A stretch of 39,457 nucleotides of DNA. It comes from Candidatus Woesearchaeota archaeon. GTDB taxonomy: Archaea; Nanobdellota; Nanobdellia; SCGC-AAA011-G17; JAGVZY01. This document shows positions 1 to 39,457 of the stretch, piece after piece; positions within the stretch are counted from its first letter, which is position 1; every line of letters starts with the position of its first letter. The notes below the pieces were generated by a model, which was not told where the DNA came from, ran no database searches, and saw nothing but the letters and a program-made list of their open reading frames with translations. The stretch spans positions 1 through 39,457 of the forward strand of contig JAGVZY010000005.1 in NCBI GenBank assembly GCA_018302225.1, given 5' to 3'. The position numbers and the translations under genes were made by a program.

Positions 1-207
1 GGTTATTTAACTTATGATTCTAAAACTAAAAAAATAATTAAATCTAAAGATAATAAAGGTATTAAAGTATTAGTTTCATCTGATTTAAGTGGTTTCCGTA
101 GGGTCTATCGTAACTGGGGCCTCAGGGTTATTGCTGTCGACGTTAATTTGGCTGACGCGATCTCTAATGGTCGGGTACAAGTTTTTTACGACCCGAAGGG
201 TCGTTAA
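1..207 (+). CDS. C-terminal fragment of unknown protein
   Basis: The first frame is open from the left edge to a TAA at 205-207, giving 68 residues without a start, so this is the tail of a gene that begins outside the window. The product is not recognised; it ends in a basic segment (VFYDPKGR). The first 90 bases are AT-rich with A-rich codons, whereas about 91-204 is clearly richer in G+C with codons such as CGT, CGG, GGC, GTC and GAC that are rare in the neighbouring genes. The last seven codons are part of a hairpin terminator. Open frame and terminator make a real gene likely, but its function cannot be told from this piece. Confidence 0.6.
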   Translation, partial: GYLTYDSKTKKIIKSKDNKGIKVLVSSDLSGFRRVYRNWGLRVIAVDVNLADAISNGRVQVFYDPKGR

Positions 208-216
208 GTTTTTTTT
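188..216 (+). terminator. Hairpin plus T-run terminator overlapping the stop codon
   Basis: ACGACCC (188-194) and GGGTCGT (198-204) form a perfect 7-bp stem with a GAA loop. The TAA stop follows at once, then a run of eight T (209-216). This has the form of an intrinsic terminator. It lies between the leftmost gene and the convergent rubrerythrin gene that ends at 246. Confidence 0.7.
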
Positions 217-245
217 AGAAGAATTCAAAATTTATTCAGAAATTT

Positions 246-818
246 TTAATAATTTTCTTCAAGAATTTCATAGTAGGCTTGTGGATGATGGCATGCAGGA
301 CAGGATTTAGGTGCTTCTTTTCCTTTATGAACATAACCGCAGTTTCTACATTTCCATGTAACTACTTTTGATTTTTTGAAAACTGTTTTTGTTTTAATAT
401 TATTAAGAAGTTTTCTGTATCTTTTTTCGTGTTGCTGTTCTACTTCTGCAATTTCTTTGAATGAGTTAGCAATTTCTTTAAATCCTTCTTTTCTTGCTAT
501 TTTTTCAAATATTGGATAGAGAAGAGTATGTTCTTCTTGTTCTCCGTTTGCTGCAGCTAGAAGATTTTTTTCGGTTGAATCTATTTTTCCTGCTGGATAA
601 GTTGCAGTTATTTCTAAAGGCCTTCCTTTTAGATATTTGAAAAATACTTTTGCATGTTCTTTTTCATTGTCTGCGGTTTCTAAGAAAATTGTTGAGATTT
701 GTTCATAGCCTTCTTTTTTAGCTACTGAAGCAAAATAAGTATATCTATTTCTAGCTTGAGATTCTCCTGCAAATGATTTTAAAAGATTTTTTTCTGTTTC
801 TGAGCCTTTGAGTTGCAT
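246..818 (-). CDS. rbr: Rubrerythrin (di-iron peroxidase with rubredoxin tail)
   Basis: Rubrerythrin reduces hydrogen peroxide in the cytoplasm of anaerobes. The 190-residue product has the usual two-part build. The N-terminal ferritin-like four-helix bundle carries the iron-binding residues E19 (GESQARNRY), E52-x-x-H55, the EQEEH segment near 93-97 and E127-x-x-H130. The C-terminal rubredoxin-like domain has two cysteine pairs, C157/C160 and C173/C176 (CRNCG and CPAC). Length and motif order are normal for the family. It lies 14 bases downstream of the VKOR-like gene on the same strand, so the two may be one transcript linked to redox stress. Identification is firm. Confidence 0.95.
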   Translation of the reverse strand: MQLKGSETEKNLLKSFAGESQARNRYTYFASVAKKEGYEQISTIFLETADNEKEHAKVFFKYLKGRPLEITATYPAGKIDSTEKNLLAAANGEQEEHTLLYPIFEKIARKEGFKEIANSFKEIAEVEQQHEKRYRKLLNNIKTKTVFKKSKVVTWKCRNCGYVHKGKEAPKSCPACHHPQAYYEILEENY

Positions 819-832
819 TTTATTTTCCTAAT

Positions 833-1045
833 TTAATTTTTTGATCTTAATCCTAATAGGCTGATTATGAATACTATTAAGTACATCACAAAACCATAGA
901 CACATGCTGGAAGTCCTATTACTGATAAGCATCTACTAAAACTACAGGTGTTTTTGATTAATTCTCCGTAGGATAAATAACCCGAGAATAGCATTCCTGC
1001 AATTGAGATTCCCAATATTAATTTTAGTGCTGTTGACTTTTTCAT
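833..1045 (-). CDS. Half-size VKOR-like membrane protein
   Basis: A 70-residue protein with two predicted membrane helices (about 7-27 and 50-67) joined by a loop with C34, C39 and C48. The pattern SGYLSYGEL...C-x4-C...GLPACVYG...Y resembles the first half of VKOR-family quinone-linked disulfide oxidases, where loop cysteines and a GxP...G segment precede the second helix. A full VKOR has four to five helices and a CxxC active site, and the second half is absent here. It may be a half-protein that dimerises, or a relative with another job. A TATA-like element (TTTAAATA, about 1066-1075) lies some 25 bases before the ATG, suggesting a leaderless transcript shared with rubrerythrin. The family assignment is inferred from the cysteine and glycine pattern. 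Confidence 0.6.
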   Translation of the reverse strand: MKKSTALKLILGISIAGMLFSGYLSYGELIKNTCSFSRCLSVIGLPACVYGFVMYLIVFIISLLGLRSKN

Positions 1046-1113
1046 AAATATAATAGAGATTTACCCATATTTAAAGGTTAGGTTTTTAAAGTTCTAAGTT
1101 TTAAATTATTTTC

Positions 1114-1650
1114 ATGAGATTGTTTTTGACTATTGAGATTCCAAAAGAAATAAGAGATAAATTATTTGATATTCAGAAAGAGTTTGGAAAAGATGTTTTA
1201 AGTACTAAATGGGTTGCTAAGAAACATATACATTTGACTTTGAAGTTTTTAGGTGAAGTTAATTCTATTTTAATGAAAAAAACTATTGAAGAGCTTGAAA
1301 AAGTTAAGTTTAAAGAGTTTAGTTTACAAGTTGGAAAAGCGGGGTTTTTTCAAAGAAAAGGTTTGATAAGTGTAGTTTTTATTGATTTGGAGAATTCTAA
1401 AGAATTGCATTATTTAAAAGATGATATTGAAATTGGATTGTTAGAGATATTTCCAAGAGATGATAGTTTTGAAGCGCATGTTACTTTGGGAAGAGTAAAG
1501 AAGGTTTTTGATAAGGATAAATTTGTTGATGTAATTGATAAGATAAAAATAAATGATAAATTTGAAGTTAAGGAATTTGTTTTAATGCAAAGTATGTTAA
1601 CTAAAGATGGACCAATTTATAGTGTTGTGAAAAGGTTTGAATGTAATTAG
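1114..1650 (+). CDS. thpR: RNA 2',3'-cyclic phosphodiesterase
   Basis: Member of the 2H phosphoesterase family (also called LigT or 2'-5' RNA ligase), which opens 2',3'-cyclic phosphate ends on RNA. Both catalytic HxTx motifs are present: H40-L-T-L43 (within HIHLTLKFLG) and H122-V-T-L125 (within AHVTLGRV). The 178-residue length is typical. A TATA-like TTTTTAAAG lies at about 1083-1091, 25-30 bases before the ATG, fitting a leaderless message. The stop codon overlaps the stop of the convergent hef gene by four bases. Confidence 0.93.
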   Translation: MRLFLTIEIPKEIRDKLFDIQKEFGKDVLSTKWVAKKHIHLTLKFLGEVNSILMKKTIEELEKVKFKEFSLQVGKAGFFQRKGLISVVFIDLENSKELHYLKDDIEIGLLEIFPRDDSFEAHVTLGRVKKVFDKDKFVDVIDKIKINDKFEVKEFVLMQSMLTKDGPIYSVVKRFECN

Positions 1651-3872
1651 TGATATTTTTCATTAATTAAATCTAAAATATCTTTTGCTTTTTTTCCACC
1701 GATGTTTTCTGCTTTTTTTAAGTCATCTTCTGAGGCATTGATAATATTTTTTATTGTTTCAAATTGTGTAAGTAAAGATTTTGCAGCTGTTGGTCCGATA
1801 CCTGGAAGAGATTCTATTACAAATTCTTGAAGTTCTTTGGTTGTTAGTGGTTTTTTATCTATCCTCACTCCAAAGTCTTTTTTTAATTCATTTTGTTCAC
1901 GTTTTGCTATGGTCATTAAGAACTCTGCAGTTTCTCTCGGGTTTTTTGTAAATATAATGGGAACGTTGAAATCAAGTATAATTGAGGCTAGCATACCTTT
2001 TATTGCATTGGGATGAACTTTTCTTACTGAATAAATATCTTCTTGTCCTTCAATTAAAAGAATAGGTTTTTCATAATTATTTCTTAGTTCTCTTATTTGA
2101 TTTAAGATTCTTTTATCTATGATTGAAGCAACAAAGTCTGGAACCGTTTTTAATTCTATGGCACATTTATCTGAAAGTAAGTAATCTGCAACTTCTAGTT
2201 TTCTTGTTTCCAAATTAATTCCCTTATCATTTAATTCATGAAGATGTTTATTGCTCTCTCTTGAATCCACAATAATTTTTATTTCTTGTGAGGCTTTTGA
2301 GAATAATGAAAGTTTGGTTTGATTGTTTTGGATATTTTCTAGAGTGTTATTTTTAAGAGTTTCTTTTGAAAGTTTAGTTTTTAGATTTTTTAGAACATAA
2401 TTCATGTTTTTTTCTTTATTTATTGAAACCCAATGTGAAGTTTCATCTCTTGTATTTTTAGTCATAAGAATTATTACCTTTCCTTTTTCTAATCTTGCAG
2501 TTCTTCCTTTTCTTTGGATTGAACGAATTGCTGAAGGAATAGGTTCGTAGAAAATAACTAGGTCTACTTTTGGGATATCTATTCCTTCTTCTGAAACTGA
2601 AGTTCCAATTAAACAGTTAAATTTGTTTTCTCTAAAATTATTTAATATTTCAATTTGCTTTTTTTGTGATAATCCAACACCATTCTTTTTTGCTTGTCCT
2701 ACAAACAAGGTTGATTTAATATTCTCCTTATTTAGAATAGATTCAATTTCTGAACCTGAATCACGATATTGGGTAAAAATAATTATTTTTATTTTTTGAT
2801 CTTTTGCAACTTCTTGTTTTACTAATTCTATTAAATGTGTTAATTTTGGGTGTTTTATTGAGCTTTCAAAAAGGCTTTTAGCCTTAATATACGCTGTTTT
2901 AAAGCGTTCATCTATTGCTATACTTTTAGAAGCTTTTATTTTTCCGGATTCAGCTTCTTTGATAATTTTGTCTAGATAAAGAATTAAAGAATTTACACTT
3001 TGAGTTTCTATTAATTCTACAGCATATTGGAGTTTTATTGTTTCTGCAATTACTGAAATTCCGCGCATTAAAGAATAATCCTTATTTCCTTTTGCAAGCA
3101 TACCATGAATTCTTGCTTGTGATGCAAGAAGTTCTTTTTTTGAAACGTTGAGAGTAGAAATTATTTTTTGTTCTTTTAATTTTTGGAGTCTTTCTTTTAG
3201 AATTTCTTCAAGTAAAACTTTTATAGTTGTAAAATCTTCTGGAAGATCAACTTTTATCCAGTCGATATCCATTTCTTGAATATAAGGAGAAACATCTTCA
3301 TCTGATTCTGTACGAACCTCAACATCTTCTATAAATAAATTTTTACAAATATTTATTATACTTTCATAGTTTGAACCTGGAGAAGCGGTTAAAGCTATTA
3401 TTCTTGGAAAGTCTGCAATTTTTTGATATTCTTTTGCTATAAAACAATAATCATAGTCCCCTGTTGCTCTATGTGCTTCATCTGCAACTAATAACGAAAC
3501 TTCTTTTAGAGAAATTCTTTTGTTGATAATATCATTTGCAATTGTTTGTGGTGTTGAGACTATAACTTTTGATGATTTCCAGAGTTGAGATCTTTTTTCT
3601 GGTGAGATTTCTCCTGTAAATGTTTTTACTGAATCTAAATCTGAAGATGATTTGTATTCGTTTGCAATTTGAGAAACTAATGGTTTTGTTGGTGTTAAAA
3701 ATAGAATTCTTGAGTTTGGAAAATTGTTTAATCTATGAAGGCTTACAAGAATTGCAGTTTTTGTTTTTCCTAAACCTGTTGGAAGAACAATTAATGTGTT
3801 TTTTTGGGTTGAAGTTTCAAGTATAGAAGATTGGTAAAGTCTGGGTTCGAATTTGATTTTATATTCAGGCAT
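1647..3872 (-). CDS. hef: Hef: SF2 helicase fused to XPF-type nuclease
   Basis: Archaeal Hef acts on stalled replication forks and branched DNA. The 741-residue protein has an N-terminal superfamily 2 helicase with Walker A (PTGLGKT, 31-37) and DEAH box (131-134); a C-terminal helicase lobe with motif VI QRKGRTAR; a linker; an ERCC4/XPF nuclease domain starting near VDSRE (about 530); and helix-hairpin-helix repeats at the end (LPGIGPTAA and AENIGGKKA). The nuclease signature normally reads ERKxxxD but here reads E573-L-K-T-V-P-D579, so the arginine is leucine. The other acidic and lysine positions remain. Helicase function seems intact; nuclease activity may be altered. Confidence 0.93.
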   Translation of the reverse strand: MPEYKIKFEPRLYQSSILETSTQKNTLIVLPTGLGKTKTAILVSLHRLNNFPNSRILFLTPTKPLVSQIANEYKSSSDLDSVKTFTGEISPEKRSQLWKSSKVIVSTPQTIANDIINKRISLKEVSLLVADEAHRATGDYDYCFIAKEYQKIADFPRIIALTASPGSNYESIINICKNLFIEDVEVRTESDEDVSPYIQEMDIDWIKVDLPEDFTTIKVLLEEILKERLQKLKEQKIISTLNVSKKELLASQARIHGMLAKGNKDYSLMRGISVIAETIKLQYAVELIETQSVNSLILYLDKIIKEAESGKIKASKSIAIDERFKTAYIKAKSLFESSIKHPKLTHLIELVKQEVAKDQKIKIIIFTQYRDSGSEIESILNKENIKSTLFVGQAKKNGVGLSQKKQIEILNNFRENKFNCLIGTSVSEEGIDIPKVDLVIFYEPIPSAIRSIQRKGRTARLEKGKVIILMTKNTRDETSHWVSINKEKNMNYVLKNLKTKLSKETLKNNTLENIQNNQTKLSLFSKASQEIKIIVDSRESNKHLHELNDKGINLETRKLEVADYLLSDKCAIELKTVPDFVASIIDKRILNQIRELRNNYEKPILLIEGQEDIYSVRKVHPNAIKGMLASIILDFNVPIIFTKNPRETAEFLMTIAKREQNELKKDFGVRIDKKPLTTKELQEFVIESLPGIGPTAAKSLLTQFETIKNIINASEDDLKKAENIGGKKAKDILDLINEKYH

Positions 3873-3911
3873 TTTCTAAAGTTTAATAAAGGTTTTTAAT
3901 GTTTTTTTGTT

Positions 3912-4178
3912 ATGTTTGCAAAAATATTAGGTATATTGGATATAATTGCCGCAATTATGTTTGTATTTGCTAAGTTTGGAATTTTTAAGCTTATGGTAGT
4001 CATATTTGCAGTTTATTTGATATTAAAGGCTTTAGCATTTTTGAGTGATATAGCTAGTTTTTTTGATTTAGCAGCAGGGGTATATTTATTACTTATGCTT
4101 ATTGGAGTAAGTCCTATTTTAAGTCTACTATTTTTCTTATGGCTATTGCAGAAGGGCGTGATAAGCTTATTTGCTTAG
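3912..4178 (+). CDS. Small hydrophobic membrane protein
   Basis: An 88-residue, almost entirely hydrophobic protein with three or so predicted membrane helices, with no charged catalytic motif. The family is not recognised. It is divergent from hef (40-base gap) and convergent with the S2P-like gene, whose stop codon overlaps its own by four bases. It begins at an ATG and is open throughout. Its hydrophobic pattern with small residues is that of a real membrane protein rather than an antisense frame. Confidence 0.6.
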   Translation: MFAKILGILDIIAAIMFVFAKFGIFKLMVVIFAVYLILKALAFLSDIASFFDLAAGVYLLLMLIGVSPILSLLFFLWLLQKGVISLFA

Positions 4179-4933
4179 GAAAATCTTATGTATGCGTAAT
4201 AAATGGTTATTGCGAGTGCAAAGACTAAAGCTATAATTATTGGAGTAATTGCTGTTTTAGTTAAGAGTAATAGTAAAGAAGCTGTAACTATTAATATTAA
4301 CCAAAAAACATATTGTAAACGCTCGTAAAAGAACATTTTTGCACCATTTAAATTTGGGAATGGAAGTATATTGAAAATTGCAAGCCAAGCCGAGATTTTT
4401 GCTATTTCTGTGAAAACTAAATGAAGTGGAATTAATAGTGTTGAGATGATTGTAATAATTAGGAATGCTAATTGCCCTCTTAGTGCAATTTGTGAAATTT
4501 CTTTTTGTGTTAAATCTTTAAACTTTTTTTGAAGTCTTGCACTTTTGTTAATTTGTTTTATTGCAAAACCCCCTACTGCTAAGAAGAATAGTCTTCCTGT
4601 TGTAAAAAGGGTTACAAATATTAGTAAAATGATTCCTAATGGGAAAGTTGGAAACTTTTTAGTATGAAAACCCTTTTTTCTGAAATCATTTAAGAACCAT
4701 AAGTTATATTCTATTTTTATTCCGTGTTTTTCTGCAAATTTCTTTTGAAAATATAATGAAATTAAAAGTATAAATAAGGATATAATAAATGCTTTGAACA
4801 AATTAAATAATCCTGTTAGAAGATTGAAAGTTTTATCTCCCCACTGGTTAAATGAGATTGCAAAACCTATAAAAAAGGATGCAATTAGTAAATATTTTGT
4901 TTCTTGATTTAATTCAAACTTAATTTTAATCAT
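4175..4933 (-). CDS. S2P/M50-like membrane protein lacking protease motifs
   Basis: A 252-residue polytopic membrane protein laid out like site-2 proteases. An early helix ends in KKFAEKHGIKIEY, where an active M50 enzyme has HExxH plus xxxGIKV. A late segment NILPFPNLNGAKMFF matches the family's NLLPIPPLDGG motif. The zinc-binding histidines and glutamate are missing, and the motif aspartate is asparagine (LNG). It is therefore probably a catalytically dead relative that binds rather than cuts, or a separate family of the same fold. It follows the TraB gene on the same strand by six bases, so the two are likely co-transcribed. The relation to M50 is inferred from pattern and topology. Confidence 0.6.
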   Translation of the reverse strand: MIKIKFELNQETKYLLIASFFIGFAISFNQWGDKTFNLLTGLFNLFKAFIISLFILLISLYFQKKFAEKHGIKIEYNLWFLNDFRKKGFHTKKFPTFPLGIILLIFVTLFTTGRLFFLAVGGFAIKQINKSARLQKKFKDLTQKEISQIALRGQLAFLIITIISTLLIPLHLVFTEIAKISAWLAIFNILPFPNLNGAKMFFYERLQYVFWLILIVTASLLLLLTKTAITPIIIALVFALAITIYYAYIRFS

Positions 4934-4939
4934 CTCTTT

Positions 4940-5605
4940 TTATTTTTCTTTAAGCAATAATTCAATGCCTTTTTTGTGGCCTGCACCCACAATTGCAATT
5001 ATTTTTGCATCTGGATGATATTGCCTTAATAGTTTCAGTCTATTTGCCATATAAATGTTTCTTTCATTTATTAATACTTCGTAAATTGTTGGAAATTTTT
5101 TCTTAACTTCTACCATTAAAAGTGAAATTATTTCTGAACTTGGAACTTTTTTAAGATCTAATTTTAATAATCTAGTTTTTTTAACAAAAGGGATAAAAGG
5201 TATTTTTAAAAATTCTATAACAAAATTAAATTTTTCTTTTAGAGTTAAATTTTTTAAAAGTCTTGAAAATGTGATTTGGATAGGTTGATCGATTAAAGAA
5301 ATTTTTATGTTTTTTTCTTTAGCTAATTTGATTGCAATTTTCATTTCTGCGCCAGGTTCTAAGCCTGCTCTTTTTCCAAGTTTTTTTTCTATAAATGCGC
5401 CTATAGAATTAATTATCCAAAATTTCAGACCTATTTTAAATGGGCTAGGACGTGTTTTAACTGGGTTTAAAAGGCTATGGAATCTATCCCCGTCTAATTC
5501 TAGGGCGATAATATCTGGTGAGATTTCTTCTATCTTTGATTTGACTTCATTAAAAGATTCGAGTGCAATATGAGAAGTTCCTATAATTATTAGTCTATTA
5601 TTCAT
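4940..5605 (-). CDS. traB: TraB/PrgY family protein
   Basis: The N-terminus has the family hallmark GTSH (9-12), followed by a P-D-I-I-A-L-E-L-D strand and an arginine two residues on. The C-terminus has the second hallmark, VGAGHKKGIE. TraB/PrgY relatives share a fold with Tiki and erythromycin-esterase-like metalloenzymes, and the histidines and acidic residues are the expected metal ligands. The archaeal function is unknown; bacterial PrgY dampens peptide pheromone signalling. At 221 residues it is shorter than archaeal homologues that carry a C-terminal membrane domain. Here the membrane part may be supplied by the adjacent S2P-like gene. Confidence 0.85.
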   Translation of the reverse strand: MNNRLIIIGTSHIALESFNEVKSKIEEISPDIIALELDGDRFHSLLNPVKTRPSPFKIGLKFWIINSIGAFIEKKLGKRAGLEPGAEMKIAIKLAKEKNIKISLIDQPIQITFSRLLKNLTLKEKFNFVIEFLKIPFIPFVKKTRLLKLDLKKVPSSEIISLLMVEVKKKFPTIYEVLINERNIYMANRLKLLRQYHPDAKIIAIVGAGHKKGIELLLKEK

Positions 5606-5611
5606 TATTTA

Positions 5612-5668
5612 ATAGAGAAATATTTATATACTTAAAAAAATTTCTAAAATACAATTTGGGGAGGTTTT
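5612..5668. promoter_or_regulatory. Divergent promoter region, traB and PRC-barrel genes
   Basis: The AT block 5616-5632 contains TATA-like sequence readable on both strands (ATATTTATATAC). On the minus strand it sits about 20 bases before the traB ATG. On the plus strand it is about 45 bases before the PRC-barrel ATG, whose message has a clear ribosome site GGGGAGGT at 5658-5665. Confidence 0.5.
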
Positions 5669-5672
5669 AAAG

Positions 5673-5960
5673 ATGCTTAATGCAAAAAGAATAAGTGAAA
5701 TGCAAAACATGAGGGTTTTTGATGATACTGGATGCTATTTTGGTGATATAGAAGAAGCAATAATTACTCTTAATAGAGTTTTTGGTTGGAGAGTAAGAGC
5801 AACAAGGTCATCAGCTTTATCTAAAGTTCTCGGTGGAGCAAAAGGTGTAATTGTACCACATAATTTTGTAAAAGCTGTTGGTGATGTGATCATAATCAAC
5901 AAAGCAAGCATACCTTCATTTACAGAAGAAGGCTCAGAAGCACCTTCAATTGAAGAATAA
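5673..5960 (+). CDS. PRC-barrel domain protein
   Basis: A 95-residue protein made of one PRC-barrel domain. It has the archaeal pattern of an N-terminal AKRISEM segment, a VFDDTGCYFGDIEEA hairpin, a GWRVRA strand, and LGGAKGVIVPHNFVKAVGDVIII near the end. PRC-barrels are small beta domains found in RNA-processing (RimM-like) and photosynthetic proteins; stand-alone archaeal copies are suspected RNA-metabolism or division-related factors. A strong ribosome site (GGGGAGGT, 8 bases before the ATG) fixes the start. It ends in an acidic tail. The function in this organism is unknown. Confidence 0.85.
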   Translation: MLNAKRISEMQNMRVFDDTGCYFGDIEEAIITLNRVFGWRVRATRSSALSKVLGGAKGVIVPHNFVKAVGDVIIINKASIPSFTEEGSEAPSIEE

Positions 5961-6010
5961 AGGTTTATCTATTTTTTGAGATAACCACAAAATTTAAATA
6001 CTGTGGTTAT
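5961..6010 (+). promoter_or_regulatory. Two overlapping inverted repeats around a TATA box
   Basis: ATAACCACA (5981-5989) and TGTGGTTAT (6002-6010) are a perfect 9-bp inverted repeat. They enclose TTTAAATA (5993-6000), the probable TATA box about 25 bases before the 6024 start. The left arm also pairs with an upstream segment (AGGTTTATCT, 5961-5970, with AGATAACC, 5979-5986). The two hairpins cannot form together. This could be an operator, an attenuator, or a terminator of the PRC gene. Confidence 0.5.
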
Positions 6011-6023
6011 TTAGTTTTCTTTT

Positions 6024-6611
6024 ATGCCTGGAACAACATTAGGGAATGTATTAGACTTTTTTAGAAGATTTGGTATTTTTGATGTGTTGTTACCTTTCTT
6101 ATTAGTGTTTACTGTTGTATTTGCTATTCTTGAGAAAAGCAGAATTCTTGGTGAAGTTAAAATTGGAGATGAAACTCATCCGCAGAAAAATTTAGATGCA
6201 ATGGTTGCATTTGTTGTTGCTTTGTTAGTTGTTGTAGCTACAAAAGTTGTTGGTGTGATAAATAATGCTTTGCCTAAAGTAGCTTTGTTAATTGTCGTTG
6301 CGTTATCATTTTTATTATTAATTGGAATGTTTATTGCACCAGGTGGATTGTTTGAGGCTATTGAAAAAGTTAAAGGTCTTAAAACAACTTTGATAATTTC
6401 TTCACTGATATTGGTGATTTTAATCTTCTTGGGAACTTTGGAAACTAAATCTGGAGATTCTTGGCTAAATTATATTTTAAAATATACTTTTCAAAATTGG
6501 GATAGTGCTATTGTTGGAAGTGTGTTAATATTTATTGTGTTTATTGGTGTAATTTTGTTTGTAGTTAATGGCTCAAAAGAAAAAAGTGAGGGCAAAAAAA
6601 GTAGTAGTTAG
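6024..6611 (+). CDS. Multi-helix membrane protein A of the appendage locus
   Basis: A 195-residue protein with about five predicted membrane helices and a basic, serine-rich C-terminus. It is the first of three consecutive related genes. It and the next share a start region (G-x-FDV-x-LPFLLVF-x-x-x-FA-x-LEK) and a second block (VAFVVALLVVVATKVVGVINNALPK here, LIALVMGLLVVASRDIVDTINGFLPR there). The TATA box lies about 25 bases before the ATG, so the message is probably leaderless. No known domain is recognised. Position next to FlaI/FlaJ and class III pilin-like genes suggests a membrane part of that machine, but this is inference from neighbourhood. Confidence 0.75.
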   Translation: MPGTTLGNVLDFFRRFGIFDVLLPFLLVFTVVFAILEKSRILGEVKIGDETHPQKNLDAMVAFVVALLVVVATKVVGVINNALPKVALLIVVALSFLLLIGMFIAPGGLFEAIEKVKGLKTTLIISSLILVILIFLGTLETKSGDSWLNYILKYTFQNWDSAIVGSVLIFIVFIGVILFVVNGSKEKSEGKKSSS

Positions 6612-6660
6612 AGAAAAGATTAAAAATAGAATCATATTTATTTAAAAAAGAGGTGTCATA

Positions 6661-7269
6661 ATGGTATTAGAAAACGTAGATTTCAATTATATGCTTAGTT
6701 GGTTCATAGGCATAGGTGGATTTGATGTAATCTTACCTTTCTTATTAGTATTCTCAATTATATTTGCTTTACTTGAAAAAATAGGTCTTTTTGGTTCAGG
6801 TAAAAAAAATGTTCATATGCTTATTGCTTTGGTAATGGGTTTATTAGTTGTCGCAAGTAGAGACATAGTTGATACTATAAATGGGTTTTTACCAAGAGTT
6901 TCATTAGTAGTTATAATTGTTTTAATGTTTTTAGTTGTATTAGGATTATTGCTTGGAAGAACACCAGGATTTTCAGGAATTATGTCTTGGGGTGCATTGA
7001 TAATTGCAATAGTTGGTGTTATTTGGGCATTGAATTCAGCAATGGGATATTATAGATTGCCTTTGTCACAGTATATTACTCAGCAGGATATTGGAATATT
7101 AATTGTTTTAGGTATAATAATACTTGTTGTTAAAATGATAACTGGTGGTGAGTTAGACGAGAATAAAAGAAAAATAAGGGTTGATAATACTAGAGATTTT
7201 ATTAATGCGATGTTTAGTGCATATAATCCTCCTGATGGGGGCGTAGCCAAACCGCCTAAGACAACATAA
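6661..7269 (+). CDS. Multi-helix membrane protein B of the appendage locus
   Basis: A 202-residue membrane protein with about five helices, paralogous to the gene before it: G-x-FDVILPFLLVFSIIFALLEK aligns to FDVLLPFLLVFTVVFAILEK after a short N-terminal extension. The tail is hydrophilic and basic (about 160-202), probably cytoplasmic. Translation start is set by AGAGGTG just before the ATG. Eight bases separate it from the third member, so the trio reads as one operon. Function is unrecognised; a membrane component of the pilus-like system is the best guess from context. Confidence 0.75.
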   Translation: MVLENVDFNYMLSWFIGIGGFDVILPFLLVFSIIFALLEKIGLFGSGKKNVHMLIALVMGLLVVASRDIVDTINGFLPRVSLVVIIVLMFLVVLGLLLGRTPGFSGIMSWGALIIAIVGVIWALNSAMGYYRLPLSQYITQQDIGILIVLGIIILVVKMITGGELDENKRKIRVDNTRDFINAMFSAYNPPDGGVAKPPKTT

Positions 7270-7277
7270 TTTTTACA

Positions 7278-7826
7278 ATGGCAACTCCACTTGATATAAG
7301 TTTATTAACGTATTTACTTCCAGTATTTGTAGCTATCATGATTTATGTAGTTCTTTATGCTGTTTTAGTAAGAACTAAAGTTTTGGGAGAAAGTAATTCT
7401 ATTAATGCGTGGGTTGCTTTGGCTTTAGCATTATTATTTTTAGCAATGCCTGGTGCTGTGAAGTTTATTAGTTTTGTTGCACCTTGGTTTGTAACCATGG
7501 TAATAATTGCTCTCTGCGTATTTTTAGTGTTTTTATTTATGGGTATGGATTTAGCACATATTAAGAAATATATTTTGGTAGATAGTACAGTTATGTGGAT
7601 TGCACTTATGTTTTCAATTGTAATCGTTGTTGCAGGTTTGATAGCAACTTTTGGACAATTTTTTGGTGCTGATGCTACAGTTCAAGCAGGCGAGATTGCA
7701 CCTGTAAATGAAATTCAGTATACTTTTTCTAATTCAAGATTAATTGCTGCAGTATTTTTATTTGTTATTGCTGTATTTGCAGTTAAGTTGCTAAGTGGTC
7801 CTATTGCGATGATTAAGAAAGATTAA
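7278..7826 (+). CDS. Multi-helix membrane protein C of the appendage locus
   Basis: A 182-residue membrane protein with about five helices, the third and most divergent of the tandem trio. Its first helix (LLTYLLPVFVAIMIYVVLYAVL) and following VRTKVLG-(E) turn match the LPFLLVF...LEK(S/I)xxLG pattern of the other two, and WVALALALLFLAMPGAVKFIS matches their second block. There is no catalytic motif. It starts eight bases after the preceding stop. It converges on the coiled-coil genes of the same locus, with a 41-base T-rich gap. Confidence 0.75.
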   Translation: MATPLDISLLTYLLPVFVAIMIYVVLYAVLVRTKVLGESNSINAWVALALALLFLAMPGAVKFISFVAPWFVTMVIIALCVFLVFLFMGMDLAHIKKYILVDSTVMWIALMFSIVIVVAGLIATFGQFFGADATVQAGEIAPVNEIQYTFSNSRLIAAVFLFVIAVFAVKLLSGPIAMIKKD

Positions 7827-7867
7827 TTTCTTTAAATTTTTATTATTTTTAGAGTTAGGTTTTACAA

Positions 7868-8554
7868 TTATTTTTTCTTCATTGCTTCTGTAATTCTGCT
7901 AAGCTCTTTTATATTTGCAGTCATTGGTTCTAAAATCTTTTCAAAGACTTTTTCCATTGCCTGCATTTCAGAAGTTACATTAGTAATATTTTTGTTATAT
8001 TCATTAACTTTAGAGATTAATGAATTTTGTAAGTTTTCAAAGTTTGTTCTTAATCTTAGAACTTCCTGTTTTATTGCTTCTACTTCCATTCTATTTTTTT
8101 CTTTCCAGACTTGGAAGTCTCCGATTTTTTCAATTAATTGAGACCATTTTTCACTTATTATTAATTCTACAGTTTCTTCAATGTCTTGATTTGAGAATTG
8201 TTGCTGTTGTTGATAGTTTTGTTGAGGTTGAACTGGAGAATATGATTCTTGTGGACTTGGAATTTCTGGTTCTGAAGGCATATCCATTTGAGATATGTCT
8301 GCTGGCTGAGTTGCAGAATCATCCATTAGAGAGGGTTGCATACTTGACATATCATCAGAGTATGGTGAAGGAGCTTCACTCATTTCATCTTCGGTTGGTT
8401 GGTTTACACCCATTTTAACATCAGTTTGATTTAGTGCGTCGTATATTTGTTGTGAACTGAATCCCTTGCCTTGGAGATCTTTTATTATTTGATCATTTGT
8501 TAGACTTTGTTGTTTCAAAGCTTCGACTTCTTTTACAGGCGTATTAGTCGGCAT
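7868..8554 (-). CDS. Coiled-coil protein, possibly ArlC/FlaC-like
   Basis: 228 residues in three parts. An N-terminal helical module of about 45 residues (LTNDQIIKDLQGKGFSSQQI) resembles a UBA-like or short helix-turn-helix fold. A Pro/Gln/Ser/Met-rich disordered linker spans about 50-120. A long coiled coil of about 125-225 ends in EPMTANIKEL. The C-terminal coil resembles the cytoplasmic ArlC/D/E proteins that form a ring around the archaellum motor. The start overlaps the end of the upstream coiled-coil gene by 11 bases, so translation is coupled. Homology to ArlC is inferred from architecture and position beside FlaI/FlaJ, not from a clear motif. Confidence 0.65.
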   Translation of the reverse strand: MPTNTPVKEVEALKQQSLTNDQIIKDLQGKGFSSQQIYDALNQTDVKMGVNQPTEDEMSEAPSPYSDDMSSMQPSLMDDSATQPADISQMDMPSEPEIPSPQESYSPVQPQQNYQQQQQFSNQDIEETVELIISEKWSQLIEKIGDFQVWKEKNRMEVEAIKQEVLRLRTNFENLQNSLISKVNEYNKNITNVTSEMQAMEKVFEKILEPMTANIKELSRITEAMKKK

Positions 8555-8930
8555 TTTCAGTTTCTGACTGCAGTTCTAGCAGTTCTTTTAATTGTTTTTT
8601 TGTAATATCCTTTACTTCTGTTTCAGTTACATATCTAAGTGGATTCCACATATTAATATACTTTTCTAAAACCTTTATATCTTGTTTTCGTGCAAATTCT
8701 GAAGACTCTTCAATCATATGTTTTAGAGTTTCCTTCATTTTTGTAATTTCTATTCTCATTTCTTTAATGTCTTGTGAAGAAATTTGATGTTTAGTTATAG
8801 CTTTTCTGCTTTCTTCTATTAAGTTTGAGTTTGTAACTGAAATATCATCTTTAATAAGATTTACTTTGCTTTCTAGAACTCTTAAACGTGCAGCAAATTC
8901 GTTTAAGTTTTGTACGTAGTTTTCAGGCAT
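8544..8930 (-). CDS. Coiled-coil protein, ArlD/E-like
   Basis: A 128-residue protein: a long coiled coil over about 8-85, then the segment WNPLRYVTETEVKDI, which resembles the ArlD/FlaD and ArlE/FlaE C-terminal signature (P-x-x-Y-V/I-T-x-x-x-V-x-x-L). In euryarchaea these proteins join the archaellum motor to the chemotaxis system. It is the first gene of a two-gene minus-strand unit. It is divergent from the FlaI gene across a 190-base spacer that holds the palindrome array. Moderate confidence for ArlD/E; high confidence for a real coding gene. Confidence 0.65.
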   Translation of the reverse strand: MPENYVQNLNEFAARLRVLESKVNLIKDDISVTNSNLIEESRKAITKHQISSQDIKEMRIEITKMKETLKHMIEESSEFARKQDIKVLEKYINMWNPLRYVTETEVKDITKKQLKELLELQSETENAD

Positions 8931-8949
8931 TTTAATGAAATGAATTGTT

Positions 8950-9051
8950 GTTGGTTTTTACCAACGAAATGTTCGTATAACAAACAGTCGTTAGCATTAA
9001 GCTAACGAAATGTTCACAAAGTGAATAGTCGTTAACCCTTGGTTAACGAAA
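8950..9051. repeat. Tandem 40/41-base palindromic repeat array
   Basis: Two and a half units begin at 8950, 8990 and 9031. Each opens with a hairpin whose arms differ but still pair: GTTGGT/ACCAAC (8950-8955, 8960-8965), GTTAGC/GCTAAC (8990-8995, 9001-9006) and GTTAACC/GGTTAAC (9031-9037, 9041-9047). Between them lies a conserved GAAATGTTC...AGTC segment holding a second weak dyad (TTCAC/GTGAA at 9013-9017 and 9021-9025). The compensating base changes indicate that structure, not sequence, is kept. The array sits in the divergent spacer of the appendage locus. Confidence 0.75.
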
Positions 9052-9128
9052 AGTATTTAATAACTGTAATTAAATAGTTAAAAATAAAAGTGTTTAATAA
9101 GTTATGTTATTATAACTAAGTGGTTATT

Positions 9129-11402
9129 ATGCTATTTCAATCAAAATTAAAACCTGATCAATATGAAGTAAGAAAAGAGGGTCAAGATGAAGTTATGCTT
9201 ATAAATGCAGATGGTTCTAGCTATGCTCCTTCTATTGAAGATGATAAAAATTGTATGAGAAGTACTATATTAAAACTAGTTGAAGTTCCTTCTATTACCA
9301 AAATTATTTTTGTACAAAGAAGAAATTATGAATATGAATTTGATAATGTTCAGTTGTTAACTGAGATTGCTACAATTTATAACCATCTGTCTAAAAGAAA
9401 AAAAAGTTTTAGTGTCGGGGCTTTTACTTGCAGTTCGTGTGGAAAAAGTCATCCAGATAGATATAATTTCATACAAGGAATAATTAATAATTTGTTATTA
9501 TATGATCCTATTGGAGCATATGTTGAATTAAGAAGAACAATAAGAGAACAGAAAATTCTGTCTAAAAGTTATGCATGTATAGATTGTAGTCAGAATTATA
9601 TGGCTTTGCTTGAATATTTTATGAATTTGCTTGAAAAGACGAAATTAATAATTTTAGCACAGCCTTATTTTGATGGCTATCACCTTGGTGATAGAAGTGT
9701 TTATAGAAGAATTTTCAGGGTAGTAATTACACCCAATTTTATGTATACTAAATTAATGTCTCAGGTACCATTAGGTGCAGAAATATTAGATTCTTATAAA
9801 ATTGGAAAAGATGCAGAAGTAACTATTTATGATACTAATGATGATATAAAACATCTTTATCATTTGAGTCCCCCAGAGTTTAGATTGAGTGAAGAGAAAT
9901 ATGAACTTCTTGAAATGGCTAGAATGGTATTGGCAGAACATAAACCTAAAGAAGAAGATTTTTCAGATCCTGAAAAAATGAGAAGTACTTTTTTTAATAT
10001 CGGTAGAGATTTAATACAAGAATTAGCAGAGCATAAAAATATTGAGTTAAGTTGGAGAGAGCTAAAAGATATTACTAATATTTTGGTAAGATATACTGTT
10101 GGTTTTGGGTTAATAGAAGTTTTGTTACAAGATCAAAAAATACAAGATATAACTATTAATGGTCCTATTGGACAAACAAAAATATTCATAGTTCATCAGG
10201 ATTATGATGATTGTGTTACAAATATAATGCCTGCTTATGATGATTCTGAAAGTTGGGCAACTAAGTTTAGATTATTAAGTGGGAGACCTTTAGACGAAGC
10301 AAATCCTGTTTTAGATACAGAATTAATTTTACCTGATGCAAGAGCAAGAGTTGCAATAATTTCTAGACCATTAAATCCTTGGGGGTTGGGTTATGCATTT
10401 AGAAGACATAGAGACAAACCATGGACAATGCCCCTTTTTGTTAATAATGGTATGTTAAGACCTATGGCTTCTGGTTTGATGAGCTTTTTAATTGATGGTT
10501 CAAGAACTGTGTTAGTTGCAGGAACAAGATCAAGTGGTAAAACTTCGCTTCTTGGAAGTTTTTTAGTTGAGATAATGAGGAAGTATAGAATTCTAACCGT
10601 GGAAGACACAATGGAACTTCCGACTGAAGCAATGAGAAGTTTAGGTTATAATATTCAACCTATGAAAGTTATGAGTGCATTATCTAAGGGTGGAAATGAA
10701 ATTGCAGCTGATGAAGGTATAAGAACTTCGCTAAGATTAGGAGATAGTGCATTAATTGTTGGTGAGATAAGATCTAGTGATGCATTGGCATTGTATGAAG
10801 CTATGAGAGTTGGTGCTTTAGCTAATGTTGTTGCAGGTACAATTCATGGTGCAAATCCTTATGGTGTATTTGATAGAGTTGTAAATGATTTGGGTGTACC
10901 TAGAACAAGTTTTAAGGCTACAGATATAATTGTTGTTGCTAATCCAATAAAATCTTCAGATGGTTTAAAAAGATGGAGAAGAGTTACACAAATAACTGAA
11001 GTTAGAAAAACTTGGGAAGATGATCCTTTAAAAGAAGGAGGTTTTGTTGATTTGATGAGATATGATAGTAAAACTGATAGACTAGAACCTACGGATGATT
11101 TAATAAATGGTAATTCAGAAATATTAAAAGATATTGCAGGTAATATAAAAGATTATGCTGGAAATTGGGATGCAGTTTGGGAGAATATTTTATTAAGATC
11201 TAAAACTAAAGGTGTATTAGTTGATTATGCTAATAAAACTGGAAAATTAGATTTGCTTGAAGCACCATTTGTTATAAAATCAAATGATGTTTTTCATAAG
11301 ATAAGTGCAAAAATTAAAGATGAGATAGGATTTCCAGAACCAAAAAGAATTTATGCTGATTGGGAAGATTGGTTTAAGAAAGAGTTGAGGTACGGCAAAT
11401 AA
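9129..11402 (+). CDS. FlaI/ArlI-type secretion ATPase with zinc-ribbon-like insert
   Basis: The ATPase that powers assembly of archaeal pili or archaella. The catalytic half has Walker A GTRSSGKTS (around residue 465), the arginine-rich linker and Walker B SALIVGEIRSSDALALYEAMRVG with the family's E and following histidine box (AGTIHGANPYGVFDRVVNDL). The N-terminal half contains two cysteine pairs, CSSC and CIDC (C101/C104 and C150/C153 counting from this ATG), a likely zinc site not found in textbook FlaI. The C-terminus runs on about 100 residues past the core. I start at the ATG at 9129; a GTG three codons upstream is the alternative. At about 757 residues it is longer than typical FlaI (500-550). 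It is transcribed with the platform gene that follows. Confidence 0.92.
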   Translation: MLFQSKLKPDQYEVRKEGQDEVMLINADGSSYAPSIEDDKNCMRSTILKLVEVPSITKIIFVQRRNYEYEFDNVQLLTEIATIYNHLSKRKKSFSVGAFTCSSCGKSHPDRYNFIQGIINNLLLYDPIGAYVELRRTIREQKILSKSYACIDCSQNYMALLEYFMNLLEKTKLIILAQPYFDGYHLGDRSVYRRIFRVVITPNFMYTKLMSQVPLGAEILDSYKIGKDAEVTIYDTNDDIKHLYHLSPPEFRLSEEKYELLEMARMVLAEHKPKEEDFSDPEKMRSTFFNIGRDLIQELAEHKNIELSWRELKDITNILVRYTVGFGLIEVLLQDQKIQDITINGPIGQTKIFIVHQDYDDCVTNIMPAYDDSESWATKFRLLSGRPLDEANPVLDTELILPDARARVAIISRPLNPWGLGYAFRRHRDKPWTMPLFVNNGMLRPMASGLMSFLIDGSRTVLVAGTRSSGKTSLLGSFLVEIMRKYRILTVEDTMELPTEAMRSLGYNIQPMKVMSALSKGGNEIAADEGIRTSLRLGDSALIVGEIRSSDALALYEAMRVGALANVVAGTIHGANPYGVFDRVVNDLGVPRTSFKATDIIVVANPIKSSDGLKRWRRVTQITEVRKTWEDDPLKEGGFVDLMRYDSKTDRLEPTDDLINGNSEILKDIAGNIKDYAGNWDAVWENILLRSKTKGVLVDYANKTGKLDLLEAPFVIKSNDVFHKISAKIKDEIGFPEPKRIYADWEDWFKKELRYGK

Positions 11403-11455
11403 CACGAACGCTTATCAACGCGAGCGTATTCAACTTCGTTGAACACACTGAGGTT
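11403..11455 (+). repeat. Palindromic spacer element, copy 1
   Basis: The 75-base gap between the ATPase and platform genes contains two dyads: ACGCT/AGCGT (11408-11412, 11423-11427) and TTCAAC/GTTGAA with a TTC loop (11429-11434, 11438-11443). A 21-base stretch, 11413-11433, recurs exactly at 13708-13728 in the next spacer, where it is again followed by a palindrome and by ACACTG. The element is G+C-richer than the flanking genes. Confidence 0.65.
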
Positions 11456-11477
11456 AAATAAAAAGAGGATGATCTAA

Positions 11478-13658
11478 TTGCAGATAAGTGATGAAGAGAT
11501 AAAAAATATTTTGGGAAAATATGATAAGAAATTTAATGATCACTTAGATGATAATAGTAAATCTTTTTCTTTGGAATATAAGAAGTTTAAAGATGCTGAA
11601 CGAGGTGGAAAGAAAAATTGGTATGAATCTTGGTGTGATATTGCTGAAAGAATAATTCCTGTTAAAGTTAAAGATTCTGATATTGAAAAGGTAAAAGAAG
11701 CAATTAGATTTACAGGTTTAAGAGTAACACCCACTGGAACTAATTCTTTTGGTGTTTTAATTGGTGTTGCAATGGTTTTAGTTGCTATTCTATATCTTGG
11801 GTTAATGACTATGGTTGAAAGCACTTCTTTAATAGGCGCAGTTTTGTTTTCTTTAATATTCATTTTAATAGGAGTTGCAATTATTAAACCTTTAAGTAAT
11901 TTAATTTTCTTTTTTGAACAGAGAAAGAGACTAGAAACAAGTAATCAAATGGTTATTTGTATTTTGTATATAGTTATGTATATGAGGCATACTTCTAATT
12001 TAGAACATGCTTTGAGTTTTGCTGCTGAACATATTGGTGGAACACTTGCTAAAGATTTGAAAAAAGTTTTTTGGAATATAGAAACTGGAAAGTATAGCAC
12101 AATAAAAGAAAGTCTTGATAATTATTTAATTTATTGGAGAACTTATAATCCTGACTTTGTAAATTCTTTAAATTTAATTGAAGCTAGTTTGTATGAACCT
12201 TCTGAACAAAGAAGAATAGAAATTTTAGATAAATCTTTGAAAGTTATGCTTGAAGGAAATTATAGAAGTATGATGCATTACGCACATGATTTGAAAGCAC
12301 CTATGGAAGCTTTGCATATGTTGGGTGTTATTTTACCAATTTTAGGATTGGTTTTAATACCCTTGTTTGCGGCTTTTATTGATGTTGGTGCTGATACTAA
12401 GATTATTGGATTGATTTTACTTTACAATATTTCGTTGCCTATCTTTGTTTATTTAAAGGGTATGAGTTTGCTTTCTAAACGACCTGCTTCACAAATGGGA
12501 TTTATGTTAGATTATGAAGGTGGGAAATATGAAGATTATAGAACTGTTAATTTTTTAGGTGGCAAATTAAATCCTGCAGTAATTGCAGTTTTAATATTTT
12601 TATTTTTCTTTGTAATTGGAATTTCCCCTTTATTAATGCACATAATTTCTCCAGGACAAGATTTTGAAGTGATTAAGGGTATGAGTTTTTTAGGATACAC
12701 AAAAATTGAAGAGGGTTATGTTGGTCCGAGTGGAATTGGTGCTTTGCTGATAAGTCTATTTGTTCCTTTGGGTTTAGCATTATCTTTGGGTTATTATTAT
12801 AAGGCAAAAAGTTCTAAACTTGTAAAATTAAGAGAAGATGTTAAAAAGATAGAAGATGAGTTTTCAAGTATTTTGTTTCAGTTAGGAAATAAGATTGGGG
12901 ATGGTCTGCCTGCTGAAATTGCATTTAGTAAAGTTGCTGAAGAAATTGGAGAAGGTCCATCGTCTGGATTTTTTAAGAATGTGGTTAGGAATATACAACG
13001 ATTAGGAATGAGTATTAAAGATGCTATTTTTAATTCGTCAAATGGTGCTTTGATTTATTATCCGTCTATGTTAATTATGACTTCGATGAAAATTTTAGTT
13101 GAAACGGTGAGGAAAGGTCCAAAGATTGCTGCAGATTCATTGATGAATATTTCAAAGTATATTGAGAATTTAAATTCTGCTTCTGAGAGATTAAAAGATT
13201 TACTTGCGGAAGTTGTTTCTAGTATGAAAAGTCAGATTAATTTTTTAACTCCTTTGATTGCAGGTATAGTTGTTGGAATTGGGAGTATGATAATTAGTAT
13301 TTTGAGTTTGTTTTTGGGGGTTGGTAAAACTTCAACTTCGGGGGTAGATACAGGTGCACTTACAGAGGCAGGTGCTTCGGGTTTGCAAGGGATAAGTGGA
13401 ATATCTGAATTTTTTAATCCTGCGAATATTATTCCGACTTATTACTTTCAAATTATAGTGGGAGTATATGTTTTAGAAATAGCTTTAATATTGACTATTT
13501 TGGCTAATTCGATCGATAATGGTGGAGATCAGTTAAGTAAAGAGTATGCTCTTGGAAAAAACTTATATAAAAGCACATTTTTATATATGGTAGTTGCATT
13601 AATTGTAGTAACTATATTTAATTTGCTTGCAATGTCTGTTGCGAGTAAGGTGGCATAA
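11478..13658 (+). CDS. FlaJ/TadC-like platform protein with two T2SSF domains
   Basis: The integral membrane platform on which the FlaI-type ATPase acts. The 726-residue product has an N-terminal cytoplasmic part (1-85), a helix pair at about 88-140, a first cytoplasmic T2SSF-type helical domain (about 150-270), helices at about 275-325 and 365-385, another helix pair, a second T2SSF domain (about 450-600: FSSILFQLGNKIGDGLPAEIAF and following), and three C-terminal helices. The duplicated layout is that of archaeal FlaJ. It starts at a TTG at 11478, preceded by AGAGGATGAT as ribosome site; no ATG fits. It lies 75 bases after the ATPase gene. Confidence 0.88.
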   Translation: MQISDEEIKNILGKYDKKFNDHLDDNSKSFSLEYKKFKDAERGGKKNWYESWCDIAERIIPVKVKDSDIEKVKEAIRFTGLRVTPTGTNSFGVLIGVAMVLVAILYLGLMTMVESTSLIGAVLFSLIFILIGVAIIKPLSNLIFFFEQRKRLETSNQMVICILYIVMYMRHTSNLEHALSFAAEHIGGTLAKDLKKVFWNIETGKYSTIKESLDNYLIYWRTYNPDFVNSLNLIEASLYEPSEQRRIEILDKSLKVMLEGNYRSMMHYAHDLKAPMEALHMLGVILPILGLVLIPLFAAFIDVGADTKIIGLILLYNISLPIFVYLKGMSLLSKRPASQMGFMLDYEGGKYEDYRTVNFLGGKLNPAVIAVLIFLFFFVIGISPLLMHIISPGQDFEVIKGMSFLGYTKIEEGYVGPSGIGALLISLFVPLGLALSLGYYYKAKSSKLVKLREDVKKIEDEFSSILFQLGNKIGDGLPAEIAFSKVAEEIGEGPSSGFFKNVVRNIQRLGMSIKDAIFNSSNGALIYYPSMLIMTSMKILVETVRKGPKIAADSLMNISKYIENLNSASERLKDLLAEVVSSMKSQINFLTPLIAGIVVGIGSMIISILSLFLGVGKTSTSGVDTGALTEAGASGLQGISGISEFFNPANIIPTYYFQIIVGVYVLEIALILTILANSIDNGGDQLSKEYALGKNLYKSTFLYMVVALIVVTIFNLLAMSVASKVA

Positions 13659-13762
13659 GGCGAACCCTTAGTATCAATAAATTGATGCTACCTCAACAAG
13701 TTGAGTGTATCAACGCGAGCGTATTCAATAAATTGAATACACTGTATCCCTTTGGTCGAGAG
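13659..13762 (+). repeat. Palindromic spacer element, copy 2
   Basis: Three near-perfect palindromes with two-base AA loops follow one another: ATCAAT/ATTGAT (13673-13678, 13681-13686), CTCAAC/GTTGAG (13692-13697, 13700-13705) and GTATTCAAT/ATTGAATAC (13721-13729, 13732-13740, a 9-bp stem). Between the last two is the 21-base module shared with the previous spacer. The element fills the gap between the platform gene and the short pilin-like genes. Confidence 0.7.
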
Positions 13763-13772
13763 GCTATAAAAA

Positions 13773-13871
13773 ATGGAAGTAAAATATATAATGTTATTAA
13801 TCTTTGCAATAGTTTTGATTATATTAGTTATAGTTGCATTGAGAGGAATAATTGGTGGTGCATTTGCATAA
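13773..13871 (+). CDS. 32-residue single-helix membrane protein
   Basis: ATG to TAA gives a short protein with four polar residues (MEVKY), a long hydrophobic helix rich in I, L and V, then LRGIIGGAFA. It lies in the correct orientation directly after the palindromic spacer. Its stop lies inside the N-terminal region of the next gene, suggesting coupled translation. The composition fits a minor pilin-like or assembly helper peptide. No family is recognised. Confidence 0.5.
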   Translation: MEVKYIMLLIFAIVLIILVIVALRGIIGGAFA

Positions 13872-14736
13872 TAAAAAAGGAGCAATGGAAGGAAAACCTG
13901 TAGAATATATTTTGATAATTTTAGGTGTTACACTTATGATTGTTTTTGTTATTTCTTTTATACCTTCTGTTTCAGAAGCCGGAGCACATAAGATTTGTGA
14001 GTGGAGTGTTAAGGCTAAAGAAGAAACGAAAGTTCCTCTGTTGACTAATTTTTTTGGAAAGAGTGCTATATCTGAAGTTTGCAGATTTGACCCCATAACT
14101 TTAGATAAAGGAGATAATGTCAGGATGGAATTAGCGCATGCAGTTGCACAATGTTGGGAAGATTTTGGTGCTGGTGAAGTTGATCCTGATTCTGGATTAT
14201 TTGGAAAAAATGCCTGTTATGTATGTCAGCCTGTTGTAATAAAAGAAATTGAAGAGCCGTTAAGTGTAAAAGACTTTAAAGATTATTTATATGCTACTGA
14301 AGTCCCATCTAAGTATTTTAATAAAAGAGGATATAGTTATTGGGATTATTTGCAAAGATCTGATTTACCTGATAGTGAAGATAATAAATATTATTTTAGT
14401 ATAGACTTTATAGATCAATTCGAAGCAAATAAAAAATATGCAATTATATTTATTAATGATCAAGATTCAAGTGCATTTTCTATAGTTGCAAAGAGGGTGG
14501 TTCAAGGTGCAACTGGTGGAGCAGTTATAATGGGTGGAGGATTAGGAATACTTAGTGGTAGTGTTGCAATTATTCCAGGTGGAATTTTAGGTGGATTTTT
14601 AGGTGGTGTAGGTGGATTCTTAGAAGGAGTTCCTGAAGGAATAATAAGAGAGTTTACAGATCCTGAGCAATATGCAATTTCAGTTGTTCCTTATAAATCT
14701 GAATATCTTAATTGTCCTTGGGGTGATATAAAATAA
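13864..14736 (+). CDS. Class III signal-peptide (pilin-like) membrane protein 1
   Basis: I choose the TTG at 13864, giving MHNKKG-AMEGKPVEYILIILG, because this puts a short basic leader ending in KKG directly before a long hydrophobic helix. That is the form cut by archaeal prepilin peptidase (PibD/FlaK), and the next two genes carry the same NKKG. The mature part (about 290 residues) has an extracellular domain with cysteines near the centre (CWEDFG...CYVCQP), a GxxxG-rich hydrophobic stretch at about 215-265 (GGFLGGVGGFLEG), and a short cysteine-containing tail. The start overlaps the preceding 32-residue gene. Probable surface or minor pilin subunit of the FlaI/FlaJ system. Confidence 0.75.
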   Translation: MHNKKGAMEGKPVEYILIILGVTLMIVFVISFIPSVSEAGAHKICEWSVKAKEETKVPLLTNFFGKSAISEVCRFDPITLDKGDNVRMELAHAVAQCWEDFGAGEVDPDSGLFGKNACYVCQPVVIKEIEEPLSVKDFKDYLYATEVPSKYFNKRGYSYWDYLQRSDLPDSEDNKYYFSIDFIDQFEANKKYAIIFINDQDSSAFSIVAKRVVQGATGGAVIMGGGLGILSGSVAIIPGGILGGFLGGVGGFLEGVPEGIIREFTDPEQYAISVVPYKSEYLNCPWGDIK

Positions 14737-14894
14737 TAGAATTAATTAATAAAAAAGGAGAGTTTGCATTCGGTAAGATTGGTAATTTCATATTAATCTT
14801 AGTTGCAGCGGTTTTAATTCTTTTACTAATTTTGTTTTTGTTTGGTAAATTAAAAGGTTTTGGGAATATTATATTGGACTTAATTTGGAGCTAA
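14736..14894 (+). CDS. Short class III pilin-like protein without a standard start codon
   Basis: An open frame encodes ...INKKG-EFAFGKIGNFILILV followed by a strongly hydrophobic helix and a short tail ending ...LIWS, about 50 residues. It has the same NKKG processing site as both neighbours and fits exactly between them, overlapping the next gene's ribosome site. No ATG, GTG or TTG precedes the leader in frame: the codons available are ATA (14736) and ATT (14745). Either a rare start codon is used, translation is coupled to the preceding stop (14734-14736), or a base is wrong. The conserved motif argues for a real product; the exact start is uncertain. Confidence 0.55.
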   Translation: MELINKKGEFAFGKIGNFILILVAAVLILLLILFLFGKLKGFGNIILDLIWS

Positions 14895-14896
14895 TT

Positions 14897-16381
14897 ATGA
14901 AGTTTAATAAAAAAGGTGATGTATCTTTTAGTCAGATAATTGGTGCAATAATTGTAGTTGTTGTAGTTATAGGAGTTGTTTTATTCCTTGGTAAGGGTTA
15001 CGCTTATGGCCAACAACAAGGGTCAAGTTTGGCTGATGAAACTTCTAAAATTTTTAAAGAGGTTTTTCCTGAGCCTGAAGGAAGACAATATACTAAAGAA
15101 GAATTAAGTGCTAAAACTGCATTTGAAAGTTTGAAAGAAAGTTTGGAAAAAGTTTATTTTGCAGGTAACTCTAATTGTTATGGTGCTGTTGCTATGCCTG
15201 AGTATGATGAAGATTATTTATTAAAAATTTCTCCGTATAATGATCCTGTTGAGAATCCAAAAGCAAAGTCAATGGTTTCATTTTATGAAGCTGATAAAGG
15301 CAAGGATATTAAATTAGGACAGTCATTTTTGGCTACACCTTTTTTGATGTCTTTTAAACCATGTATTAATAATAAAGCGTATGAAAAAGTTGAAATTCAA
15401 GATGAAAAAGTATATGGCAATAGCGTATTAATTGGAGATATTGGGAAGACACCAGATAATTCTCTGATTTTGTATAAATATGAAGCAGATGAAAATGGAG
15501 AAAAAGTAAATTATGTTTGTTTTACAACTAAGTCTAGTTTTGGAGATGTAAATAAATTCTCAAAAGTAGAAGAATGTATAAGTGGATATACTCCAGAAAT
15601 TAAAAAATTAAAAGAAGAATATTTAAAATATCAAAAAGATAAGTCAAAACCGAAAAAAACTTTTGAATCTATTTATAATTATGGTGTTGGACTTTATAAT
15701 GCTAAAGGATATAAAGATTCCTTAATTTATTTAGAATTCTTAAAAAAATATGAAAAAACAATTAAGGATAATAAATATTTATCTGATTTAGAGATCAAAG
15801 ATTTTAATATTAAATATAGTGAAGCTTATTATCATCTAGGTGCACATGGAAAGGCAATTGAAAGTTATGTTGATGGTGCAGATTTGAAAGAAGTAGTACA
15901 AAAAGGAATTGCAAATTTTAATGTTATTGGATGGGATACTAAATTTGATTCTAGTTATTATTATAATTCAATACCTTATAGTTATCATTTTGGATTAAAA
16001 ATGATTTTTGAGTATCTAATTAAGACTGACGAGCCTGTGAAGACTGAATTTATAATGTCGGGAAGATCTGATTCAGTAAAAAATTCTGATATTGTTGCAA
16101 TTAGCAAAAATCAGAATAAAATTGAATGTGGTAGCGAGACTTTTGAAAAACCCGAAGAATATAAAGATAAAGCTATAATATGTTTATTGGAAGATGATAA
16201 GAAAGATTGCGTATCGCTTGAAGAATATGATATAATCAGAACAGATATAAGTAATTTGGATTGTAAAGATTTCGTTTTAGGTTTTACTCCTCAAGGTTAT
16301 TTTAGTTATAGTTTAATTATAGAAAAGAGTAATTTAGATAAAGTAATAAAAATTTCTAAAAAAATTATACCAAAAAATTAA
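14897..16381 (+). CDS. Class III signal-peptide surface protein with helical-repeat domain
   Basis: A 494-residue protein starting at the ATG at 14897 (GGAG lies 7 bases upstream; the TTG at 14885 is rejected). The leader MKFNKKG is followed by DVSFSQIIGAIIVVVVVIGVV, a type IV pilin-like N-terminal helix. The large exported part has scattered cysteines, an extended region to about 250, then TPR-like helices at about 255-340 (YNYGVGLYNAKGYKDSLIYLE and KYSEAYYHLGAHGKAIESY), and a C-terminal domain with three cysteine-containing strands. It could be a tip adhesin or minor pilin. Its stop overlaps the convergent methyltransferase stop by four bases. Confidence 0.75.
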   Translation: MKFNKKGDVSFSQIIGAIIVVVVVIGVVLFLGKGYAYGQQQGSSLADETSKIFKEVFPEPEGRQYTKEELSAKTAFESLKESLEKVYFAGNSNCYGAVAMPEYDEDYLLKISPYNDPVENPKAKSMVSFYEADKGKDIKLGQSFLATPFLMSFKPCINNKAYEKVEIQDEKVYGNSVLIGDIGKTPDNSLILYKYEADENGEKVNYVCFTTKSSFGDVNKFSKVEECISGYTPEIKKLKEEYLKYQKDKSKPKKTFESIYNYGVGLYNAKGYKDSLIYLEFLKKYEKTIKDNKYLSDLEIKDFNIKYSEAYYHLGAHGKAIESYVDGADLKEVVQKGIANFNVIGWDTKFDSSYYYNSIPYSYHFGLKMIFEYLIKTDEPVKTEFIMSGRSDSVKNSDIVAISKNQNKIECGSETFEKPEEYKDKAIICLLEDDKKDCVSLEEYDIIRTDISNLDCKDFVLGFTPQGYFSYSLIIEKSNLDKVIKISKKIIPKN

Positions 16382-16863
16382 TTTTTACATTCTAAAACTT
16401 CTAAGGTTTCGAAGAAGAATTTTTCTGTTTTTATTGTTTTAAATTTGTATTTTAATTTTTTTAGTAGAGGTTTGTAATTGTTCAATGAACTCCAAATAAT
16501 TAATATTTTTCCATTTTTGTTTAAGTGAGATTTTGCTTGTTTTAGGAATCTTGGGATAATATTTTTATCATATAAGGTAATATCATTATCCTCTTTATCT
16601 TTAGGTAGATAAGGTGGATTGAAAATAATATAATCAAATTTGTCTTTTATATTTTCAAACAAATCGCTTTGAATTACATTTAGTTTATGTGATTTACAAT
16701 ACTTCACAACTAGAGGATTAATATCCGTTGACATGACTTTATTTGATTTTAAGAGATACTTTGAAATAATTCCTGTGCCACAGCCCATTTCAAGAATAGT
16801 CTTATTTTTAAGAGATTTACAACATTCTAATAACATAAATGTGTCTTCTGCTGGTTCGTACAT
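16378..16863 (-). CDS. HemK2/PrmC-type protein glutamine methyltransferase
   Basis: SAM-dependent methyltransferase of the HemK2 (Mtq2) class, which methylates the GGQ glutamine of release factor aRF1. The 161-residue product starts with the family's YEPAEDTFMLL, has motif I EMGCGTGIIS, an acidic motif II TDINPLVV and the catalytic NPPYLP motif of N-methyltransferases. It is slightly shorter than usual (about 190-200), missing some of the C-terminal part. It stands alone between the appendage locus and the secreted-protein gene. The class assignment over other NPPY enzymes rests on the N-terminal PAEDT signature. Confidence 0.85.
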   Translation of the reverse strand: MYEPAEDTFMLLECCKSLKNKTILEMGCGTGIISKYLLKSNKVMSTDINPLVVKYCKSHKLNVIQSDLFENIKDKFDYIIFNPPYLPKDKEDNDITLYDKNIIPRFLKQAKSHLNKNGKILIIWSSLNNYKPLLKKLKYKFKTIKTEKFFFETLEVLECKN

Positions 16864-16895
16864 ATTGTTTGGTAAAATGTTAAAGAATAAAAAGT

Positions 16896-18434
16896 TTACT
16901 TAAATACTTGTTTGAATGAAATTGGTGCTGTAGATTTTTGTGTTGAAGGTTTAGATTGTGATGATGCAGTTTGAGGGTTTTTGGGTTGGGGAGGTAAAGG
17001 CATTGATTTTTTCTTTCTTTTTATAATAAAAAAGTAGATAATTGCAGGTATTATTCCTAGAATTATAATTAATAATAACCACATTACTTTTTTGTCAAAT
17101 TTGCGCTTTGCACAATCTACAATCATCCATATCCAGAATGCAGTTAGTGCAAGACCAATAATTATAAGAATAATAGTTAAAATTATAATCAATATAGGCG
17201 TTTCTGAAGAGGTTGATCCATAGGGATAATCTCCGAAATTAGTGTTGCTATTATCTAAATTTGTGTTTGGTTGTGGGTCTTGTTGATTCGTATTTATTGT
17301 TTGAGGGGGGGTATAAGTTGAAGTTTGTAATGCTTTGTAGCTTATTTTCGCTGTTAAACCTGAAATCTCTGTGACAGTTAAACTAATTTCTGAAGTACCG
17401 TCATTATTTAAGTCTACTTGTTGTTCAATTCCTTTTGTTAAAGTATATTCTTTAGGCGTTGATTCTATTTTTACTTTAACTGTTGTAGGGGTTGTGTCTA
17501 AAATTGTTAATTTGTGTAAATTAAGTCCGTAACTGAAAGTATAAACCTTATTTTTTGTTATTGAGAGAGTTTTTGAACTAAGTTCAAAGGATAATGTTGA
17601 TGAACCTGCACCTGCAGTAGAACTGCTTGGACTGCCAGAACCACCGGGACTACCACCTGAACTTCCAGAATTTTGATTTGTTGAACCTGTTTCTGTTGAT
17701 GAAGAGACAGGTTGAGATTGATAGGCTAGTTGTGTTAAACTTGAATCATAATAAGTGCTGCCATCATTAGCAATATAAAATACTGTGTCTGAAGTAGTTC
17801 TTGGGAATGTGATTGCAATATCTGAGCCAGAGTTTAATTTTTTTAAAGTGACTGAATCTCCGGCTTTTGTTCCTGAACTTAAACCTGCAAGTATTATTTT
17901 TGTAGGTTTACTAGTGCTTGCACTAAGTGAAGCTGAGTTAGTTCTTAAATTGTCTATACTGTCTGAAACTAAAATATTATTATCTAAATCTCTTAAATAG
18001 ATATAAGCTGAGGTTTCTGAACTGTCTATCTTTATTTCAAACCCAGTAAAACTTTGTACTAAAAGAGGGGTTTTTCCTGTTGCAAGGCTACATTTATTAT
18101 TTGAACATGAAGTTGGACAGGCAAAAGTAATTGCAATATATTCTGCTAATGAAACATCTGGGCAATAATATTCTGTTAATGTGTTTCCAGAGCAAGAATC
18201 TGGATGTATAGTATCAGTTGTTACAATACCTTCGGTATAGTAATCTAATCCATTATCTGAATCTGAACAGGCAATTATCCCTTCATCTGTAGTTACATAA
18301 CCTGTCGGGGTTGATTCATTTGTAAAAATTAAAGTTAAAGCAAATAAATATACTATTAAGATTCCTAAAGATAGAGCTGTTTTCTTTTCTAATGCAATTT
18401 CTTTTTTTAATGACCTGAATTTGTCAATTTTCAT
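16896..18434 (-). CDS. Secreted or anchored Ser/Thr-rich protein with C-terminal PLDc_N-like helices
   Basis: A 512-residue protein: a basic N-terminus and one helix (about 20-38), a cysteine-rich segment (about 55-115, with CSG...YYC...FACPTSCSNNKC) of a type common in DPANN surface proteins, beta-rich Ser/Thr domains, a Gly/Ser/Thr low-complexity linker (about 243-280), another beta domain with a DLNNDGTSE calcium-loop-like stretch, an Asn/Pro/Thr-rich linker and two C-terminal helices. The helices (FWIWMIVDCAKRK and WLLLIIILGIIPAIIYFF) match the PLDc_N membrane module. Probably a surface protein anchored at both ends. It follows the winged-helix gene by two bases, suggesting co-transcription. 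The specific function is unknown. Confidence 0.7.
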   Translation of the reverse strand: MKIDKFRSLKKEIALEKKTALSLGILIVYLFALTLIFTNESTPTGYVTTDEGIIACSDSDNGLDYYTEGIVTTDTIHPDSCSGNTLTEYYCPDVSLAEYIAITFACPTSCSNNKCSLATGKTPLLVQSFTGFEIKIDSSETSAYIYLRDLDNNILVSDSIDNLRTNSASLSASTSKPTKIILAGLSSGTKAGDSVTLKKLNSGSDIAITFPRTTSDTVFYIANDGSTYYDSSLTQLAYQSQPVSSSTETGSTNQNSGSSGGSPGGSGSPSSSTAGAGSSTLSFELSSKTLSITKNKVYTFSYGLNLHKLTILDTTPTTVKVKIESTPKEYTLTKGIEQQVDLNNDGTSEISLTVTEISGLTAKISYKALQTSTYTPPQTINTNQQDPQPNTNLDNSNTNFGDYPYGSTSSETPILIIILTIILIIIGLALTAFWIWMIVDCAKRKFDKKVMWLLLIIILGIIPAIIYFFIIKRKKKSMPLPPQPKNPQTASSQSKPSTQKSTAPISFKQVFK

Positions 18435-18436
18435 TT

Positions 18437-18901
18437 TTATCTGTTTTTAATGCTTTTAAAATAGTCTTCTACTCTTATTATAATACTTTCTATATAAAAC
18501 TTTTTGATTTTTTCTTGAAAAATTGTACTCAGAGATTCTTGTTCAGTAATTCTATATTTGTTTTTTATTTTTTCAACTAAAAATAGTTCCCTTAGCCTTC
18601 GTATTTGTCGTCTAATGTTGGAAGCAGCTATACCATGCAATGGCAACCTTTCCTTTTTTCTGAGTTTAATCACGTCTTCCCTAATCTCTTCTGAGTCTAG
18701 GGGGAGTTTTGACTCGAGAAGAACATTAAAGACATCAACGATAATATCCCTTGAGTCACCAGGTTGTAATAGGCCTACTGATAAACAGACCTTTCTGATT
18801 AATTCTCGTTTTGGCATTTTGGAGGGTTTTTCGTATTTCCTCAAGGTTATTTCAGCTAAGGGAATGTCTCTAGAAATTTTTTGCTTCTTGTCTGTTGCCA
18901 T
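18437..18901 (-). CDS. Winged-helix DNA-binding protein
   Basis: A 154-residue basic protein. A central region of about 35-125 has the helix pattern of a winged-helix or HTH domain, with a recognition-like segment GIAASNIRRQIRRLRELFLVEKIKNKYRI. The family is not identified by a named motif, but the composition and helix-turn pattern fit an archaeal transcription regulator. A GAGGTG ribosome site precedes the ATG. The upstream region holds an inverted repeat that may be its own operator. It is followed two bases later by the secreted-protein gene, which it may regulate. Confidence 0.7.
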   Translation of the reverse strand: MATDKKQKISRDIPLAEITLRKYEKPSKMPKRELIRKVCLSVGLLQPGDSRDIIVDVFNVLLESKLPLDSEEIREDVIKLRKKERLPLHGIAASNIRRQIRRLRELFLVEKIKNKYRITEQESLSTIFQEKIKKFYIESIIIRVEDYFKSIKNR

Positions 18902-18915
18902 TGTTGTTAAAAACT

Positions 18916-18941
18916 TTCACACCTCTTTTCCCAGTTGTGAA
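18916..18941 (-). promoter_or_regulatory. Inverted repeat upstream of the winged-helix gene
   Basis: TTCACA (18916-18921) and TGTGAA (18936-18941) form a perfect 6-bp inverted repeat, centres 20 bases (two helical turns) apart. It lies 14-40 bases before the ATG, between the start codon and a TATA-like TTTATAAATA (minus strand, about 18961-18970). The spacing suits a dimeric regulator, possibly autoregulation. Confidence 0.45.
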
Positions 18942-19017
18942 TGTGATTAATAGTTTTAGTTATTTATAAAGAATATTAGCTTATATTTAAATGTTGCTGT
19001 AAATGATTAAATCAGGT

Positions 19018-20199
19018 TTAAGAATTTAATTCTATAATTTTTCTTAATGAAATTATGAATCTTTCACATTCTTCTTGGGTGTTATAAAAATATAATGATG
19101 CTCTTGCAGAACCTTTTAAGTTATGTTTGTTAAACCAAGAATGAACACAATGTGCACCTGAACGTATACATATATTGTCTGTTTGATCAAGCATAATTGC
19201 TACACTATGGGAATCCATATTTTTAATATTAAAACTAAAAATTCCTGAACGTAATTCTGAATTATGTGGCCCAAGAAGCTGAATGTTTTTTGTTGTTATT
19301 TCTGGTGCAAGGGATTCTGTTAAGAATTTGTTTAATTTTAATTCGTGCTCTGAAATGTTTTTCATTCCAAGTTTATCTAAGTAATCTATTGCAGAACCTA
19401 ATCCAATAATACCTGCATAATTTTGTAAACCCGCTTCAAATTTGTGAGGAACTTCTGCAAGTTTAAAATTTTCATAGGTGGAATCTTCAACTGTTTCCCC
19501 ACCCAATAAAAAAGGAGGAATTTCATCTAATAAATGTAATTTTCCGTAAAGGATACCTGTTGCACTCGGACCAAGCATTTTATGTCCCGAGCATACGAAG
19601 AAGTCTGCATCAAGTTTTTTTAGATTTATTTCTTTGTGTGGTGCACTTTGGGCTCCATCTACTAAAACTCTAACATTATGTTCATGAGCAATTTTAATTA
19701 TTTCTTTTAATGGGGTTGAGGTTCCATCTAAATTAGAAGTGTGTTGTATTGCGACTAATGATGCTGTGTTTATTTTTTCTGAAAAATCTTTTAAGTCGAA
19801 TTCTGGTGTTGTGTTAATTGGTTGAACTTTGAATTTTTGCCAAGGTAAAAGATTTGAATTATGTTCTTTGTCTGTTGTAAGAATGATATTGTCTTTTTTT
19901 AAGTTTAAGGTGTTGCTTAGTAAATTTATTGCTTCTGTAGTGTTTTTTGTGAATATAATTTCTTCATCTTTTGAAGCATTAAAAAATTTTCTTATTTTCC
20001 TTCTTGAATTTGATATTTCTTCTGTTGTTCTTTTGCTTAGTTGGTGTATACTTCTTCCTGCACAAGCTGGATAGTCTTGATAATATTCTGAAATCTTGTT
20101 TATAACCTGTAGAGGCTTTAAAGAGTTACAGGCATTATCAAAGTAGATAATACCTTTTTTTAAAATTGGGAAGTCCTCTCTTGTCTTTTTTAAATCCAT
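19018..20199 (-). CDS. sufS: Cysteine desulfurase, SufS/CsdA type
   Basis: PLP-dependent enzyme that takes sulfur from cysteine for Fe-S clusters and thio-modified RNA. The 393-residue product has the PLP lysine in SGHKMLGPSATGILYG, the ATP-independent aminotransferase fold throughout (VDGAQSAPH with the PLP aspartate) and the catalytic cysteine in RSGAHCVHSW, close to the RxGHHC motif of group II (SufS) enzymes. No sufBCD genes are nearby in the window. It stands as a single transcription unit. Identification to the family is firm; the exact physiological acceptor is not visible. Confidence 0.93.
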   Translation of the reverse strand: MDLKKTREDFPILKKGIIYFDNACNSLKPLQVINKISEYYQDYPACAGRSIHQLSKRTTEEISNSRRKIRKFFNASKDEEIIFTKNTTEAINLLSNTLNLKKDNIILTTDKEHNSNLLPWQKFKVQPINTTPEFDLKDFSEKINTASLVAIQHTSNLDGTSTPLKEIIKIAHEHNVRVLVDGAQSAPHKEINLKKLDADFFVCSGHKMLGPSATGILYGKLHLLDEIPPFLLGGETVEDSTYENFKLAEVPHKFEAGLQNYAGIIGLGSAIDYLDKLGMKNISEHELKLNKFLTESLAPEITTKNIQLLGPHNSELRSGIFSFNIKNMDSHSVAIMLDQTDNICIRSGAHCVHSWFNKHNLKGSARASLYFYNTQEECERFIISLRKIIELNS

Positions 20200-20241
20200 A
20201 AGTTAGATAAAAAGGGTTGAATATAAAAAACTAACTGAGAG

Positions 20242-20802
20242 TTAACTTAATAATCTTATAAAATACTCTTCTTGGGCAAGGAGCATTTCTTCATAAGATA
20301 ATTTATCTATTTTTGCTTGATTATTTATTTCTGCAAGATGTCTTTGGTTCTCAATAATTTCTTTTAACTCTGTTTCTTTGAATATTACTAAGCTTTTTAA
20401 TCTTTCCAAATTTTTTTCACAATCATGTAAACCTGTGTTAAACATACCTAAAGCCATGTCAGAAATTGCAGCCTGCCAACGATAATATTTTTTTTCTTTG
20501 ATTATTCTTTCTAATTTGTTTGTATCATTATATAAAACATTTAAAAGTGAGTCTAATTTATTAAAAAGAGCTGTAACTTGTTCTGCCCAGTCTTTTATTT
20601 CTTTATTATGCGCCTGATATAATTTTTTTAAATTTTCTTTTGTTTGATGGTTAATAATAAGGGCTTTTATAGTATAAGTATAATTTTTAATTTGAATTAC
20701 TGCTTTTTTCGCTCTTTCTATATCTTTTCCAGTTCTTAGAGAGTTAGGAATATATTGAAGTAGGATAATTAAATTATCAATTAATACAAATAATGATTTC
20801 AT
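20242..20802 (-). CDS. Helical coiled-coil protein of unknown function
   Basis: A 186-residue, almost wholly helical protein with heptad patterns over about 30-170, many Lys/Glu/Asn residues and no membrane helix or signal peptide. No family motif is recognised. It could be a structural or regulatory cytoplasmic coiled coil. It lies 42 bases from the cysteine desulfurase stop region and 53 bases from the Cys-rich membrane gene, all on the minus strand. Confidence 0.6.
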   Translation of the reverse strand: MKSLFVLIDNLIILLQYIPNSLRTGKDIERAKKAVIQIKNYTYTIKALIINHQTKENLKKLYQAHNKEIKDWAEQVTALFNKLDSLLNVLYNDTNKLERIIKEKKYYRWQAAISDMALGMFNTGLHDCEKNLERLKSLVIFKETELKEIIENQRHLAEINNQAKIDKLSYEEMLLAQEEYFIRLLS

Positions 20803-20855
20803 AAAAATTATAATTGAATAGACTATATAAACGTAGTGTTAAGTTAAAGGTAATA

Positions 20856-21314
20856 TTAAATCCCACATTTAGTACAATCACAATCTGCAGAACAATTTTG
20901 TGGATTTGCAAAACATTCAGGAGTTTTACAAGTATCTATACAGGAATCTTGAACTGTTTTTGTTGCTAGCGGGTTAAAAACACAGATATCATTTGAATCC
21001 TCACCATTACAATTCCCATAAGCCACTAAATTATAAACCGAAATTCCTGAATAAATAAAACTAATTATCATAAGTAGAACTAACATCCAAGAGAAAATTT
21101 CAAAGTATTTGTAAAGTATTTTTGCTATAGATGGTGAAATTTTCATGAATTTTGCAGTTATATAACTTTTAATTCTTAAATCTAAAGAACCCTTACATTT
21201 TCTAAAAGTTGTTTTTAACCAGACACATTCAAATGCTTCTTTTGCAAGAGGTCTATAACTAACTGAGAAGATAGCAAGTATCGCAAACACGATTAAAGCA
21301 ATTAAACATATCAT
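20856..21314 (-). CDS. Membrane protein with Cys-rich exported tail
   Basis: A 152-residue protein with two membrane helices (about 2-18 and 73-93) enclosing a short basic cytoplasmic loop with two cysteines (ECVWLKTTFRKC), and a C-terminal exported tail of some 50 residues with about ten cysteines ending CSADCDCTKCGI. The tail pattern suggests disulfide bonding or metal binding outside the cell. The next gene upstream on this strand encodes a DsbA-like protein, which may oxidise or reduce it. The family is not known to me. Confidence 0.65.
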   Translation of the reverse strand: MICLIALIVFAILAIFSVSYRPLAKEAFECVWLKTTFRKCKGSLDLRIKSYITAKFMKISPSIAKILYKYFEIFSWMLVLLMIISFIYSGISVYNLVAYGNCNGEDSNDICVFNPLATKTVQDSCIDTCKTPECFANPQNCSADCDCTKCGI

Positions 21315-21389
21315 AATAAATTTTAGGATAAGTTGTATATAAATTTATCTTGTTTGATTAAAAATAAAAAAGAAAAAGGGAATAATCCC

Positions 21390-22388
21390 TTAACAGTTAC
21401 CTGATGCAGCTGCAGCTGTTGAATCTAAGGTAGATCCACATTCATTTGGTGATGTTGCAAATGTAGCACAGATTACTTCTTTGTAGCCGTCAGCTGATCT
21501 AGATTTTACTTGTGCTTCAACTTTATTTATTATTAAAGTTGGAGAACCTGAAACATCTAATTCTTCTGAAAGTTTAGCATCTGCACTTAGTAATTCTTTA
21601 CCTTCTTTTTCTGCACAAGCTTTTACTGTTGCTACAGTTATTCCTTGCTTTGTAGCACATTGTTCCCATACTGTTGCAACGTTTTTGTAGTCTTTATTAA
21701 CACATTCTAAGTAATTTAAATATTTATCATTAAATTTAGATTGAATACAAACTTGTCTTAAATCTTCTTGGACTTCAGCATCTCCATGAAGGCTTTGGAA
21801 TTTTCCGTCACCTAAATCACTTACAATAAATCTAATTTTATAGTCTATTTTTCCTTTTAATAATTCAGCAACTGATTTTATTGCATTTTCAGCTTGAACT
21901 CCATAAGGGCATTGAGACATTACAAATAGGTTTACTTCTGGTTTATCTGTTTTTGGAACGGTTGTTGTAGTTGGGGTGTTATCATTTGATGCTGAATCTG
22001 CTGTGGAAGCATCCATTGGAATTGCAGCTAAGACAAATAACTTTCCATCTTGAGAAACATAAGAGGAGTATTCTTTACCATCAATTTCAAATTCTACCTT
22101 ATATAAACCCGATTCTTTTTCTATTGATGCTACTTCAATTGTTGATGTTGGTTGCATTGTTTTTACAAAAGTTTCAAATTTTGTTGATGCATCTGATGCT
22201 GAAATTGCGCCTGTGATGCAAGATTTTGAAAATCCATTTGTTAGTATTGCAATTATAAATAAAATTGCAAGAATTCCAGACAAAGTTTTCCAATTTAATA
22301 AACTTTTAAATTTGAATGAACTTTTCTTTTTTTCATGTTCTTTGTGCTCTATTTTTTCTTCATGTTTTTTATGTTCGTGTTCTGTCAT
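21390..22388 (-). CDS. Membrane-anchored DsbA/GILT-like thioredoxin-fold protein
   Basis: A 332-residue protein: a His/Lys/Glu-rich cytoplasmic N-terminus (1-30), one membrane helix (about 34-52), a small beta domain (about 65-122), a Thr/Pro linker, and a thioredoxin-fold domain from about 150. The active-site motif is C160-P-Y-G163, so the second cysteine of CxxC is missing. A helical insertion carries several cysteines (QVCIQSK, LECVN, EQCATK, KACAEK), and the cis-proline loop SGSPTL is intact. A single active-site cysteine suggests a disulfide isomerase or reductase that resolves through another cysteine. The ribosome site GAGGTG precedes the ATG. It probably works with the Cys-rich neighbour and the VKOR-like protein. 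Confidence 0.85.
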   Translation of the reverse strand: MTEHEHKKHEEKIEHKEHEKKKSSFKFKSLLNWKTLSGILAILFIIAILTNGFSKSCITGAISASDASTKFETFVKTMQPTSTIEVASIEKESGLYKVEFEIDGKEYSSYVSQDGKLFVLAAIPMDASTADSASNDNTPTTTTVPKTDKPEVNLFVMSQCPYGVQAENAIKSVAELLKGKIDYKIRFIVSDLGDGKFQSLHGDAEVQEDLRQVCIQSKFNDKYLNYLECVNKDYKNVATVWEQCATKQGITVATVKACAEKEGKELLSADAKLSEELDVSGSPTLIINKVEAQVKSRSADGYKEVICATFATSPNECGSTLDSTAAAASGNC

Positions 22389-22408
22389 TTTTACACCTCG
22401 CTATGTAA

Positions 22409-22612
22409 TTATTTTTTGACTATTTTTATGGCTTCAACTGGACAAGCATCTGCTGCATCTTGATTGCAACTAAGATCTTTTAGTTCAGTTTTCTTTGGTT
22501 CTGCTTTATACGCTCCTTTTTTTTCTATAATATCCCAATTTTCTTCACAGACAGCTTTACAACTACCACAGCCTATGCATTTATCTTCATAGTATTGTAT
22601 TTTGTAAGTCAT
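22409..22612 (-). CDS. Single-cluster [4Fe-4S] ferredoxin
   Basis: A 67-residue electron carrier. C12, C15, C18 (CIGCGSC) and C57 (CP) are the expected ligands of one [4Fe-4S] cluster. C22 and C49 are placed as the structural disulfide pair seen in monocluster ferredoxins such as that of Pyrococcus. The middle portion, where a second cluster motif would lie in bacterial-type ferredoxins, is absent. It lies between lgt (33 bases upstream) and the DsbA-like gene (20 bases downstream) on one strand; it could be in an operon with them. Confidence 0.9.
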   Translation of the reverse strand: MTYKIQYYEDKCIGCGSCKAVCEENWDIIEKKGAYKAEPKKTELKDLSCNQDAADACPVEAIKIVKK

Positions 22613-22645
22613 TTTAGATTAAAATAAGATTAGAAGCTTTAATTT

Positions 22646-23371
22646 TTAAGCTTTGTGTTTGGTTTTTATGATTAACAGTGTTAAAGTTAGGATTAAAAGG
22701 CCAATTGAAACAGATTGTGCAATTGTTAAATTTAAATATCTTGGTTCTAAGACAAAGAATTCTGAGATAAATCTTGTTATTGAGTAAGTAATTGTTAGTA
22801 TGTAGAATTCTACGTGTTTTTTGAATTTATTTACTAAGTAGATTGTAATAAGGACTAATGATAGTGCGAGTATATAATATAATTTTATTGGGTGTGAAGG
22901 TATTGAGTTTTGCATTATTGCCCATGGAAGGTATTGTGTTGTTTGCATGCCTAAGTGAATGTCTCCGAATAAGCAACCGATTCTACCGAGTAGGAAAGCT
23001 AGGGCTATGCCTGGAGCCAAGATATTTCCTGTTTCTAAGAATGAGATATTTTTCTTTTTTGAGTAAATATATGAGACTATTAAGGCGAATATGATTCCTC
23101 CACTTGATGAAAGACCTCCATCCCAAATATAGAATATATTAAGTAAATTATTTGAGAATAATTGGAAATTTTCAATTATAAACAATATTCTTGCACCTAT
23201 AAAACTAGCAATTAAAGTTAGAATTATTTGATTTGAAATGTAGTCTTTGTATTTTGTACGTTTGATGGATAAAAGATAAGCTGCTAAGAAAGCTAAAGCT
23301 GCAAATAAACCCCATGTGTGAATTTTAATTGAAAAAATGTTTATTTCTGGAATGTATGGAATATTAATCAT
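22646..23371 (-). CDS. lgt: Lgt-family prolipoprotein diacylglyceryl transferase homologue
   Basis: Lgt attaches a lipid to the lipobox cysteine of exported lipoproteins. The 241-residue product has seven membrane helices and Lgt landmarks: IHTWGLFAAL near the start, GARILF, WDGGLSSSGGI, GRIGCLFGD, HPIKLYYI and TRFISEFF (matching R239 and E243 of the E. coli enzyme). Two residues important in E. coli differ: the histidine of the FHGG motif is Ser, and the Asn of GRLGN is Cys. It may be a divergent but active transferase, since GRxGC variants also occur in bacteria, or it may have another lipid substrate. Lgt homologues are uncommon in archaea. Confidence 0.85.
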   Translation of the reverse strand: MINIPYIPEINIFSIKIHTWGLFAALAFLAAYLLSIKRTKYKDYISNQIILTLIASFIGARILFIIENFQLFSNNLLNIFYIWDGGLSSSGGIIFALIVSYIYSKKKNISFLETGNILAPGIALAFLLGRIGCLFGDIHLGMQTTQYLPWAIMQNSIPSHPIKLYYILALSLVLITIYLVNKFKKHVEFYILTITYSITRFISEFFVLEPRYLNLTIAQSVSIGLLILTLTLLIIKTKHKA

Positions 23372-23407
23372 AAATAAAGAAAAAAGAAAGGTTTTTTATA
23401 AACCTTC

Positions 23408-24121
23408 TTAAGCATAGATTTTTTCTAAATCTCTTTCTGAGAAATTTTCTTTTATAAATTCTACCATTAAATCATTGCCTGATAGTTTGTAATATTTTAG
23501 AGCCATTACTAGAACTCCAGCTTTCAAGAAAATATCTCCTAATTTGCTTAAACCTTTTTTATCATCTGCTGCTTCGAAAGCATTACCTGCACTTGCAAGC
23601 ATGTTTTGTTCTAAGCAACGATTACCAAGCATAACTAATTTTTCTGTGTTGTTTAATGCACTATAGACTTCTATTGCTAGGTCAACTTTGTCTCTTTGGA
23701 TGCACCAGTCACCAACTTCAATTAATTTTTCTTTGTGATCTGCATTTTTGAAAGCTTTGATTGCATCTGAAAGACTTCCATTTCTTAGGCATTTTTCACC
23801 TGTATAAATTAGTTTTTCTCTTGCATTGGCTAAAGCATAAGCATCTATTGCAGTTCCGAAAAGACCAATACCAACATGATAATCACCAATTTCTTCAAGC
23901 TTTTTCTTGTTACCAGTCATGCTTAGAACTTTCATGGCATCTTTAACCATGCCTTTTCTGAACATTTCTTCACCAACAGCATCAAGAAGTTTAGTTTTCG
24001 TTTCTTCATCAAACATTGTCATGTTGATGTTTTCCAAACCTTTTCTTATTATTGCTGGCACAAGCTCCTTTATGCCATCTACATCATTTGATTTTGAATA
24101 TTCTGCGATTGTACCAACCAT
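23408..24121 (-). CDS. Alpha-helical repeat protein
   Basis: A 237-residue protein made of about six tandem helix pairs of roughly 33 residues each, with a recurring pattern of L-x-x-I/L-G-(D/N/E)-x-C/H...A-x-x-A/Y (EEIGDYHVGIGLFGTAIDAYALA, IEVGDWCIQRDKVDLAIEVYSAL, VMLGNRCLEQNMLASAGNAFEAA, SKLGDIFLKAGVLVMALKYYKLS). This is a TPR- or clathrin-repeat-like solenoid, a protein-binding scaffold. It has no signal peptide or enzyme motif. GGAGGGG immediately before the ATG fixes the start. Its partner is unknown. Confidence 0.75.
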   Translation of the reverse strand: MVGTIAEYSKSNDVDGIKELVPAIIRKGLENINMTMFDEETKTKLLDAVGEEMFRKGMVKDAMKVLSMTGNKKKLEEIGDYHVGIGLFGTAIDAYALANAREKLIYTGEKCLRNGSLSDAIKAFKNADHKEKLIEVGDWCIQRDKVDLAIEVYSALNNTEKLVMLGNRCLEQNMLASAGNAFEAADDKKGLSKLGDIFLKAGVLVMALKYYKLSGNDLMVEFIKENFSERDLEKIYA

Positions 24122-24265
24122 GTTACCCCTCCAATGATTTTAGAGATAGAAGTTACTTATATACTTTATGATTTTTCTGACTTTTAAGGAGTATCAGATT
24201 TATAAGTGAGTTTTATTTGGGTTTAGAGAATGCTAAACTTTAAATACTTCTTTTTTTCTTTATAA

Positions 24266-24514
24266 ATGATGATTTATATAGAACTTATTGGATATATTAC
24301 TACTTTGTTGTCTATAGTTTCTTTTATGCCTCAAACAATTAAAGCTTGGAAAACTAAATCTACTAAAGATTTGAGTAGATGGATGTAGATGTTACTTATA
24401 GAATTTCAGATTTCTTTTGGTTTATCAACAAATTTTTTTCTGCTAATGATTGCAAATTTTATAGTGTTCTTATTGTCTTTATCTATTTTAATTAGTAAAT
24501 ATAAGTTTGGTTAG
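24266..24514 (+). pseudogene. Broken SemiSWEET sugar transporter
   Basis: The frame from the ATG at 24269 reads IELIGYITTLLSIVSFMPQ-T-IKAWKTKSTKDLSRWM, a clear SemiSWEET first helix and PQ-loop (S-F-x-P-Q, K-T-K-S-T-K-D-x-S). A TAG at 24386-24388 follows. After it the same frame has MIANFIVFLLSLSILISKYKFG, matching the third helix, but the conserved W-x-x-Y-G segment of the second helix is only partly legible in another frame. The gene is thus interrupted by a stop and probably by small indels. It fills most of the gap between the helical-repeat gene and the Rossmann/CARF-like gene. Confidence 0.7.
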
Positions 24515-24565
24515 TATATTTTAAAGTATAGTTAATTACTTAAATGATAAGTTAGTTGTAATTCT

Positions 24566-24922
24566 ATGACTGAATTAGTTGCTTGTTTGTCTAGTGGAAA
24601 AGGCACTTGGGGACATGTTGCAAGACTTATAAAAGAAGGCAAATGGGATAAAACCTTTATTCTAACTAATGAATTTGGAAGGCAGAATTTTAAAGCTGAA
24701 GCTAATGTTGAAGTTCTTTTGATAGACGAAGAGAAGGGTATAAAAGAATTAAGGGATGATATTTATAATTTTTTGAAGGATAAAATTAAGGGTTTTGAAG
24801 TGGGGGTTAATATTATTTCTGGAAGTGGTAAAGAACATCTTGCTTTGATGAGTGCTTTGTTAAAAATGGGTGTTGGGATGAGATTTGTTGCTCTGACTAA
24901 AGATGGAGTTGAAGAAATATGA
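24566..24922 (+). CDS. Rossmann/CARF-like protein coupled to Orc1/Cdc6
   Basis: A 118-residue protein. The start LVACLSSGKGTWGHVARLI is followed by a FILTN strand and a later strand-loop GVNIISGSGKEHLALMSALL. This order (N-terminal glycine-containing strand-loop, then a G-S-G-K/E loop followed by a helix in the last third) resembles CARF domains, which bind cyclic oligonucleotides in CRISPR systems. It also fits other Rossmann-like nucleotide-binding families. No effector domain is attached and no CRISPR array is in the window. Its stop overlaps the ATPase start (ATGA), so the two are translated together. Leaderless promoter likely. The fold is my inference from pattern only. Confidence 0.55.
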   Translation: MTELVACLSSGKGTWGHVARLIKEGKWDKTFILTNEFGRQNFKAEANVEVLLIDEEKGIKELRDDIYNFLKDKIKGFEVGVNIISGSGKEHLALMSALLKMGVGMRFVALTKDGVEEI

Positions 24923-25941
24923 GTTTTTTTGATGATGCTCTGGGTGGTGAGGAAAGTATATTCAAAAATGATATTGCTTTGGATCCAAGTTTTGTTCCTA
25001 AATTAATTCCTTATAGAGAGAATGAGCAACATACAGTTGCAGGTGCGATAAAACCTTTGTTCGAAAAAAAGAACGGAAGAAATTTAATTATTTTTGGAAG
25101 TCCTGGAATTGGAAAAACTGTTGCGACTAAACATGTTTTAGATGAGCTTGAAGAAAAAGCCGAGGATATAAGTGTTCTTTTTATTAATTGTTGGAAGAAA
25201 AATACTTCTTACAAAATAATTACTGAGATTTGTAATTTGTTAAATTATCCTTGGGCTCAAAATAAAAGAAGTGAAGAGATTTTGGGAAGTTTGATTTCTA
25301 AGATGAATAAAACTCAAGTTGTTTTTGTTTTAGATGAAGCTGATCAATTAGAAGATTTAGATTTTTTATACCATGTAGTTGAAGATATTTATAGGAAAAC
25401 TTTGATTTTAATTGTAAATGATGAAGAATGGATTAATTCTATTGATGAAAGAGTTAAATCACGTTTGATGTTGTCTAAGGTTGAATTTAAAAAATATAGT
25501 CTTGAAGAAATCTATGAAATTTTAAAGCAAAGAGTTGGATATGCTTTTTATGAAGGTGTAATTGGTTTAGAAGAGATAAAAATGATTAGTGATAAAACTT
25601 TTGAGATTGGAGATTTAAGAGTTGGCTTGTTTTTATTAAAAGAATCTGGAAATATTGCTGAAGCAAGAAATTCTAGAAAAATATCTAAAGATGATGTTTC
25701 TAAAGCAATTGGAAATATGGTGAATTATAATCATAAAGAATTGGATGAAGATGAAAGGCAAATTTTAGAATTGATTAAACAGAATCCAGGTTTGAGTTTT
25801 TCTGAGTTGCATCAAGAGTATGTTAAATCAGGTGGTGATAAGACTGAAAGAACTTTACATAGAAAGGTAAGTTCTTTAATTGATGCAAGAGCAGTAAGAA
25901 TAGAGAAAGATGAGTTGAAAAGAAAGTTCTTTGTAAAGTAA
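24919..25941 (+). CDS. Orc1/Cdc6-like AAA+ ATPase
   Basis: A 340-residue AAA+ protein with Walker A GSPGIGKT (60-67), Walker B FVLDEADQL, a sensor region (LIVNDEEW), a conserved R (DERVKSRL) as in archaeal Orc1/Cdc6, a lid domain (DLRVGLFLLKESGNIAEARNSRKISKDDV) and a C-terminal winged-helix domain (about 255-340). This is the layout of origin recognition/helicase-loading proteins, but it is shorter than standard Orc1/Cdc6 (about 400) and could be an accessory paralogue. The coupled upstream Rossmann/CARF-like gene is unusual. I see no recognisable origin-recognition-box repeats in the neighbouring spacers. Confidence 0.85.
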   Translation: MSFFDDALGGEESIFKNDIALDPSFVPKLIPYRENEQHTVAGAIKPLFEKKNGRNLIIFGSPGIGKTVATKHVLDELEEKAEDISVLFINCWKKNTSYKIITEICNLLNYPWAQNKRSEEILGSLISKMNKTQVVFVLDEADQLEDLDFLYHVVEDIYRKTLILIVNDEEWINSIDERVKSRLMLSKVEFKKYSLEEIYEILKQRVGYAFYEGVIGLEEIKMISDKTFEIGDLRVGLFLLKESGNIAEARNSRKISKDDVSKAIGNMVNYNHKELDEDERQILELIKQNPGLSFSELHQEYVKSGGDKTERTLHRKVSSLIDARAVRIEKDELKRKFFVK

Positions 25942-25973
25942 AAAATATAAACTTAGAGTGTTTTAGACATTAA

Positions 25974-26777
25974 ATGTGCTACAGTAAAGAAGTCCAGCTT
26001 ATTAGCGCTTTAATTATACTAGTTTCTTGCTTAGTTTATTATCTTTTTTATATTAAAAAATTTAAAGACAAATGGAAAGTGTGTTTCTTGAGGACGGTTT
26101 TAATTGGGTTTATGTGTATAGGTTTACATCAATTTTTTGAATTTTTGGCTTTGGTTACTAATAATCAGATTGTTTATAAAATGGGATTGATAATCTCTAT
26201 TTGTGCAGTATATTTTCTGTTAAAATCATTGGAGGTGTTGTCTAATAAAAAGATAGGTTCTTGGATTGCTTTAATTTTTATTTTATTTGTTATTTTGCAG
26301 ATTTTGATTGTTCCTATGGACTTTAGTGCATCAAGTTTTTATTTGAAACATAATTCGGTGTTTTTCTGGGCAGCAATTTGGTTATTATTATTTATTTATT
26401 GGCATGTCTGTGCAATTAAGATTTATTTTGAGATGAAAGATAATAAATCTAAAAGAACTTTAGTATTATATCTTTTAACTATAGCAGATGCTTCATTTAT
26501 ATTAAGTGCAATTTATGTTTTATTTGGCTATTTTTTCTTTTCTGTTAATGTGTGTACTGATTCTCCTTCTATTTGGTGTACGTTTTATGTTTTGCAATCT
26601 TTTTTAGTCCCATTTTTGTTTTTTAAACTATTTAAGTTTAAACGTCAAAAAGATACTAAATTTATGGAGCCTAAAGAGATATTAATTTACTTAATTATTG
26701 CATTATTTATTTTAGGGGTGTTAATGTTAATACTTCCATTATTTAACTGTTTGACTTGGAAGTTTGTGTTTGGTTAA
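25974..26777 (+). CDS. Seven-helix membrane protein, DUF6629-like
   Basis: A 267-residue protein that begins MCYS and has seven or so membrane helices. The MC(F/Y)S start, the first-helix pattern, and an acidic/aromatic motif after the second helix (GLHQFFEF) resemble the DUF6629 family of uncharacterised membrane proteins. It is 32 bases downstream of the Orc1/Cdc6-like gene and may be in the same transcript. There is no catalytic motif that I recognise; several conserved Cys, His and Trp residues lie in or near the helices. Family assignment is moderate. Confidence 0.6.
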   Translation: MCYSKEVQLISALIILVSCLVYYLFYIKKFKDKWKVCFLRTVLIGFMCIGLHQFFEFLALVTNNQIVYKMGLIISICAVYFLLKSLEVLSNKKIGSWIALIFILFVILQILIVPMDFSASSFYLKHNSVFFWAAIWLLLFIYWHVCAIKIYFEMKDNKSKRTLVLYLLTIADASFILSAIYVLFGYFFFSVNVCTDSPSIWCTFYVLQSFLVPFLFFKLFKFKRQKDTKFMEPKEILIYLIIALFILGVLMLILPLFNCLTWKFVFG

Positions 26778-26793
26778 TAGTACTTCTCAGTGG

Positions 26794-26824
26794 TATGACA
26801 AGATGACATGGATGCGTGAGGGTT
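26794..26824 (+). repeat. 31-base leader repeat, copy 1
   Basis: Identical at 30 of 31 positions to 34317-34347. The single difference (T for G) turns an in-frame GGA into TGA, so the small reading frame present in copy 2 stops after three codons here. It lies upstream of two small reading frames. Confidence 0.7.
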
Positions 26825-26874
26825 TTAAAGATAGTTGCCTTGACTAGTAATATCAACTTTTGGGGGTGGTTTTA

Positions 26875-26994
26875 ATGGTAGCTTTGGACCATAGAACAAT
26901 ACAAAAATTAACAAGTATACAACTTAGTTGTTTGCCTATGTTAGGCATTATGATTTTAGGGGGTGTAAAGCATGAAAAACGACATTTACACTAA
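26875..26994 (+). CDS. Possible 39-residue small protein
   Basis: ATG preceded by a strong ribosome site GGGGGTGG (26862-26869). The product has a polar N-terminus, a hydrophobic middle (SCLPMLGIMILGGV) and a basic His-rich tail. It overlaps the next small gene, whose ribosome site lies within it. It could be a translated leader that controls the next gene, or a real small protein. No family is recognised. Confidence 0.35.
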   Translation: MVALDHRTIQKLTSIQLSCLPMLGIMILGGVKHEKRHLH

Positions 26995-27085
26995 AGTTGG
27001 AGTAAAGAAGCTGTTTGAGCAAGAAGAATTAGATGATGATGAAGTGGGTTTTATGTTAGGTTATTTACAAAGAGACAAAGACTAA
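26972..27085 (+). CDS. 37-residue acidic small protein
   Basis: ATG to TAA, with AGGGGGTGT (26957-26965) as ribosome site. The second half, KKLFEQEELDDDEVGFMLGYL, aligns with EDLFENDEISAMEAAFMIGYC in the small protein at 30219-30356. The common pattern is LFE-x-(D/E)-E-(L/I)-x3-E-x2-FM-(L/I)-GY. The repeat of the pattern in two places with good ribosome sites supports a real gene family. It is followed by a T-rich stretch that may terminate transcription. The function is unknown; size and charge would suit an antitoxin-like or adaptor peptide. Confidence 0.6.
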   Translation: MKNDIYTKVGVKKLFEQEELDDDEVGFMLGYLQRDKD

Positions 27086-27112
27086 CTTTTTCTTTTTTTC
27101 TTTTTTTGGAAA

Positions 27113-27122
27113 GTTTTATAAT
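27113..27122 (+). promoter_or_regulatory. TATA box of the phosphoesterase gene
   Basis: TTTTATAATT lies about 25 bases before the ATG at 27145. It follows a T-rich tract (27086-27110) that may end transcription from the small genes. Its position shows that the reading frame upstream of 27145 is promoter, not protein. Confidence 0.55.
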
Positions 27123-27144
27123 TCTCTTTTTTGTTAAGGTTTTA

Positions 27145-27720
27145 ATGAAAATATACGCTTTTACAGATGTACATGGCGAAACTAAGAAAATTGATAAAAT
27201 TTTAAGTGATATTAGCGTGTTTAAACCAGATGTTTTAGTTTGTTGTGGAGATTTGACTGATTTTGGGGGTGATTTAAAAAAGCACATTAGTAGATTTGAT
27301 TTAGAAATACCTTTTCTTATTCTTCATGGTAATCATGAATCAATAGCACAAATAGAATCTATTTCTGGAAAGAGTATTATTAATTTGCATAAAAATTTTT
27401 TTGAATTTGAAGATTATACTTTTTTAGGTTATGGTGGTGGAGGGTTTGTTCAAGAAAGTGAAGATTTTTGTGATTTTGTGGAAAACTTGGATATTAAAGG
27501 CAAAAAATTAGTTATTGTTACACATATGCCTCCATTTAAAACAATGCTTGATAAATTAGAAATGGGATATAGAGGTTTAATTCCTTTAAGAGAATTTATT
27601 ATTAATAAAAAACCTGCTTTAGTTTTGAGTGGGCATTTACATGAGAATGCTGGAAAGGTAGATTTTATTCAAAATACAGTATTAATAAATCCGGGTGGCG
27701 GGAAATTAATTGAGATTTAA
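27145..27720 (+). CDS. Calcineurin-like metallophosphoesterase
   Basis: A 191-residue enzyme starting at the ATG at 27145, giving MKIYAFTDVHGE. The family metal-binding motifs are all visible: DVHG (near the start), GDLTDFG, GNHES (N-H), VTHMPP (H) and SGHLHE (G-H-x-H). These form the two-metal site that cleaves phosphoesters. The substrate cannot be told from sequence; relatives include MJ0936-type and YfcE-type phosphodiesterases. A frame extension upstream would contain the TATA box and is rejected. The next gene starts just after its stop. Confidence 0.9.
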   Translation: MKIYAFTDVHGETKKIDKILSDISVFKPDVLVCCGDLTDFGGDLKKHISRFDLEIPFLILHGNHESIAQIESISGKSIINLHKNFFEFEDYTFLGYGGGGFVQESEDFCDFVENLDIKGKKLVIVTHMPPFKTMLDKLEMGYRGLIPLREFIINKKPALVLSGHLHENAGKVDFIQNTVLINPGGGKLIEI

Positions 27721-27721
27721 A

Positions 27722-28180
27722 ATGAAGTCTATGTGGAAAGAGTGTTTAGATTGCAAGGTAAAATGTTGTAATAGCGAAGTTATAGAATTACCTTTGTTTC
27801 TAACTAAACCTGATTTAAATTTAATAAAAGCAAGAGGTTATGATATAAGTAAATTAATTAACGCAACAAAATGTTATTTTTATAGTGATAATAAAAAATG
27901 TAACATTCATAGTATTAAACCTGTGGATTGTAAACTTTTTCCATTTGATATAGATGTGGACAAAATAACAAATGAGCCTTATTGGATTATTTGGGAACTT
28001 GATTGTGTACTAGCTAAGAAATTAAATGATTTGAAAGATGCAGAGCCTTATTTAAAACATTTTGAAAAAACTATAATCCCTTATTTTAAAGAGCATATTC
28101 AGGAATATTCAGATTTTAATGAAACTGATTTGGTTAGAAACCATGAATTTAAGATTTTAAGGAAGATAAAGATAGATTAA
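27722..28180 (+). CDS. YkgJ-family cysteine-cluster protein
   Basis: A 152-residue protein with the YkgJ (UPF0153) cysteine pattern: C-x2-C-x3-CC near the N-terminus (ECLDCKVKCC), then CNIHSIKPVDCKLFPFD, which matches C-x-x-H-x4-P-x-x-C-x-x-FP. These residues bind a zinc or Fe-S centre; the function of the family is poorly known. I start at ATG 27722 (an upstream TTG is possible). It directly follows the phosphoesterase gene, so the two are probably one operon. Its stop overlaps the convergent taw1 stop by four bases. Confidence 0.85.
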   Translation: MKSMWKECLDCKVKCCNSEVIELPLFLTKPDLNLIKARGYDISKLINATKCYFYSDNKKCNIHSIKPVDCKLFPFDIDVDKITNEPYWIIWELDCVLAKKLNDLKDAEPYLKHFEKTIIPYFKEHIQEYSDFNETDLVRNHEFKILRKIKID

Positions 28181-29115
28181 AACTGAATCTTTCTATCTTT
28201 CGAATCTCTTTTCATTAACAAACAAACTCTTGATTCTTTAGATTCGTCTATGATTTTATAATTTATTAATTTTGCAAGTTGCTCTGCAAAAGCTTTTATT
28301 TCTGGATGCAGAGGCATTTGTTTATAGTCTATTCGTTCTGTTGCATAGCCTACACACATAGCTGCTTTTAATTCTATGAATTTAATATTTAGATTTTTGA
28401 CTAATTTAGCATATTTTTCTGGATGTTTTAGATTAAGATTTTTTACTAAAGTTAATCTTAAAGTATTTCTTTTGAATTTTGGGAGGAGTTTTAATGAGCT
28501 TAAAATATTTTTCCAGAGCTCTTTTGACCGAGGTTTACATAGTTTATTAAAACTTTCTTCATCATAAGAAGGAAGAGTTAAATATAATTGAGTTGGTTGT
28601 TGTTTTAGTATTTTTTTCAACATTTTAGGATAGGTTCCATTAGTTACTAAGAATGAAGTCATTTTTCTTTTTTTTATTTCTCTTAATAATTCTGGAAGAC
28701 GGGGATAATTACAAGCATCTCCGCTTAAACTTAAGGCGAAATGTTTTGGTTGGTTAGCATTCGAGAATTTTTCTTTTGAAACATTTTCATTTCCACCGTA
28801 ACCTTGAATTAGTTTTATATGTTCCTTTGTTAGATTATTCAGAATTTCTTTTGGAGAGTCCCACTTTTTTTGAGATTTCGTTTTAAAATTTATATCTCTC
28901 CAGCACCACACACAAGAAAGATTACAATAATCTATATCTAAACTTGACTGAATGCATCTTTCGCTTTGTATACCATAAAATTTGTTTTTGTAACAAGCCC
29001 CTTGATTGTTTAAAGATTTTTTAAGCCATAAACAAGGTTTAATGGCACTGTGTGAGCCTGCAAATCTATATCCCTGTTTATACAAATCTTTTTTTCTTAG
29101 TTCTGGGTTAAGCAT
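28177..29115 (-). CDS. taw1: Taw1: radical SAM 4-demethylwyosine synthase
   Basis: Taw1 makes the tricyclic base 4-demethylwyosine at guanine-37 of tRNA-Phe, the second step of archaeal wyosine synthesis. The 312-residue product has the radical-SAM cluster motif C-x3-C-x2-C in DYCNLSCVWCWR, and the extra N-terminal cysteines of Taw1 (C28, C41 and the one in SERCIQSS) for a second Fe-S cluster. Also conserved are YGI preceding it, LSLSGDACNYPRLPEL and LVTNGTYPK. Length is normal. It is a single gene; no taw2/taw3 partners are in the window. Confidence 0.94.
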   Translation of the reverse strand: MLNPELRKKDLYKQGYRFAGSHSAIKPCLWLKKSLNNQGACYKNKFYGIQSERCIQSSLDIDYCNLSCVWCWRDINFKTKSQKKWDSPKEILNNLTKEHIKLIQGYGGNENVSKEKFSNANQPKHFALSLSGDACNYPRLPELLREIKKRKMTSFLVTNGTYPKMLKKILKQQPTQLYLTLPSYDEESFNKLCKPRSKELWKNILSSLKLLPKFKRNTLRLTLVKNLNLKHPEKYAKLVKNLNIKFIELKAAMCVGYATERIDYKQMPLHPEIKAFAEQLAKLINYKIIDESKESRVCLLMKRDSKDRKIQF

Positions 29116-29180
29116 AAATCTAATTAAAGAGATAAACTAAAAAACTTTATGGTTTTTAGATTAGATTGTATTATCAATTA

Positions 29181-30122
29181 TTAACTATAGACTTTTCTAC
29201 AGATTGTGTGTATGATAGAGGTCATGACTTTAAATCTTTCAGTTAGAGTTTCTAGATATCTTGGATTGTTTTTTGAAAGTATATCTACACAAGCTTTATT
29301 AATAAAGGCTCTTTCATCTGAAACAGAATAAGCTAACTGAACATCCTTTTTATAATAGGCTGTCATAGTAATATTATAAAACTTTGAGATTTTTTTGTAA
29401 ATATTTAAAACTTGTTTTTCTTTTTGTTTTGATAATTCTATTTCTATGAATATCTTCGCAATTTTCATTATTTCTTCTGAAAGTTTTTCAAGATGATAAC
29501 CCACTATCCATAAATCAAAAAGTTCAATGGGTGTATGATTTAATGCTTTTTGTAATGTTTGATCTTGTAGGGCAGATTTTATAACTCTTAATGCTAGGAA
29601 AGTCATTCGATTCATATCATTATCTCTTGAAATTATTGAATTTATTGAGACTTTAAGTGGAATTGATGGTGTTTCTCCAAACATAGTTTTTATGATGGTA
29701 TCTTTTCTTCTAATTAAATCTGTTAAAGAAATATCATTTAAATTAAGAAAATCTTTTGCTATAATTTTAGTGTCATCTTCTTCGACTATTTCTAGTGCAA
29801 TTAATCTATGAATTATTTCACGAAGTTCAACACTTCTTTTACCAATATTTTTGCTTTTTAAGGTGACTGTTGAATAATTATTAATATAAGCAGAAATTAT
29901 TTCTCTTAAGACTCTTTCATTTGACTTATTTTCTATATCTATGATTATTTCATAGGCGGGTTTAATTGGCTTTTTAAATTCAGGTGTTATTGTTAAAGAG
30001 TCTGATTCTTCAGTGATAAAAATATTATCCCCCTTTTTAAGCCTATTTTTGAGTATCCAGGGCTTAGGTAAAGAAACAATGTATGTTTCGTTTCCGAACT
30101 TTATAAGCTTTCTAAATGACAT
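29181..30122 (-). CDS. PhoU-like phosphate regulator with AbrB N-terminal domain
   Basis: A 313-residue protein with two parts: an N-terminal SpoVT-AbrB-like domain (1-55: RKLIKFGNETYIVSLPKPWILKNRLKKGDNIFI, the swapped-hairpin DNA-binding fold) and PhoU-type three-helix bundles (about 85-160 and 185-305). This arrangement is common in archaea and is thought to sense phosphate status and control transport genes. No pst or phoT transporter gene is nearby. Upstream is an AT-rich region with an inverted repeat (CTATATA/TATATAG, 30133-30139 and 30152-30158) that could be an autoregulatory site. Identification is good, the regulated genes unknown. Confidence 0.85.
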   Translation of the reverse strand: MSFRKLIKFGNETYIVSLPKPWILKNRLKKGDNIFITEESDSLTITPEFKKPIKPAYEIIIDIENKSNERVLREIISAYINNYSTVTLKSKNIGKRSVELREIIHRLIALEIVEEDDTKIIAKDFLNLNDISLTDLIRRKDTIIKTMFGETPSIPLKVSINSIISRDNDMNRMTFLALRVIKSALQDQTLQKALNHTPIELFDLWIVGYHLEKLSEEIMKIAKIFIEIELSKQKEKQVLNIYKKISKFYNITMTAYYKKDVQLAYSVSDERAFINKACVDILSKNNPRYLETLTERFKVMTSIIHTICRKVYS

Positions 30123-30132
30123 TTTATATACC

Positions 30133-30158
30133 CTATATACTTAATATAAAATATATAG
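30133..30158 (-). promoter_or_regulatory. AT-rich inverted repeat and promoter of the phoU-like gene
   Basis: CTATATA (30133-30139) and TATATAG (30152-30158) form a 7-bp dyad around a 12-base spacer, 11-36 bases upstream of the ATG. Several TATA-like elements overlap it. The low complexity means a dyad could arise by chance. Confidence 0.35.
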
Positions 30159-30218
30159 ACAAAGCATATATATAAACTTTACTTTAATAGTATTAGCCAA
30201 AAAGTGGGGGTGGTGGAT

Positions 30219-30356
30219 ATGAAAAGAACTAGTGAGTTGAGAAGGAAAAAAGATAGAGGAGAACTAGATAAACAAGATATAGAAGACTTATTTGAAAATG
30301 ACGAGATATCTGCTATGGAAGCCGCATTTATGATTGGTTATTGTAATGAAGCTTAA
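30219..30356 (+). CDS. 45-residue acidic small protein
   Basis: ATG to TAA with a strong ribosome site (GTGGGGGTGGTGG just before). The N-terminus is basic (KRTSELRRKKDRGE); the C-terminal half, IEDLFENDEISAMEAAFMIGYCNEA, matches the small protein at 26972-27085. It is flanked downstream by two further GGAGG-like sequences (about 30364 and 30393) that lead into no clear gene. The family is not recognised. Its second occurrence with a similar leader (GGGGGTGGT) argues for a real gene with a small regulatory or adaptor role. Confidence 0.6.
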   Translation: MKRTSELRRKKDRGELDKQDIEDLFENDEISAMEAAFMIGYCNEA

Positions 30357-30437
30357 GCAGACTAAAGGAGGTGTTATAACTGAAATATATTAGGAGGGTG
30401 TTTTTTTGGAGGATTAATTAGTTAGAATTGGCAGTTT

Positions 30438-31178
30438 TTAAAATAATTTTATTGCATTATAATAAATTACTTTTCTTACTCTTTCTAAATCAACTTTTTT
30501 TAATTCAGAGATTTTTGCAATTGTTTTTGGGACAAAACAAGGTTCGTTTCTAAGATGTTTTAGAGGGGATTGAAAAGGAGAATCTGTTTCTGTGAGTAAT
30601 TTATTTAGTGGAATGTTTCTTGCAAGTTCTTGGAAATTTTTCATTCTAACTATAGCTGGAGGAATGCTAAAAAAATAATTTGTATCTAGTGCAAGTTTTA
30701 ATGGACCGGTGTAGCAATGAATAACTATATCTTTTTTGCTTGTTGTTTTTAAAATTTCAAATACATCTTTTTCTGCATCTCTACAGTGAACTATTAAAGG
30801 TTTGTTTAGATCTTCTGAAAGTTCTATGACTTTGTTAAATAATTCTATCTGTTCTTGTTTTTTTCCTGTCCAATGATAATCTAATCCTGTTTCTCCAATT
30901 GCCACAATTTTGTTTTTGTTTTGAATAATAAATTCTTTTTCTGATTCTATATCATAATCCCAATGCTTAAAATTTTCAGAACGTAGTACACTTCTTGGAA
31001 ATAAGGATAAAGAAGCCTGCACAATATCATATTTGTTTGCAATTTCTAGAGCTTTTTTGTTTGTAGTTGTTTCTAAACCGGAAGTGATTATTTTTGTTAT
31101 ACCCTTAGATTTAGCTCTTTGTATTACTTTGTCTAAGTTTTTTACTAAATCTAAGTGTGCGTGGATGTCTACATACAT
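30438..31178 (-). CDS. tatD: TatD-family metal-dependent DNase
   Basis: A 246-residue TIM-barrel hydrolase. All metal ligands are visible: H-x-H (HAHLD near the start), GETGLDYHW (E), IVHCRDAE (H), IHCYTG (H) and TETDSPF (D). TatD enzymes act as 3'-5' exonucleases in DNA repair and RNA quality control. It begins at the ATG at 31178, seven bases after the stop region of the site-2 protease gene on the same strand, so it is probably co-transcribed with it. Length is normal. Confidence 0.93.
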   Translation of the reverse strand: MYVDIHAHLDLVKNLDKVIQRAKSKGITKIITSGLETTTNKKALEIANKYDIVQASLSLFPRSVLRSENFKHWDYDIESEKEFIIQNKNKIVAIGETGLDYHWTGKKQEQIELFNKVIELSEDLNKPLIVHCRDAEKDVFEILKTTSKKDIVIHCYTGPLKLALDTNYFFSIPPAIVRMKNFQELARNIPLNKLLTETDSPFQSPLKHLRNEPCFVPKTIAKISELKKVDLERVRKVIYYNAIKLF

Positions 31179-31185
31179 ATTTTAG

Positions 31186-32370
31186 TTATAAGAACAAAGA
31201 TATTATAATCTTTATGATTTTTAAAATCCAAGGCCAGATTAAAATAGCCATAAGGAGTAAGAAAAATGAGTTTATCCATAACCAGATCCTTTTACTGTGT
31301 CTAGGGTGTTTGGTTATTAACAAAGCTAATGATTGTATCATCTTTCCACCATCAGTTATGAAAATGGGCAGGAGATTCATTAGGCCTACAAATAAGTTAA
31401 TTAAAGTCATCCATAGGAATAATAATTTTGTCCATGAAAATGATTTAAGCAAGAATGAACCATATTTTGCTTGCATTTCAGGTTTATATCCTATTGAATA
31501 ATCTGAAGCAAGAATGCCTAATTTAGTTTTGTTATCTAAGTTAATATTATAATTTGATGAATTTGTTTTTAGGGTTGTATTTGTGTTTGCTAAAAGTTTG
31601 ACTTGATTGTCCAGTTGTTTTGCATTTGAGATTTTTATTTCATTTATTTCTGTAATGATCTCATTTTTTTCTGGAAGCGTATTAAATGTTGAATTATCGG
31701 TTATATCATAAATTATAACTCCTTGTGTATTAATTGTATTTGCTTCTATTGGTGAGATTACTAGGAATATCCCTAAGAAAATTATAAATAAAATTAGGTT
31801 TGCAAATGGTCCTGCGCTAAAAACTTCTAATTGTGCTTTTGGTGAACGTTTTGATAATTTTTTTTCATCTGGTTCTACAAATGCTGCGGGTAGAATTGGA
31901 AGAAAGATTGCTAAGAAAGCAAATCCTGATGATTTTACCTTGATATTGTGGCGTCTTGCATAAACTCCATGCGCAAATTCATGTGCTGCGGCTAAAATAG
32001 TTATTGCAATAATCCAATGAAAGAATGAAAGGTTAGGGTAACCTGGAATTTGAACTCCTGGAAGTAAAGGATAAACACTACTTTGAGATTCTAGTGGGCT
32101 GTAGATTATGGGTATTACTCCAAAAATAATTACGGTTGATATTATAGCCATACCTAGTATACCTATGATAATAGAAATAATACCTATCAATGAAAGAATC
32201 TTGTGTTTTGAGAATTTATTCATTAATTTCAAACCCAATTTTGTTCTGTACATTACAACATAAAATATTGGAAAAATAATTTTTTCTATAGCTACATTCT
32301 TTTTGTTTAGTAAAAGTATCAGAAGTATAACTAAACCAAATACTGTAAGTAAAATTAAATCTATATTCAA
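31186..32370 (-). CDS. Site-2 protease, M50 family with PDZ-like insert
   Basis: A 394-residue membrane metalloprotease. The zinc motif H130-E-F-A-H134 lies in a membrane helix and is followed by the conserved YARRHNIKVKSSGF turn. The third ligand lies in NLLPIFITDGGKMIQ near the C-terminus. A soluble segment of about 215-290 between helices fits a PDZ-like domain. It cuts membrane-bound substrates in regulated proteolysis. Compare the motif-less relative at 4175-4933. The downstream gene tatD follows after seven bases. Identification is firm; the substrates are unknown. Confidence 0.92.
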   Translation of the reverse strand: MNIDLILLTVFGLVILLILLLNKKNVAIEKIIFPIFYVVMYRTKLGLKLMNKFSKHKILSLIGIISIIIGILGMAIISTVIIFGVIPIIYSPLESQSSVYPLLPGVQIPGYPNLSFFHWIIAITILAAAHEFAHGVYARRHNIKVKSSGFAFLAIFLPILPAAFVEPDEKKLSKRSPKAQLEVFSAGPFANLILFIIFLGIFLVISPIEANTINTQGVIIYDITDNSTFNTLPEKNEIITEINEIKISNAKQLDNQVKLLANTNTTLKTNSSNYNINLDNKTKLGILASDYSIGYKPEMQAKYGSFLLKSFSWTKLLFLWMTLINLFVGLMNLLPIFITDGGKMIQSLALLITKHPRHSKRIWLWINSFFLLLMAILIWPWILKIIKIIISLFL

Positions 32371-32387
32371 AAAACACCTCTTAGTTT

Positions 32388-32552
32388 TTACTTCTTACTT
32401 TTGATTGGTCTCAATCTCTTTGAGCCGCATCTTCTACAACTTACTGTTTTTTCTAAGACTTTTAAAACATCTGCTTTTTGTTTGTTCTTACATTTTCTAC
32501 AGACATAAACTCTTCTAAATAATCTTGCTGCTGCTTCTGGGAATTTTGTCAT
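32388..32552 (-). CDS. rpl40e: Ribosomal protein eL40
   Basis: A 54-residue zinc-ribbon protein of the large ribosomal subunit. It starts MTKFPEAAARLF, the conserved eL40 opening, and has two cysteine pairs, CRKC and CRRC, then SKRLRPIKSKK, the family's LRP basic end. The loop between the cysteine pairs is about 17 residues, longer than the 10-11 usual in archaeal eL40. Its ATG overlaps the stop codon of eIF5A by four bases (ATGA), so the two are translated together. Too short for most gene callers but clear by motif. Confidence 0.88.
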   Translation of the reverse strand: MTKFPEAAARLFRRVYVCRKCKNKQKADVLKVLEKTVSCRRCGSKRLRPIKSKK

Positions 32553-32947
32553 TTTTTATTTACCTGTTTTATTACTTTTTCATCTAAAACTATCCAATAA
32601 ACTACTTCTGAACCTTCTTTTACTTCTGAAGTAAGTTCTTCTGAGATTATTAATTCAACTGTTTCATAAGTTTCAGTATCCATTGCTGAAGCTTTGTTTC
32701 CATTGATTGTTAAAACTTGGGCAGTTTTCTTTTCAATTATAGGTACTTCTACTCTATCACTACCCATAATCATTTTAACTATTCTTTGACTGGCTACTAT
32801 AGAAATAGCATCAATTCTACATTTAGCATGACCGTGTTTACCTGTTTTTGATATTTGGTTATCTTTAACAATACAGGCTTTACCGTCAAATATAACATAT
32901 CTGCCCGGTTTAAGGCTCGCTGCTTCTTCTTGTCTGATTTCTGTCAT
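32549..32947 (-). CDS. eif5a: Translation factor eIF5A (aIF5A)
   Basis: A 132-residue translation elongation/termination factor. The hypusine loop SKTGKHGHAK is intact, with K37 the modified lysine. The N-terminal SH3-like and C-terminal OB-fold domains are complete. I start at the ATG at 32947 (MTEIRQEEAASLKPG). An upstream in-frame start would add 19 hydrophobic residues and read through the promoter: TTTTATAAA at 32971-32979 lies about 25 bases before 32947, fitting a leaderless message. eL40 follows with overlapping codons. Confidence 0.95.
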   Translation of the reverse strand: MTEIRQEEAASLKPGRYVIFDGKACIVKDNQISKTGKHGHAKCRIDAISIVASQRIVKMIMGSDRVEVPIIEKKTAQVLTINGNKASAMDTETYETVELIISEELTSEVKEGSEVVYWIVLDEKVIKQVNKK

Positions 32948-33008
32948 AATAAATAAGAAAAATGAGGGGTTTATAAAAGTTCCGATAAGATGAACCTTTA
33001 TCAATGCC

Positions 33009-33039
33009 AGCCTTTTCGGGTTAAAACCCTCAAGAGGCT
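33009..33039. promoter_or_regulatory. Two-part hairpin between the 96-residue gene and eIF5A
   Basis: AGCCTTTT (33009-33016) pairs with AAGAGGCT (33032-33039, one G-U), and GGGTT (33018-33022) with AACCC (33025-33029) inside it. On the minus strand it lies after the stop at 33077 and before the eIF5A promoter, where a terminator would be expected, but there is no long T-run. Its pairing is slightly better on the plus strand. Confidence 0.4.
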
Positions 33040-33076
33040 AAAAATAAAAATTGGCTTTGTAAGCGTAATGTTAAAA

Positions 33077-33367
33077 TCACATTTTTTGTAAAGAACTTAG
33101 AATTTTCTTTATTTCTGTTTCATCTTCTTTTGAAGTTTTCTTTGATTTTCCAGGTGATAACTCTTGAAGAGCTTTTTCTAAGAATTTGACTTTTAAATTT
33201 AAATCAGTAACTTGTTTTGATAGAATTGCATTTGCAATCCATAATTGTGCATTTGCTTTGTTTTTTGAATTTGAATAAGAATTTCTATGTTTTTGCGATT
33301 CTAAGATTAAGGTTTCTAGGTAGGTTCTTAATGTTGGGTCTATTGTTTGTTTCCAGTCTTGAGCCAT
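33077..33367 (-). CDS. 96-residue helical protein, unknown
   Basis: A small, mainly helical protein with a charged coiled-coil-like middle (LWIANAILSKQVTDLNLKVKFLEKAL) and a basic/acidic tail (SPGKSKKTSKEDETEIKK). No family is recognised. It starts at ATG 33367, 18 bases after the short frame that ends at 33386, and may share its promoter. The next genes downstream are eIF5A and eL40, but these have their own TATA box. Confidence 0.6.
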   Translation of the reverse strand: MAQDWKQTIDPTLRTYLETLILESQKHRNSYSNSKNKANAQLWIANAILSKQVTDLNLKVKFLEKALQELSPGKSKKTSKEDETEIKKILSSLQKM

Positions 33368-33385
33368 TTTAATTAAGATAAAAAT

Positions 33386-33472
33386 TTAATTTGTGCAATT
33401 GCGTTTAAGTCTACTGCGTATACACTTGGGCGTGTCTGGTTTTGGAATTGTTGAAGTTTTTTCGTTTGCCAT
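33386..33472 (-). CDS. Possible 28-residue small protein
   Basis: ATG to TAA frame coding MANEKTSTIPKPDTPKC and a basic tail. It has no recognised family. Support comes from its promoter: the 31-base repeat 33493-33523 sits exactly 21 bases before this ATG, just as its second copy sits 21 bases before the ATG at 34227. It may be a real small gene, a leader peptide for the 96-residue gene, or a remnant of a duplicated gene start. Confidence 0.4.
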   Translation of the reverse strand: MANEKTSTIPKPDTPKCIRSRLKRNCTN

Positions 33473-33492
33473 AATTTTTTTAATAAACTTAG

Positions 33493-33523
33493 ATTTTTAA
33501 AGCTTTTCAAAGTTGTTTATAAA
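33493..33523 (-). repeat. Duplicated 31-base promoter element, copy 1
   Basis: Identical over 31 bases to 34248-34278. On the minus strand it begins with TTTATAAA (a TATA-like box), followed by ACTTTGAAAAGCTTT. It ends 21 bases before the ATG at 33472. The spacers after both copies are also alike in AT pattern. Confidence 0.7.
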
Positions 33524-33534
33524 CTTAAAATTCT

Positions 33535-34227
33535 TTATAAATAAGCATCAGAATTCAATCTACTTCTATATTTTAATGATTCTATAATTTCAAAAGGTAT
33601 TTCATAAATTTTGTTGTAAATTCCGCTTCTAGATAAGTTATAAGCAGGGGATATCCCTAATCCTAATGCTGGTTTAATAGCAGAAGTATTACATATATAT
33701 CCTAAAATTTCTTTTTTTAGAAAAATAGATTCATTTAAGGGTTCAAGACGTGTAATGATATTATCAGCTGAATTTGTTTCTTTTATGTTATTTTGTAAAG
33801 AAATTGTAACAAGAGTATTAGCTGAAAGTAATCCCCATTTTAAATCGTCTATTTCTTCATCAGGCATTTGGTTAATATTTTTAGTTATATTAAACTCTGA
33901 TTCGTTAATTATTTTAGAAGATTTGATTGCATTCACATCTAGAGTATAAGTATAGAAAGGGTTATTTTTTTGGTTTGAAAGACTAAGGATTATTTTATCT
34001 TCAGGTGGAGGGCATATTTTTATTAGGTAACCCACTATTACGTTTGTATTAAATTTTTCTGGGTTTTTAAGAGAATTATCTATTACATATTCTCCAAAAA
34101 AATGGCTTAGAGTAGGATCAAATTGTCTAGTTGGGATAAATTCTGTTTTACCAAATAATTCAAATTCTATAATTTTACCTTTTTCTTTCTTTTCTCGGGT
34201 TTGAAGTATGTTCAACTCTTTAGTCAT
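33535..34227 (-). CDS. Hypothetical protein, 230 residues
   Basis: A soluble, mixed alpha/beta protein with no signal peptide, membrane helix or recognised catalytic motif; it is rich in Asn, Ile and Lys. A distinct central stretch is VGYLIKICPPPEDKIILSLS, and the C-terminal third has GLGISPAYNLSRSGIYNKIYE. It is flanked by the two copies of the 31-base promoter repeat. It lies in an accessory region next to a transposon and an antitoxin remnant, so it may be an acquired gene. No function is claimed. Confidence 0.55.
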   Translation of the reverse strand: MTKELNILQTREKKEKGKIIEFELFGKTEFIPTRQFDPTLSHFFGEYVIDNSLKNPEKFNTNVIVGYLIKICPPPEDKIILSLSNQKNNPFYTYTLDVNAIKSSKIINESEFNITKNINQMPDEEIDDLKWGLLSANTLVTISLQNNIKETNSADNIITRLEPLNESIFLKKEILGYICNTSAIKPALGLGISPAYNLSRSGIYNKIYEIPFEIIESLKYRSRLNSDAYL

Positions 34228-34247
34228 ATTTTATTAAAAATGTATAA

Positions 34248-34278
34248 ATTTTTAAAGCTTTTCAAAGTTGTTTATAAA
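34248..34278 (-). repeat. Duplicated 31-base promoter element, copy 2
   Basis: Exact copy of 33493-33523. It contains TTTATAAA at 34271-34278 and lies 21 bases upstream of the ATG at 34227, the same distance as copy 1 from its ATG. Confidence 0.7.
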
Positions 34279-34316
34279 TGGCCTTTTAGAGTTAAGATTT
34301 AAGTCTTATTTCTGGG

Positions 34317-34347
34317 TATGACAAGAGGACATGGATGCGTGAGGGTT
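34317..34347 (+). repeat. 31-base leader repeat, copy 2
   Basis: Matches 26794-26824 at 30 of 31 positions. Here the ATG at 34318 opens a 20-codon frame (MTRGHGCVRV...SLD) ending at 34380, one base before the antitoxin-like ATG at 34382. It may encode a leader peptide or be a structured 5' region. Confidence 0.7.
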
Positions 34348-34381
34348 ATAAATGGAGGAGGATTAATTAGTTTAGATTAAA

Positions 34382-34429
34382 ATGAAATCAGTTAAAGACG
34401 AGGATGAATTTGATATAAAGCCTGAATAT
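34382..34429 (+). pseudogene. RelB-like antitoxin, N-terminal part (split by IS630-type insertion)
   Basis: Codes MKSVKDEDEFDIKPEY. The frame continues at 35443-35529 with LRKLKKIRKGKYHKFKSVKE and so on to a TAG. Joining the parts after removal of the insertion and one AATAT copy gives a 44-residue frame with no mismatch. It has the D/E-F-x-I-K-P-E start and the K-G-x-x-x-x-F-K-S-V-x-E-L end found in short RelB/antitoxin proteins. With the insertion in place the frame reads eight foreign codons and stops at 34454-34456. Confidence 0.65.
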
Positions 34430-34479
34430 AGTTTCCGACAAAAGAAAAGCATATAAATAAGTACTTCTTTCTTATATTT

Positions 34480-34938
34480 ATGATACCAATAAATGAAAGA
34501 AAATTAGTTCTAAAATGGGATGAAAAAAATAAAACTCAACAAGAAATAGCTGAATTGCTAGGATGTCATCAGACTTCCATAAGTAGACTTCTTGCTAAGT
34601 ATAAAAATAAAGGCACTGTACAAAATCTACCACGAAGTGGTAGACCAACAAAACTAAAAGGAAAAACTCTCTATAGACTTAAAGAACTAATTCTCAGAGA
34701 AATTGAATTAGCAAACAACCAATATTGTGCTGTAAGCACAAAACAGATTGGGGAACTTATTCACCAAGAAATTGGTGAAGTTTATACAATGCGTCATGTT
34801 GAAAGAATTATGCATAAACTGGGTTTTTCTTTAATTACTCCAAGACCCCAACATCTTCGTCATGACCAAAATAAAGTTGATAAATTTCGTGAAGACTTTA
34901 AAAAAAACTTCAATCGCAGTATGTGGGCTATGAAATAG
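34480..34938 (+). CDS. IS630-family transposase, first frame (DNA-binding part)
   Basis: 152 residues. The N-terminal half has a helix-turn-helix (NKTQQEIAELLGCHQTSISRLL) and the family's NLPRSGRPTKL linker; the second half (VYTMRHVERIMHKLGFSL) is the second winged-helix region. There are no catalytic acids. Near its end the run TTTAAAAAAAAC (34897-34908) contains the slippery heptamer A-AAA-AAC (34902-34908) in the right phase for a -1 shift into the second frame. The main product from this frame alone would be the DNA-binding part. Confidence 0.85.
   Translation: MIPINERKLVLKWDEKNKTQQEIAELLGCHQTSISRLLAKYKNKGTVQNLPRSGRPTKLKGKTLYRLKELILREIELANNQYCAVSTKQIGELIHQEIGEVYTMRHVERIMHKLGFSLITPRPQHLRHDQNKVDKFREDFKKNFNRSMWAMK
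34902..34908 (+). other. Putative -1 frameshift heptamer A AAA AAC
   Basis: In the first transposase frame the codons are TTT AAA AAA AAC. Slippage back one base at AAC enters the second frame, continuing through CTT CAA TCG CAG TAT to the GTG at 34923 without a stop. This is a standard way to make full IS transposase. The sequence supports it; expression is not shown. Confidence 0.6.
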
Positions 34939-35435
34939 TTGCTATTGATGAAGCAAGCTTCCAATTAAATACAGATTATAAAAGAATTTGGTTTCTTAAA
35001 GGAAAGAAACCAAAAAGAGCTTTCTTTTGGAGCAATAAGAAGTTAACTGTATTTGGCGCACTTACTAGTTCATCAAAATTTTATTATGATTTCTATATTG
35101 CACAAAACAGTTTAACATTTAGCTTTTTTCTAAAAGATTTTTTTGCTTGGCTTGATTCAAGCAAAAAATATGTGCTTATTCTTGACAATGCAGGATTTCA
35201 TAAAACTGATTGTGTAAAAAGTTTATTAGAAACACAAAATAAATGGATTGCAGTTGAATATATACCTCCTTATTCACCAGAACTTAATCCTATTGAAACC
35301 TGTTGGAAAGTAACCAAAAATGCTGTAACAAGATCACAGCATTTTAAGACTATTGATGCTATGCAGGAGGTTTTGGAAGATTTTTGGGATAGTCATATTT
35401 TTATGCAGAACTTTATGCACTATTTATGTCGTTGA
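34923..35435 (+). CDS. IS630-family transposase, second frame (DDE catalytic part)
   Basis: 170 residues with the catalytic triad in order: D in VAIDEASF, D in LILDNAGFHK, E in YSPELNPIETCW. This is the IS630/Tc1 DDE signature (LDNAGxHK and PPYSPxLNPIE). The frame overlaps the first by 16 bases in the -1 phase. It is probably made as a fusion through the slippery run at 34902-34908; the GTG at 34923 could give it alone. No internal stop, so the element may be recent and active. Confidence 0.88.
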   Translation: MGYEIVAIDEASFQLNTDYKRIWFLKGKKPKRAFFWSNKKLTVFGALTSSSKFYYDFYIAQNSLTFSFFLKDFFAWLDSSKKYVLILDNAGFHKTDCVKSLLETQNKWIAVEYIPPYSPELNPIETCWKVTKNAVTRSQHFKTIDAMQEVLEDFWDSHIFMQNFMHYLCR

Positions 35436-35442
35436 CTAATAT

Positions 35443-35529
35443 TTAAGAAAGCTTAAGAAGATAAGGAAAGGGAAGTATCATAAGTTTAAAAGTGTAAAAG
35501 AGTTAAGAAATTATATTAAAAATGCCTAG
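35443..35529 (+). pseudogene. RelB-like antitoxin, C-terminal part
   Basis: Continues the frame of 34382-34429 with 28 residues (LRKLKKIRKGKYHKFKSVKE and on to NYIKNA) and a TAG. It is cut off from its start by the IS630-family element. Confidence 0.65.
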
Positions 35530-35575
35530 TGTTTTTAGTTTTGTTTATGATAAACTTAAATTTATTTATAAATAA
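35522..35575 (+). pseudogene. Possible toxin-gene remnant (17 codons)
   Basis: An ATG at 35522 overlaps the antitoxin stop (AATGCCTAG), the usual overlap of antitoxin and RelE-type toxin genes. It reads [17 protein letters not shown], then TAA. RelE-type toxins begin with a similar short strand followed by K-L-rich helix, but they continue for some 80 residues. If real, it is a truncated toxin and the pair is dead. Short length keeps confidence low. Confidence 0.35.
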
Positions 35576-35631
35576 CCACTCTTAAATTAGATAGCAAAAA
35601 CTTTATTAAACTGACTGAGGTTAGAATTAGT

Positions 35632-37266
35632 ATGGCCGAGGGGATTCAGTTAAAGGTAATGGAAGCTTTGCAAGAAGAGGCTTACAAGGGTATAATTAGA
35701 ATTGACTCTGAAGCTATGCGTTCTATAGGTGTAAGACAAGGAGATATTGTTGAGATTGAAGGTGATAGAGTAACTGTTGGTTTGGTTGATAGAGCATATC
35801 CTTCTGATGTTGGTCAAGCAATTATTCGAATGGATGGTATAATCAGAAAAAATGCAAAGACTGCAATTGGTGAAAATGTAATTGTAAGAAAAGCTGATGT
35901 GAAAGAAGCAAAGGCAATTACTGTTGCACCGGCACAAAAAGGTGTGATGGTTCAAGCTCATCCTGATCTTTTTAAAAAAGGTTTACTTGGAAGAGCAGTT
36001 GTTAAAGGTGATATAGTTTCTCTTGGTGGTGCTCGAAGAAGAACAAAAGTTATGTCTGATACTCCTAATTTAGAAGAAATATTTAATGTGTTTGAAGAAA
36101 ATTTTAGTGATTTTAGTTTGCGTGGTTTGAAATTTGTAATTGCAGATGTTTTACCAAAACAAGCTGTGTTGATTACCGATGGAACACAAGTAAAATTAAA
36201 TCCAAATGCAATCGATGTTGTTGAAGAATCTGTTCCTGATGTTACTTATGAAGATATAGGTGGATTGAAAGAAAGTATAACTAAAGTTAGAGAGATGGTA
36301 GAATTACCATTAAGACACCCAGAAATATTTAGAAGGTTGAGTATTTCACCTCCTGCTGGAGTTTTGTTACATGGTCCACCTGGATGTGGAAAAACTTTAC
36401 TTGCAAAGGCAGTTGCAAATGAATCAGAAGCTCATTTCATTTTAATTAATGGTCCTGAAATTATGAATAAGTATTATGGTGAAAGTGAAAAAAGAGTTAG
36501 AGAATTATTTGAAGAAGCTGAGAAACATGCTCCGACAATTATATTTATTGATGAGATTGATGCTATAGCACCAAAAAGAGAAGAAGTTCATGGTGAAGTA
36601 GAAAGAAGAGTTGTTTCTCAATTGTTAACTTTAATGGATGGATTAAAATCAAGAGGAAGAGTGGTTGTTATTGGTGCAACAAATAGACCAAATGCAATTG
36701 ATCCTGCTTTACGTAGACCTGGAAGATTTGATAGAGAAATTTCAATTGGTGTTCCTGATGTTAAAGGAAGATATAATATTTTACAGATACATACAAGAAA
36801 TATGCCTTTGAGAGGAAAGATTCACTTAGATATTTTTTCAGAAGTTTTAATTAGTAAAATTGATTCTAAGATTAAAGAAATAATTGATGAAAAGAAAAAA
36901 TTAAATGACGAAATAATATTACTTAGAATTAAGATTAAAGAAGCTGAAAAAGAATTAAAAACTAATGATGAAACTTTAATTGGACGCATTAAAAATTCTA
37001 TACAACAGAATAATAAAAGAGTAGGAGAACTTAGTGAAGATCTTTCAAAAAATGAGGTCTTGTTAAAGAGAGTTTCTAATTTATCTGATCTTAAATATAA
37101 AAAAGAGATAATAGAGTCTATTTATCAAGAAGTAAAAGAATTAGATGGCTTAGAAATTTATAGAAAGTCTGTTGATAAGAATGATCCAAGAATTAAATTT
37201 ATAGAATCTAGAAAAGAAGATTTGGGTAAAGAATTGTTTGATTATTTTAAGAAGATTATTACCTGA
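35632..37266 (+). CDS. cdc48: CDC48/VCP-type AAA ATPase, N and D1 domains plus coiled coil (frame-broken)
   Basis: 544 residues. The N-terminal domain (1-180, double-psi barrel and CDC48_2-type region) is complete. D1 has Walker A GPPGCGKT (248-255), Walker B IIFIDEID (about 303-310), and Arg-finger region [11 protein letters not shown]. After IHTRNMPL (about 385-395) a normal CDC48 continues with the lid sequence HGFVGADL...EAAM. Here that is replaced by about 140 charged residues of strong coiled-coil pattern. The frame then ends at a TGA just after the place where it overlaps the D2 frame. With one T removed from 37245-37248 the two parts join as ...[10 protein letters not shown]..., the expected CDC48 junction. 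A TATA-like TTTATAAA lies at 35564-35571. Confidence 0.85.
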
Positions 37267-38248
37267 AATAAAATTAAGAGATAAGAATCCTATACCCAAG
37301 GAAGTTTTGGATAAATTAGTTGTTACGCCTATAGATTTTGAAGAAGCTTTGAGATTAGTAAGACCTTCTGCTTTAAGAGAAGTATTAATTGAAAAACCAA
37401 ATACTACTTGGGAGCAGATAGGTGGTTTGGAAAGTATTAAAGAAGAAATTAAAGAGGCAGTCGAGTGGCCACTAAAATATTCTGCAAATTTTAAAAGAAT
37501 GGGAATAAAACCTCCGAGAGGAGTTTTGTTATATGGACCACCTGGAACTGGAAAAACTTTACTTGCAAAAGCAGTTGCAAATGGAAGTGAAGCAAATTTC
37601 ATTTTAATAAAAGGTCCAGAGCTTCTGAATATGTTCGTGGGAGAGTCGGAAAAGGGTGTTAGAAAGATATTTGAGAAAGCAAGGCAAGCTGCACCTACAA
37701 TTATATTTTTTGATGAAGTAGATTCTATAGCTCATAAGAGAGGAATGGAATTTGGAGAAAAGGTTACTGAAAGAATGGTTAATACTTTATTATCTGAAAT
37801 GGACGGGTTACAGGAATTAAATGATGTTTTAGTTATTGCAGCTACAAATAGGCCTGATATGATAGATCCTGCTTTGTTAAGACCTGGAAGATTTGATAGG
37901 GTAATATTAATTCCTGTTCCTGATGAGAAATCAAGATTAGAGATATTAAAGGTTCATACTAAAGGTATGCCTATAGCTAAAGATGTTAATATTAATGAAT
38001 TAAGTAAAGGAACTAATAATTATACTGGTGCTGATATAGAAGCTCTTTGTAGAGAAGCTGCAATATTAGCTTTACGTAAAGATAAGAATGCAAAAGAAGT
38101 AAAGATGGATAATTTTAAAGATGCATTGAAAAAGGTAAAGAATTCTGTTGATAGTGAGGATATGGAGAAGTATAAAAGAATAGAGGAAGATTATTTGAAG
38201 ACAGCGAGAGGTGCTGCTATAAAGGAGAAGTTGAGTTATTTAGGATAG
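37238..38248 (+). CDS. cdc48: CDC48/VCP-type AAA ATPase, D2 domain (second part)
   Basis: 336 residues in another frame. It begins with [24 protein letters not shown], the usual linker from D1 to D2, then a complete D2: Walker A GPPGTGKT, Walker [16 protein letters not shown], sensor [14 protein letters not shown] and lid [17 protein letters not shown]. The listed start is TTG at 37238; no ATG or clear ribosome site precedes D2. It may be read by frameshift from the first part, translated separately, or split by a one-base error. Total reconstructed length is about 871 residues against roughly 730-760 for most archaeal CDC48, the excess being the coiled coil. Confidence 0.85.
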
Positions 38249-38287
38249 CCTGAGGATGACTAGATTGATGAGAGATTAGATGTTGAG

Positions 38288-38806
38288 ATGAAAATAAAAG
38301 ATTTTTTTCGAAGCAAAGACTTTTTAGTAGGTCTATTTTTTCTTGCCAAACTTTTTCTTCTGAGTTTAATTTGTTTTACATTTTCTTACTTAATGTTGGT
38401 CTTATCCTTTTATCTTCATGAAGGAGGACATATAGTTGGCAATTTTTTTGATTCTTTGATTATAAAACGAGAATGGATTGTACCTCACTTTTATAATTGG
38501 GTTGAAATTCCTCCATTTGGACTAAAAGCGCCCCAGTCTACTTATATGGAACATATGTCTATTTTAAGTTTTTTTGGTGGGATATTTATAACAAGCTTGT
38601 TAGCTATATTATTGACATATCTGTATTTAAAATTTTCTAAAAAAAATTATAAGAAGGTATCATTATTAATTCTTTTAGTCTTTTTATTTCATGAAATTAT
38701 CGGCAATTTTTTATGTGGAACGGATAATTTTAGATTATCACCCCACAAAATTTGTAATAATTCCTTTTTCTTGCAAGAAATGTCTTCTATTACTCTAAAA
38801 CTTTAG
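38288..38806 (+). CDS. Small membrane protein with HEGGH zinc motif
   Basis: A 172-residue protein with about four membrane helices. HEGGH at the end of the second helix (LVLSFYLHEGGHIVGNF) has the HExxH form of metalloproteases. A later segment CGTDNFRLSPHKIC may supply the third ligand. It could be a distant membrane protease (M50-like) or a metal-binding membrane protein. It starts 39 bases after CDC48 and could be co-transcribed. The family is not certain. Confidence 0.55.
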   Translation: MKIKDFFRSKDFLVGLFFLAKLFLLSLICFTFSYLMLVLSFYLHEGGHIVGNFFDSLIIKREWIVPHFYNWVEIPPFGLKAPQSTYMEHMSILSFFGGIFITSLLAILLTYLYLKFSKKNYKKVSLLILLVFLFHEIIGNFLCGTDNFRLSPHKICNNSFFLQEMSSITLKL

Positions 38807-38878
38807 TCATTACATTTATCTTAATCATTATAAATTATCGCTGGGTTAATAATTTTTTTGGGTTTTTATTTAAAAGAT

Positions 38879-39457
38879 TTAAGATTCTTCTATAACCTTT
38901 TTTTCTTCTGTAGAAATTTGATAAATTTCGTAGATTTCTTCATTTAGCTCATAATCTATATTTTGGATTTGTTGCTCTTGTTTTTCTTTTGACGCTTTTC
39001 TCATTCTATTTACTAGTTCTATAATATTTTTAGTTTGTTTCTCGTTAGGTAATCTAACAGGTAATTGTTTTAAATAGGGGATGTCAAATCTAATATATCC
39101 CCCAGCCATATGGGTAGTTTCAAACTTAGCACGATAATAAAAATCTATTAATTTTGAATTGATTATAGCTAATAATATCTCAAATAATTCTTTATTTTTT
39201 GGTATTAAAATAGAAGATTTTCCCACATAATTTTTTTCTTCATCAATCGTAGCTTGAATGGATTTTGTTACCCTCGCAATAACTATCTTCTTTTGTTTAA
39301 ATAACTCCTGTAATTTATTAGAATAAATTTTGTTTTCAATATATTCGCCTGTCCAATCAAGGTAATACCTTTTTATATCCCGAGTTTGTATTAATGGAGA
39401 AAATTCGTTATTCTTTCTATCTTTAGATTTATGTGTTGCAAAACCGGTGATTGAAGA
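38879..39457 (-). CDS. C-terminal part of a type IIG-like restriction-modification methyltransferase
   Basis: Open from the right edge to a stop at 38879 (192 residues seen, start outside). The fragment has the target-recognition pattern of Eco57I/TaqI-like adenine methyltransferases: L-I-Q-T-R-D-I-K-R-Y-Y...W-T-G-E-Y-I, then KKIVIARVTKSIQATIDEE, then LLAIINSKLIDFYY, and GGYIRFDIPYLKQLPVRLP. The catalytic NPPY and nuclease domains would lie outside. A shorter frame starting at a GTG (39226) is not the true start. It suggests a host-defence or mobile-element region beyond the right edge. Confidence 0.8.
   Translation of the reverse strand, partial: SSITGFATHKSKDRKNNEFSPLIQTRDIKRYYLDWTGEYIENKIYSNKLQELFKQKKIVIARVTKSIQATIDEEKNYVGKSSILIPKNKELFEILLAIINSKLIDFYYRAKFETTHMAGGYIRFDIPYLKQLPVRLPNEKQTKNIIELVNRMRKASKEKQEQQIQNIDYELNEEIYEIYQISTEEKKVIEES

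Follow-up and report, generated by a model that had tools for sequence, protein, structure and literature searches.

Five palindromes lying back to back occupy the DNA ahead of a secretion ATPase operon in a Candidatus Woesearchaeota archaeon, and arrays of the same type are found at other loci, bringing their number in the 814-kb genome to at least six. At four promoters the centre of the final palindrome falls 17.5-19 bp from the centre of the TATA box, and relatives from the same order, which retain both genes and core promoters, lack the arrays. The arrays adjoin several genes, core housekeeping genes among them, and we give a probability of roughly 40% to the reading that they are promoter-proximal upstream activating (UAS) arrays, which would act as double-stranded DNA bound by putative stacked dimers.

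Five palindromes ahead of the ATPase operon

The window, i.e. the whole stretch of DNA analysed (39,457 nucleotides), contains at 8948-9049 three A palindromes of the form GTTRRY...RYYAAC that alternate with two B palindromes:

8948..8967, + strand: palindrome A1, TTGTTGGT(TTTT)ACCAACGA
8970..8986, + strand: palindrome B1, TGTTCGT(ATA)ACAAACA, with one C.A mismatch
8988..9008, + strand: palindrome A2, TCGTTAGC(ATTAA)GCTAACGA
9011..9027, + strand: palindrome B2, TGTTCAC(AAA)GTGAATA, with one G.T
9029..9049, + strand: palindrome A3, TCGTTAACC(CTT)GGTTAACGA, whose 3' foot overlaps the BRE

With AA and G as the linkers between A and B, the order is A1-AA-B1-G-A2-AA-B2-G-A3, followed by the BRE/TATA CGAAAAGTATTTAAT, and the repeating unit is the pair of an A and a B palindrome on a register of about 20 bp. 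The original prediction had described two and a half units of 40/41 bases; the A palindromes are indeed spaced by 40 and 41 bp, but B1 and B2 had been overlooked, and counting all five palindromes gives a true period of some 20 bp. Its account of arms that vary between units yet pair within each holds for the very sequences it gave, and so does the recurrent core, as GAAATGTTC (8966-8974, 9007-9015) and AGTC (8986-8989, 9027-9030) each occur twice.

Tandem Repeats Finder does not detect the window array because its arms diverge, and no Rfam family reaches its gathering score in the window. Folded as RNA, positions 8944-9060 give z = -5.4 on the plus and -7.2 on the minus strand, equalled by none of 200 dinucleotide shuffles, and folded as single-stranded DNA with DNA parameters they give z = -7.4; triplets of hairpins at 38-43 bp spacing occur once in the window and not at all in 10 shuffled windows. 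The surrounding genes and promoter are as follows:

7868..8554, - strand: second coiled-coil-like gene, with a weak DUF2226 match below the cut-off
8544..8930, - strand: divergent coiled-coil-like protein (P0001), its start codon about 17 bp from the array
9047..9061, + strand: core promoter of the ATPase operon, BRE CGAAA plus TATA TATTTAAT, kept by order relatives as CGAAAACTATTTAA
9120..11402, + strand: T2SSE/TadA-type secretion ATPase (PF00437, 1.8e-13), the downstream gene, in a type IV-pilus-like operon
11478..13658, + strand: predicted multi-pass membrane protein after the ATPase, with no Pfam match and TadC/ArlJ-like by position and look only

Placed right against the BRE/TATA that serves the ATPase operon, the array sits where it could control expression, as had been proposed; the suggested control in both directions is conjectural as regards the divergent coiled-coil gene. 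A homologue of the P0001 coiled-coil protein is present in 53 of the 61 genomes searched. In a gene-order comparison of 30 loci, with the ATPase adjacent in some but not all, many order relatives have the P0001 start codon, almost at once CGAAAACTATTTTAA (e.g. CATTTTAATCGAAAACTATTTTAA in L024), and then the ATPase gene. Because CGAAAACTATTTTAA follows that start codon almost directly in these relatives, the window array looks like an insertion of about 110 bp between CATTTTAAT and the conserved BRE/TATA.

The ATPase start is preceded, at 9086-9119, by a leader of the type AAAAGTTATGTTR...AGTGGT, which is common to several order relatives and often reads as a very short upstream ORF (ATG TTA TTA TAA in the window). 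Elsewhere in the window, overlapping ORFs at 34480-34938 and 34923-35435 resemble a frameshift-split IS630-type transposase with strong hairpins inside; a second overlapping pair (35632-37266 and 37238-38248) resembles one split CDC48/VCP-type AAA ATPase, with an odd coiled-coil stretch where the two ORFs join (within 35632-38248); and a TTTTCAAAGC-type tandem repeat with a 10-bp period is found upstream of two neighbouring genes (33494-33512, 34249-34267).

Further arrays and their distance from the TATA box

A BLAST search of the 121-bp window array against its own genome returned only itself. A covariance model built from the three window units matched contigs C14, C7 and C15 of the source genome, weak matches on C16 and C11 being rejected as no array is present there, and a hairpin-array detector added the rpl32e-rpl19e array. 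The genes flanking the arrays, identified by Pfam, and the distances to TATA boxes, which like the promoters are predicted by sequence and conservation, are given below:

Window array: centre spacings 20.5, 20, 21 and 20 bp; last centre to TATA centre 18.5 bp
C7:~21,728-21,867, EF-1alpha array: centre spacings 19, 22, 20.5, 21.5 and 21.5 bp; last centre to TATA centre 19 bp
C14:~31,240-31,350, rpoK array (upstream gene an RNase PH-family exosome subunit): centre spacings 20, 20.5 and 19 bp; last centre to TATA centre 17.5 bp
C10:~18,937-19,022, tRNA-Arg(TCT, intron)/LeuRS array: centre spacings 21, 22.5 and 20.5 bp; last centre to TATA centre 18.5 bp
C15:~40,990-41,072, array by an unknown gene preceding a Fic-family gene: centre spacings 19.5, 21 and 20 bp; ends about 50 bp before the presumed TATA
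C10:~9,955-10,047, rpl32e-rpl19e array: looser centre spacings of 23.5, 25 and 21 bp; no evident TATA

The search for the unit elsewhere in the genome, suggested by the original prediction with a lack of other copies named as what would speak against it, has thus yielded at least six arrays. The layout A-AA-B-G-A is common to the window, EF-1alpha and rpoK arrays. The tRNA-Arg(TCT) gene (L073 1771-1896) has an intron and is detected only if introns are allowed, and chance probably accounts for a hairpin of 5 bp seen upstream of the rpoK array.

What might such a geometry serve? In the five promoter-type arrays the centres lie 19-22.5 bp apart, and at the ATPase, EF-1alpha, rpoK and LeuRS promoters a palindrome stands beside the BRE/TATA at the constant distance given above, as in Lrp-type operators. 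In archaeal activation of the Lrp type, one dimer site lies within a few bp of the BRE and further sites follow upstream, two or three helical turns apart (PMC2995911), and it is the match of the constant TATA distance and the two-turn period to this architecture that leads us to stacked dimers. With palindromes recurring every two helical turns, homodimers of a single protein or of a small set of relatives would line up along the same helix face, and the last dimer would be able to contact or recruit TBP/TFB; the effect would presumably be activation, at target promoters including those of EF-1alpha, rpoK, LeuRS and the pilus ATPase. The arms might stay matched through dimer symmetry combined with quasi-palindrome template switching, or through selection for pairing itself. 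The sites of Lrp/AsnC activators (Ptr2, Ss-LrpB, LysM; PMC2995911) share with the arrays a BRE-proximal palindrome, phased upstream sites, AT-rich centres and clustering; they are, however, imperfect and 13-17 bp long, whereas the arrays consist of 4-6 near-perfect, back-to-back palindromes that change in sequence and alternate between A and B. Two arrays fit the UAS reading poorly, that on C15, because of its distance from the presumed TATA, and the rpl32e-rpl19e array, which lacks an evident TATA, has spacings of 21-25 bp and is probably transcribed.

The latter array, in being probably co-transcribed, bears on the alternative that the hairpins act in the transcript, be it as a 5' UTR of a divergent gene, as a read-through leader or in operon processing. 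The window array could likewise fall in the 5' UTR of the coiled-coil gene, and its RNA folding scores agree with such a role. The alternative is nevertheless improbable, for the EF-1alpha array lies upstream of the starts of both flanking divergent genes and the tRNA-Arg/LeuRS array occupies the whole gap between two outward TATA boxes. Standing upstream of or between divergent promoters, these two arrays should escape transcription from them, which makes a DNA-level role likelier than an RNA one in their case. Furthermore, mismatches are few in the arrays, with no clear strand bias to G.U, and no Rfam match exceeds its gathering score; the sole sub-threshold match, of the sucA RNA motif (RF01070) to the rpoK array, is weak (30.5 bits, the gathering score being 40), and although tandem hairpins are common to both, the rpoK array lies upstream of a promoter. 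A hammerhead ribozyme-like GAAA/GUC spacing was dropped, the CUGANGA core being absent and Rfam giving no match. As to the stem-loop or two-fold protein site originally proposed, the paired changes across units that prompted it are confirmed, but a stem-loop in a transcript is an unlikely reading of the EF-1alpha and tRNA/LeuRS arrays.

Pairing that persists as the arms change

The hairpin-array detector, which requires at least 3 hairpins, found four arrays of 4-5 hairpins with scores of 39-48 in 511 kb of the source genome (sampled stretches, about two thirds of the total). In 15.3 Mb of order-2 Markov shuffles it found 13 arrays of at least 3 hairpins, the best scoring 29 and the ten best all having 3 hairpins; none had 4 or more. 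It is a conservative tool, as it misses the window array because of the mismatch near the loop of B1. Simple hairpins are no commoner in the sampled source genome than in shuffles.

The A and B hairpins were delimited by hand on one strand, in promoter orientation. Pairing is seen in 90.6% of cells of 12 A hairpins (57.3% when arms are reshuffled between hairpins, maximum 69.8%) and in 97.6% of cells of 12 B hairpins (41.2% reshuffled, maximum 56.0%), percentages that lean high because the hairpins were chosen for pairing, the independent test being the shuffled-genome control. Covariation is 0.789 versus 0.201 shuffled, in a model-fitted alignment that counts overlapping both-strand matches of hairpins again chosen for pairing; it is of the kind expected of structured RNA, yet it fits RNA and DNA palindromes alike. 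The A arms keep GTT/AAC in 10/12, 10/12 and 11/12 hairpins at the three pairs and vary as RRY further in, as would a recognition half-site, and the B arms have almost no consensus. The B arms do not sit easily with the UAS reading, because dimer sites need no perfect palindromy and these arms pair nearly perfectly without a consensus; moreover, the distance from GTT to AAC differs by several bp among A units. Only 2 of 28 palindrome centres are pairable (P 0.012 by genome calibration and 0.002 against background hairpins, in a post hoc test with one of the 28 doubtful), a scarcity more in keeping with hairpin loops than with a duplex operator.

Two features, the nearly perfect pairing despite the lack of a B consensus and the rarity of pairable centres, favour either a hairpin/cruciform structure or correction by template switching; selection or the latter process may be what maintains palindromy. 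The hairpin/cruciform structure is the main rival to the UAS array, although we consider it rather unlikely: selection would act on self-pairing, and negative supercoiling behind strong or divergent promoters would extrude the palindromes, which would then absorb torsion or present hairpins to a protein. Apart from the scarcity of pairable centres, it would account for pairing that survives arm changes, most strongly in the consensus-free B arms, for the single-stranded DNA folding of all six arrays (z = -6.3 to -8.9) and for the enrichment of G-C pairs beside the loop and at the foot of the hairpins. On the other hand, stems of 7-9 bp extrude with difficulty, cruciforms need neither a two-turn spacing nor a constant TATA distance, and GTT/AAC is retained in the A arms.

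Alternatively, quasi-palindrome template switching alone could match the arms without selection (PMC3820800, PMC7202029), leaving both pairing and array functionless. Through such events, which can be linked to transcription, imperfect inverted repeats become perfect (PMC3820800), and several arrays lie at presumably highly expressed genes. We attach little probability to this explanation, since a mutational process does not extend to the placement of arrays at promoters: the 17.5-19 bp TATA register at four promoters and the A-AA-B-G layout are left unexplained, and simple hairpins do not exceed the shuffle level in the sampled genome. Relative to the palindrome centres, AT-rich peaks lie near 0, +/-5-6 and +/-10, and intrinsic curvature may thus be a contributing feature.

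Distribution and meaning

EF-1alpha loci of 25 order relatives (L132, L140, L142 and L144 excluded) have core promoters of the CGAAACCTTTATAAA type and no comparable array; in G007, where LeuRS is divergent from EF-1alpha, there is none upstream of LeuRS; and the gap from rpl32e to rpl19e measures 1 bp in G031 versus about 96 bp with four hairpins in the source genome. The detector found no arrays in 400 kb of four relatives. An exact pattern and models R1 and R2 in 103 order genomes, and R2 in 378 class genomes, matched the source genome only; since the filters were strict and R2 overlooks two arrays of the source genome itself, those at rpoK and rpl19e, this falls short of proving absence elsewhere. 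Pattern matches in viral contigs were rejected as arrays, being non-palindromic and mostly of one GC-richer sequence family. Of the checks called for by the original prediction, the covariance model thus uncovered other arrays in the source genome, and absence from relatives with the same gene order, named there as a refutation, is observed at the level of the order. As the compared relatives belong to other families of the order and the source genome was the only one of its own family in the comparison, this absence tests lineage specificity, not function.

That the arrays act like insertions relative to other families raises the question of whether they are a mobile or spreading REP/BIME-like repeat, one that a Y1 (HUH) transposase may have moved. 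REP/BIME elements are likewise short palindromes outside genes that form tandem clusters and show alternative complementary stem residues (PMC3733652, PMC2817692), and the source genome encodes a Y1 enzyme and a contig-edge fragment:

C10:43459-43815 (L084, G000): Y1 (IS200/IS605-type) transposase, its flanking hairpins unrelated to the arrays
C3:2-148 (G000): Y1 transposase fragment at a contig edge

This origin, too, seems improbable. REP/BIME families comprise tens to thousands of dispersed units, whereas six loci were found here in about two thirds of the genome; the unit ends lack the GTAG/CGTC tag, no array adjoins the Y1 gene, and a fixed TATA distance is unexpected under random insertion.

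A literature search, mostly of non-subscription papers, found such arrays nowhere described. They resemble an undescribed control element, a candidate for which a DNA-level reading is probably to be preferred over an RNA one. A bolder idea, which we regard as unlikely, is a cis element of a new archaeal class, whose conserved signal would be self-complementarity as such and not the base sequence: tandem palindromes of about 20 bp in helical register with the TATA box, arisen at unrelated promoters in one lineage and acting as DNA hairpins/cruciforms or via a pairing-sensing protein. Palindromes whose pairing is preserved while the sequence drifts allow selection on DNA structure to be tested directly against template-switch mutation. 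To our knowledge, hardly any work has addressed how DPANN archaea regulate their genes; a lineage-specific array at an unvarying distance from the TATA box of EF-1alpha, RNA polymerase subunit, tRNA synthetase and pilus ATPase promoters would indicate that these genes of a reduced genome have a regulatory system in common.
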